From assembly GCF_032854445.1 (NCBI RefSeq), contig NC_088297.1, positions 16,691,127-16,755,126 of the forward strand: DNA of 64,000 bases. The letters are read 5' to 3'. This DNA is from Liolophura sinensis (taxonomy: Eukaryota; Mollusca; Polyplacophora; Chitonida; Chitonidae). Every line of letters begins with the position of its first letter. The first letter of the stretch is position 1. Positions 1 through 64,000 of this stretch are shown here, piece after piece. A model generated the notes under the pieces. That model did not search any database and was not told the origin of the DNA. It was given only the letters and a program-made list of their open reading frames with translations. A program made the position numbers and the translations under genes.

Positions 1-570
1 AGCAAAGCACGTAACGCATTGCATTAAAATCCGGTGTGTGGTGTTTTTTAATTCAGAACGTCTGTTACAAAACTGTCCGCTAGACGCCAGATAACGAAAG
101 ACACTGCGTGGTTTTCCGAGAATATAGTTACGTGTATTTAACGCAGGTTAAATCGGGTTTCTGATTAAGGTGTAATTATGACTTTTTCATTCGTTTTATT
201 GGTATTTGACGCCGCACACTAAGATTTTTCATTCACATAACGGTGGTTAGCTTTTCTTCGTAAAGATACATGTATCTGACAAAACTTCCTGACTAAAAGC
301 CGCAGCCGAAACAGAAAGAGCTGGATTCGAACTCACGACCTCATTGTTCAAAGAGCCTGATCGTCACGGTGGTCCAGCGCTTTAACAGTATCAACCATCT
401 TAGTGGTGAAGTAAAGGTTTAAAGATGCAGATACTTGTCCGTGTTAGAAACAATATGGAATAAACATTTTTTGCATGATCTGTAAAATAAAGGCCCCTTT
501 AAAGAAAGTTGTTCATTCAACTTAAGAAAGAAAATTCCATTAAACGCTCTCGAACTTGTTTTGAGGATAT

Positions 571-717
571 TTATTTATTTATTTATTTATTTATGTGATT
601 GGTGTTTTACGCCGTACTCAAGAATATTTCACTTATAGGACGGCAGCAAGCATTGTGGCAGAATGAAACCGGGCTATTCCCCGGGGAAACCCACGACCAT
701 CCGCAGGTTGCTGGCAG
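571..717 (-). mobile_element. SINE family 1, truncated
   Basis: It has the tail (tttatttatt repeats) and centre (gttttacgccgtactcaag, cccacgaccatccgcaggtt), but the tRNA-like head is missing. Confidence 0.85.
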
Positions 718-805
718 AATGTTTTGAGGATAAGTTACCTCACACCCCATGCTCATATTTGGTCATAAATCGTGTTGTTTTAATTTTGTATTTCATCCTT
801 TGTAG

Positions 806-3800
806 AGACTCGCACCAACCGGAATGTGAACCTTGTCCGCGTTGTGGCGGAGAGGTAGGACCCTGTAACGTCTGCAGCAAGTTAGTACTGCAAGCGCCAT
901 AAATGAAGGACCGTACTTTTGTTTTCGACTTAGTCCCTCAAAATGAACAGATAAAAATTTACATTCTCTGCTTAACCTCAAGAGCAGGAACATTCCATAA
1001 ATAATATTCATTTTGTTCAATTGGGAATCCACACATATACATATTTTTTGGATATCTAAACCGAGGATAAGCTTTAACCTAGTTGACCCCAAGGTCTCGG
1101 CATAGAACCCAAGGAAGCAACCAAACCAGTTAGAGTTGGATTCGAACTCAAGGCTTTGTTGGTCAATGGTGACGTTTCACAGAAGTAAAACAGAGAAAAA
1201 CCCCTATTCACCGTAAAAGGGAGGCGTGTTCTTTTGTATATTTTGATTGTGAACAATAACTTCAGCTGAATTCATTTTTTCCCTCCAATTTTGGTTTGGA
1301 CTTAATAACACTTTGATTAATATTGCAACAATATTATGACTGTGTCTCTTTTCCGCAGACTGGTCCGAATACAGTACTGATCATACTGTGACGCTGGACT
1401 AACCAGTGACTCAATGTCAAGTCAGGGAAGGGAGCAAGGGTGTGCCCAACCTTGGTAAACGTGTCTGCCCTTTAATCATGTCAATCGCTGGGGAACACGA
1501 GATTCGAAACCTTCCTCTTTTGGGTATCGACTATCATGGCGCCATTTGCGTGGTTAACGTTCATGAATAGCTTGCTAAGGGTTGCCGGATTTTCCTGGGT
1601 TCTCCGGTGTCTGCCAGCCATAATACTGTTAACCACTGTATAACTATGACAATCAATCGATCGAAGGAAGTATTATGGATAACAATTTTAAAACATGAGG
1701 GCCGATAAAACGAAAGCTGGGTTTAAACCTATGTCTGAAACCAGGAAAATAGTCGACTGGCCCAGTGAGCGACATGTTTTATTGTGACACATTGTCCTTC
1801 TCCTTCCATTTTCTTTTATATTCTTCCCCAAAACCTATACTCAGCGTATTTTCTTTGCGATTTTTGCAGTTGGGAAGAGTCCCTGTCCTATCTGAAGAAG
1901 ATCTATCAAAAAGTCGGGAATATCACTACCCCTGATGGAGGAGCCACACCTTCCGGTAAGGGTAAAAAACGGACAAATGAAATAGGTCAACCGTGGGCTA
2001 TTTAAGCCTCAGACAATTTTGTCAATCGAAAAATTTCAAGTGAAATTATCTTCGGACAGATTTCACACATTACGTATTGCGTTCCATCCAAAACTCTTAC
2101 CACCATTATATAAATGAAACATTTGTGAGTACGACGTTGAGTCCGACGTCAAGTAACAGTCAGATAAATAAATCAGTTCCAGTGTTTTGCAAGTTAATGA
2201 CACAGATGATGCGACAATTTACAAAAGACATATCCTACGCCCCCCTTCCCACTTCCACCATCACACACGCACACGCACGCACGCGCACACATGCACCTTT
2301 GTCGTGGTTATACAGAATATCGATAAATACAACCACAGATCCGCCATGAAAAAATTCAGATTACGTTTATCAAAACCTCTAGTCAGGTTACCACCATCGT
2401 GTTTGATAAAAAATGTGTTCCAAATTCGATGGATTTGGTTTCTTTTAATTTGCGCTTATTTACTGTACGCAAGAATAGTTCACTTATACAGCGGCGGTCG
2501 GCATTGTGATGGGGGGAAGCTCTGGGGAAACCCACGACCGTCCGCAGGTTGTCCAAAATCGACCGCTAAATTCACTTTGGAAGAATAGTGTTCATAAGAT
2601 TATCAGCAAAAAAGAAATGCTAAATTTGTGGTAGAAACATAAAAAAGTTCATACTGGTCCAAAACTGAAGAAAGGCTTATGTGTATATTTGCAGTTCTTA
2701 TGTGTGTTTCCCTAATATTAATTTACATTTCTTTTTATTTTTTGAAAAATTAATATATACCTTTTTCATTTGGCATAATGTTTTCATTTCCTTAAAACCA
2801 TACTCCTTGCTCTACAGTTCTTTTCATATATCCGTTAATAGCAAATAAAACCTGTCTAGTGGAATTATTCTGCATGAAAATAATAAATAACATGACGCTG
2901 GAATGATGATTTAGAGCGGCCTTGGAAAAAAGGTCATACATAAAAGCAAAAGTGTGGGAGACATTTTGCTGACAGACCACTCTAATGAAGCAAAATGTGC
3001 ACTTATTTCAGACTAATTTATTTATTTGTTTACAGCCAGAAGTAATCAAGAATGAAACACTAAAAAAACGCTTATAAAGTTAAAAACATGATCACATTGC
3101 ACAGGGCTTTTGATGAGGACTGGAAGTCCAAGTGCCATAAAAGACGACGCTCGTTCAGTTGCCACGTGCCCCGACGGAAATGTGGTTGTTGGTTGTCGAT
3201 GTAGTCACGAGGACACCACGTGCGATGGAGTGGAGGTCACAGGACAGAAGTGCGTGGCTTTCAAAAGCGGCACCCCTACTGTACCTATTCAGGTAACCAT
3301 TTACCGAAGACTTTCTCTTAGTGAGCTGAGAGTGAACAGCGCCCCACATAACGTGTCTGACACGTCTCCTAGCTAAAAAAAACTAGCGAGTCAGTCTGCC
3401 CCTGTGCAATAAGTGGATCGGCCCCCGAGCAATCAATGAACCGGATCCTGGTCAATGACTTTGTTGGTTCTTGGCCAATCAATGAATCGGCCCCTAAGCA
3501 TCAACGAATCTGCCAATGAATAATCACTGGATTGGTCAGCGAGCAATCAATGAGTCTGCCCCTAAATCATACATCTGCACGAAGCATCAATGGATAGGCC
3601 GCTGCTTGAACAATCAAAGGATAGACCCCTCCATGATTAGTCAATGAATGGACCCCTGAACAATCAATAGAATGGCTTCTGGTCAATCAGTTGATCGTCC
3701 TCTGAACAATCAATGACTAGGCCCCTGGATCTGCTCCTGGCCAGTCAATTCGCTCTGTAAGCAAAGAGTTGATGTGCCCTGAGAAATCAATGAATCAGCC

Positions 3801-6800
3801 CCTGCATAAGCAGTCAATAGATCCACCCTTGAGCAATAGATGCACCGGCTCCTGAGCAATCATGGTTTCTGAAACTATTAGGGCTGTAAAGTTGAATAGA
3901 ACAGAGTGAAAAGGGCTATATAGTTTCTGTGTGTATGCTGAAAATGACTTTTTTTTTTTGATCATTGTAGGACTTACAAACCTCCAAAAATAGTCCAAAG
4001 GCCGGTTTACAACGTTTGATATGTTAACATGCATGTCCTCTGTAGTACATACATACAATGTATTGATGGCGTGGAAGGTTGTACGCTTTCTTATGAAATT
4101 ATTGTCCATTATTGCAACAACGCATTGCTTCTGCCCTCTTCTTTCTGACTATAAGCAGAAAGTCCGACGCTTTCCACCGGTACACGGAATCAGTTTGACA
4201 ATATTGTGTTCTTTCTGTCATATCAAAAATACCATCGTCGACCTCCTGTATACGTATCTTATTACAATATATCATTCATTTTCTCTGGTCACAATTGTTA
4301 ATTGTATTATGTACGGAGCTGCGTAAGGCACATAGTTTTATAATTCTCTTTTTTACGACGCCCTAAAAATAATAAAATTATCAACTGAAATTTTTTTCAC
4401 GACGGAAAGTATTGTTAGTGATTTCATCAGTGTTATTTACAATGCAGCATTTCCATTGATTCACTAAGTCGCCGGAAAGTACTTTGCCCCGAGTTAGTAA
4501 ACTTATCCGTGAGCTAGCCAGCAAATCACAAATGTGCTTTGAACATCGTTTGGGGCTATACGTTTGTAATATCCATGTAACTATTATCTCGCCTTAACTG
4601 AGAGACTCTCCGTCAATTGTGTGTGTGCTCCTCATGTAATCGGAACACAGCGTCCAATCATGGAGGTAGAGTATTCTATTCTATCTCCATGTTCCAATGA
4701 CCTTTCATAATCTTGTAATTAGGGGTCTACGGAGGTAGCCCTTTGGGAGGTAGAATATTATATTCTATCTCCATGTTCCAATGACCTTTCATAATCTTGT
4801 AATTAGGGGTCTACGGACGTAGCCCTTTGGGAGGTAGAATATTCTATTCTATCTCCATGTTCCAATCGGCTCTCATAATCTTGTAATTAGGGGTCTACGG
4901 AGGTAGCCCTTTGAGAGGTAGAACATTCTATTCTATCTCCATGTTCCAGTCAGCTCTCATAATCTTGTAATTAGGGGTCTACGGAGGTAGCCCTTTGAGA
5001 GGTAGAACATTCTATTCTATTTCCATGTTCCAATCAGCTGTCATAATCTTGTAATTAGGGGTCTACGGAGGTAGCCCTTTGAGAGGTAGAACATTTTATT
5101 ATATCTCCATGCTCCAATCAGCTGTCATAATGGTAGCCCTTTGAGAGGTAGAACATTTTATTATATCTCCATGCTCCAATCAGCTGTCATAATCTTGTAA
5201 TTAGGGGTCTACGGAGGTAGCGCTTTGGGACACCTGTTGAAATCTTTCGGATTATTATTATTATGCTTATAAGCTTTACCTGGAAATCTATTGTTCTCGC
5301 TTTTTTGTGCTGTAGGGCTATTCACGTGAATTAGCAGCCATTTTGAATGTTATTAATAAGAGTAAACCATCCTTTTATGTAAATCGGCTAATGATCTTTG
5401 GGTGAAATTTCACATGAAAGTTTCTGGTGGATCGGTGTATCTATATTGTAAAAATAACGTTTTGTTTGGTATGCAAGCTATGCTGTAACTGACCAATTAA
5501 CTCAGGTCATAGAACATGGGAAGGCCTGCCAGCAACCGGCGAATAGTGATGGGTTTCCACCGGGCTCCGCCCGGTTTCTTCCCATTATAAAGCTGGCCGC
5601 CGTCATATAAGTGAAATTTTTTCGGTACAGTGTAAAACACCAATCAAATCAATAAAATTGGCTTAAAAGTAGGTCAAGTCTGAAAACTGCTTAAATTCCT
5701 TAAGTAAACACCCTGTCTAGCACTCCTTGACGTTAGAATTACAAATCTGTAGGATTTATTTTTGTTCTTGGTACAGTTTTCAGGTTATGACCAAAAAAAA
5801 CATTAAACATATCACGCATGCCGCATAACCCCCCTGCGTACATACATAAAGAAAATTGACAAAACTTCGCTTTCAAATAACACGGGAGCTTCGTTCTAGA
5901 CAGCATGAAACCCGTTCACTCTCGAGTGCTGTCTACAGGGCGTGTATTCTAATTCTGTCTGGGGACAGGAGCAGTGGATCAAAGGAACAATCTCTCTATA
6001 CATGTGGCCCAGCACTGCAATTTGAGAGCAATGTTGTTTTTCGTTACCTTTCACTAACATTGCCCCTAGCAGTTACCGGTTGCAATCCAGTTTAATCCTA
6101 CCAATCTTTGTTTTCTTTTTTCTTTCAATTACCATGAAATTATTAGGCACCAGACTATGAGTCCTATTAGATGGGGGTTCAGGTCCAATTTACTCCTGAC
6201 CATAATCATGTCGGATTTAAGTATGGACTCTATGGTTCATTTGTGGGAGATCGTGATGCCTGTTATAGCTGAAATTCTGAAATTTGTTTTCGTTGAAAAT
6301 ACGAGATCTGGTTTCGACAACGTACATGCAATTCACTTGCTTGCGGAGTTTATTGTCTAATATGGATCACGCCTATTTTGTTGTTGTTGTTGTTGCTCGT
6401 ATTAGATAAACCTTTTCAGGGGTCTTTTCAGAAGAGCAAAGAGTTGATAGTTTACAGGCCACTTGGAAGCCGTACAACTGCATACAGTTCTAACTATTAT
6501 TATTCCGAGGACTATAGTAGCTAGACATGTAATACTTGCGCCAAATTGTAGCCCTTTCCGGAGTGTGCCAACGGATTTGAGCTACGACCAATAGTTTTCT
6601 AGCTAGACACGTTTCGATGAAAACACCATTTTTCCTCAGGAATATATGTTCACCCTATTGCTTTAACATAGAGTTAGACTAGGTTTATGGTATTTGACTT
6701 TATGCTTTCCGCTGCTCTGTCCATTTTTTCCGGTTGTTACATGTAGCTAGGCTGTCTCCTATTTGATGGCGTCGAATAATAACTAGGCCTACAACAAACA

Positions 6801-9201
6801 GACAACGTGGATCCCGGCTGAAACTGCTATGCAGTTCTGTTTCATGTTTATTCGGTAATGACAACTCACAAACATTATAAAGTCGTTATCAATGTGCTAC
6901 ACGTGGTGTATATCCTTAATTATACATTTATGCTTCTGATTTTCTCTCGAGCCTATCTACATCCTTGTCATTTTATTTGTGTCAGACGTAAATCAAAATA
7001 CATACAAATAAGCTGATCTCTGTTGGTAGAATCCATTTTACATGGACGTATATCAACAATGGTACAGTTTGAAAGCTGCTGTTGTTCCTAAAGCAAGCGG
7101 CGATGCTATTGGCTGACTAACACGGGTATTAATCTGTTAACTCGAGTAAGGTAACTTTCTCGCGGCTTAGTGAATCAATGGGCGTGCTGCATTCTAAATA
7201 ACGCCACTTCTGATTGGTGCGTTCAATTTTCCCCCGTGAAAAAAGTTTTAGTGAATGAATTCTCCTTTTTTGGCCGTCGAGAAAAAAGGGAACTATAAAA
7301 CTATTTCCCTTGGTTTTGTGACGTTTAGTAATTGTTTTATCAAAATCGGAAAAAAATAGTATCTCATCTGCAAATAATCTTAATGATATCGGGGTAACGC
7401 CACTCGCTTTTCGCGTTGCATGGAGATAAAACAGATTTAGCACGAGATCATCGTTACAGGTAGAACCACTTGAACCCCGGAACTGCCGTTTTACTAACAG
7501 CTTTGATTGTTTTTGTTACTGTAGGTGGTATTATTAGTTTTTCAGTGCAACGTAAAACCCAAAGCACACACACATATTCAATGCATTTTTTTATGACGGC
7601 TATTGTCTGAATTGTTTGCGCGTTATATGTTACACAGGCTATCGCGCTCTGTGCCATGGGAGAAACAGGTTCCTACACGTTGCAAACTGCCCCCTCCTCT
7701 GGCTCATGGTTTTCCTCAAATCCAAGCGCTATCTGCCCAGCCGGGACGCAGGTCACTGCATGTTTTCTAAAGAATCCGTAAGTATTCTTTTGATTGAGTT
7801 CTAGACAGTAAGGAGAGTTAATCATCTACCTGTCCACGTGGTATGGTAGAATTTTAAAAAACATTGCTGATGTTGACGACGCTGATGCTGATGATACAGA
7901 TGTTCATGATGATTGTGATAATGTTGCTATGAGATTGATAATAACTGTGATTAAGATGAAGACTTCTGTTGATAATGTTGATAATAATGAAACTGGTGAC
8001 GATATTAACAGTTTTACATCTTATGGGTGTTGTTTTATATTTGGAAACATACTTGTCAGTATTAGTCCTCAATCGGTACTGACGGGCACTATTGGTTTAC
8101 ACCATGTTTGTCTGTCCACTAGTCCATCAGTGCATCAGTCTCTCAGTCCGTCCATTAACCTGTCAGCTCGCCCGTCTGTCCATGCAGGCAAAGTGACAGA
8201 TTGATAGACTGAGGGACTGAGGACGTACAGACGAACGGGCTGACTGATGGAGTGACTAACGGACGGATGGATAGACGGACGGATGGTCCGACGGATGGGC
8301 GGGCGAACTGACTGACAGAGTTATTGACGGACGGATAAATAGAATGACGGACGAACGGACGGACTGACGAACAGATGGGCGGGCGGGAATGATCGATGTC
8401 TGTCAATACGTCACAAGGCAGTTTTCCGGACTTTTTGTCAAAACACATCATCGTATTGAACTGAAAATGTAACTGGATATATTGCCTCACCATGACGGCT
8501 AAAAAATCAAGTTCAGTTTTAAGGCCATGTTCGTTTTTGCCCTGTTTTGAACTCTGACAGTTTCTGTGCTTTTTTTCCCAATCAACCTGCGGATGGTCGT
8601 GGGTTTCCCCCGGGCTCTGCCTGGTTTCCACCCACCATAATGCTGGCTGCCGTCGTATAAGTTATTCTTGAGTACGCCGTAAAACACCAATCAAATAAAT
8701 AAATAATTTTTTTCTCAATCTCTTTGTTGTCTTGAACTGAAACATGGAATACAAATTCACTTTGATTACAGGTCATTTCCGATATTTTCTTCAAAAGTTG
8801 TAGACATTTAAAAGATTTTTCTTCCCAAACAGTTGGTTATTTGGTTTTAAAAATTGGAACGTTGCTTTCCACAAAGCTAGACAAACCAAGTTCGCATTTG
8901 TGGTTTGTTTCGGGATTCTACACACAATTTTGGGCGTGTTTGTTTGAATCTGCACTTACCCCTTATTCCGTCGGCACAAGTCGGTAGAGGATATGCGTTC
9001 ATTTGACAACATGTATATGCTTAGAGAATGTTTGTTGTTTACTTATATTTCTTATACGTGTGAGTATGATTTCCACACAGCTGGATGGGTAACAAATTGG
9101 TTCAGACGATCTTGGATGTGAATTTTAACTCGTGTAAGGTGAATACTCCTTGTACTTTTGGAGAAGGATGTCGTATACAGGCTTTATGCAAGAGGATTTG
9201 A
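806..9201 (+). CDS. Gene A: secreted Cys-rich protein with two PCSK9 C-terminal-like modules (5' partial)
   Basis: Five exons join in phase: 806-880, 1870-1955, 3105-3292, 7638-7777 and 9081-9201 (TGA 9199-9201), giving 202 residues plus one partial codon. The signal-peptide exon seen in gene B is not found upstream and probably lies outside the window. Every intron has GT-AG ends. The first exon has a CxxCxxC cluster and ends CNVCS; the second encodes a short helix-like segment (ESLSYLKKIYQK). Two modules follow. The first runs from SVATCP through GCRC to the PIQ/AIALC junction; the second runs from AICPAGTQVTAC to GEGCRIQALCKRI at the C terminus. The spacing (C, five residues later G-rich C, a later C, then an A-I/L-x-C strand) resembles repeats of the PCSK9 C-terminal Cys/His-rich domain; no protease domain is present. 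Gene B is a close paralogue with the same intron phases. Module identity is inferred from pattern only; the extracellular location rests on the paralogue's signal peptide. Confidence 0.8.
2452..2551 (-). mobile_element. SINE family 1 fragment
   Basis: Diverged centre: gtacgcaagaatagttcac, ggggaaacccacgaccgtcc. Confidence 0.75.
3380..3870 (+). repeat. Degenerate tandem repeat in gene A
   Basis: Units like caatcaatgaatcggcccct, about 22-35 bp and strongly diverged, follow exon 3 of the window. A shorter relic at about 18795-18860 follows the homologous gene B exon. Confidence 0.65.
4660..5232 (+). repeat. 84-bp tandem array
   Basis: The unit begins gaggtagaatattctattct. Starts fall at 4747, 4831, 4915, 4999 and 5083, then a 62-bp shortened unit. 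It lies in a gene A intron. Confidence 0.92.
5522..5657 (+). mobile_element. SINE family 1 fragment
   Basis: Sense-orientation 3' half: gggctccgcccggtttc, gtaaaacaccaatcaaat, ending aataaa. Confidence 0.8.
7865..8000 (+). repeat. GAT/GTT-rich low-complexity block in a gene A intron
   Basis: Imperfect gatgatgctgatgat-like sequence. The homologous gene B intron has a similar block at about 20150-20280. Confidence 0.6.
8105..8390 (+). repeat. Degenerate tetranucleotide tract (GTCC/GGAC, GACT/GACG)
   Basis: It switches from ccgtcc/cagt-type to ggacgg/gactga-type units. The gene B intron has a short cagtcagtccctcagtcag relic at 20338-20382. Confidence 0.7.
8582..8706 (+). mobile_element. SINE family 1 fragment
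   Basis: Sense 3' half: cctgcggatggtcgtgggtt through caccaatcaaataaataaat. Confidence 0.85.
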
Positions 9202-9402
9202 GACAACCGCATCCCATTGAATCCCGTTCACAGACCTTATATATTAACAAATCGCCGTTGAGAGGAATCTTCATGAGTCTCTACAACCAAATGAACAACG
9301 ATTAAAAAGGAACTTTACAAAAATTGAAAAATGAGATATGTTATTACTATTTGTAAGAGTTGTAAACTATACCATCGCCTAAGCCTTTGTGACAATACAG
9401 AG

Positions 9403-9408
9403 AATAAA
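9403..9408 (+). other. Polyadenylation signal AATAAA of gene A
   Basis: AATAAA lies about 200 bp after the gene A stop codon, inside gagaataaaaaagg. Gene B has a signal at an equivalent place. Confidence 0.55.
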
Positions 9409-9821
9409 AAAGGATTTTTATATAGAAACTGAAAAATTTATATATATATATATATATGAAAAATATATGAAAAATTTTCACTGCTAAAAGACTGGAGATT
9501 GTTTGATGGTATACTACGTTATATTAGTCTTTTTCGCCAAATGTCGACAGACTACATAGCAGAGGTGGTTAGCGTGCCAGCACAGCGAAATGACCAAGGG
9601 ACCTCTCACCAATGCTATCGATGTCAGTTCAAATCTAACTCATGTTGGCTTCAGTTCTCTTGGCATAAAATAAATAAATACGGAAAGGTTAGAACACATA
9701 TCTGGCTGTATCTTTGACGGCATGGTCAGGTATCTGGTGCAGGACAGTGCTTTACCAAAGGCACTCTGCTGGTTTTTCACCCATAAATCAGATAAACCAC
9801 AAATCAAAAAGACATCTGAAA

Positions 9822-9945
9822 TTAACTTTTGTTTGGTGGGAATTGGGGATCAGCTCTTGGTATATGTTCTCCTTGCACAACAATACTTTAAAATGAAGAG
9901 GTAAGGCATTTTTAATAAATGCATTTTTGCTAGAATTTGGTCCTT
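9822..9945 (+). repeat. Dispersed repeat X, copy 1
   Basis: tttggtgggaattgggg through ttttaataaatgcatttttg. Matching blocks occur at 21410-21600 and 28960-29148. Confidence 0.6.
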
Positions 9946-10243
9946 TCAGTTAACGAATATACTGAACCTGACTTTTAATCATACTTTTCATAATTCAGAT
10001 TAAATGGATGTGGAATAAACAATGTAGTGCTTAGCTATATCGGTAATTTCGAGTTCAATAAAACTGAAAATAGACTGCTTATGATATCGATCTTTTCATG
10101 TGTCACTGATTGATAACAAGAAGCAAGAGTTATTTAACCCGCATGCGTGAAATCACCGCTTGACTAATTTTGCATATATACAAGGCTATCGGTTCTAGAT
10201 TTTACATCTGTCCATACAGGTTGTAAACTTTTAAACTTTCTAA

Positions 10244-10470
10244 TGTAAACTAACAACTGCATATATTATATCTGTTTACAAATTTTCTACAAGTTTAGTC
10301 AAACTCAGTGGAAAAGTAAACTAACATTTGTATATATTAAATTTGTGCACATATTTTCCTGGAAGTTTAGTCTAACTCAGTGTTAAAGTAAACTAACAGG
10401 TGTATATATTATATCTGTAGACTTATTTCCTACAAGTTCAGTCTAACTCTGGGAAAACGATCAGCTCAAT
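10244..10470 (+). repeat. 72-bp tandem repeat, about three copies
   Basis: Units begin gtaaactaac at 10244, 10316 and 10388 and contain ctacaagtttagtc-aactc. Decayed units may extend to about 10590. Confidence 0.85.
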
Positions 10471-10945
10471 GTCTGATGACTGCGCACATATTTTACAGAA
10501 GTTTAGCTTCACTAGTGGAGAAGTAATCTGTCAGCTTTATTTGTTACATCCATCCACACATATCCAAGTAGTTAACTTAACGCTGGGAAAGTAGACGATG
10601 ATCCTATCACAGTAGGCTTATACACTGTACGTAACACCTATTCCCGACGCATTCACATGGCTCTGTTCCATTCAAACTGTCGTAAAATAGACCTGTCGTT
10701 TGACAACCTAACCACGAATAAATATTTTCTGTGCGCAGTTTTTTTTTTATCAAAATATCTCAAAAAGTTTTTTATCTGGGTCATTAACGCGTCCACAGCC
10801 TTTTACGTTCTGCACCACTTTACTTCTTAGGCTTATTCTCAGCTTCACACATACCATTATAAGACGGCGATTTTAGTGAGTGTAAGTATACTGCTTTTCT
10901 TGAATAGGATGCAATATTGGCAAGTTGTATGCATTTATTTCTTTG

Positions 10946-11153
10946 TTTTATTGGTGTTTTACGCCGTACTCTAGAATACCTCACTTATACGATGGTAGCC
11001 AGCATCATGGTGGGAGAGCCATCTACAGATTGCCGGGAGACTTTCCATCGTGCGACCAGAGAGGAAGCCACTCTGATCTTGACTTGAACTCAGAGCAACC
11101 CCATTGGTGAGAGGCTCCTGTGACATCCACCTCTGTAGCACGCGAACCAAGTT
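10946..11153 (-). mobile_element. SINE family 1, internally deleted
   Basis: It has gttttacgccgtactctag, cagcatcatggtgggag and a head remnant (gtagcacgcgaacc); part of the centre is missing. Confidence 0.8.
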
Positions 11154-11296
11154 GCATGGATATGTAGACATTTGCAAGCAAAGTAGATATAGATGGGTGT
11201 GGCAAAGAGAGAAAATTCCAGCACACTGATACTGTGATGGCAGAAAAAGGTGACACAAAACATAGAAGAAAAAGTCATGTTAACTGGAGTATAACG

Positions 11297-11297
<1 letters not shown>

Positions 11298-11371
<74 letters not shown>
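11298..11371. repeat. (TA)n microsatellite
   Basis: A pure TA run of about 37 units. The IYIY-type frames across it are not genes. Confidence 0.98.
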
Positions 11372-11375
<4 letters not shown>

Positions 11376-12234
11376 ATAGTTCAGGTTTGTCAAGACCGCT
11401 GACATGTGCGCCCCTTGTGGGAGACAATAACTTCATGCACGATGTAGCATATACGTGTATTTCTGCACGTATGCAGAACAGGTCATGTTGACGCATCAGT
11501 AATGCATTGTGTACTTTTATGAGTTGCTCGGTTATATGACAATAACAAACAGTGTATTTTTACAGCTTTTGTTGCAGGCAGTTTAAGATACATGTACAGT
11601 ACATTTTTATTTATTTTCTTGGAATTAAAGCTTCTTTCGAACCGAGATAGTCGGATCTAGATTTTAAAACTAAAACTCTACAGTATGATAGAGTCTGTTG
11701 AATACTCTTATGTGCAAAATTACAGCTTTCAGCTATGTTCAATATTCCTGCATTAAGACTCCAAACTTTCAACTTTCCGGCGGAATTTTCCAGGCAAAAG
11801 TGTTTTTGTTTACAAACGACAGGTCCTTAGGCCCCTTACCGATGGTAAATTCAAGTCCATTGAAGAATGTTGTGACGCAATATCTGCCAAACAAAGTGCG
11901 GCTAAACAAAAATGCTACAGGGGAGAAGACACAGGTGAGCCTCTCAGGAGGAATAAGGGGAAATGCGTGCAAGATAGACTGGGTGACAAGCTGACACTAA
12001 GAGAAGGGCGTATTGAAAAGAGAGAAGAAAAGATTAGATGCACTTAAAACTGAAAGTGTCGAGAAAGCCCGAAAGTTTTCTTTACTCCAGTAAGTTGAGC
12101 AACAACAGCCTGTCACTGTCAGTGTCATTAGTTCTGTCGCGATTTCTGGTAACAGCGATCGATTTCTTCTGAGTTAAATTATTAATAATTTAGCTACTGA
12201 TTTAATTATAAAGATTACAACGTATTTAAACAGT

Positions 12235-12800
12235 ACACTGAAAAAAACAAATGTTTAGTATTTAACATAATCTTTGCAACAGATAATAAACGTGTTTAAC
12301 AAGTTAATGCATTTCAGTAAATATTGGACTCGTACCTATACTATTTAGAGCGTTAAAATGATTCCAAACTTCCAAAAAAGCTATATTTTGATTCATTTTT
12401 TCATTTTAAGAAATTGATAAACTATTTGCAAAGGTAACACGTGCACAGACTATAGCAAATGCTTACTTTTAACATTTTCAAGGTGTGTATTTTTCAAATA
12501 CACGCGTATGTTTCATAAATGTATTGGTTCATTTTATTAATACATGCAGTATTTCATAAATACTCACAATTATAGTCTAAATGCAACAATTTATTCAGTA
12601 AACGGAATGGGTTTATTGCCTAAACGGAGTGATTTAAAGCTTTCAACGCACATGATAAACAATATAATGTGGTCTAATTATCCGTAGTTGGATAGACAGG
12701 TTTAACTGTTTAACTATTAGGCATGTTACAATTAAACATTAAGGCACGTTTATTATCTGTTGTAAAGAGATGCTTAAATGTTTTAAAAAAATTTAAGTTT
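12235..12800. mobile_element. MITE-like inverted-repeat element
   Basis: The left arm near 12250-12303 (gcaacagataataaacgtg) is repeated inverted near 12740-12785 (cacgtttattatctgttgt), with longer imperfect pairing around both. The interior is about 430 bp of AT-rich DNA with no coding frame. This suggests a non-autonomous DNA transposon; no target duplication was resolved. Confidence 0.55.
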
Positions 12801-13318
12801 GTGTTACCGGGAGGGTTTCTCAGAAATGTAACAATGACTTTAGATCCACCATAAACAACAGATTTACTGCCTTAGCCTATCTCAGCCGGCTGTCCGGTTC
12901 GGCTCAGCTCGTGACTTCATACATGGCCAACCCAGGTCTAGCTGGCCTAACACTAGTGTGTAATTTTCTAGATGGATTTTAGCTATACGCAAAAAATATA
13001 TTGCTGTATCAATTTGAGCCCATCATGAACATTCAAGTTCTTATTTATGACAGTGATATTTCTGGTCAGGCTTCGGATTCCAAGTTTTCAAACAGTATAT
13101 TGGATCTTGACACTTAATCTTGTGTATGAATTAGTACTTGTATTAGGTCATATTTTATATTTAAATTTTTAGCCAATCCCTACAGCCAATGCTGTTTTCC
13201 AACGACGAAGTATAACAGCGGCAGTTTTAGTCCATATTTAATATAATGTATCACAATTTTCATGTGGTTAGGTGAAAAAATTAAGATTTGGCTTAAAGTT
13301 ATAACTGGTATTAAGTTT

Positions 13319-13583
13319 TAATTTATTTATTTGATTGGTGTTTTACGACGTACTCAAGAATATTTCACTTATACGACGGCTGCCAGCATTTTGGTGGGAG
13401 GAAACCGGGCAGAGCCCTGGGGAAACCCACGACCACCCGCAGTTTGCTGACAGATCTTCCCACGTACGGCCGGAGAGGAAGCCAGCATGAGCTAGACTTG
13501 AACTCACAGCGACCGCATTGGTGAGAAACTCCTGTGTCATTACGCTGCACTAGCGCGCTAACCGACTGAGCCACGGAGCCCCC
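13319..13583 (-). mobile_element. Near full-length SINE family 1
   Basis: It reads tail to head on the + strand: tttatttatttgattggtg, the gttttacgacgtactcaag block, the ggtgggaggaaaccgggcag centre, and a tRNA-like end (gcgctaaccgactgagccac). Confidence 0.9.
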
Positions 13584-14926
13584 TTCAGTTTTAAGCCATG
13601 TTTTGAACAACCGGGTCTGGACATATCCGACCGTACTGACAACACGGACTGGTAAGCTAAAGCTTTAACCTGTGTTGCACTGTACATTTCACGAGTTTAT
13701 CTTAAGATTTCATATTTATTTACTATTCTCTCCCTTCAACCGCCTCAAAATAAATATCATTCTAATATGATTCTAAGAGGGAATATAAATCCAGACCTAC
13801 ATGTGATGAAAACTAACGCTACAGCTTGTTGTCGGCATTCCGAATAGCCCGTGCCTTTATAATGGTGCAAAAATATACATACATGCACATTGTGGGCGTC
13901 GGCGTTTGTGTACAGATATTCATCCTAAATATACTATGGAATATATGCATAAAACCAGCCTCGTTATCTAGTCATTTCAGTGAAAACTAGAACTTGTAGA
14001 AGCTGAACTTTCAGCTAGGCTCCGCCAAGTTAATGCGATCGGGAAATACCGTTGTCAAGACACGTGGCGGCCATGAAACACAAAAGTGTTCCGATTTCAT
14101 TGCATGTATATAGCCTGATCTCTAAGCTGCAACAGTGTATGGTTGGAAAAAAAAAACAGTTGAACAAATCCAGATAAACGTTTCGAAACTACTCAGGGAA
14201 AATAATGTTTTTCTCAACTTATCCGACTACCTGGATTTGAGCTGTAGATTTAGTCATGTTCGTGTTTAAATGAGCAAGGCACTCTGTACCATTCACCCGT
14301 ACCAGCAAACTTGTGTAAGCTGCAGTGAAAAAGAACACACCAACATTGTGTAAAGTTACTGCTATAGCTATTACTTCTGATTAGCGTTACATTTTACTTT
14401 TACATGCACAATACCGTTCTCCCAATGAATCCATCGTTAAAAATGTATCACTTACCCGATAGTGGTCCATTATGTGGGTGTAGAGGAAATCGGAGCACCC
14501 GAAGTAAAGCCGAAGCCAGAAGGAGGGATACCATTCACATGGAATTCTGGGTTAAATTTGGAAGCTGGATGAGGTCATCTCGTCAGGTGTCTCGCGGGCG
14601 AATGGTACCATTCTGTTGCATGGATCCCCTTATCCATTTTCCATAAACGCCAACGTCTAAATATCCTTCAAAATGGGATTGCCTAGAACTTAACATAACT
14701 GAGATTCAGTTAATATAAGACATTATGCCACATTTTTGTCATATCAGCAAAATCAACTAGAAGAAAATTTCTCGGTCCAGAACCATTGTTAAAAAAAAAA
14801 TGCCTCTAATCCTGAAGTTAAGAAAACCGAAAGAAATAATTTTAAATGGATGTACAATTGATGACGGACCTGAATGATAAACGGCTGCTTGCATTCAAAG
14901 GCATTTACTTTGTTATCTACACAGAA

Positions 14927-14935
14927 TATATAAAT
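14927..14935 (+). promoter_or_regulatory. TATA-like box upstream of gene B
   Basis: The motif tatataaat lies about 45-50 bp before the gene B ATG. That leaves room for a start site near 14955-14960 and a very short leader. The alternative is a 5' UTR exon elsewhere, because gtttcag directly before ccATG also resembles a splice acceptor. Confidence 0.4.
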
Positions 14936-14979
14936 AATATAAATATAATTTAGTAACAAATCTTTTGCAAGTTTCAGCC

Positions 14980-17900
14980 ATGAGCACTCTTCTAGGCCTG
15001 TTCGTGGTTTCGTTCCTGTGTTTTGGCGTGTAAGTTATGACTTTATTTCACGTGTTCTTCCACAGATAGCGACTGTTAGATATCATTTATCTTCTGGTAT
15101 ACCAATCTTTTATTTTATTTCACCCCTTATTTCACGGATGGTAATCGTTTACTTCATTCCGTTGATTGTTATCGTTTCCTTTATTTCACCCTTTCTTTCG
15201 CTGATTGTTATGCTTTATACTTCATTTCACCTTTTCTTTCATTTAGATATCATTTAATTTATTTTATCTTCTGCTTTACCAATCGTTTACTTTATTTCAA
15301 GCCTTATTTCATAGATTGTAATCATTTCCTTCATTTCTTTTATTTCACCGAGATTTCATCGAGAGATTTTTCTTGGAATTGTTCATGAATTGTTATATTT
15401 TTAGGATTTTTTTCAATTGCTTTGGAGACACTAACTTTGCAGAATCAGAACATTGTCCTCAAGGTGCAGAAGAGGCAAGATCTTCGCATTGGTCGTGTGA
15501 CGTATGCAGCAGGTAAATATTTCAGTTGCCATAAATGAAAGTAAATATGGCAAATGACATAAAATTTAGGCCTGAATGGAGAGAGGCAAATAGGTATCAG
15601 TTAACAGTACCTGTCGTGCTAAAACTGGTCTAGTGGTAAAACCCCCAACTCGAAAACGGGCAACCGAGGAAAAAAACCGGGTATACCCCCAAGGACTTTA
15701 AAAATTGTATTTGCTGCTGCCTCAGCACTGGGAGATAAGAGCAAGGAAACAGGAATGATTAGTTCGGTTTCACTGTATTGTTACTAGGTGGAGTGTCATG
15801 ACTGATGTCCTCGACGTGGTACTTCACAGGCGGATTTGGAAACATGGACTCGCCCTGTCAGAAGAAGACACGTTATAATGACTGAAGAACTGTTAAACTG
15901 AGACAAAAAAGCTCATAGTATCGTTCTTATATCATAGAACTCTTAGAATCAGAATCAATTCAACTTCCTCACGGGCGAAATTTTAGGTCATTTACTGTAT
16001 TTCCATTCCCAATCGTCTCCTTTAAAAAGGAGCGTATAAGATTAATACACTTCTCCCGTTTGCCTCCAAATTCTACCCTGTGTATTTTCATGGTCAAATA
16101 ATAATCCACAGATTCAGGTCAGTTTTAGACAGTTCTTAATCGATATTTACATCAAAGCGGTTGACCTCAATGTTGTGTTTCGTTTATAATCGTTAATGGG
16201 CAAAAGAGTAATTCAAAGGATGATGGAGTCGAGTGGGTGAGATACTTGCCTTTCAGTAACCAGTTATAGGGCTCACAAGATGCGGGTTGAAACCCTGCCC
16301 TCAAGCTGTCGGCTTTGGTGACAAGTGGTCAACTACGATCTCGGGACTGTTTCCTTGACAATCACTTGTCTTCCACTAATATGGTACGCATGTTTAAACG
16401 TATCGTGTGGGAAAGTTCGTCACTAATTTGCCAAAGATCGGAGGGCATCCCCAGCCGTCCGGTTTCCATAACCAATTATAACCTCTTCGCCATCGTATAA
16501 GTAAAAATTGTTTTACTTATAATGGCGTTAAGCAGCTTCGTCACCAACATCTGAAGAAACACCAGAGCTGGGTTTGAACCTACGACCCCATATGTTTTAA
16601 TTCAGCACCGGTTTAAAGCCAGCGAGGGACCTGTTATTTCTTTTGGGTTTTTTTTCTTTTGTTTTGTTTTTTGGTAACTTCCTTTTATTTACTCGTCATT
16701 TTCTTTCTTCCTTAAAACGTTTTCTTCCTCTTTTGTCACGTTTGCAGTATGGACGAGTCTCTGTCCTACCTAAAACAGATCTATCAAAAGATCTCTACCC
16801 CTGAGGGAGGAACCCAAACTTCTGGTAAGGATGAAAAACTACGTCTTTTATAAGATGTCTCATTACGTATCATCCTTCAACGATAGAGCTGACCGCTGTC
16901 ATATAAATGAAAAGCCTTTCAGCAACCTGTGGATAGTCATTGGTTTCCCGTTTCCTCACAGTATAAAGCTGGCCGCTGTCGTATGAGTGCAAGATTCTTT
17001 AACACACAGTAAAACAGCAATCAAATGAAAAAATAAATAAATAAAACTGAAAAGTACTTCAGTATGGCGTTAAGCGACTATCACAGAAATCATTAACTCT
17101 CGGAATAACTCATGTTTCTTAAGACGATAAACTAAATGCTGATCAGTGTGTTGACAAAACATATACATGTATGCTTGGCTCCGCCCGACTTGTAGTTATC
17201 GGGATAAGATTGGAAAAGCATATACACATGACTTAGTACATGTAGGTTAGGCTTCGTCACAATGTGACACTCAGTTGAAAGGGAAACCGCCCAAGTGTAA
17301 GCTATTGGAAATATTTAAATAATGCCATCACCGAAGAATTCATATAATTAAAGACAAATATCACATAGAGTAAAACCAGACAGGATCGTAGCTGACAAAT
17401 GGTTATACGGGAAATTCTGCCTCTTATATGGCAATTCACCACAGTTAGGGTTTCATTCTAACTGTTCGTAGAAATACTTTAAGAATGGTAAATTATAGCA
17501 CCCCTAGCACCGTGGCTAAGTAAACAAAATGCAGTGATGTTAATTGCAAGTTATTAGATGTCAGTGGTCTAGAATCTCTCAAATTGTATATAAACTCTTT
17601 GTGCATGTGATAGAATACATGAATAAATGCTTGGGCGTTAACGTCGTACTTAACAATTTTTCAGTCATTTGGCGACGAGGAGTCATGATATGGCTGTGGA
17701 CATATATTGTCTTCTTGTGGCGGGCTGTCCATGCCACCAAAGAGTTGCCACCACTGAAGTATCATGCCTAAGACACCAGACATGACATCCCACCCAGTCA
17801 CATTATACTGACACCGGGCCAGCCAGTCCTGTCTCCTTGCTCGACCCAAGTATTATCCAGGGTCTCCCAATTTCGAGGCGGGCGCTCTAACCATTAGGCC

Positions 17901-20900
17901 AACGAAGCGATCCCCCATGTAACAGAGTAACGCCACCAAATGGTGCTCCGATAAAAAAATATTTTTCTTTGGGTTCATTATTTTGATCACCGTGTTTACG
18001 CCGTGGTCAAAAATATTTTCTTTTACCGCGGAGGCCATCGTTATGGAGAGAGGAAAGCAGGATAACCCGGAAAAAATCTCATAACCATCAGCAGGTTGCT
18101 GCAGGTCTTCATATCCCTTACGACACAAGGAGAAGCCCAGACTGAAGTGCCATTTACTTTGTATTAGAATGAGACTGGTATTACGATGAAAGCTTAGATT
18201 AACACCAACACTTGGAAAGTGGTTCACGATAACGCATCGTAGCTCTAGTGTATACAGTACGCCCCCCACCCCCGTCCCTCCTTGGTACATCCTGAAGCCT
18301 CTTGCCACTGCATTCACTTTGAGTTCAAGTCCAGTTCATGCTGTTTTCCTGTTCAATCATTCGTGTGAAGGTCTGCCAGCAAAGTGCGATTGATTGTGGG
18401 TTTCTCAGAGTCTGCTTTCCGCCCACTATAATGCTGCTTGCTGACATAGAATTGAATAGTCTTGAGTATGACGTGAAATACCATTTAAATATATAAATTC
18501 ATTAATAAATAACAACTGGCCTCTGGCTATAAACATAAAAAAATAGACGTCTATCCGCAGGACTTTTGGTGAGGACCGGGATCCCAAGCAGTACAGCAGA
18601 TAAATCTGCCTCCGTTGCCACGTGCCCCGCAGGAAGTACGGTTGTGGGCTGTCGATGCAGCCACGAGGACATCACGTGCGATGGGGTGATGATCACAGGA
18701 CAGGAGTGTACCGCTCGGAAAAGCCTAACCAATAAAGTACCGATTCAGGTGACCGTTTACTTACTCGACACACCATCTAGGTTAAATTATATCGAATCGG
18801 CCTGCTCCAGAGCGCAATCAACTGATCAGCCGCTCATCAACCAATTCGTCATTCTCTGACTAATGAACAAATGAATGAGGTCATAGGCGTGATTGGTGCA
18901 TTAGCTTTTTCGGTTCCGTTTGTGCCGCGAAAACTGAACCCGCCATATGGTGTAAGGCAAACGTGTTTACATTGATAACAAAAAAAATGGATAGTTAGTT
19001 ACAAGGTGCTTCATTGAAGGAAAAGGCAACACTTTACTAAAGCATATTTCAATGTAAAGCAGGATACTCAAACTTTCTTAAAAGAAACATACTTTGTTAT
19101 TTTCATTTCTCCGAATAACATGAAGAACAGAATGCACAAATGGCTAGTGTGAACCGAGGCAACCATCCTGAGAATTTTATCCAATCAAACACGTTGTTAA
19201 AAGATTGCGCAGCCAAAGTTCTGAGCCTATATCGCTCCCCCCTATAAAGTGACATATAATAACAAGAACTACTACATAACACATCATTTTGAACTTGGTT
19301 ACAAGGATTTAGTTACGTGTAGCTGGAGGGCCATTTGGCACAGCTTTGTGGGACAGTTCTTTGTCATTAGCGGACCACCACAGACGTAAAACTAGTTGAT
19401 TTACAAGCCGTGTAATACTCAACGAAAGTGTCATAAATTATGTCAGACCGTAGCATACCCTCCCTCCCTAAACCGCACTAATCTCCCCACTAGACCCTAG
19501 GCCTACTTAGTCACCCTGTCCAAGCCTTTAGTAAGCAGTTTCTAAATAACGAAATTTAGAGACTCTTTAAATGATTTCGTCTTATTTTCGTACTTTATAC
19601 ATTTTCTTATTTATTGGTCGTTTGTGCTGTACGTCGTTTTGGTAAGTGGTATTGCGGTTATTCACCTGGAGCGTCTTTTTCCTGGAATGTCTGTTTAAAT
19701 GCATAGATAGTAACATCATAATCTTACCATCGTCGAAAATACGATTCTGTTAACCCTCAGTGATTGAATAATCATCCAGTCATTCAACAGAGTATTAAAT
19801 CCAGCTTTAAATAAAGCAATCATGCATATTGTGGTCATTTTTATTTTGTTATTAATGCTGTTGTCATTATTGCTTTTATTATCGTTATCGTTTGTTTAGT
19901 TTAATCATTACATCTTATCTAGGCCATAGCTCTTTGTGCCGTCGGAGAAGGAGGATCATATACTCTGCAAAAGGCCCCCGTTCACTCAGCATTTTCCTCA
20001 AACCCCGAAGCCATCTGTCCAGTCGGCACGCAGGTGGCTGCGTGTTTTCTACAAAATTTGTAAGTATGCCTTTGCCTGAGTTGTACTTTATGAAAAAAGC
20101 CAAAATACATGTAGTTCACTATTTGCCGATTGAGATAGTAGGATTTTTGATGTTGTTGAAGATGATGATGCAGATGTTAATGTCGATTATGGTAATGTTG
20201 CTTTTGATGACGATGGTTATTACGGTGAAAATAATGATAACGTTCAATGATAATATTTATAATAATAATGATGATGGAAATATACACTTATCATTATGAA
20301 TCCTTACCTGAGAGCACTGTAGATTTAAACTTCGTCCGTCATTCTGTCAGTCAGTCCCTCAGTCAGTCAGTCACAAATCGGTTTTCCGCACCATTGTTCA
20401 AAAAAAAAAAAATTCAAACTGAATTAAATCTTAGTACATGTATATAGTTTTGCCGTGACCATTTGCCTATTAGGGTGTAGATTCGGACCATTTCGTTTGT
20501 CTTTGACAATTTATGACCGTTTTTGTCTTGCTTCAGACTTTTCGGACTCTTTTCCCAATCGGTTTGTTGTACTAAAATGAAACAAACACATCATTTACGA
20601 CATTGTTTAGGCACGATCGTTTTGTCCTTTTATACTTAAACTATTTTTCTAAACGATTGGTTATTCTGAATTAAATGTTCGAGTTTTAGAACGAGTTTGG
20701 GGCTTGGTTTGTTTCGTCCATTGTCAAAAATATTATGGCCGTTTTATTTTTTTATCTATTTTGGACTTTAAAATAACTCTTATGCTGTCGGCTCAAACTG
20801 ACATTTGTTCATTTTGCAATATACCTTCGCAATACGTGTATATATGATTTTCATACAGCTGGATGGACAGGAGTTTCGTCCAGACGATCTTGGATGTGAA

Positions 20901-20979
20901 TTCTAACTCGTGCAAGGTGAATGAGCTGTGTATCCATGGAGAAGGATGCTGTATACAGGCTTTATGCAAGAGAATCTGA
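14980..20979 (+). CDS. Gene B: complete paralogue of gene A, secreted two-module Cys-rich protein
   Basis: Six exons join to 681 nt (226 residues plus stop): 14980-15029, 15405-15512, 16748-16824, 18561-18748, 19923-20059 and 20859-20979. Phases match gene A at every shared junction. The ATG opens a hydrophobic signal peptide (MSTLLGLFVVSFLCFG). Residues 17-52 are Cys-rich and end SCDVCS; 54-67 look helical. Module 1 spans about 97-146 with Cys 100, 109, 111, 118, 128 and 146. Module 2 spans about 171-223 with Cys 173, 182, 205, 211, 217, 218 and 223. The shared pattern is A-x-C-P-x-G-x-x-V, a Cys pair, and a closing I-Q-A-I/L-x-C strand, similar to PCSK9 C-terminal repeats. The protein lacks transmembrane and catalytic parts, so it is probably a secreted binding protein. 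Exon 4 is 188 nt in both A and B. A TATA-like motif lies about 50 bp before the ATG. Gene structure is firm; function is not known. Confidence 0.86.
15626..15885 (+). mobile_element. tRNA-derived SINE family 2, sense copy
   Basis: The head tggtctagtggtaaaaccc is tRNA-like. The body has gagcaaggaaacaggaatg, tcatgactgatgtcctcgac and gactcgccctgtcagaaga. It lies in gene B intron 2. Confidence 0.7.
16222..16310 (+). mobile_element. tRNA-like SINE remnant
   Basis: gtcgagtgggtgagatac resembles an A box and gggttgaaaccctgccc a B box. Similar B-box-like relics on the - strand lie near 310-386 (ggattcgaactc) and 1135-1160. All are too diverged to be functional tRNAs. Confidence 0.4.
16920..17044 (+). 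mobile_element. SINE family 1 fragment, diverged
   Basis: cagcaacctgtggatagtc, aagctggccgctgtcgtat and an aaataaataaa tail, inside gene B intron 3. Confidence 0.7.
17395..17590 (+). repeat. Dispersed repeat Y, copy 1
   Basis: ttagggtttcattctaactg, cacccctagcaccgtggct, gtcagtggtctagaatctct. The second copy is at 30665-30850. Confidence 0.6.
17630..17911 (-). mobile_element. SINE family 2, nearly full length
   Basis: On the + strand it reads gttaacgtcgtacttaacaa, gacgacgaggagtc-like, cattatactgacaccgggcc, and ends in a complete tRNA-like head (gcgctctaaccattaggcca). It lies in gene B intron 3. Confidence 0.82.
18369..18500 (+). mobile_element. SINE family 1 fragment, old
   Basis: Degenerate copy: ctgccagcaaagtgcg, cccactataatgctgc, tcttgagtatgacgtgaaa. 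It ends just before gene B exon 4. Confidence 0.6.
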
Positions 20980-21295
20980 GACAAATTCGTTCCACTGAAT
21001 CAAATTCGAAGACGTCGTTAGTACATCCTCACATGTTGCACATCCTGCAACATTCTTAAGGACAGACAACGATTGACGGGAAAACAAACAGTAACCAAAC
21101 GGTGATGTTGTGTTTTACTACCTGTCAGTCCTAAAAGTACAGGTTATGAAATAATTTTTCGGTAAACTTACCAGAGTCCGTATTTCACTGGTTACGAGTA
21201 ATCATTTGCCAACCACATCACACTATCGTCGCTGTTCTGGTTTTAAATATGTGTGCTGTAAGGCTTTTATAGTATACTTCATAAAGAGTACAGAC

Positions 21296-21301
21296 AATAA
21301 A
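21296..21301 (+). other. Polyadenylation signal AATAAA of gene B
   Basis: AATAAA lies about 315 bp after the gene B stop, in cagacaataaaactttc, the first good signal downstream. Confidence 0.55.
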
Positions 21302-21409
21302 ACTTTCACTTGGAAAGATTTGCAGAGTTTGTGAGGGCATACTGCTTTATAGTGTTTGTTAAAGAGGGAGTAAACATAACACGTTGAGATGAGTTTAAAA
21401 AGTTAGCTA

Positions 21410-21600
21410 TAAATACGGTCTTAATTTTTTTTTCGACTTTTTTTTTATCATTAGAAAAAGACATTTCAAAATACTGTTTGTATGGTGGGCATTTTTGGCC
21501 ACCTATTGGTATATATTGTCACTGCATAATAATGTTCAAAATGAGGATGTAACACGTTTAATAAACATATTTGCCCCAAATGGTCTTTTATCAACATGAA
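21410..21600 (+). repeat. Dispersed repeat X, copy 2
   Basis: gaaaaagacatttcaaaata, tatggtgggcatttttggcc, gaggatgtaacacgtttaat, aataaacatatttgcccc. It lies downstream of the gene B polyadenylation signal. Confidence 0.65.
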
Positions 21601-21719
21601 TTTTAATCATATTTATATTAATATATTACATACTACAGGTTAAATGTATGTCTTTGGATATAAAACACATTTAGATTGAAATAATTTTATTAGATATGCG
21701 CTACACCCTTATGTTGAAC

Positions 21720-21870
21720 ACTATTATCACGAGACGTTATGTACCAAGAAGTGGTACCAAATATCCACCGTACAAAAATATTTTAAAATATCCTTCCTCC
21801 TGAAAGGAAAAATACATTTTTACGCTCTTTCATCTGATATTTGCATCGCGTTTATGTTGTGTTCTCCTTC
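21720..21870 (+). repeat. Dispersed repeat Z, copy 1
   Basis: gtaccaagaagtggtaccaa, atatccaccgtacaaaaata, cctgaaaggaaaaatac. It is paired with 23490-23660. Confidence 0.6.
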
Positions 21871-22212
21871 CATTATTATAATACTCGAGGACAGAACATG
21901 CTGATTTACCGGTGGCTTTAGATCAGGGCTTTTTTCAGGTACCTGTTGAAAAACAGTGGTTTCCTCAGAAGCACTTCATTTTCCTCTCACCGAAATTTTA
22001 GTGTGAAATTTCTTAGATTGGTCTTAAGTTATCAACCATATAATTGTTTGGTGTAGAATATTGGACAGCCATAAAAGGAACGACATTTACACAGAATTCT
22101 TCGGAAATCCTTATAAAAACAGTCTGAATCCGAAAGACACTGCTGTATCTTTTTACAGTATATTGAGGATGTTATTCATACAACAGAAAGTTGGCCAATT
22201 GTGTTTTCTTAG

Positions 22213-22310
22213 TCTAATCTTTCATTGCTGAGCGCCAAGCGACGTAACAGCAAATACCGTTTTTATAGAAAAGCTTCGAGGCGGACCCTGTAACCATTAG
22301 GTCTAATGTT
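22213..22310 (-). mobile_element. SINE family 2 head fragment
   Basis: attgctgagcgccaagcgac, then gaccctgtaaccattaggtc, the reverse of a tRNA-like head. Confidence 0.6.
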
Positions 22311-22637
22311 TAGGTCAATTTATTATTTGTTTGTATTAGCAACACGTTAATGTACATGTTAACTCTGTATTCAAAGGTTTTATGTTGAGTTGTACAAAAT
22401 TATACTTTATTTACTCCAGAAGACATTTGTGCTGTGCCTTACACTGATAGAAATAACCCCCGCATATGCTTAAAAGTACAGTACGTGCAAGTCACATGGA
22501 ATGATAGTTTTACAGTTAATACATGGGCAACATTTCGATAATAAATATTAAAGAATAGCAATATCATCATACTTACATTTATGGCTTGTCTTACTTCCAG
22601 ATAATTTTCTTTGTTTTTTTTGTTTTGTTTTTTTTTT

Positions 22638-22862
22638 TGATTGGTGTTTTACGCCGTACTCAAGAATATGTCACTTATACGACAACGACCAGTATTATGG
22701 TGGGAGGAAACCGGGCAGAAACTAGGGAAAACCCACGACCACCCGCAGGTTGCTGCAGACTTTCCCACGTACGGCTGGAGAGGAAGCTTGAACTTACAGC
22801 AACCGCATGGGTGATAGGCTCCTAGGTCATTGTACCGTGCTGACTACCTCTGCCCACGAGGT
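22638..22862 (-). mobile_element. SINE family 1, nearly complete
   Basis: gattggtgttttacgccgta through cccacgtacggctggag to a diverged tRNA-like end. Confidence 0.88.
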
Positions 22863-23035
22863 TTCACTTTCAAATGAAGTGTTACGACCTTAAACCCCAA
22901 GCACTCACTCACTCAAATGAAGTGTTGATTCTTTATTCTATCACAGGTCCTAAAAGACAAAGTTTCTCCCTTATCAATGAGCGTCCAATCATTTCTACGA
23001 AAGAACAAGCTCCATCTTCATTGACAAACATACGA

Positions 23036-23345
23036 GTGAGTGCTTGCGGTTTAACGTCGTACTTAACAATGTTTGAGTCATTTGACTACGAAGGAGTCCT
23101 TATGGTGCATGAACGTGTAATGTGCCTCCTTGTTGCAGGACGGATTTTCACCGCTCTTTTATCTAGTGCTGCTTCACTGAGACGACTTACCGAAAGCAAG
23201 TAAGCTGCCCGCCCGAGTCATTATACTGATACGGGTCAACCAGCCGTTGCACTTCCCTTAATGCTGAACGCCAAGCGAGGAAGTTACAATTTCCTCTTTT
23301 AAAGTCTTAGATGTGGCCTGAACCCTGGATCTACCATTCTCCAAA
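23036..23345 (-). mobile_element. SINE family 2 copy
   Basis: gtttaacgtcgtacttaaca, ttgttgcaggacggatttt, attatactgatacgggtcaa, gctgaacgccaagcgagga, then a degraded head. The 2 kb upstream (21.6-22.9 kb) has only fragments. Confidence 0.8.
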
Positions 23346-23489
23346 TATATCCATTCATTTTGTGATAACATTCATGTATAATTTAAAAATAGAAATATGA
23401 TCAAAATCCTAGTTGAACACATTTGTTTACTGAAAAGTTTACATTGTAGTGCAAATATATTTATGAGACAGGTGTTGCATCCTCGTTTA

Positions 23490-23660
23490 TAACATTATTA
23501 CACAAAGACAATTTATACCAAGAAATGACCCCAAATACCCACCGTACAAAGATCATTTTCAAGTGCCTCTTTCTTCTAAAAGGAAAATCGAAAAAAATAC
23601 TGAAGAGCGCGTTTACAATTAACTTTTATCTGAACTTTTGTAATATTTATGTTTTCTCCA
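23490..23660 (+). repeat. Dispersed repeat Z, copy 2
   Basis: ataccaagaaatgaccccaa, atacccaccgtacaaagatc, ttctaaaaggaaaatcg. With SINE copies it accounts for much of the 21.0-24.0 kb spacer, where no gene was seen. Confidence 0.6.
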
Positions 23661-23969
23661 ACATTAAATCCCCCCCCCAAAAAAAAAAACACATTTCTTC
23701 ATATGTAGAAAACGGGTAGAGGGGGAAACCCACGACCATCTACAATTTCGCATTTACCTACAAATAACTACACAGCCCAACATTTCCCTTTCCCTGAGTT
23801 AAAACCACAACAACAAGAGTCAGTTTGATACAATGTAGCATTTTTAATAGTCAGATAGGACTTCTTACAATGCCACGACAAGGGAATGACCGATGACATC
23901 TGTCGCTCGCCCGTGTTATCAAGAGTTGTTTCCCTTATTTGTATCTTCACGCGCCTCTCAAAGTGAAGC

Positions 23970-26900
23970 TCACAAACCTCTGAGACAGACATCAGGCTTG
24001 TCATACAAAACACACACCTGAAAAAACAAAACACAGGTCAGAAAATTGCGAAGGGACCATATCGCCATTTATCTGATGAAACTTTAAAACAGATAAACGC
24101 ACGATGAAATCTTTTAAATCAGACTAGCCCACAACAAAGAAAATGAATAAAAATGATCTAGGCCTACGTAGAATTGATGGAATTTTGTCTTAGTCAGTGA
24201 GAGTTTTATTTTACTGGTTTAACGAGAAAATTACACTTATTAATTGCACCATGGTGCTACTCACCTCAACTTGTTCTTTCCCTGAAAGAAAGCACATTGT
24301 CAGATAATAGAACCAAATATAAAAAAAAATCACACGCAAGTAGTCTCTGTCACATTTAATTTATTTATGTGAATCTCATGCCTGATTAGGTAAACTAAGA
24401 TGAGTTGCCGCCAGCTTTCACAATTGCTGATTATGGAAAAGACGCTGCCGTTAATGTAAAATGTTAATTTGAAGTTGTGACCTTTGGGTAACAGCATTTG
24501 CCCTTGACCGCTAGATGTCCCTAATACTGACCAAGAGCAAATGGTGCCTTTAATGTGTGTTGAGTAAGACTACCAACTGCATAATTAAAATTAAGGTAAA
24601 AATTCAGAGAATTTTGTACACAAATACCATGGTTTTACTTCTCACAGCGACAGGAAAACGAGATCATAAATTACATACTTACCGTTCGGTTCACGAGGAC
24701 AAACTACAAATAAGATCCAAACAGCAAATAAATAAATAATTTAGATGAGATTACCATGTTTATATTACTGAATTATTCAGTGAGTAAGATATTTTGATTG
24801 GTTGACTTCACGCATGGCAGATTTTAAGCCTGAGATGCTTTGTTGCGGATTCTGTTCAGTCGTAATAACTGACAAAAAAAATGGCATAGTTTCGTTTATG
24901 TCTTAAGTGCATGGATTCGGAACAAAAAAAATATTTATAACGAATGTTTTTTCAGAAAACTTTATGAATTACCTTGATACACACGTAGGAGTACATCAAC
25001 ACAATACTAAAGCTTAATCTTCAGATTTTAATCGAAGATCGAATCACGTTTAAACATTAAAATTAACAATTCCAGGTAATACACTAGGACTATCTGATAA
25101 ACCAGTTGCATGCCTGCAAAGCACTAATTTCTCTCCGGTCGTACGTGGGAAATTCTTCCAGCAACCTGAGGATGGCCTTGGGTTTTTCCCACGGTCTCTG
25201 CCGGTGATCGTCCCGCTATAATTCAGGCCGCAGTCGAACAAGTGAAATAGTCTTGTGCATAGTGTAAACCTCCAATCAAATAATTAAAAGTTATTACTAT
25301 ATAAAAATTAACACCTTTCGTCAGTTGGTCAATTACATGTTAGTATGCTTTGATTTTTGTTAAACCTAAGGCCTCGGGATTTAGTCAGAATATTAAATCA
25401 CTTGAAAATTGCTATTTCATATGCAATGATGTTGGAATAGTTCTTGAGAACATACATTCGGGGGAAGCTAGTGCAAAACAATTTGCAGCCAAAATATCAG
25501 AAAGATAAACACACCTGTAAAAACTTTAATGATTGGAATTTTGACCTGAGTCTAAGATTGTTTCGTGATCCGGGAGCAGAACTTCATTCATCTGAACAAT
25601 ACTTATATCTCCCTCATGTCCATTTCGAACAAAGAAACCAAAAGAATGAACGGTTTCGCTTACTCTTGTTGTGTGTGGTGATGTAATACTCTTGCTCGTC
25701 AAGGCAGTACTGATCGAAGAGTACTTTTAGCCGGATAAACTCAGTCGAAGTGAAATATGGCTTCCTGCTCCACACTGAGCCTCGGATACGCACGCATTCG
25801 CCATCCGGGGTGTCTGGTTCCTTCACACAGCCAAGCACAAACGAGATCCCGGTATAGTCCGTTTCGATCACAAAATAATCGTCACCTGAGAAAACGAACA
25901 GATTTAAAACGAGTCTGGCTATTTCTGACACAACTGTATTTCATTCCGCTGAACCCGGTGTCAGGTGTTTATAACAACGACAGGATGATTTAAATAATCG
26001 CTGTTATCAAAGCGCGAAATTTAACGCAAACTTTATTTTTTAATTATACATATTATTTCTAATTGATTTCGTTTTGAACTGGTGTTTTAGGTTCATCAAA
26101 AATGAGGAATACGTGAATCGACTTGGAACGTACACCCGTGCCTGGTTTACGACTGGTGTACTAATGTCGGCCTTGACGCGCAGAATCAAATATATATCTC
26201 GGTTGTTCAAATCATCTGAAGCTAGTGGCCTCTCTGTTCGAGGAAATTACCACGCCAGCACGGCGCACCAGTATGGGCGTTTTGAGTTCAAGTCCAGCTC
26301 ATGCTGGCTTTATCTCCGGTCGTATATGAGAATGTCTGCAGTAACCTGTGGATGGTCGTGGTCTTCCCCGAGCTCTGTTTGGGTTCCTCCCCGCGTTATG
26401 CTGGGGCGCCGTCGTATTTTAATAGCAGCCATTTCAATTGACTGAACAACACTGATGGGTTTGTAATATTGATAAAATCAAAGGTTTTCCTCAGTTCCAT
26501 TTCCTATAATCAAACTTTTCTTTCAAAATCTTACATTTTCCAGCTTAATTTCAAAGCCGTCTTAGTAGATATGTACCCTAGTTATTTGGCGTTGGTCAAA
26601 TTATTTTGGTTTTTTTTTTTGGTCCTACATTTTGTAACCAAAATACTTATACAATTTAAAACTACCTAGTCACTTTCGTTTAATATGGAATTCATTAACG
26701 TGTGGTTTTGTAATTCTTACATTTTTCAGCATTCAGCTTTGAAAATCTGGAATCAGTTATTTCGCTATTCAATGATTCTGACATACGTGTGTGTAGTGTT
26801 TAAGTAGCATCACATGCGTCATTGTGCTTTGTTTAGAATCGGGTACCATGTTCTGTCGGGCGAGGCAAACCGATGGAAACAGCAACAAAACACATTATTT

Positions 26901-29900
26901 TAGCGTGGCCATGCTTGTGTACCCAATAGGTGTTCTTTGAAATCATGTGACGAGCTACGGGGAAGAACCAAATACTATATGGCTTGGAATCTCTTTGGTT
27001 CAGAGTTCCCATTTTGATACCTGTCGGTGTGATCTGATGGGTGACCGTATTTAACTGGTCACGTGTGACCATTTGCCAGATATCACATTACCAATGAGTA
27101 GTCGACGACCCTTCCTCAAAGCCCACTTGTCTTCCACCAGTATGGTGTGACACTCGTGGACATTAAGTTCGTCTGGAACTAAGGTCGGAAAGTTACCCAC
27201 AGTTCTTCAGTTTTCGCCTCGCTTAAAACTAACCGTCATCCTATATAAAAAAAACGTTTCTCAGTCCGAAAGAATCAAAAAAAAAAATATCCGCTAAAGA
27301 GCAGGTTTTAAATTTAAGTTACCAAGGAAAAAAACCAATGTTTAACGGGATAGAGAATAGTTTCTGATTGGCTTGTGTTAGAGATATGCACTTTAACTGA
27401 ACTTTAGGTAAGATATATTTATTCAATCGTGCCCAACGCTTGCCAATTTAACCCAGGAACCCTATCTCCACTCTCAGCAAATCAGCGACGATTCTGTATA
27501 ACTTCGAAGTAAAAAAAAAGACGTAAAATCTGTGTTTTACATTTTGAGTGAGTCCAAACCCCAAGTACAGGCCAATTATGTGCCGATATATACTTTAACT
27601 GACAGCGGTACCATTTCCGCTTTCCAGTGATGCCAGTCTGTTATAAGGGAACCATCGTTGTGATGTGACAAATTTATGTGGGACTTAACGAAGTTAAGCA
27701 AAGATCGGAATGTTTAACCACGAAAATCTATACCTGTGAACACGGTTCGATCTGGGGAGTCAAAGAAGATAAATTTGCCCGGCTCGTCTGTTCTCTCCCA
27801 TGTCTGCCGATCGTCAGTTATGAAGCACTTGTCATCTAAAGCAGGGTCGCTGAGAATGTCAAAACACTAAATAAGCACCAAAAAGCAAATGCTGCAAGTA
27901 ATGGGGATAGATTCTTGAAAGCTCCAAAGACGTATTGTGACGGAATTATTACTTTTGTCTGTTAGATGGTGCAAGATCACGGTGTTCAAGTAGACTATCA
28001 CTGTAAGTCACCCAGCCGTGACAGATTATTCACCCGATAGTCAACGTTAACGCGACAAATCACAGAGGTAAGGTTGTAAAGACAGATCATACAAGTAACA
28101 CTGGCGTCAACAAAAGTGAATGGTGATAACACGGCAGAGAGCAAACAAGAGAATGGCAATAACATGACAGATAAGGAACAAGAGAATGGGGATAACCTGG
28201 CAAATAGCGAACAAGAGAATGGGCATAGCATGGCAGATGACGAACAAGAGAATGGGCATAGCATGGCAGATGACGAACAAGAGAATGGGCATAGCATGGC
28301 AGATGACGAACAAGTGTATGGGCATAGCATGGCAGATAAAAAAACAATGGAGTGGGGATAACATGACAAATAACAAACAATGGAGTGGGGATAACATGAC
28401 AAATAACAAACAATGGAGTGGGCATAACATGACAAATAACAAACAATGGAGTGAGGATAGCATGAAAGATAACAAATAATAAAGCGACGTTAACATAAAC
28501 GATGGAGGAAGAATTGATGACTCACCTCCTTACAATACGAACGGCAATTGTTCCGTTAGGCAGTATCGTATAGACATTCAGGTAGTCGTTAAATGCCAGC
28601 TCGCGAGGAAAAACAACTCGAGGTTTGAATACCATTTCGTGCCAGAGTCCCAAGTACTGCAATGAATGTAAAGACACTTTTTGCAGGATTGCTCGGGAAT
28701 GGGTTTGATTAATATAATTTATTTGACGATGGACAGGGTCTATTTCACTAGGAAGGAAACGGGTGAGAATGGATATGCTTTTGAGATGTTGAAAAAGGCT
28801 GTGCAAATTCAGTATATATGGAATGCAAAGAAGCATGGAAAGAGAATAAACGATTCGTTTTGATTCTTTGTTGTTGTGCTGTTCTAGCACTAATTTAAAG
28901 CTGCAGAAGACATAAAAATGACGTAAATTTCAGATAAAAGAGTGTGAAAGTTATTCCTAAATGTGGTCTTCAATGTTTTTTTCCGATTTTTCCTTAAGAA
29001 GAAAAAGACGTTTGAAAATAAATTTTGTATGGCGGCTATTTGGGGCCACCTTTTGTTATTCTAGTCCTTGTTATTAGTCCTTTAATAGTGTCACAAAATT
29101 AGGATGTAACCCAGGTTTAATAAATATTTTTGCACTAGAATTATACTTAGAAGGAAAAAGAATTAGAATTTTCCGAGGAAATGGAATGATTTATTTCTAA
29201 AGTATTCCTGGCCGAGTTAAAGACTTTAAAATATTGGATTCCGCTGTTAACTACTTGGACAAAAATATGGTTTTGTAAAAGTGCGTGTAATTTACAACAG
29301 ATTTAGAGAATAACAGAAACCAGGGCAGCGACGACAGTGTGATAATTCACTAGTGGTCAGAGGTATCCGAAGAAGTACAATCTCTTGTCATTGCACATCA
29401 GATTGGGCTCTAATCTAATTCTTCCTGTAAATGTTTAAAACGTAGTAAATAACATGCCCTTCTAGGATCGTCTTTTAAGCAGATTGTGTTTTTTTTTTTT
29501 TTTAAATGGCTTCCAATGTATTGAAAACTTACACCGCTGTGTTTAGCTAATTCTGCAGAATTCAAAGTGCTAGAGGGTGTGTAAGCTGCTAGTTTTCAAG
29601 AATATACATGAACATTAAGATTAAAACACTAACCCGAATAGGTGTTACTATTGGGTGACTATAACATGGTGGTCTGGTTTTATTCTCTGTGCTGTATAGT
29701 ATTTTATACGAAAGAAACTACTGTCCGAGTTGTTTATCGCTAATGGCACGGGAATCGTAAGTGTCCCACGAGAGAGAAAATGAAGTGGGCCGGCATACTT
29801 ATACCAGCAAGCAGCCAGCTTGAAATGTGATTTTGGAAAATTGGAACATGTTGATTGTCAGTAAATTACCATTATCTGGAACCGATTCCACACAGCCGTT

Positions 29901-32900
29901 TCTAACAAAATTTCAAACACAACCTTAATTTGTGGAATATAAAGTTTTCCTCACCTCTTAAATTTTATCTTTAGACAAATGTGTCTGAATTCCAACTTAG
30001 AATACTAAAAACTAAGCACATTTTTAAGTTTGCCTTAAGTCAAAAATAGCTTCGTGGAATTCCCTTCAGAGATATAATAATCTGGTATGTATCACATAAG
30101 ATACTTACCTTAAAATGTTATGTTATTTCATAACTGGTTTTCTACAAAAACTGCCTTCGTCAAGCAGAACGAACCAAATGTTAGCTTTGAATAATACACG
30201 GCTAAAATCCATTGAAAAGTTCACGCCGTAAATAGCTAGGGCCTAAACTTTTTTGTGTTTTGTTCCTTCATGCATTTGCGATGACCTTTTGTAGGCGAGC
30301 AGGTTGTTAATGGAAAAGTATTTGACAGGCGCATTTCTGTTTTGTGCTCATCTCACTGACCGCTACATGGCGCTATTGAATAGCTCTATATGTTGTGGAG
30401 CATACTTTGTGAAACCAGTCGGTGCAATTAATCCCAAGTGGGACGATACCTTCATATGTGTGTGTTTGTGCGTCATTATATCACAGGTGACGTATTATAC
30501 ATGGCAGGCAGGAGATCAATGGTGTACACAGCTAGGACCCGAACAGCCATTATGCTGGAAAATGTAACCAATTGTATTTTACACCCAAAACTTGATTTTA
30601 ATTCCGAAATCATATAAAAGATGTAAAGCATAGGGAGTAACTCCAGAGCAGCAACCACAGCGTAATATTTGGCAAATCGTCACATATAACCGGAGAAATA
30701 CGGTCTCTTGTCAATTTACTTCAGTTAAGGTTTTGTTCTAGCTGTTCATGTAAATGCATAAATAGTATCAAGCTACAAACCCCTAGCACAATAGCTTAGG
30801 CAGAATAGGGCAAAATTATGCAGTGATTAGACGTCACTGGTTTAGAAACCCTCAAAATGCTGTGTTGTCATCACATTTAATATACAATAACATTAAAACA
30901 ATGCAAAGGCGTATAACTGACCCTGTCCAGATCGAAGTTGGGTTGAACGGTCCATGTAGAGGGATCACATTGTCGACATCCTGCAGTAAGAGAATTACTA
31001 ACTGAGTAAGAGAGTGAGAGAGTTAAACCAGTGTCATGGCGGATTTAATTTATTAATGTATACTGTTCTCACCAATGTTTGACTTACATGGCGGTGGCCC
31101 AATTTTAGAGCAGACTCAGCAGAAAACCACCCCAACTATTCGCCTATATGATGGATCATCTCCGCAATGCTGCACACAAACCAACCGGAGCAAGATTAGA
31201 AAATACAAACTCCGTGGTCAGGAGCAAAATGTATGAGAATATAAGACGACCACAGATAGGGATGTTTGCATTATTTATTTGATTGGTGCTTTAGTCCGCA
31301 CTCAAGAATATTTCACTTATACGACGGTGGCCAGTATTTTAGTGTGAGAAAACCCGGCTGAGCCCAGTGGATACCATCCGCAAGTCGCTATAGACCTTCC
31401 CACGTACGGCGGCAAAGGAAGCCAGCATGACCTGGTCTTGAACTGAAAGGACGTTTTTAATGCGTTCAGGAAACCAAGCTAATATTTCTTCTGTGTTTTA
31501 TTTTTTCCACGATTTAAGTGGTGCTTTTTTTAAATGTACATATAACCTGATCATGGAGAGAAACTTACTTTCTCCTGTTTGGCTGACAACCTCAAAGTCG
31601 TTTGGCTTCAGACAGAGTCCATTGATCTTCCGGTTTATTCTCCGACGTATTTCCTGACTCAAGCTGGATTGCCGGGTCCTCTCCAGAATCCAGCTGTAAG
31701 CTTTCATGCACTTGCCTGTTGACTGCTTAATTTGGTTACAACCGTAGATTAAAGCGTAACTTTCGTAGTCCGTGTCTATCACCCAGTACTTCAAAACAGG
31801 ATCTGTTGGACGGAAAGGACGCATTGCAAAGGTCAACAAGAGTTCAGGTGAACTTAACATATGCCCCAACAAACACATTTGTTTGAAATGTATAAAACAA
31901 TACCAGTAGCATTGTGGTGAATATAACACCTGAGGGGAAGTCTTAATCACAAGGGAACAAAGGTGTATACCGCAAAACCAAACTTTATGCGCAGAACTGC
32001 TGGAGGTGTAGCCCGGACACGAAACTCATTTGTATTTATGTAGCATATATAAGAAAAATGGCTATCTGGTTATCATGACAACCACGAAAATGGACAAATG
32101 TGATTCATGACACATCGTCATCCGTGTATATATGTATCTAGATTAGGTTAAAATTCTGCGTGAAACACATGAGGGATGTTGGGGATGGGGGGTATGTTGC
32201 CCCGGCACAAAAATCAAATCTTTTTATATATAATATATAGGGAAAATGGCTAAGAACGGAGAACTGCTGGAGTCGTAGCCCGGACACGAGACTAATTTGT
32301 ATTTATGTAACATATATAAGAAAAATGGTTATCTGGTTATCATGACATCAGCGAAAATTTACAAATGTTATATATAAATGCGCTACACGAAGTTCACCTG
32401 ACCTATTTTTTTTTCTTTTAGTGTACGATTGAAGTAAATAAATTTTAACTTTTAAAAATATTATTGAGGCATTAAAATGGCTTTACGGTTCGGTTTTTCT
32501 AAGACTCCGGTGGTCAATCTAGAAATCGAGTACAAACGGTGATACATGTGGCTGTCAGAGCAAATCTCTTCGGGTAAGAAGCCTCCGTTCCCAGTCATCA
32601 AAGCCTCTATCGCGTTCCCAGTCATCGATTTCCGAAATTTTTCGATTATTGAAGGAAGACATGTATAACAAATGCATGTATGCTTGGGGTTTAACGCCAT
32701 ACTTAACAATGTTTCGATCATACGACGACGAGGAGCATTGCCTAGAGATGTTATGAGATTTTCTTTCTTATCAGTTTTGTCATAATTTTTTTTCTGAAAT
32801 CATAAAATCATAGGTAAATGTGAAAGTAGGTACAATGGTGATTAGACAAGAATAACTGAGCATCCACCATTTGAGTTGCCAAACATGAGAACTTACCAGA

Positions 32901-33602
32901 GGGCGAGGAAGGCTGGTAGCCCAGCTTGGCTGCATTACTTCCGGTTGGAGATGGTTGCTTCAGTTTTCCATGTTCGAACTGACAGCTGCCATCGTGACAT
33001 CTAAAAGGGAGTCGATTTATTCAAAGCGCATCTTCCCATATTAAAACAAAAAACCCCACTAAAAAAAACCCTTAAATTCGTGGCATACTTTTGATTCCAT
33101 TTATTGTCTTTTTGCCAGTAGTGTAATAATTTTCTTTTATATTTAACCATAACACGGTATCTCCTTGTTGCCATGTACCCCGTCTAACGTTCGTTGAAAA
33201 CTAATATGTTAATTTATTCATTTATTTATTTCATTGGTGTTTTCATTATATATATATATATATATACGCCGTGCTCAAGTCTATTTCCTTTTTACGACAG
33301 CGGCCAGTAATATGGTGTTAGGAAAACCAGGAGGAAACCAAGGGCCATCCGCAGGTTGCTGCCAGACCTTCCAGTTTATGATCAGTGAAGACGTAAGCTG
33401 CGCCAGTGCGCTAACCACTCGACTAATGAGGCCCTTTCAATATATGCACTGCCACTAACGGCTTTCTTTGTTGTCAAAAGGAAAAGGGTAAATTATTACG
33501 GCTTTTTTTTTCTCAGTAATCCAGATCTATTCGTTATTATGTCTCTTCTCGTCCTCAGACATTATTTCCATGTCTGAGGTGGGGCGGCGGCGACGGCGAC
33601 GA

Positions 33603-33635
<33 letters not shown>

Positions 33636-34890
33636 TGATGATGATGATGATGATGATGATCCTGTCTGCCTTACCTGCCAAAACTGAGAGCAGCAAGATC
33701 TTCCCCGGCACCTTTAGTGTAAATATGCTCGCGGTTTGTGAAAGAATCTTGCAGCAAAGGAGACTGTGTAAACTTCTTGTGGATGAACCACCGGCCTTGG
33801 AACTAGAGAAAGAAAAAGAAGCAAAGAAAAAAATACAAAAGGAGATAGTAATAACATCTTTACAATAGCGAGTAAAAATTCTTAAACTATTACACCCGGT
33901 TAGCTATTGGTTTCAGAAATTCTGTTCACTGTTATTCAACCGTTCATGTCGAAAATCAAGCATTTAAAACCGGTTTAAAATTTTGACTTTTGGATTTATT
34001 TATTGGGTTGGTGTTTTACGCTGTTTTCAAGAATATTTCATTTATATGATGGCGACCAGCATTCGAGTCGTACCCGCGGGGAACCCACGACCATCCTCAG
34101 GTTGCCCACCGACCTTCTCAGGCACGGTGGGAGAGGTAACCAGCATAAACTGGACTTGAACAACCGCATTAGTCAGAGGTTCCTGAGTCACTGCTGACCA
34201 CCTTGTCTTAGGAGGCCCCAAGTTTTAATTTGTGATATTCTCGTCTAATTCTACGATAAATAATACATGACGTTTACCCAGAAGCCTCCCACCAATGTGG
34301 TCGATGAGAGTTTAAATCCAGTTTAAGCTGGCTTCCTCTCCGGTCGTACGTGGAAACGTCTCAGAGTAACCTGCGGATGGCCGTGGGTTTCCCCTGGGGG
34401 CTCCGCCCGGTTTCCTCCCACCATAAAGCCGTCGTCGTATAAGTGAAATATTCTTGAGATGGCTTAAAATGCCAATCAAATAAATAAATAAATACATGAA
34501 CTTTACAACCGTCAACCTCAGAATTCAATTTTTTTCCTCAGTAAAATTCACCGTTTTCTCGAAATGGTTTGAATCTAAATATTTTTAGAAGCTATGGCGA
34601 TAAGTTTCATAGGTAGAGGAAACCGGAGACGTATTTAATTATTTTGTTCTAGTCGGCACGGATTTCTGAACAAGTTGGCTTTGATACATATCTGTTAAAA
34701 GGGTCGATAAAATATTATTGCGACTCCATATAGAAAGCAGGAAAACAAGCAACCTGATAACACTCACCCTGGCTATGTCGAAGTTTCGTTGCACACGGAA
34801 TTCAGATACTTTGCACTGTGATTCTGCGATCGCTGGCAGAACTGCAACCATGAGCAGTAACAGTACGGCAATCATGTTGACTTGAGACAT
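23970..34890 (-). CDS. Gene C: secreted protein with two tandem lipocalin domains
   Basis: Eleven exons, read on the - strand: 34890-34768, 33802-33675, 33000-32897, 31802-31569, 29552-29533, 28656-28526, 27849-27734, 25885-25664, 24703-24683, 24281-24265 and 24017-23970. They total 1164 nt (387 residues plus TGA) with all phases compatible. The first 23 residues are a signal peptide ending AIAES. Domain 1 has the lipocalin GxW motif at G44-W46 (FQGRW), TDY at 129-131 (WVIDTDYESY) and the third motif around R160 (SWILERTR). Domain 2 has GLW at 206-208 and ETDY at 293-296. The tail carries Cys 361, 374 and 383. Lipocalins bind small hydrophobic ligands in an eight-stranded barrel; the closest family type is apolipoprotein D-like. 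In both domains the exon series has phases 0-2, 2-1, 1-1, so one domain arose by internal duplication. The 20-nt linker exon is the least certain part. A TATA-like box lies about 80 bp upstream of the ATG. Confidence 0.85.
24265..24281 (-). CDS. 17-nt microexon of gene C
   Basis: It is flanked by an acceptor ending tttcag and the donor gtgagt, phase 1 in and phase 0 out, and adds KEQVE (after the glycine split at the junction). Paralogue D has a 17-nt version at 38979-38995 with the same flanking signals. Exon lengths of 21 and 17 nt restore the frame only when both are included, so they are expected to be spliced together. Confidence 0.78.
24683..24703 (-). CDS. 21-nt microexon of gene C (CPREPN tail segment)
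   Basis: The segment is flanked by an acceptor ending ttgtag and the donor gtaagt, phase 1 in and phase 1 out. It encodes I-CPREPN-G across the junctions. Paralogue D keeps a 21-nt version at 40997-41017 that encodes CPREPD between equally good splice sites. Conservation of length, phase and residues in both copies supports a real coding microexon. Confidence 0.8.
25127..25288 (+). mobile_element. SINE family 1 fragment, downstream of gene C exon 8
   Basis: ctctccggtcgtacgtggga, a diverged centre, and ctccaatcaaataatt. Confidence 0.75.
26230..26422 (+). mobile_element. SINE family 1, head and centre
   Basis: It keeps the tRNA-like B box (gagttcaagtccagctcatg) and centre but lacks the tail. 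It lies in a gene C intron. Confidence 0.8.
28109..28490 (+). repeat. 33-bp minisatellite in gene C
   Basis: About 11 units such as gaacaagagaatgggcatag. It lies between the YLGLW exon and the following exon. The period is a multiple of three, so all frames stay open for long stretches. The unit is related to the gene D arrays. Confidence 0.92.
28960..29148 (+). repeat. Dispersed repeat X, copy 3
   Basis: gaaaaagacgtttgaaaata, tatggcggctatttggggcc, taggatgtaacccaggttta. It lies in gene C, opposite to the gene's direction. Confidence 0.65.
29533..29552 (-). CDS. Candidate 20-nt microexon joining the two lipocalin domains of gene C
   Basis: Exon 4 of gene C ends in phase 1 and the first exon of domain 2 starts in phase 0, so a joining exon of length 2 modulo 3 is needed. 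On the - strand an acceptor ending ctgcag is followed by 20 nt and then gtaagt. It supplies KLAKHSG, giving LAKHSG-YLGLW at the start of domain 2, a normal context for a lipocalin GxW motif. Phases fit exactly. No homologous segment remains in gene D because that region is replaced by minisatellite. Another undetected exon is possible. Confidence 0.5.
30665..30850 (+). repeat. Dispersed repeat Y, copy 2
   Basis: taaggttttgttctagctgt, aacccctagcacaatagct, gtcactggtttagaaaccct. A reversed fragment may lie at 49225-49290. Confidence 0.6.
31273..31452 (-). mobile_element. SINE family 1, partial
   Basis: tttatttgattggtgcttta, ttcacttatacgacggtggc, cttcccacgtacggcgg. It lies just downstream of gene C exon 4. 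Confidence 0.85.
31990..32372 (+). repeat. Direct repeat of about 110 bp in gene C intron 3
   Basis: Copies at 31990-32105 and 32259-32372 share gtagcccggacacga and catatataagaaaaatgg-tatctgg. The bases between them are unique. Confidence 0.8.
32684..32738 (-). mobile_element. SINE family 2 tail fragment
   Basis: cttggggtttaacgccatac, atcatacgacgacgaggag. It lies in gene C intron 3. Confidence 0.7.
33220..33436 (-). mobile_element. SINE family 1 with an internal TA microsatellite
   Basis: The gtgtttt and acgccgtgctcaag blocks are split by a (TA)n run at about 33246-33266. The head remnant is gtgcgctaaccactcgac. Confidence 0.75.
33597..33660 (+). repeat. (GAC)n/(GAT)n microsatellite
   Basis: A GAC run passes into a GAT run and ends just before the donor side of gene C exon 2 (33675). 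Confidence 0.95.
33993..34218 (-). mobile_element. SINE family 1, nearly complete, diverged
   Basis: ttggtgttttacgctgtttt through gaacccacgaccatcctcag to cttaggaggcccc. Confidence 0.8.
34279..34494 (+). mobile_element. SINE family 1, nearly complete
   Basis: gcctcccaccaatgtggtcg, a B-box relic, ctccgcccggtttcctccca and an aaataaataaataa tail. With 33993-34218 it forms an inverted SINE pair in gene C intron 1. Confidence 0.85.
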
Positions 34891-34970
34891 CGAGTAGCTT
34901 TACAATGACACCTGTCGTTGTTCTTTTCTGAGGAACGGGCGCCGACTCAAGATATACCTGTGACATTGGT

Positions 34971-34980
34971 TATTTTATAT
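34971..34980 (-). promoter_or_regulatory. TATA-like box of lipocalin gene C
   Basis: On the - strand the motif ATATAAAATA lies about 80 bp upstream of the ATG (34890). The same block (tgacat, g-ttatt, tatat) is kept upstream of pseudogene D, which suggests a conserved core promoter. Confidence 0.5.
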
Positions 34981-35825
34981 CAAAAGGCAATGACTGCCTA
35001 CATTAGCCGAGTACATAACTTAACGAGTATTTGTGACAGGAAAGTCATCAGAAAATTGATGAAAGCTGTTCTCTGTCTGAGATTATATCTTTCGACCAAT
35101 CTAGATTTGACAGGCGCGTCAAATACACTATGCAGTAATGCGTTTTGTGTGTTTGAATGAAATCACATAAATTTAAAGGAGTAGGGTTGAATTCCAGGCA
35201 CCATTTAATCATATACTGTGTATTTCATATCTTACACGGCTTCAATTACCATACGACTAAATCGGTTTTTAGTTTAATGTGCACAGTTACAACTAGGAAG
35301 ATTTTAGAGAGATTGTGCGTGATTGAAAAGGTTAATTTGATAAATTTGTTAACGCTCCACTCACCGTGAAAACCTGTTTAACGACCGTATAGCGATTAGG
35401 AGATTAACACATATTTCTTGGGTAAAATTTGGTGTACGACTTCTGCTTGATAGCACATCCTCTCCATGCTGGATATACATGTACAAACATGAACACCTGC
35501 AAAGAGGTGTTGTGATACATATCGTGAATAACAATAAGTTCTCAGGCGTTTATTTTTGCTGAACGTTGTTTTGAGAGTTGGTCTTGCGAACGTAGAGAAC
35601 GGCGCACACGCTGTAAAAGTTTGCCTGTACGACCACTTAACTGTACTTTCTTAATGACTTGCTTGCATTTTTTACAAAAAAATCAAACTCCTCACACGTC
35701 CACTGATCACATTTTCTCAACACACGTAAACACGTGCAAGACTCACGTGCATGGGTATTAGTGTTATAAGGGGGAAGTCTACCAATTGCCCTTCCAAGGT
35801 TGGATATTAATCATCACCACTTCTG

Positions 35826-36013
35826 CTGTTACAGCCGATTGTTCTATTAAGTATAATACACGTATTCTATTAATTCAACTTAAAGATTATATAAGATTAA
35901 CGGGATATTATGTTGAATATGACAGTATAATTATGTTATAATAATAGAATATGTTCTTGCATCATTCAGACAACAGAATTTCTGTTAAAATCAACAGATA
36001 AATTTGTTGAGTG
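35826..36013. mobile_element. Dispersed MITE-like element, copy 1
   Basis: It shares gatattatgttgaatatgac, atgttataataa and a ttctgttaaaat end with 41771-41965. It is AT-rich and has internal inverted segments. Confidence 0.5.
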
Positions 36014-37446
36014 TAGCGATGTACAGCCAAGCCCCTCTCATCACTAGATCACGGCACACACACACGTGTATTACACAATGACGCTGGAAAGTAAAGTTTT
36101 TGAGAAAGACAGATTTCCATCTTTTTTTTTAAACATGCCTTTAAGCGGAACACATTGCTTTTATGTTATCGGTAATACTCAGTATTATCTTTTTCGTCTC
36201 TTACTGTGTTGTAATTCATGAACATCTGTTAATAACTTATGTCGCGCTTCCAATAACAGATATGTATCTATGGACGATGTCTATGATGTAGTTTTCACGG
36301 AAAGCTGACGCAGTCGCATGCGATGAATGGGACCTGCTGTTAATCGAGTTAATGATTTCGCCATCACCTTCACGGCTTTTTAAAAAGTTTTTAAAGTTTT
36401 CCATCTTTTTTCTCTGCTATGCTTCCATGTGAATGTGAATGTTTACAGAGGAAAGTCATTCATGTTGCTGAGGTTTTGGGGTCTATATATTGTGGAAAAA
36501 CAAATACATTGTAGCACTACTAATATATGCAAAATAAAGAAACATTTACAATTGTATAAACTCAAAACCAAAACAAAGGGTGTTTTAGCCCTATATTTAA
36601 GTCCTCACTTGAGACAGATTTACCGAAGAAAATCACTTTTCACACAGCAATAGTTAATGACGCATGACATGTATTTATAAAAAAACACGCACTAGTGTGG
36701 AAAGGCCTTGTTGTTTTTAATTCGAACGCTGATGAGATTCAAATTTGATGTCCCTGTGTACTGAACACAACGGACATCTTTGAGGCACGTGCGTATGCAT
36801 ACTTATCATACTCTTTATTATTTTGTATTTAAAAGTACACTCTTATTATTCAAATATTGTCAAATTGCACACAATAATTTTGCACAATATTACAAATACA
36901 TTTTAAAGCAAGCAAATTTATTTACCACGTGTTAACTGTGACAACGTTGCAAATGGCCTTGTAAAAAGTGGTGGACGTAATGGTGTGTAATGTTTTAGAC
37001 TGTTCCTATGTAAATATTTAGAAATATCAAAAACATACTCGTAAGTGTTGATCAAACTATAAATGCACACCATGCTGAATATAAGGACATATTGTGAGTA
37101 ACTGTCCATAGTTCAGAGCTGGCTATATACATCGTCAAGCGACACGTTTTATGCCTTTGGGAGCGAGCCAGTGTACTTTCGCTGTCACAGGTCAAGATTA
37201 TCGCACAACACTGTCTCACAGTTTTTTTTCCCAACAATATGCTTAAATATGCTCCAAAGAGACACACTTACGAAAATCAAGTAACTTCAGTGCTGAGTTC
37301 CAGAGAGACATTTGTGCAAGGCTTTATATCAGAGCAAAGTGCATTTCCTAAACAACACAAAAAACATAAGGAAGTAAAACACTACCATACCGTTAGTTCC
37401 TTTATTTTTTCTGACAGCCAGCGTGAATTTCTTGCACGTACGGCAG

Positions 37447-37730
37447 AGTATTTATTTATTTAGCTGAGTGTGTTTTACTTCGTACTCAAGAACATTTCAT
37501 TTATACGACGGGGCGATCAGAATTGTGGTGGGGGGGGGGGGGAGGGGGGAAATGGACAGAGTCCTTGGCAAAACCCACAATCAACCGCATATTGTTGGCA
37601 GACCTTCCAACGTACGATCGGAGAGGAAGCCAGTATGGGCTGGGCTTGAAATTACAGCGACCGCATTGGTGGCAGGCTTCTTAATCATCGCACCACGCTG
37701 GCACGCTAACCACCCTCTGCTGCATTGCAG
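37447..37730 (-). mobile_element. SINE family 1, nearly complete, with a poly-G run
   Basis: tgttttacttcgtactcaag, a (G)n run near 37527-37540, agaggaagccagtatgggct, and a head remnant (cacgctggcacgctaacc). Confidence 0.82.
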
Positions 37731-39261
37731 AGTAGTCCATAACCTGTTTGGTTGCAGGAAGAGCATTTGTACTTTTATCGTGGGTTACTTGAACAATTTT
37801 TTTTATCTTTACGAGATTAGCCCAAGAAGTCCCAAGCTCTGAAGGATGTACTTTCTGTCATTCCGATCTTTTTACTTTAAGCTTTAATATGTATGTTTCA
37901 TGATGCTCTGAAAGAATTTGGAAGTGAACTCCATGATGGTCATTTAATAGTTTAATAATGAAGGAAACAGGCTGTAATCTCTATTTAACATGGTAATCAT
38001 ACGCTGAAAACTCTCCATTATACAGAAGATTCCAGATATTAGCTTAAAAACGCTGCGTTCATCGAGCACAGGGAAAAAATGACAGAGAAATCACCTTTTC
38101 TGGGGGGTCGGGGGTCACCTGTAGGACATTTTTAATACTCGGCAAGGAAAAGTTCGAATGTTCGAAGCAGAAGCTGAAGTGGCCATGTTCCATGTCTGTA
38201 TTATCACGAGTTGCTTCCCTTATTTGTACCCTGATGCGCCTTGCCCGAGATGTACAGGTAGTTCACCAACCTCTGAGACAGACATCAGGTGTGTCATAAA
38301 GCACACACACCTGAAACATAAAACGAATATAAATTTACCAGGTGGAAGTGCAAACTAGAAATATGAAGTAACAATAGTGGCATCAGCTTTTCGACAAAAT
38401 GAGTGACCGCCGCGTGTAGAAACAGGGAAAAAAGAAGGATGCATGTAAACTGGATGATGAGCATGTCTGTTGATGTCTGGACAAGTGCACAACGTTTTAT
38501 ACTTCTGAGAGAGCATACTCCTTACAGCGCATGAGTCGCTCACTACATTTCCCTTTAATTCACTTTCACCTATAGAAAATTCTAAACAGAAATCTTGAAC
38601 AACGAGGAGGTCACGGTGATGAGACAGGAAATGATCGGAAAATACAAAAAATCTGCCTCAACATTTGATGTAATAATACTCGCATATACATGCATTCTCC
38701 TTATCTAGAGTGTTTGCAACATGATTCTAACCCACACCCTCACAATTTTGTTGATGAATGCTGATGAACTAGTTCCATGGAAAGGCAAGTTAGGCGGTTA
38801 AGTTTAAATGTGCGTCTCCCGGACTCTAAAGATCGATCTTGTCTTTTGGTGGCATTTGTGTAAAGCGAAAGATAACGAGCTCGCATTCGCTGTAAGGAGT
38901 ATGCTGAGAATGAGTGTTCAGGAACAGATTGGCGTTCAGAAGGAAATATAGTCTGCTAAGCCACGTGATGTCACTCACCTCCACTTTCTCCTTTCCTGCA
39001 AAAAATTAAATTGCGAGACTTTAGGGTCTAATAACAAAGGCATAAAAATAATCCCTTGCTATCGTATTTATTTGTTTATGTGAATTTTAAACCAGTGTCA
39101 GTAAGACGTTTGCACTGTTTTCATGATTTTGTTTGTTAGACGTAACGACAACTCAGCATTTTGAACAATTCTAGGCAAGGAACGTATAACAAATTTTACT
39201 AACAGCAGTGCCTTTTTTTTTTAATTTCCTACTATGTAAGCGTCTCCACGAACAGATAAAA

Positions 39262-40543
39262 TGAAATTCAAGGAAAATTGACAAGAAGCCAGATTTGAAA
39301 TTCTCACTGAGGTAAACTGACAAGAAGCCAGATTTGAAATTCTCACTGAGGTAAATTGACAAGAAGCCAGGTTTGAAATCCTCACTGAGGTAAACTGACA
39401 AGAAGCCAGGTTTGAAATTCTACATGAGGTAAATTGACAAGAAGCCAGATTTGAAATTCTCACTGAGGTAAATTGACAAGAAGCCAGGTTTGAAATTCTA
39501 TATGAGGTAAATTGACAAGAAGCCAGATTTGAAATCCTCACTGAGGTAAATTGACAAGAAGCCAGGTTTGAAATCCTCACTGAGGTAAACTGACAAGAAG
39601 CCAGATTTGAAATTCTCACTGAGGAAAACTGACAAGAAGCCAGATTTGAAATTCTCACTGAGGTAAATTGACAAGAAGCCAGGTTTGAAATTCTATATGA
39701 GGTAAATTGACAAGAAGCCAGATTTGAAATCCTCACTGAGGTAAATTGACAAGAAGCCAGGTTTGAAATCCTCACTGAGGTAAATTGACAAGAAGCCAGA
39801 TTTGAAATTCTCACTGAGGTAAATTGACAAGAAGCCAGGTTTGAAATCCTCACTGAGGTAAACTGACAAGAAGCCAGGTTTGAAATTCTATATGAGGTAA
39901 ATTGACAAGAAGCCAGATTTGAAATTCTCACTGAGGTAAATTGACAAGAAGCCAGGTTTGAAATTCTATATGAGGTAAATTGACAAGAAGCCAGATTTGA
40001 AATCCTCACTGAGGTAAATTGACAAGAAGCCAGGTTTGAAATCCTCACTGAGGTAAACTGACAAGAAGCCAGATTTGAAATTCTCACTGAGGTAAATTGA
40101 TAAGAAGCCAGATTTGAAATTCTCACTGAGGTAAACTGACAAGAAGCCAGGTTTGAAATTCTATATGAGGTAAATTGACAAGACCCCAGATTTGAAATTC
40201 TCACTGAGGTAAATTGACAAGAAGCCAGGTTTGAAATTCTATATGAGGTAAATTGACAAGAAGCAAGATTTGAAATCCTCACTGAGGTAAATTGACAAGA
40301 AGCCAGGTTTGAAATCCTCACTGAGGTAAATTGACAAGAAGCCAGATTTGAAATTCTCACTGAGGTAAATTGATAAGAAGCCAGATTTGAAATTCTATAT
40401 TAGGTAAATTGACAAGGAGCCAGATTTGAAATCCTCACTGAGGTAAATTGACAAGAAGCCAGATTTGAAATTCTCACTGAGGTAAATTGACAAGAAACCA
40501 GATTTGAAATTAAATATGAGATAAATTGACAAGAAGGCAGAAT
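39262..40543. repeat. 39-bp minisatellite, about 33 copies
   Basis: The unit contains ttgacaagaagccag-tttga and aaatt/cct-cactgaggtaaa. Two main variants (ctcactgagg and ctatatgagg) alternate, which suggests a two-level repeat. It lies between the 17-nt and 21-nt exon relics of pseudogene D. The 379-codon frame across it is a by-product of the 13-codon period. Confidence 0.95.
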
Positions 40544-41770
40544 TCATCGGTTTTGTGTGACCATTTTTACCAACTATCACACTAGCTGTCGTTGCTGCTC
40601 TGGTTTTGATCCTTTTCCATCATTTACCACCAAATACCTCTAGTGCTGATGGTGAGCAAATGATGTAATTAATGAAATGAATTGTGATATACAGGTTTGT
40701 GTCGTTTAAGTAAAAATATTGTCCTTGTTAGCTGTCGTCTCTGATGCTGAGGAGAAAACAAACGATGCCTTTAATGAGATACGGTATCCTCACCGTTCAG
40801 TGACGTTTTGTGTTTTGCTTTGGTACAAATGGATGAGGAACTAAACAAATTCAGATTGACCTATATTGTAAATCATGGCGTCCATTTTTGTATTGCTTAC
40901 AACTTAAAAATTATGTGTGGTATCCGTGACTAGAAAGGAACATCTACTCTTTACAACTGAAGACGATGTCAGTAGATCAAAAAATATTAGACTTACCATC
41001 GGGTTCTCGAGGACAAACTGTAATAAAATGCAAAACATAAATAAATAATACAAATATAAATACATAAATAAATACATAAAAATATACATACAAGTGTATA
41101 AAAACATAAATGCATAAATAGATGTTCGGTTAAGCGATTACGATGTTGAAATTATCGATTTAGTAAAATATTTTGTTCTTTTGCTTAACTACAGAAGGGG
41201 AGAAGACAACATACAACGCAGAGCTATACCTTTAGTAAACAAGAGAATGACTATATCCTTTGGCCTGATCACGTGGCGAGTTCGAATCCAAATTTCGTCA
41301 ATGCAGACTGAGAACTTTGAAGTAGTTTGTCCCGGATTTTGTTCATTTATATCTGGTTATAATTCTTAATTCTAATTCCTTCGCAAGGCGACGACAGAGA
41401 AACTTGTGTTTATGTCGAAAGCTACTCGCCCACTTGATAAATTCTCTTAATAAACTTTTTGGAATAAATTAACATTGTGCTAAAGACAAATCGTCATATT
41501 TTTCAATGGGATACTAAATTCTGTTGTATTCTTTACAATGTTTAGTAGTAAATATAATCTCGTTAAAAATATGGCCTGTTATATAATCTCAATCAAATTA
41601 CATTTTTTACACACGCGTATGTTTTATGTTCTGATTTTGTCTAAATTGCCATACGAAAATTATTTCAATACCTTTCCGACGTCCGTTGTTTACTTTGGCC
41701 ATGCAAAATGTTTCCACCAGCATTAGCCCTATTTATTTAAACAGAAAGTCTGTTGTTTGGGTTATGCTAG

Positions 41771-41965
41771 AATGTATTCTGTTATTGCAGCAGATTATTC
41801 TGTTAAATACAACGCACATATCCTATTAATTCCACATAAAGATTCTAGTAGACTAAGAGGATATTATGTTGAATATGACAAACTATTATGTTATAATAAC
41901 AGGGTACAATCTAGCATACTCAGCCAACAGATGTTCTGTTAAAATTAACACATTACATTTTTGAG
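41771..41965. mobile_element. Dispersed MITE-like element, copy 2
   Basis: Homologous with 35826-36013 along its length, ending ttctgttaaaattaacac. It lies between the 21-nt and 222-nt exon relics of pseudogene D. Confidence 0.5.
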
Positions 41966-42819
41966 TGTATTAATTATGGTGTGATGTATTCAGGATTTTT
42001 CTACAAATGTCTCAAAGGTTTCTGTCGCTCACTATTGAATGAAACAAACGTCTAAGAATTCACCCCACCGCTCAGCAGTGAGTACAACCTTGTTTTATTT
42101 CCCTTGCCTTCGTGAACGACGAAATCAGCAGAATCAAGGATTGCTTACTCTTTTCTTGTGTGGTGATGAAATACTCTTTCAGGTCAACGTAATACTGGTC
42201 GAAAAGTTCCTGGATCTTGACCAACTGCTCTCCCATTGATATATGGCTTCTGACTCCATACCCATCCTCTGATACCCTCACAAGTGCCTTCGGGAGTGTC
42301 TGCCTCTTTGACACAGCCAAGAACAAAAGAGAAACCTGTGTAATCTGTTTCGATTACCAATACTCGTCAACTGAGAAAACAAGAACGATGGTGAACTTGA
42401 GTTACCGACGTCGTATAAGTGAACTATCATTAAATAATGAGTTAAACACCAATCCAATAAAATATAAATGACAGATAAATAAAGAGTCGTGTATAACTAA
42501 AACCGTTAATAAATAAATAACATTCTATGAATTTAAATAAGAAATAAATTAAATATATAAATTAAAAAAATATTTAAATAAATAAAAGAATGTATAAAGA
42601 AGGAAAGAAAGAAACTTTCTCTAAAATAATAAAATGACCAAATAAATAATATTTATAAATAAAACACAAATATTTAGAAATAAATAAATATTATAGTATA
42701 AATTTTAGACACAGAAAACGAGGTATTTTACAATGCACGGCAAACAAATTAGTATACGGCACGTTTCTAAAAAAAACGAAAAAACAAAAGAAATGCATCT
42801 GCCTGTACCCCTTCATGTT

Positions 42820-43060
42820 ACAGGATTTAACATGTCCGGTAACAAACAAGAGAGAAGGGTTAACATATCAGTTAACAAACAAGAGAGTAGGGTTAACATA
42901 TCAGTTAACAAACAAGAGAGTAGGGTTAACATATCAGTTAACAAACAAGACAGTGGGTTTAACATGTCAGATAACAAACAAGAGAGTGAGTCTAACGTGT
43001 CAAATAAATATGTCAGATAACAAACAAGAGAGTAACGTTAAAATGCCAGCGGCAAACAAG
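42820..43060 (+). repeat. 33-bp minisatellite in pseudogene D, downstream block
   Basis: Units such as gttaacaaacaagagagtag, about seven copies, ending next to the 116-nt exon relic (43078). Confidence 0.9.
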
Positions 43061-43269
43061 ACAGTGGAGAAATGCACCTCTCTCTACCCCTTCATCCGTG
43101 TAAAAAACGAACATTAATTTGCCATCCACAGCTGTTTTCTCCAGCCTCACTCGATCTTCTCTAAGGAAACATTCGTCATTTATCGAGGGATCGCTGAAGT
43201 TAAAAAAATGCTTTTAAATTCATAATCAACAAAAAGAAAACAATTCTGCAACTAGTTGAGGTAAGATGT

Positions 43270-44015
43270 CCTTAACAACAAGAGTGGGGTTAACTTGTCA
43301 GATAATAAAAAAGTGATTGGGCTGTCAGCTAAAAAAGGAGAGTGGGGATGACATGTCAGTTAACAAACAAGAGAGTGAGGTTAACATGTCAGTTAAAAAA
43401 CAAGTGAGAAGGGTTAACATGTCAGTTAACAAACAAGAGAGTGGGGTTAACATGTCAGTTAACAAACAAGACAGCGAGGTCAACATGTCAGATAAGAGAC
43501 AAGAGAGTGGGGTTAACATATCAGATAACAAACAAGAGAGTGGGGTTAACATGGTAAATAACAAACAAGTCAGTGAACCCAACATGTCAGATAAGAAACA
43601 AGAGAGTGGGTTTAATACGTCAGATGACAAACAAGATAGTAGTGTTAACATGTCAGATAACAAACAAGAGAGTGGCGTTAACATGTCAGATAACAAAGAA
43701 GAGACTAGGGTTAACATGTCAGATAACAAACAAGGGAGTGGGGTTAACATGTCTGGTAACAAACAAAAGATTGGGCCTAAATGGTAGATAACTAACAAGA
43801 CAGTGAGTTCAACATGTCAGATAACAAAGAAATGAGTGAGGTCAACATGTCGGATAACAGACAAAAGAGTGGGGTTAACAAGTCAAATAAGAAAAAAGAG
43901 AGTGGGTTTAACATGTCAGATAACAAACAAAAGTGTGGGGCTAAAATGGTAGATAGCAAAGAAATGAGTGAGGTCAACATGTCGGATAATAAACAAACAA
44001 GACAGTCTTTGGTGG
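43270..44015 (+). repeat. 33-bp minisatellite in pseudogene D, upstream block
   Basis: About 22 units such as ggggttaacatgtcagataa. On the + strand it runs into the remnant of the TDY exon, so it replaces the rest of that exon, the linker exon and the YLGLW exon. Confidence 0.92.
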
Positions 44016-44289
44016 AAAGGTCTATTAAGACCCTAAGGCTACAACCGTAGATCAAGGCGTAGTTCACGTAGTCCGTGTCCACCACCCAGTAAGTAAGTTC
44101 TGTTTCACAAAAAGAACACCACAAGGGCTATTGCCAAACAGTACGGGTAACTGTGTCATGCCAAGCCTGTGGATCAATCTACAGAACAAAGCTTTGGCGA
44201 GTCTGAAAACCTCGCTTGTTTGTCATCCAGATATCATTTGACTTTAATCCGTGCGTGTGTTGGGCAATCTAGACTGAGAGAAATGTGTG

Positions 44290-44455
44290 GATCAACTGAC
44301 TCAAAAATTTTAGTTCTACAATTGACTTAATTCAACTCAGAGTCCTGTGAGTTTTTCAGCGAACCAAATGAGTCAACAATATAACCAAATGAGTTTTCTG
44401 AGTTGAATTAGCTCAGATTGATATACTGTCAATTCTGAGTGTAAGTTTATTTTAC
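44290..44455. mobile_element. Small palindromic element
   Basis: aattcaactcagag and ctgagttgaatt form inverted arms about 50 bp apart. It is probably a small MITE in a pseudogene D intron. Confidence 0.4.
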
Positions 44456-44974
44456 ACGTTGAAATATATATTAGAATTTTGTCTGCTTTGGATAGAAATG
44501 AAAACATCTTGTCTAGGGTCAGTATCAATGTCCTGGGGGTTATCATTTCGGCAAATTGCTATGCCATCACGCCCAGCATCAAGAGCTAAAGAAAAAAGTG
44601 GTTATACTATAGGTTGAATTTGAAAAGGTTCGAGCTCCATGAGGTGGTACGGCGTGGCTCTGCGCCAATGTTTGCCGACATATATATTTTGTAAGGTGAA
44701 GCGACACATTTACTACATAAATAGCAAGGAAAATCAATGCGCTCTCGTTGAATTCAGCAATTAAATCAATATATTTGAAAAAACCAACAATACCCGGTAA
44801 ACCATCTCTGGTTGTGAATTGCCAAATAGAACCGAAGGTAAACACATCAGATGAAAAAAAACTAGGCGGCCCTCCGAGAGCGCAAATCTCGGCGACATGT
44901 CGATTTCTTCGCCACAAAGAAGGGAATAATACTCTGTACTTTTGTCCTAACTTTGAATGGCGTATGTTAAAATG

Positions 44975-45240
44975 TATGCATACTTGGGGTTTAAGGTCGT
45001 ACTTAGATATTTTTCTGTCATTTGACGACGAGGAGTCAGTAAGCGTGTGAATACATACTGTGTCTTCTTGTTGCAGGGCGAGTCGATGTGGCCACCGAAG
45101 TATTATGCTGAAAACCACCCGACATGCCACCCCCCCACCCCCCCCCCCACCCCCACCCAGTCACATTGTACTGATACCAGGCCAATCAGTCATGTTTCCT
45201 TGCTCTAACCTATCACCGCTGCGCACCAAGCGAAGCACTT
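44975..45240 (-). mobile_element. SINE family 2 copy with a C-rich expansion
   Basis: cttggggtttaaggtcgtac, ttgacgacgaggagtcagta, gtcacattgtactgatacca. A C-rich run lies at about 45124-45160. It lies in a pseudogene D intron. Confidence 0.8.
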
Positions 45241-46214
45241 GGATCCAGGAGAAAATCTCTTGCGGACGAAAGTCCCGCGCACAGAAACACCGGCGAACAA
45301 AAAAAAGCCGTCGTCTTAATTAACCGACAAAACATATGCGACAGTCTAACAAACATGATGTTAAATATTTGTTGACGGCAATTCCTATAATGTGATTTTG
45401 TTTTCCACCTAAAAAATTGTCATCAAAGCATATCTTATTCGGGTTCAACAGCTTTTCACTCATAAGCGTTGTACACGTACGTTTTCAAAATAGTATCGCC
45501 AAAAAATGACTGTCTCTGGTGTCTCTGATATTATTGTCGAATGCTTTCCGTCTAGCAAATATAAGTTTATTCCACCACTATACTGAATTTTTCCACAATA
45601 TTACCTTCCGGCTGCCGAAATTAGGCATTCCGAGTCGGTTTATTATTTTGAATACTTTTTAACAGAAAAAAATAACAATTTATTTCTATTAAATCACTGT
45701 GTATTTTTTTAAATATTTTATAAGCCCTACATGGATGTTTACGATAAAACGAATAAGTGATCTTAACGTTATATCAAAAGCAATCTGTATCAATTGCGTA
45801 AATTAAAATTTATATATTATTCCTCGAAATCGGAATAAATGAATGTAGACTGCATGTTTTTGAGCATCTACACTCTGAAAGATCGAAACCGGCACAGGCA
45901 TGTTTTCTTAGAATAGGGTAAAAAAGGCTAACACAGGCTGCATTACAGTAATTTTTTAACACACTTGGAGACGTCTTTAGTTTTCAGATAAAAGCCTGGA
46001 ATAGAGGTTAATCATTCTGTTTACCGCTTAGAAATACCTAGCTCTTTCTCATGACGTCAAAACGGCTAGAATATATGGAGATTAAAGGCGTAAGAAGGGG
46101 TTCTATTGATTGGAAACATGTATTAAAATTTGAAACTTCACTTCAGGAAGAATGATTCAAATTTTCTCAAACAAGAAAACAACTTATGTCATTTACCGGG
46201 GGTTTTGTTGACAA

Positions 46215-46385
46215 ACGGATAGACAAGAAGGACGAACGAACGAACGAACAACCGAACGAACGGATGAACGGACGAACGGACGGACGGGCGGACGGAGGGA
46301 CGGGTGGGGGATGGGCGGGGGCACTGGGTGACGGGCCGAAGGACGGGCGTACAAACGGAAAGACAGACAGACAGACAAATAAACG
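46215..46385 (+). repeat. Degenerate (GAAC/GGAC)n tract
   Basis: gaacgaacgaacaaccgaac passing into ggacggacgggcggacgg and agacagacagacag. Confidence 0.9.
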
Positions 46386-47674
46386 CAGGAGAAAAGGAGG
46401 TAGAAATGCTATCAGACCATTGGCCTCAACACCAACACACGCCCTCTCTCCCCCAATCCCTCTCTCTCTCTTTCACATATATTATCATTGTTTATGTACC
46501 TTGTGTAAACAGAGCTAAAATGTAAGTACTCCAATGGGTCGTCTTACATGTGAACTTACCAGACGACACCGAAGGCCTGTAGCGGAGTTTGGCTGCATTA
46601 TTTCCGGTCAGGAATGACTGCATCAGTTTTCCATGCTTGTATCGGCAGCTGCCTGAGGTAGGCCTGCATGAGAATTCATTTATGCATTCCTTTAGTTGAC
46701 GTGTTTTAATCCGCCCCTAAGAATTTTTCACTTTTATGCATGGCTGCTGGAGAGATATTTTTCTATCATAAGCCGTAATAATAGTTCCATTGATTAATAA
46801 ATGCGCCAGTCATACTTAGTGATGGAGAAAACTGGGAACCACTGAATACGCTAAACATCATATATGCTGAGGAAATCCTTGCGTTGAAATCGATTTATTG
46901 TTTATTTCATTGTTCCTTAACACATAGTATTAACACACAGTATCAACGGAAGACAAGTGTTTTTCAACGAGCGTTATAAACTGCGAAAACAGCCACAATA
47001 TTATCGCTTCTTAAACACCCAGCCACAACCAAATCGTGACCAGGATTTGAACCAGAGACCTCTGCTTCGATCAGCTGAGAAATTAATGTCAGCATAATAG
47101 GGCCTTAGATTTAAGCTTGTTATACATACAAGACAGCGATAAGAATATAGGAACTCGGGATTATCTGTTACACTAGTGAATAATCCTGAACATCTAATTT
47201 AATAACAGTGTTTTATTTTTTCAGTCATTATAGCACAAGTTTATCCAATAGATCAGGCTCATTTCAGCGATACGAAATGCAGAAAATAATGTTAATTCAG
47301 AGCTTGGGATTGGAGGATTCCTGGAGGAATCACTTTGATTACAATATAACACGATGCGTACCAATGTTGACTAATGTTGTAGGCTGTCCATACAATGGAG
47401 ATTCATACGCCGTCCTAAAAGTGAAATATTCTTGACTACAGTGTGAAACACCTGAAGTAAGTAAATAAATAATATTTAATCCGTGTTTACCGTCTTGCTG
47501 TCGTCCAGTTGAATGTGTGAGCATTTGCTATCAAAACGCAACTGTAATAATATTATTTATCTAATACTTATGAACTAACGAGACGCACTAATTGGGTACC
47601 GATTTTACTCATGTCCGTCTCAACGGTTATAGATTCAAGGGCATTTGATTTGTACGGAAGCAGCCAGGTTTAAT

Positions 47675-47850
47675 GATGAAGACCTCTCCGGCCGTAAGTA
47701 AGAAGGTCTGCCAGCAGTCTTTGGATGGTCGTGGGTTTTCCCTGGGCTTGCCCGGTTTCCTACCACGGTAATGCTGGCCGCCGTCGTAGAAGTGAAATAT
47801 TCTTCAGTACAGCGTAAAACACACCAATCAAATAAATAAATAAATGATAA
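47675..47850 (+). mobile_element. SINE family 1, 3' two thirds
   Basis: ctctccggccgtaagtaag, gcttgcccggtttcctacc, caccaatcaaataaataaat. It lies in a pseudogene D intron. Confidence 0.85.
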
Positions 47851-48800
47851 AGACAACTGTTACAAAACAAGAGGAAGCTTTGTTTGAGTCAGCAAAGACA
47901 TTTCTGACAGGTAAAAATTTTTAAACATTTTCCTTAAGCAATTGCTTATTTTTTTCAAACAGGAAGTTGGAATTTTTACACATTTGACATCAGATAACAT
48001 TTAATGAGAGTCACAACAGTAATTTCTAGGATCTGGTAAATGGCTTGGTCCAATCGGTCGTTGAGCACAAGGTGGTGATCTTCACTTCCCTCTATGCCCC
48101 ATGCTTCCCCTCTTAAGTTCTAACGCCCACTCACTCTAACCTTTTACCCTTCTTTCACAAATACAAGGAATTGAAATCCTGTAATAGAAAAACAGTTTAA
48201 GGACTTTCAGACAAACTTCTGCGAAACCTAGTTTCAAACAGTTATATAAATCTTGCCCGCGAGGGGAAACAAAAGAGACAAATTACACAAAGAAGAAGCA
48301 AACCCACGTGGCAATAAACACTTCAAATGAATGCCACTTTTTACGCAGGTCTACAAAAAATTTAAATTACATTTTTAATTAACGATATTGTCTCGTCCTT
48401 TCCGGTGGCTGGCTTCAACGGTTTTTGCGCTCTGTAAACCATGGAATGTAAAGCCATGTTTACCTAAACAGAGTGTACCGGTGCATACACAGTCCCAAGA
48501 ATAAATCCCTGATTGTAATAAACTGACAAGGCCAGATTTCACTTGTTACACGTGAAGACTTGTCCTCAACCACAGTGTTGTCAGTGCTCTCCCTTTACTC
48601 TCTACTATCGAGTCTTTCATACCATTCGCCTGCATAAACCGGGATTCAGCATGCTGGTGGACTACAAGCATGCCCTTGGCCTGAGGCCGCTTTCATAAAG
48701 ATGTCGTACTTGTACGATATCGCACATATAGCACAATAATACGATAGAATAGTGACGTACAAAATATCGCACGACAAATGTACGATAAAAAATACCATAC

Positions 48801-48986
48801 GACGCTTTCACTTATACGAAGGCAACCAGAATGCTCAGAGCCCTGTGCAAACCCACGACCATCCGCTGACAGACCTTCTCACGTAAACCCGAAGGAAGCC
48901 AACATGAACTGGGTTTGAACTCGGTGGAAACCTCCTGGATCTTTGCCCCGCGCTGGCGTGCTCTCCCCCTCGGCTACGGGAGGTCT
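48801..48986 (-). mobile_element. SINE family 1, head and centre
   Basis: cacttatacgaaggcaacc, cccacgaccatccgctgac, cgcgctggcgtgctc, cggctacgggagg. Confidence 0.7.
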
Positions 48987-49121
48987 CTTGGTACCTTTGC
49001 ATTGTTTTCATGTTACTGTTTGAATAATTTGATGTAATGACAACAGAACATTTAAGTATTTGTAGACCAGGGGAGTATAATACAATCTTCACCTCCTTTT
49101 TTTACCAAGTCCTGCTAATTC

Positions 49122-49220
49122 ATTTATTTATTGGATTTGTTTTTATCACGAATATTTCACCTACGCGATAGCAGTAGGCATTATGTTGTGAGGAAACCGG
49201 GCAGAGCCCAAGGGAAACCA
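49122..49220 (-). mobile_element. SINE family 1 fragment
   Basis: tttatttattggatttgt, ggaaaccgggcagagccca. Confidence 0.75.
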
Positions 49221-50417
49221 GTCGCTTCTATTTAAGTATTTACATGAACAGTTAGAATAAAACTTTAGCTGACGTAACTTAACAAGAGGGCAGATTTCAC
49301 CGGAATATTTTGACATCCTTTACTTATGTGTTCAACTTAGTTTATCATTACTCTGATTTTACTGCAGTATTTTACACCGTGCACAAAAACTTTTCACTAT
49401 TATGACTGAGATCAGATTTAACGGAAAATAAATCAAGACGCATCTTACGGAGAACCTGACCAAACCTGGGTATTCTCACTTGTTCGAGTGCACCATCATA
49501 CGGGCAGTCGACATTTTACTCGTGCAAGCTTTATATACTTGCTCAGAAACGACATAGTTCTCAGAATTACCCGTTATTTTTCATTTCCCTGTATACCTTC
49601 CTATGTTATATTCTACTTGGCCGACTGCTATCTACTGCTGTGGGAGAGTGAAATGCCCGGATGTGTGCGGCCTTGAATATAACTACATTCAGGTTTGGGG
49701 ATTGAGTCGTTGAACCTGAAAGAGCCGTGATAGATAAAGCCACGTCTGAGACAGATTCGAATTCCAACACTAGTAATGACTGAAACAACAATTTTCCAAC
49801 AAAAAAGTGTACATACAAATATACCATGGTTTGCTTGAGGGTATTCGTTGCCTTACCTCCCAAAACTGAGGGCATCGAAATTTTCTCTGGCACCTTGAGA
49901 GTAAATGTGCTCACGGTTAGTGTAGCTATCTTGTTCCAAAGGAGACTGAGTAAACTGTTTCTTGATGAACCATCGACCTTGAAACTGGAGAAAAGATAAA
50001 ACCCACATATTTGTTTCATTACCTTTGTATCACTTTTTTACGAAAGCATAAATCTTGTGTTTCAGACGTCGTTAAAGGTATCAACACTAAACAGTTACTG
50101 AAAAAGGTTCACGCTAAGCGGGTCAGACCTGTGTAATGTTTGCCAGATTAAGGAGAACGTCAGCCTTGTTTTACCAGCGTGTGTGCGGGACAGTGCTCAA
50201 AGACAAATATTTTTTTTCTAATCTTTTAATCACTGATATCGCTTACCCAACTCTGAAAACTATGCTTTGCCCATCGAAAAATGCAAGTTGGTTTTTAAAG
50301 CAGTTTGGGGAATTATTGATGTCTGATCCACAAATTTGAAGCGATGGTGGCAATTGTGCCCTCTCAATTGACCACTGTTGATAAGAACAGCCTGAATAAA
50401 CACATATAATTGCCTTG

Positions 50418-50640
50418 TATGTATGTATGTATGTATGTATATAAATGTATGTATGTATGCGTATAAATGTATGTATGTATGTATGTATGTATGTATGTAT
50501 GTATGTATGTATGTATGTATGTATGTATGTATGTATGTATGTATGTATGTATGTATGTATGTATGTATGTATGTATGTACATAAATGTATGTATTTAAAT
50601 GTATGTATATATTTATATATGTATTTATGTATCATTTTCA
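50418..50640 (+). repeat. (GTAT)n tetranucleotide microsatellite
   Basis: More than 30 GTAT units with a few ataaatgtat interruptions. The HTYI/MYVC-type frames are not genes. Confidence 0.97.
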
Positions 50641-50756
50641 TCCACACACAGATGAATGCCGCAATAGTACCATACGGCATAAAATTAAATAGATTTGGTT
50701 GTATACATGGGATTTTTATATTTTGTACTCCAGATCAAACATTAAGGAATCACTTT

Positions 50757-50925
50757 AGAAAATGTGACTGCGGGTGATGCTAATCCGGAGCTACCATAAG
50801 AAAATGTGAATCCCGGTGGTGCTAATCCCGAGCTACAAAAAGAAAATGTGAATCCCGGTGGTGCTAATCCGGAGCTACAATAAGAAAATCTGAATCCCGG
50901 TGGTGCTAATCCGGGGCTACAATAA
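50757..50925 (+). repeat. 42-bp tandem repeat, four copies
   Basis: Units of aatcccggtggtgctaatcc plus gagctacaataagaaaat-like sequence. It lies in the first intron relic of pseudogene D. Confidence 0.88.
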
Positions 50926-50936
50926 ACTGATTGACG

Positions 50937-51040
50937 AGACTCGGCAAAGCTGCCGGCTTTCCTCCCACCAAAATACTGGCCGGCGTCGTATAAGTAAAAT
51001 ATTCTAGAGGACGGCGTAAAACGCTGATCAAATAAATGAT
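50937..51040 (+). mobile_element. SINE family 1 fragment next to gene D exon 1
   Basis: ggctttcctcccaccaaaat, ggcgtcgtataagtaaaata, gctgatcaaataaatg. It lies about 15 bp downstream of the exon 1 donor, in opposite orientation to the SINE within the exon. Confidence 0.82.
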
Positions 51041-51121
51041 TAAATACAACAATCACCTTAGCAACATCACAGTTCTGTTGTACGTCGAACTCGGAAACCC
51101 TGCACTGGGAATTCACAATCG

Positions 51122-51408
51122 CTGGCAGAATTATTTATTTATTTCATTGGTGTTTTACGACGTACTCAGGAATATTTCACTTATACGACGGCGGCCAGCA
51201 TTATGGTGGGAGGAAACCGGGTAGAACCCGGGAGAAACCCACAACCATCTGCAGGTTGCTGGAAGACCTTCCCACGTACGGCCGGCGAGGAAGCCGGCAT
51301 GAGCTGGACTTGAACTCACAGCGACCGCATTGGTGAGAGACTTATCGGTCATTACGCTGCGCTAGGGTGCTAACCGACTGAGCCAAGGAGGCCCCTCTGG
51401 CAGAATTA
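51122..51408 (-). mobile_element. Full-length tRNA-derived SINE (family 1) with target-site duplication, inside gene D exon 1
   Basis: The element spans 51134-51396 and is flanked by the 12-bp duplication ctggcagaatta at 51122-51133 and 51397-51408. In sense orientation (- strand) it has a tRNA-like head with A box (tggctcagtcggttagc) and B box (gagttcaagtccag), a conserved centre (tttcctcccaccataatgctgg) and an A-rich AAATAAATAA tail. Gene C has the empty site in the same exon. Confidence 0.92.
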
Positions 51409-51554
51409 CAATCATGAGCAGTAAAGGTATATCCGTCATGTTGACTTCTGACAACCACAACAGCAGTGTAAAACGTGCGATATTCGCAACGGTATTGTCA
51501 GCTGCTTTCTTCAGATGTGTGGTCACCGACTAATACATACCCTTGACATCGGCT

Positions 51555-51564
51555 ATTATATATA
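51555..51564 (-). promoter_or_regulatory. Relic TATA-like box of pseudogene D
   Basis: The - strand has TATATATAAT at the place equivalent to the gene C TATA-like motif, next to the matching tgacatcgg block. It is kept although the coding part has decayed. Confidence 0.4.
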
Positions 51565-52544
51565 GGGAGCCACTGGCGTCTTTCATGGGCTAATTGCTTC
51601 AGGGAAAGTGTCATTTTACGTCAGACGAAATTGCATGGATCTTGTAACTTATATGAGATTATCGCTCATCCGTATCCATAATTTTGACGTGTGCGTTTCC
51701 TGCTGAGATTGGGAATGTGCGCAGTCGTGGAAAACACTATATGGTATAGCCGAACCTAATTTTTTTCCAAATTCTTTCCTCGTTTCCTTTCTTTTTTTCT
51801 TTTTTTTTTTTTTTTTGGAGGGAGGGGGGTATTTTGGCTCAAGCTTTGTTTATGTTAATGGCATGGCCACTTTTTAATTTCTCTTCTCTAGTACCCTCTA
51901 CAGAAAGTTCCTCAATAACTGGGAGATATCCTGGACTCCACCATCCATAAAAACCTGGCCGCTGGGATATAATATACTGTATCCCAGCTGACTGTCATCG
52001 TATATACCTGAACAAACAATGCTGAGCATGATTTTAAGCAACTATCTATGAAATACGTTAATCAAACAACACGCCCAGACATTCCACATTCTGAGATCTA
52101 AGCCAGAGAGTGCCATTATGCTTTATTATAAGTATTTTTCTCCCGCTTAATTTTGCCATCTCTTTGCAACACTGTGTTGAGATGTGACAATCAATATGCC
52201 AGCAATGCGATACTTGGATGTGACCAAGTGTAAGGGTTACACTGTCGGAGAGTAAAGATGAGAAGCAACTGGCTTGTTGAACTCTCAGATAAACGGTAAG
52301 CCTTACACAAGATCAAACAAAGAAACACGAAGACGCTGGAATAAGTTTCATACATATATTTGAACAAACTACACAAAGAACACAAGTAACATACAAAACA
52401 ATACAAATAATTACCAAAATATATAGCCTATTTCTGGTGTCGACGTCTAAATGGAATATTCAAGCAAGAGCACCGCACGCTGACGATGGTTGATTCACAA
52501 CTGCCTGTGAAGGTGTAACTTCTCGGACAATGACACTCAACTCA

Positions 52545-53100
52545 CGGTGTCTAGATGTGGTCAAGGTTGTATACTATTAGCGGCAATGCGGTGTTTAGAT
52601 GTGGACAAGGTTGCGGTATTATGGTGTTGAAATTTGAACATGGCTATGTTCCTATACCAGCAATACGGTGTCTGGTTGTGATCAAGGCCGTTTTCCTATA
52701 CCGGTAACACAGAGCTTAGATTTGGTTAAGGCTGCGTCCATATAGCCGTAATACGGTGTTTAGATTTGGTCAAAGCTTTGTTCTTATACGGGCGAAACGG
52801 TTTTCAGATGTGATCACGGCTGCGTTCGTATAGCTCCAATGCGATGTTTAGTTTAGTGTTCAACTCTGTGTTCATATACCGGCAATGCAATGTTTGGCAG
52901 TGTTCAGTTGTGTGACCAAATACCAGCAATGCGATGTTTAGCTGTGTTCAACTTTGTGTTTATTTACCGGCGTTGCAATGTTTAGCTGCGTTCCACTTTG
53001 TGTTCATATACGGGCAAAGTGATGTTTAGTTGTGTTCAACTATGTGTTCCTATACCGATAAGACGCTGTTTACATTTGGTCACGATTGTATTTGTGCACC
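52545..53100 (+). repeat. Degenerate tandem repeat of about 60 bp
   Basis: Units like ataccggcaatgcgatgttt and agtt-tgttcaactttgtgtt, heavily diverged, about nine copies. Confidence 0.7.
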
Positions 53101-53688
53101 AGTGACGGTTGGTTATGGGAGTATGCAACAATTTGTCGAAAATTAACGGATGCTGCAATGCTGTAATTTCCATTTCAAGTTTACATAGATTTTGTAGTCA
53201 CTTTCGGCGTAAATTTTATATCCTTTATGACAGTTTACTCTCATCATAAAATATATTCTTAAGATTGCAGCCATGCATAAATGTTTTCAACAACATCAGA
53301 CGTTACAAGTAAATGAGATGACAAACAACATGTTTCCCGTGTGAACTTTGATTCGTGCGAATTCTGCTTTACAGAGCGTTACATCCGGTTCATTGAAAAA
53401 CAGAAAATGACGAATAAAACGGAATGAGCTTATAATGTCACTCACGAGAGACGTGAATAAGAATTCAAAGTTGTTTTCAGCGTTCTTTTCTTTTTTCAGC
53501 TCCACAAAATTTTTTTTTCTTGCGCACACTGGCAGTGAAGGTTGTTTGAAAGACCATGATAGGTAGCAATCATACGGGCATTAGTATAAAGCGATCTAAA
53601 GCTTCTTTGGCCTAATCGTTACAGGCATGCCATCAAAGGCGGGAGGGGTCATACCAAAGACATTAAAAACGTTCCTTTGGCCTATTCG

Positions 53689-54005
53689 TCATAGATATGG
53701 TGTCAAAGCCGGGAGTTGTCATACCAAAGACTTTAAGAATGATAGTTGTTGCTTCTTCACTTGGCGCTTAGCACTTAAAAGTTAGAACAAGGAAAAGAGA
53801 CTGGCCGGTCCGGTGTCAGTGCAATGTGACGGTTTGGTTTGTCATGTCTGATGTCTTTGACATGATGCTTTAGTGGCGGTAGCACTTTGGCGACAGGCAC
53901 TCGCCCTTCCATAGGAGGACACCGTATATGTACTCACACCTCATGACTTCGTCGTCATAAATTTCGTCGTAAAATTTTTAAGTATTACTTAAAATCCCAT
54001 GCATA
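53689..54005 (+). mobile_element. SINE family 2, sense copy with duplicated head
   Basis: ttggcctattcgtcatag is the tRNA-like head; a second head copy lies at 53617-53650. The body has gtcatgtctgatgtctttga and tgacttcgtcgtcataaatt. It is followed by a (CATA)n run. Confidence 0.7.
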
Positions 54006-54031
54006 CATACATACATACATACATACATACA
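54000..54031 (+). repeat. (CATA)n microsatellite
   Basis: Seven to eight units at the end of the family 2 SINE, probably grown from its tail. Confidence 0.9.
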
Positions 54032-54865
54032 AAGGGCATACTAGCATGACATACTGGTCAGATATAAAAAAAAACATTAAATATTGTCCTTGAATATAGT
54101 TTGATTTATTTTAGAGTATTTTTCCATCTAGTAAAATGCAATTAAAACCTTGGATTAGACTCTGCCATTTTCTAACCATACTGGGACCAGCTGAACAGTT
54201 TTTGCCACTTGACACATATAGACTGCTATATTTGAACATTTCAAATGCATCTTTACTTACAACTACGGATGCATTCAACAAATGGACCTTGAAACGATCT
54301 ATTTCAAGCCAAAAGTATTGCCTTGAGGTCACTGAAACCCTCTTGGTCCCAACAGACCACCGTACAATCCTATATTAGAAAAATTCTAAAAAAAAGAACA
54401 ATAAAAAACAGACCAATTATTTCCTATTTTAGTGTTTTCTTAGCCTTTAGGGTTTTTTTTAATAATGTTCATTACAAATACAGAACATTTTCCCGGCATT
54501 TATTTGTGTCTTTGTCTGACGCTCTGCCCACACTTTACAGATAAAAAAGATATTGGTGAATTTTGATGTAATTTTGTGCATGACGTTTTCCTGGTAATCT
54601 GGACTATTTAAACGACCCTTCACAATTGATAAGTATCTGTTAGCTTAAAGAAAGTTTTGAATGTTTAGACACTGGAGTTGAATGGCTTGTCCACAATATC
54701 GACTGTTTTCTCACGTTTTGTCCTATTTTCTTATTTATATATTTCTTTGAAAGTGTATGTTAAACATTTTTTTGGGAATTGGCCTTGCGATTATTGACCT
54801 AGAACGTCCGCCTTGGCTGACGGCTGGTATACGAATCGACGCATAGATTCCGACACATGGGTTCC

Positions 54866-54960
54866 TAGGCAGTGGTTTCCACTCACCATAATGCTGGCCG
54901 TCGTCGTATAAGTGAAATATTCTTGAGTACGGCGTAAAATACCAATCAAATAAATATACA
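54866..54960 (+). mobile_element. SINE family 1 fragment
   Basis: ccataatgctggccgtcgtc through accaatcaaataaatat. Confidence 0.82.
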
Positions 54961-55609
54961 AATAAATCCTAGGTAGTGATACGCGCTTAGGTGGTGAACG
55001 AAATCTATCCACCTCCAGTAGAATTAGAGCAGACAACATACAGTCCTGTTGGAATATCTTGTTCGGACTATCTGTACAAGGGTGACATAAGTGCTTATTC
55101 CGACCTGTAGCATTTGTTAAATCCAGTGTTAAAAGTGATACATTTCCACCTACGTCTCAAGTTTTTAATAAAAAAAAAACCGGAGTGTGTACGATACTCT
55201 TCACTTTAAGTGTCTTAAATTCTATAATGCCATGAGCATAATTCTATGATGGGCATATCTGAATCAAGTGTTGAAGACCTCTGGTGATTTGTTTCAATTA
55301 AATGCCTTAATTGTATTTAAAAACCCGTAACCCAGGAAAGGGCCGTATTAGCATTATGCGTCCATGAACAGGTGCAGTCAAGCGCGACTGACATACATGA
55401 ATTCACAAATAGAGACCCCATAACACGGGGCATAGAGTGAGTGAAAACCAAAGCAGCGACGGCAGTGTGACAGCTTATCACATTTAACATATGATAACAT
55501 TAAAACAATATACAGGGACCGTGCAGCACAGAGAGCAAGGCTAGAACAGGAATGGCGGTTTGATAGTTTGCATATAGTTAGACGTATTGCCAATGAAATA
55601 CACTTTGGA

Positions 55610-55925
55610 ACGAATGAATGAATGATTGGGGTTTAACGTCGTACTTAACAAAATTTCGTTCATGTGACAACCAGAAGTTATTAGTTGTTTGCACACATAC
55701 TGTGTCTTCTTGTGGTTGGGCGAGCAAAGTGCTCCCGCTACTGAAGTGTCACCAGACATGACACCCCAACATTATACTGGCACCGGGCCAACCAGTCATG
55801 TTTCCTTGCTCTAACCTCTCAGTGCTGAGCGCCAAGCGAGACAATAACAAGTACCACTTTTGAAATCCGTGGTATGACCCGACACGGGTTTGATCCCGGG
55901 TCTCCCGACTAGTTTAACAGCTGAG
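55610..55925 (-). mobile_element. SINE family 2, nearly full length
   Basis: gattggggtttaacgtcgta, cttcttgtggttgggcgagc, attatactggcaccgggcca, gagcgccaagcgagacaata; a B-box-like gggtttgatcccgggtctcc lies near the head. Confidence 0.82.
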
Positions 55926-56689
55926 AGTATATACAGCTTTTGCCATTACGGTATCTTTAGCCTTATATATTTTTGGATATTGGCCTTCTTTCTGTAATGA
56001 GTAATCCTTTGTGCGGGAAATATGTATGTATAAGATCACAGGTGACTGCAAAGGACTCACAACAGGATTTTAGAAAACGCATGATTTCTTGGCAACCTTC
56101 CACGTGCTTCGAACAGGTTCCGATCCCCGTCTTCATCCGACGGTTATGTAGCGGCTTCTGTGATATACCGGTATTAGGTATAGTGAGGCTGAGACAGAAG
56201 TTATTTAGCTAGGATCAATATGTGGTACAATGTGGACGGATGAGGAAATGTATTCAATCATTTGATTGGTGACCTTCTTTACGCGTGGCGGGAGGAAACT
56301 GGGGTAATTACCTATCATTGGATGACAAGACTCGTAGAGTCCCGGGTATTCATGGATCAGTTCCCTTCAGCCCGGTACGATGAATTGTAAAATTTCGGAA
56401 AACAGTAGATTACTAACCTACCCTAGGACCCTACAATACCTGACGATTAGGCATTAAGATTAATTTTCCTGAGGTAACATGAAGCCCGCATGCAGTTAAA
56501 CTAGATAGCAAAAGTATTGATTTACTTATCTGGCGGTTGCTTATCGCTGTATATGCTCAAAAACTCTTCACTTAAAAACTGGGTGGAGAAAAACAGGGAT
56601 GTTCGAGATAAATCATCGACCTTTGACAAGTGACTGACGAACTTCCATCAAGTGATGTATACAGATATAGCATAAGGGTGGGGGATAAC

Positions 56690-56850
56690 TTCAGCGGATG
56701 TTAGGCTGCACAAACGGACTCCATAGCATCTGTGACCGCTTTTTCCACTAAAACAAATTACAAAAAGCCAGCCCGAGGATTGAACCCGCATCTCGAATGC
56801 TCTAGCGACTAGATGGCAAGTAGCGTACCCACTCGGGCACGGCTGGCTCA
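56690..56850 (-). mobile_element. tRNA-Leu/Ser-like SINE head or tRNA pseudogene
   Basis: On the - strand it has an A box (tgcccgagtgggtacgc) and a B box (ggttcaatcc) within about 85 nt, with a long variable region. It continues into a body and has no clean acceptor stem, so a retroposed SINE head is more likely than a working tRNA. Confidence 0.55.
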
Positions 56851-56881
56851 CCAGATCACGAAGGATAATTATACCTGTAGG

Positions 56882-57022
56882 TTTATTTATTTATCTATTC
56901 ATGATATTGGTGTATTACGCCGTACCCAAGAATATTTTCACAGCGGCCAGCCAGAAAACCGGGCAGTACTCAGTGGAAACCCACAGCAATCCGCAGGTTG
57001 ATGCAGACCTACTCACGCACGA
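56882..57022 (-). mobile_element. SINE family 1 fragment
   Basis: tttatttatttatctattca, ttacgccgtacccaagaata, gaaaaccgggcagtactcag. Confidence 0.75.
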
Positions 57023-57490
57023 GGTTTTCTCAAACCATAGCATTGACCGCCGCCGCATACGTGTAAGTATTGTTGAAAAGGGCGTTAAACGCCTATCAAT
57101 CAAAACAATCAAATAAGATTCATAAATCTTATTTATTTTTAGAAGTAGAGTTAAATGTCCGGTACATCTCTTCCCACAGAGGGTTTTTGTCAAAACAGAA
57201 TTTCGCGGTAAAACTTGCAATTTGAAACGGAAGCTTCAAGTGATGTATGGACAATGCTTGACGGAAGCCAAGCATGCACACGTTTCAAAATGAATATAGC
57301 GAAGCAAAGTTGGCGCTCGCTTAATTGAACTTCACTTGTTCTTATCCTTTTAATAACCAATTAGCCGTGAATCCGGCGTGACCGAGGATAAGCTCTATGG
57401 ATCGCTATGTAGCGGAAAAGTGCAAAAGACATTTCTGGCTATTACGAAAGACAACATGTATTTATAACCACGTAACCACGCGACAAGAAT

Positions 57491-58260
57491 CTTCCTAAAT
57501 GGACGAACGGTATGAATTATTGACAATAAGTTACCGTGAGACGAAACTTCCAAAATGGACGAACAATGTCAATTTTTGACTATAGGTTTTCACGACACGA
57601 GACTTTCTAAATGATGAATGATGTGAATTATTGACTATAAGTTATCGTGATGCCAAACTTCCTGAATGAATGGATAATGTGAATTATTGACTGTAAGTTA
57701 CCGTGATACGAAACTTGATGTGAATGATTAACCATAAGCTACCGTGACACGAATTTTCCTTTAGGGATGGATAATGTGAATTATTGACTGTAAGTTACCG
57801 TGATACGAAACTTCCTAAATGGACGGATGATGTGAATGATTAACCATAAGTTACCGTGACACGAATTTTCCTTTATGGATGGATAATGTGAATTATTGAC
57901 TGTAAGTTACCGTGATACGAAACTTCCTAAATGGACGGATGATGTGAATGATTAACCATAAGTTACCGTGACACGAATTTTCCTTTATGGATGGATAATG
58001 TGAATTATTGACTGTAAGTTACCGTGATACGAAACTTCCTAAATGGACGGATGATGTGAATGATTAACCATAAGTTACCGTGACACGAATTTTCCTTTAT
58101 GGATGGATAATGTGAATTATTGACTGTAAGTTACCGTGACAGGAAACTTCCTAAATCAATGGATGGTAGGAATTATTGACACAAGTTACCTTGACACAAA
58201 ACTTCCTAAATGGACGAATGTGCATTGTTGACTATAAGAAACCGTAGCACGAACTTCCTT
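57491..58260 (+). repeat. 56-bp satellite with 112-bp higher-order unit
   Basis: Two monomer types alternate: aaatggacggatgatgtgaa and tatggatggataatgtgaat, each followed by aagttaccgtga-acgaa. The marker gatacgaaac recurs at 57802, 57914 and 58026. The edges are diverged monomers. Confidence 0.9.
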
Positions 58261-59656
58261 TAATTTTTTCTCCCAACTTTTTCTTTTATATTCTTTCCAA
58301 GTCTGTGCATTGTTTCCAGTGTATTCACTGGGACCGATTTCCTCTGCACCCATTATTGAGTTTATGCGTCGAAACAGATCAACAGGTCACACGCTTTCAC
58401 CGCTGAGGGTGAAAAGCGTCTTTTTGTGTCACGTCGCCAGTCAGAAATATTAGTTATCTATTTTTTTATTACTTTTACTATAACATGGGCGCCAGAAAAA
58501 ATGTTTCAGAAAAATTACTTAGCATAAACGAACAATGTAGAAATCTGAGGAAAGAGACCTTTGTGAACTTAAGATGTTCATGACGCAAAGCGGTGGCAGT
58601 GATCTATCCAGAAACTGGCGAGACAGGTGATCGGGAAACTAATGTTAACAATTGTTAGCTAACATTTTTGGCATATGCCACATGATATTGAAGGGCTATT
58701 TTTAATCTTTAGCGTCAAAGGAGTTCGTTCTCCCCTATGCTGTAAATATTGTCTTTGTACTTAGTTGAGCTGTATAATGTTCAGCTGACCAGATGGCCTC
58801 AGACCTACTATGTGGAAGCCGCCTTTCAGCCGTCACCTAAGATGAAGATGCTTCATTTTAATAACGACATAGCGACATTTTAATAACGACGGCCTACTAC
58901 CATTCAGCCACCGCCTACGATGCTAATGCTATCTTTTAACAGCCACGTATGCGATGCGAATGCTTAGATGGTAATACAACCACTGTCTTAGATGGTAATA
59001 CAACCATCGACCACCGTCGGCTACATCAAGATAAACTAACGTAACCACCGGTCACGATGCTGATGCCATGCACCGTTCCGGTGCGGCCTACGATCCGGGT
59101 GTTATCTTGCAGTTAACGCATTAAGGTCAGTGAAATATCGGGAGATTAATCTGTTAACACAACTTATGAAGTATAGCCCAACAAACGTAGATTCTTCGGA
59201 TATGTATTTTATCCTTTAATTTCAGACATGAAGACAGGGGACACATGTATAGGATTGTAACACATACATGTAATGTTTTAAAACTTTCCCCACTGCCCTC
59301 GCTTGAAAAGGTGTTCACAATCTCACAGTGAAACTTGCCTTCGCAAGAATTGTTTTTGACGTTGACAAAAGCTATTATTGCCAACTGCCAAACTGTCCAA
59401 GAGTCTCCGAGTGTTCACAGGCATAACATTTTTTTGCGCTTGAAAAGCATTCCCCATTTTCGCTTAGCGCCTCCGTCAAGTGTCGTTCCTCCCTTTGAAA
59501 TTCAGAATCTGAAGGAAAATGGAAGATGAGCCTTTTCCGTCATGCGCATGATGCCCTGTAGAGTGTCGACCGGAAACGAGACTGGCATGGTTTTCGAGCA
59601 TGCGCAACTACCCTATCCGAGCACAAATTGTATCATCAGCACTTATCAATTGTTCC

Positions 59657-62600
59657 TCACGATTCCATAATTTCGGGACTCTGCTCGCTGGCGTCGACGG
59701 GTTCGACTTTGACTTGGGATAGTTTTCTTGTGGTTCTTACGCTGACTGGACTTGAAGTCTGCAAATAAACAGAAAATAACACAAATCAGAAAAATGGTGC
59801 TTGTTCTGCCTTTTCAACAAATGATGTAAATGACAAATTATTTGCAACAAAAAGGTACATTTTAGAGGAAAATAAGCACACAAACCTGAAACACCATTCT
59901 AAGATCAGTACAACTGTCAGAATCGAGTAACTGTCATGGGCTAACTTCTAAATCATTTCAAAGTGTATATTGCCAATTGTTGGATTGTAGCTGTATGGGG
60001 AAGTCATGTTCGTGGGTGCAGTGGGGAAGTAGCTCGCAACTGAGACAAATCTCGAAGCATTACCAGATCTACATTACACGGAACCCATCAACGACGGTAT
60101 TGTAAGACTAGCGTTAGAGCGCATCGCTTCATACAAAATGTTGTACGCCAGAGAATAACAACATGTATATGGCCGCCGTCGTATAAGTGAAATATTCTTG
60201 AGTACGGCGTAAAACACCAATCAAATAAATAAATAAATAAATAAATAAATATAACCTGACCTTAACGTCTGTTTAAAAAAGTTACTTAATGAATTGTCTG
60301 ACTAAGAGAGAGAGTGCCGTCCTTGGCTGGCTCGGTTAGCTAAAGCGTTCGTCCCAAACCAACTTAAACGTAGTCTGGAATTCAGCTTATGCTGTTTTGT
60401 TTTCCCAGCCTTGAATCAGCAGGCTTGTCACTTGCCTGTAACACGCTTCTATTTTGTTTCATTTTGCGACCCATAAAACTAATCGCCGTGACGCAAGTAA
60501 AATAGTCCATAGGTAAGGCGCTGGACCTTTATCAGACAAATAAATGACAGAGTTATTCCCCTGAAACGATGCTGCCAGAAATTCAAAACAGCACATGCAC
60601 AAGATTCAAATCTAGAGAATAAATAAATTAGAATAATAAATGAACAGGTAAAGAATTGCTCTTACCTGGTTGTTTGTATGTTGTGCTTTGTGAACTGTTA
60701 ACGTTCTAGCTTGACAAAATCCCTTTCCGCACACGCCACATTTGAACGGTTTTCTCTTTGGAATGGATGTATCTGTTAAAAAAAAGAGATGTATCATTCA
60801 AACCAATCAGTATCAACCCTTACATTTGACAACTGCCATCCTGAATGAACGTTAACGATAAAAATCATCAAGCTTTTGTGTTTGATCTAACTCAGCCCAT
60901 GAGAAGTAAACAATTAATTCCAACCACATAACGTTTAATCCCGTCAAAGCTATAGTCAGCAGCTCATGGCTGAGTTAGATCGAACACAGACTTGATGAGT
61001 TTAGTGTGTTACTATGGTCTGCAGGTACAGTTCAGTGAGTTGATGAATGGCTCTATGATTTGTGTGTTACTATAGTATGCAGGAACAGTTCAGTGAGTTG
61101 ATGATTGACTCCATGATTTGTGTGTTAATATGGTGTGCAGGTACATTTCAGAGAGTTGATGAATGACTCCATGATTTGTGTGTTAATATGGCCTGCAGGT
61201 ACATTTCAGAGAGTTGATGAATGACTCCATGATTTGTGTGTTAATATGGTGTGCAGGTACATTTCAGTGAGTTAATGAATGACTCCATGGTTTGTGTGTT
61301 ACTATGGTTTGCAGGTACAGTTCAGAGAGTTGATGAATGACTCCATGATTTGTGTGTTAATATGGCCTGCAGGTACAGTTCAGTGAGTTGATGAATGACT
61401 CCATGGTTTGTGTGTTACTATGGTGTGCAGGTACATTTCAGTGAGTTAATGAATGACTCCATGGTTTGTGTGTTACTATGGTTTGCAGGTACAGTTCAGA
61501 GAGTTGATGAATGACTCCATGATTTGTGTGTTAATATGGCCTGCAGGTACAGTTCAGTGAGTTGATGAATGACTCCATGGTTTGTGTGTTACTATGGTGT
61601 GCAGGTACATTTCAGTGAGTTAATGAATGACTCCATGGTTTGTGTGTTACTATGGTTTGCAGGTACAGTTCAGTGAGTTGATGAATGACTCCATGGTTTG
61701 TGTGTTACTATGGTCTGCAGGTACATTTCAGTGAGTTGATGAATGACTCCATGGTTTGTGTGTTACTATGGTCTGCAGGTACAGTTCAGTGAGTTGATGA
61801 ATGACTCCATGGTTTGTGTGTTAATATGGCCTGCAGGTACATTTCAGTGAGCTGATGAATGACTCCATGGTTTGTGTGTTACTATGGTGTACAGGTACAT
61901 TTCAGTGAGTTAATGAATGACTCCATGGTTTGTGTGTTACTATGGTGTGCAGGTACAGCTCAGTGAGTTGATGAATGACTCCATGGTTTGTGTGTTACTA
62001 TGGTATGCAGGTACCTTTCAGTGAGTTGATGCATGACTCCATGGTTTGTGTCTTCCTGTAGTCTGTAGGCACAGTTCAGTTTGATGAGTGACTTGATGAT
62101 TTGTGTGTTATTATATAGTTTGCAGGTACAGTTCAGTTCGATGAATGACCTGATGGGATGTGTGTTACCTGTGATCTCTCAGGTGATCCTGTCTCCTGAA
62201 GGCTTTCCCACAAATCTCACAGGAGTACGGCCTCTCGTCTGTGTGCGTCCTCTCGTGAATCAGCAGGTTGTAAGACTTCGTAAAATGACGACCACAAAAC
62301 CGACAGATGTATTGTTTCTTCGTCCTGCGCACAAATAGCATAAGAGGGAATTATGAAATGATTGCTACATTTCTTCGTCCTGGAAACCATGTGTTCGAAA
62401 GATTACATTTGACTTGATTTCATTTGGCTTGATATCATTTGGCTTGATATCATTTAACTGCATGCCCATGATGGCAGACTCAAGAATTGCTACTAGTGCA
62501 ATGGTCACCAGTATACTATTACGGATGAATCGAAAGACATAGAAAATTGCAAAGTTATAGTCACTTGTCGATATAATCTACCTATCAGTTTAAATATCTC

Positions 62601-64000
62601 TAAAAAATTGGATAAAGGCAAATTGAATTGAGAACAAAAATGACTGTCAGTTGCGGATTTAACACAGGAGATGATCAGTCTTTGGCTCTGGACATTCCAG
62701 TTTCCTCCCTACGCAAACCTGATCATACAAATGGATTATTTCCGAGTATGGTATCAGTCATGTTACATCCAATCAAAATCTTAAGTCCTGCACAAACTTG
62801 TAACAGGATCGAGAACAGCGGAACAATACGTTGTATCATAAAACACACCAACCTGCTGGCTGTCCTTCCCCGCCGTTTTGTAGTTTCCATGGGTCGTCGA
62901 TCGACGTGACTAGCAACTCTTGAGACTGGTTGGAAACCACTTCGGGTGGGATCAAACCTGTAAAATTAAACTCTGAGTTGTATTTTCTCCTACATTATCA
63001 ACTGCAAGGTTTGGTTTTATTCGAGGGAAATGATTACTGTCTAGCATGGAGTATTTAGTTTACCCAATTTGAAAACAAAACCGCAAAACAGAAACAAAAA
63101 AAACAACAAAAAAATAGTTTTTATATAACTATTGTATAACTTCAAGCGATATATATGTACAAACCGTAAATCAACAGATCCAAGCGGAAAAACGTGACTG
63201 ATTATTGTGGCGCCCTCTGTAATACTTCCGGTGGACTTTTTGGGGTTTTCCAGTTGATCGTTGATGACAGCTTCAGCCAAACGAGCGAAGTTAAAGCGCT
63301 TCTTTTGTTTAACTCTAACAGTGCTTTCTAAAAACAGAAGATAGGTTCAGGAAATGATTTAACTAAACGAATGGCGCAGTGAATGTATAAAACTTAGACA
63401 AGATTGAAGAACAACTTTTTTGTGTGCTAGGTGTGATCAGTGTGGTAAACCGTGCCACAATTTTTATGTGATTTTTCCTACTCATTTACTTTGTGTTCTT
63501 TCTGAGTCAGGGTTTAACAGTAAGTTAGAATTACTTAAAAATACCCCACTCCCCCGCCCCCTTTCCCCAAAGAGCGGTTAGGATCATATTTTAGGCCAAA
63601 TATCCTCTCCTGATAAAACAAACTGTTAAAAAAAACAATGAGCCAATCACAATGCCCTGACATTTTAACTTAAAACTCGCTTTAATAAAGCGCATTAATT
63701 GTAATATATTTCTTAATCCTCATCTCTTACATACAAGTAATTCTTTTATCTTACCTCTAAATGCTCGTTTCTCTAAGGTAACCAAACTACCAGATTCCGG
63801 TCGTGTTTTGAGACTCTCCGCTTCTCCAGCACAATTCTTCGACTCTTCTTTAAAGGGTTGCCACAGAGACGAATTTTCGCAGCATCCGGGCATCCGTGGA
63901 AATCTGTAAGCCCATGGAAACATGGTGGTATTGGGTTGTTGGTGAGCTGCAAATGGCATGACGGGTACAAAGGAGGGAACTTGCAAATGGGCCGGAAGTG
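59657..64000 (-). CDS. osr: Gene E: odd-skipped-related C2H2 zinc-finger transcription factor (5' partial)
   Basis: Exons on the - strand: 64000-63755 (continues beyond the window), 63327-63165, 62957-62853, 62324-62169, 60772-60666 and 59758-59657 (TGA 59657-59659). Splice sites are GT-AG and phases agree except for one extra base in the fifth exon. Three fingers are present: [30 protein letters not shown] (split by an intron) and [15 protein letters not shown]. The run [20 protein letters not shown] and the [17 protein letters not shown] linker are hallmarks of Odd-skipped/OSR proteins. The upstream segment [13 protein letters not shown] matches the OSR RFDFANLA motif, and RGRTASRRTKK precedes finger 1 as in OSR1. 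Odd-family proteins are nuclear DNA-binding regulators of gut, kidney and limb or leg patterning. The tail contains VKVEP, a possible SUMO site. The inserted base at 60750-60753 breaks the frame before finger 3; an assembly error is the simplest explanation. Confidence 0.9.
60166..60250 (+). mobile_element. SINE family 1, 3' end with a long A-rich tail
   Basis: ggccgccgtcgtataagtga, gagtacggcgtaaaacacca, then an expanded (AAAT)n tail. It lies in the last Osr intron. Confidence 0.85.
60666..60772 (-). CDS. osr: Osr exon with the end of finger 2 and finger 3, carrying a +1 frameshift
   Basis: The exon is 107 nt; 106 nt would keep frame with both neighbours. Translation from the upstream phase gives YIHSKEK, then the frame jumps by one at a run of four A (- strand) into [24 protein letters not shown]. 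Three A would restore the canonical HSKEKPFKC linker. The donor is CCAG|gtaaga. Confidence 0.88.
60866..60999. repeat. Intronic inverted repeat (hairpin) in Osr
   Basis: The left arm 60866-60903 and right arm 60963-60999 pair over about 35 bp (for example gatctaactcag with ctgagttagatc), with a loop of about 59 bp. It lies between the third-finger exon and the 58-bp minisatellite. Confidence 0.7.
60990..62168 (-). repeat. osr: 58-bp minisatellite in Osr starting at the 5' splice site
   Basis: About 20 units fill the intron between the finger 1-2 exon and the finger 3 exon. On the - strand the first, most diverged unit starts gtaacacacatccc directly at the donor; later units read gtaacacacaaaccatgg. 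Each unit also has cctgcag. The edges overlap the inverted repeat at 60866-60999. Confidence 0.92.
62169..62324 (-). CDS. osr: Osr exon with zinc finger 1 and most of finger 2
   Basis: This 156-nt exon, phase 2 in and phase 2 out, encodes [16 protein letters not shown] through [12 protein letters not shown]. The zinc ligands of finger 1 are complete (C-x2-C, H-x3-H). Finger 2 has its Cys pair and first His here, while the last His is in the next exon. The donor is CACAG|gtaaca, and the 58-bp minisatellite starts at this donor. Confidence 0.93.

Follow-up and report, generated by a model that had tools for sequence, protein, structure and literature searches.

A conserved two-domain lipocalin gene of the retinol-binding protein type in Liolophura sinensis, probably derived from fused tandem genes

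The gene and its neighbourhood

The window, a stretch of 64,000 nt from Liolophura sinensis (C3:16691127-16755126, in a genome assembly of 609 Mb and 632 contigs), carries on its minus strand, from 34890 to 23970, one gene of 11 exons with lengths of 123, 128, 104, 234, 59, 131, 116, 222, 21, 17 and 48 nt. All intron borders have GT and AG, the frame is open through 11 of the 11 exons, and the product is a secreted-type protein of 400 residues with two lipocalin domains. In window coordinates, the exons and a decayed neighbour are as follows; cysteines are named after the columns of plasma retinol-binding protein (RBP).

34768-34890, minus strand: exon 1, signal-peptide-like stretch followed by CKVSEFRVQRNFDIAR, the N-terminal lipocalin exon of domain 1; end phase 0
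33675-33802, minus strand: exon 2, 128 nt, phase 0-2; GxW (FQGRW) of domain 1
32897-33000, minus strand: exon 3, 104 nt, phase 2-1; domain 1, C70-equivalent cysteine
31569-31802, minus strand: exon 4, 234 nt, phase 1-1; TDY exon of domain 1 with the C120, C129 and C160 equivalents
30922-30980, minus strand: exon 5, 59 nt, phase 1-0; linker exon RCRQCDPSTWTVQPNFDLDR
28526-28656, minus strand: exon 6, 131 nt, phase 0-2; GxW (YLGLW) of domain 2
27734-27849, minus strand: exon 7, 116 nt, phase 2-1; domain 2, C70 equivalent
25664-25885, minus strand: exon 8, 222 nt, phase 1-1; TDY exon of domain 2 with the C120, C129 and C160 equivalents
24683-24703, minus strand: exon 9, micro-exon of 21 nt, phase 1-1; C174 equivalent of domain 2 (ICPREPN)
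24265-24281, minus strand: exon 10, micro-exon of 17 nt, phase 1-0 (KEQVE); a similar string lies downstream of the paralogue C3b
23970-24017, minus strand: exon 11, 48 nt including the stop codon, VCVLYDKPDVCLRGL*
42150-51454, minus strand: decayed copy of the gene, with pieces of exons 1, 2, 3, 4, 7 and 8

The protein begins with a single hydrophobic, signal-peptide-like stretch and ends at the stop codon at 23970; the second in-frame ATG, close to where the paralogue C3a begins, may be the translation start. Each domain has a GxW and a TDY motif (FQGRW...DTDY in domain 1 and YLGLW...ETDY in domain 2). The first-pass annotation, made from the letters of this stretch, had described two lipocalin domains in one secreted protein, with one signal-peptide-like start, a GxW and a TDY in each module and exon sets of 128/104/234 and 131/116/222 nt with phases 0-2, 2-1 and 1-1. 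The motifs (GRW, GLW and two TDY), lengths and phases are all found again in the present gene model, and the two-domain layout is upheld by a linker exon and an exon order common to the six loci reconstructed through exon 8.

In the decayed copy, exon 1 is split into a signal-peptide part (51454-51398) and a mature part (51131-51057) about 270 bp apart, with interspersed-repeat-like sequence at their inner edges; exon 4 is truncated near 43999, exon 8 no longer fits the reading frame, and exons 5 and 6 were not found within 42150-51454. Similar 33-nt tandem repeats are present at 28118-28480, in the intron between exons 6 and 7 of the intact gene, and at 42827-42987 and 43281-43996 in the decayed copy, where one repeat site lies directly at the break of exon 4. 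An array of a 39-nt unit (about 33 copies with a 90% match) occupies 39271-40541, and one of its frames is open for 392 codons.

Paralogues in the genome

Searched with the TDY exon of domain 1, the genome yielded 14 matches (19 candidates), and with that of C3a domain 2 it yielded 18 (21 candidates); every match lies on C3, C6 or C11. Six two-domain loci (the window gene, C3a, C3b, C6p, C6m1 and C6m2) were reconstructed through exon 8 and have an 8-exon core with identical phases, exon 1 of C6p, C6m1 and C6m2 being represented by its mature part only. The paralogues with assigned positions are listed below.

C3:16456501-16466688, plus strand: C3a, two-domain lipocalin gene
C3:16657600-16665863, minus strand: C3b, two-domain gene, near-identical to C3a (dS 0.045)
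C6:30932647-30945530, plus strand: C6p, two-domain lipocalin gene
about C6:30957790-30969110, minus strand: C6m1, two-domain lipocalin gene
about C6:30975750-30985575, minus strand: C6m2, two-domain lipocalin gene
C11:22822057-22827879: C11a, exons 1, 2, 3, 5, 6, 7 and 8, with 200 N at the place of exon 4 and exon 1 interrupted by a frame break
C6:31824334-31828481: C6b1, single-domain lipocalin gene with its own signal-peptide-like start
C6:31833465-31837302: C6b2, single-domain gene with its own signal-peptide-like start and a stop one exon after the TDY exon

A further copy, C11b, has exons 5-8 only, exons 1-4 not being found in the 5 kb read; together with the frame break of C11a, this indicates that some copies are not intact. 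No linker exon was detected for C6b1 in the stretch up to where C6b2 begins, and the last exon of C6b1 is not fixed. Between the window gene and C3a, dN/dS is 0.27 for domain 1 and 0.30 for domain 2. C3a and C3b form an inverted pair about 190 kb apart with near-identical coding sequences, which is either a recent duplication or an assembly duplicate. Another family fragment, at C3:16674578-16677448 on the minus strand, consists of exon 2 and an exon 3 that is broken.

The linker exon

It had been proposed that domain 2 lost the usual N-terminal exon and is joined to domain 1 by an exon of 20 nt. However, the N-terminal exon of domain 2 is present as the 59-nt exon 5 (30980-30922, phase 1-0), which reads CRQCDPSTWTVQPNFDLDR and stands between ctgcag and gtcagt. 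This exon occupies the place of the supposed 20-nt exon, and it is conserved across loci and under purifying selection; as it is longer by 39 nt (59 - 20), or 13 residues, the product has 400 residues and not 387 as previously given. Among the 114 open mini-exons of phase 1-0 that are possible in the 2.9-kb intron, six have a length of 20 nt, so that a short exon is easily found there by chance. The 20-nt candidate with the best consensus is 29552-29533 (KLAKHSG), and our guess is that this was perhaps the exon picked earlier. The 20-nt linker exon was rejected; use of this candidate alongside the 59-nt exon would break the frame.

Exon 5 is 59 nt long at all seven loci at which both ends were read (the window gene, C3a, C3b, C6p, C6m1, C6m2 and C11a); its phase is 1-0 in C3a, C3b, C6p, C6m1 and C6m2, and the frame fits in C11a, in which an assembly gap covers exon 4. 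In this exon, the window gene and C3a differ by 11.0 changes at 12.3 synonymous sites and by 2.0 changes at 44.7 replacement sites, and exon 5 is under strong purifying selection. Its first cysteine is the C174 equivalent of domain 1 (one column after that of RBP), and its second is the C4 equivalent of domain 2. The string CRQC, encoded by exon 5, supplies the final cysteine of barrel 1 and, two residues apart from it, the first of barrel 2.

The start of exon 5, in phase 1, reads GA-TGT, GA-TGC or GG-TGC, and its end, in phase 0, follows an NFDxxR-like string, as in exon 1. In the window gene, C3a and C3b, the micro-exon with the C174 equivalent of domain 2 also starts in phase 1 with NN-TGY. 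Candidates of the same NN-TGY type are present in C6p, C6m1, C6m2 and C11a (picked by eye from 3, 2, 3 and 2 candidates, respectively), the lengths over these seven loci being 15-24 nt, and the last exon of the single-domain gene C6b2 begins in the same manner (phase 1, NN-TGY). By these features, exon 5 looks like a hybrid of the start of a C-terminal last exon and a first exon reduced to its mature part by loss of the signal peptide, and on this reading the CRQC cysteines would belong to different barrels. The latter assignment is supported by C6p and C6m1, which lose C4 (exon 5) and C160 (exon 8) together; in both genes, exon 5 keeps the sixth cysteine of domain 1 despite the loss of C4. 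The hybrid look of exon 5 makes the fusion of two tandem lipocalin genes the most likely source of the gene, an event in which the stretch between the last exon of one gene and the signal peptide of the next would have been lost. It also suggests a route by which neighbouring genes for secreted proteins may be fused with no disulfide lost. A match to CRQCETSRLTFE at C6b was considered as a linker exon and discarded, being out of frame and inside the last exon of C6b2.

Relationship to retinol-binding protein

The joined product matches the Pfam families PF00061 (5.2e-8; 33.6 bits, cut-off 23) and PF08212 (5.9e-8; 33.2 bits, cut-off 24), and the domains alone all score below the cut-offs (21.6 and 23.3 bits for domain 1; 14.8 bits, E 0.029, with PF08212 only for domain 2). 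Membership of the lipocalin superfamily is given by the profile match of the joined product and by the GxW and TDY of each unit. In a phmmer search of solved structures with the product, RBP came first (8.4e-15) over domain 1, and domain 2 was reached through weak rows only, such as Per a 4 (0.0013). Domain 2 of C3a alone found RBP (3.3e-10), followed by RBP and sandercyanin (1.2e-9 each). Profiles were built from four of the six domain-1 sequences and four of the seven domain-2 sequences, the three domain-2 sequences left out including C6p and C6m1. With the domain-1 profile, RBP was found at 2.7e-23 and filled the top 17 rows, followed by sandercyanin at 6.3e-14 (best 60 of 89 rows); with the domain-2 profile, RBP was found at 6.3e-15 and 2.3e-14, followed by sandercyanin at 6.0e-14. 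RBP4 is the best solved-structure match of each domain, by a wide margin for domain 1 and a narrow one for domain 2, and because of this thin margin the term RBP4-type rests mainly on domain 1 and the cysteines. Apolipoprotein D was rejected as the closest kin, as RBP ranks first in both domain-profile searches. Apolipoprotein D, sandercyanin and crustacyanin belong to the same superfamily and give significant profile matches, but these are weaker than those of RBP, and the aligned row of sandercyanin has no cysteines at C70, C129 and C160.

The disulfides of RBP pair residues 4-160, 70-174 and 120-129. The columns C4, C70, C120, C129 and C160 are cysteine in 6/6 domain-1 rows, 5/7 domain-2 rows and 2/2 single-domain rows. 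The sixth cysteine lies one column after C174 in all six domain-1 rows and exactly at C174 in three domain-2 rows and C6b2, which are the rows that extend to this column. In the window protein, each of the two domains has all six cysteines of RBP, the sixth of domain 1 being shifted one column towards the C-terminus. In C6p and C6m1, domain 2 does not have the six-cysteine pattern; it has neither a C4 nor a C160 equivalent, a joint absence that is expected if C4 and C160 form a pair. Three disulfide bridges are ascribed to RBP in the excerpted text of PMC8006376.

Vertebrate RBP4 and the window protein are alike in that RBP4 is the best profile match of both domains, both are of the secreted type with six cysteines in matching places, and domain 1 starts with CxxSxFxVxxNFDxxRFxGxW. 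Unlike RBP4, which has one domain, the window protein has two in one chain, and it is therefore called RBP4-type and not RBP4. Domain 1 is also four residues shorter than RBP just before C70, where loop residues of vertebrate RBP touch transthyretin.

STRA6-family exons

The genome search for the STRA6 family (PF14752) gave 12 matches from 20 candidates, eight of them over the cut-off, arranged as two colinear sets of four on C9, one set of two on C8 and two single exons. The sets are located as follows.

C9:24474185-24493965, plus strand: STRA6-family (RBP_receptor) exon set
C9:24620543-24640571, minus strand: STRA6-family (RBP_receptor) exon set
C8:49280324-49283115, plus strand: STRA6-family (RBP_receptor) exon set

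By their arrangement, these sets apparently represent several gene copies. The three best matches run over stop codons past the exon ends, the exon itself being open. One exon of 56 residues matches Pfam RBP_receptor at 9.9e-11, and its sole match in the PDB is STRA6 (5sy1, E 0.019). Membership of the STRA6/RBP receptor family is given by the PF14752 matches over the cut-off and is known here from exons, not whole genes. The genome holds, beside a conserved and selected two-domain gene of the secreted type with the kinship and cysteine pattern of RBP, exons of this receptor family. Neither PF14752 nor the haemocyanin family PF14830 gave a match in 14 control genomes, a weak control as those named in related searches are bacteria.

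Origin of the two domains and alternative readings

The matching exon phases of the two domains had been regarded as direct evidence of internal duplication. In the single-domain genes C6b1 and C6b2, the phases 0/2/1/1 stand at positions corresponding to those in either domain of the window gene; a match would therefore be expected for any pair of joined lipocalin genes, and the phases cannot discriminate. The domains are about 20% identical, and hhalign of a profile of four domain-1 sequences against one of four domain-2 sequences gave a probability of 99.4 (E 2.7e-21), a likeness beyond chance. A tree was computed from 18 domain rows, leaving out C11a domain 1 and C11b; as C3a and C3b are near-identical, the independent rows are fewer than 18. 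All seven domain-2 rows form one clade with a support of 100/99, which indicates that the two-domain layout predates the split of the genes on the three chromosomes C3, C6 and C11. Placing the six domain-1 rows in one clade needs two changes and is not rejected (AU p 0.311), nor is a clade of all 13 domain-1 and domain-2 rows (AU p 0.163), and the tree leaves a shared ancestry of the domains neither demonstrated nor rejected. C6b1 and C6b2 branch with domain 2 (85/93), closer to it than domain 1 is, with several long end branches and a long-branch warning from the program.

We read the locus as one intact gene for a secreted, bilobal RBP4-type lipocalin that arose from fused tandem lipocalin genes and would serve as a lipid or retinoid carrier, and we put the probability of this reading at roughly 0.78. 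It is very improbable that exons 1-4 encode one lipocalin and exons 5/6-11 another on separate mRNAs: domain 1 could read past the exon 4 donor to a nearby stop with 23 further residues, but exon 5 has neither a signal peptide nor an in-frame start codon after the last upstream stop, it begins at a splice acceptor at 7/7 loci read, it is the only source of the sixth cysteine of domain 1, and the exon order is identical in 6/6 loci reconstructed through exon 8. The chance that the window gene is itself decaying, as suggested by the broken relative about 7 kb away, appears negligible, given 11/11 open exons with GT-AG introns and a dN/dS of about 0.25 against C3a. Internal duplication within one gene, rather than fusion of already diverged neighbours, is a tenable but disfavoured origin of the two domains. 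It would accord with RBP being the best match of both profiles and with the AU test, which leaves all domains as one clade (p 0.163), but the equal phases recur in single-domain genes, the identity between the domains is only about 20%, the single-domain C6b genes group with domain 2 (85/93), and a fusion of fresh tandem duplicates would by now look no different from an internal duplication.

With regard to function, a role as a shell-matrix, pigment-binding or defence lipocalin instead of a retinoid carrier is a substantial possibility, somewhat short of even odds. Sandercyanin, which binds biliverdin, comes next after RBP for both profiles, followed by apolipoprotein D and crustacyanin. Lipocalin-domain proteins are reported from oyster and slipper-snail shell proteomes in the excerpts of PMC10543319 and PMC9365450. 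The position of RBP as the best match of both profiles and the presence of STRA6-family exons in the genome argue against this role. In the carrier that we favour, two complete barrels would follow each other with almost no spacer, the fold being predicted from sequence, and the very short spacer may hold them in a fixed relation. Each barrel would bind one small hydrophobic molecule, in haemolymph or another secretion. The likeliest ligand would be a retinoid or a similar apolar compound, for example a carotenoid or a sterol, and the STRA6-like proteins of the same genome are possible docking receptors in a putative pairing. In view of the kinship with RBP and the presence of STRA6-like exons, our leading but tentative guess is a retinoid; alternatives would be a carotenoid, a bilin, a sterol or a fatty acid.

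Known multi-domain lipocalins and retinoid transport

To our knowledge, most described lipocalins are single-domain proteins, and the corresponding remark of the first-pass annotation holds, with the qualification that multi-domain members are in print (insect polycalins, yeast Svf1 and some tick proteins). Bombyx polycalin has more than two domains. The polycalins or 'multidomain lipocalins' of Helicoverpa armigera appear in the excerpts of PMC4985599, without a stated number of domains, as midgut proteins that bind Cry1Ac; by description they resemble the window protein in having several lipocalin domains in one animal protein and differ from it in this midgut Cry1Ac-binding role. Yeast Svf1, as described in part of PMC10583516, likewise has two lipocalin domains per protein, with a hydrophobic pocket between them, and is unlike the window protein in being an ER-Golgi ceramide transporter. 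The tick salivary 'double lipocalin-domains' are similar, by their description in the excerpts of PMC9779611, in that two are found in one secreted animal protein. In the open-access literature searched, the wording 'two lipocalin domains' occurred in the Svf1 review only. Among the matches listed, the excerpts of the open-access literature reported neither a double RBP4-type domain nor any double lipocalin from a mollusc, and no molluscan RBP4 or STRA6; the layout may already be annotated in molluscan proteomes.

Section 35 of a review of molluscan endocrinology covers retinol and retinoid receptors in molluscs, and the section's text reports no RBP4 from a mollusc; a figure of the review names RBP4 (PMC12965858). 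A 2012 review, in its excerpted part, ties RBP and STRA6 to vertebrate vision and states that no dedicated long-range transport of vitamin A is known from before monostable visual pigments (PMC3546623). One molluscan genome with both an RBP4-type carrier family and STRA6-family exons makes this statement directly testable. It would be a bold and rather unlikely extension that molluscs have a dedicated extracellular retinoid delivery of the RBP4/STRA6 kind, with a fused double RBP as the carrier, bringing two ligands, or ligands of two types, to each receptor contact.

Other searches of the genome

A whole-genome count of lipocalins by Pfam was unproductive, since single exons score too low: PF08212 gave four matches, none over the cut-off, and PF00061 gave one match, on C10. 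An intronless lipocalin_2-like stretch with an open frame of 274 codons lies on the minus strand at C7:10710508-10710936 (21.1 bits against a Pfam cut-off of 24). The haemocyanin beta-sandwich PF14830 gave eight matches from eight candidates, all over the cut-off, within 11.4 kb on the plus strand at C8:37880506-37891931. This molluscan-type array, which supports a molluscan source of the DNA, contains the only PF14830 matches found in the genome, and the best matches of one of its units among solved structures are large haemocyanins, including the keyhole limpet KLH1.
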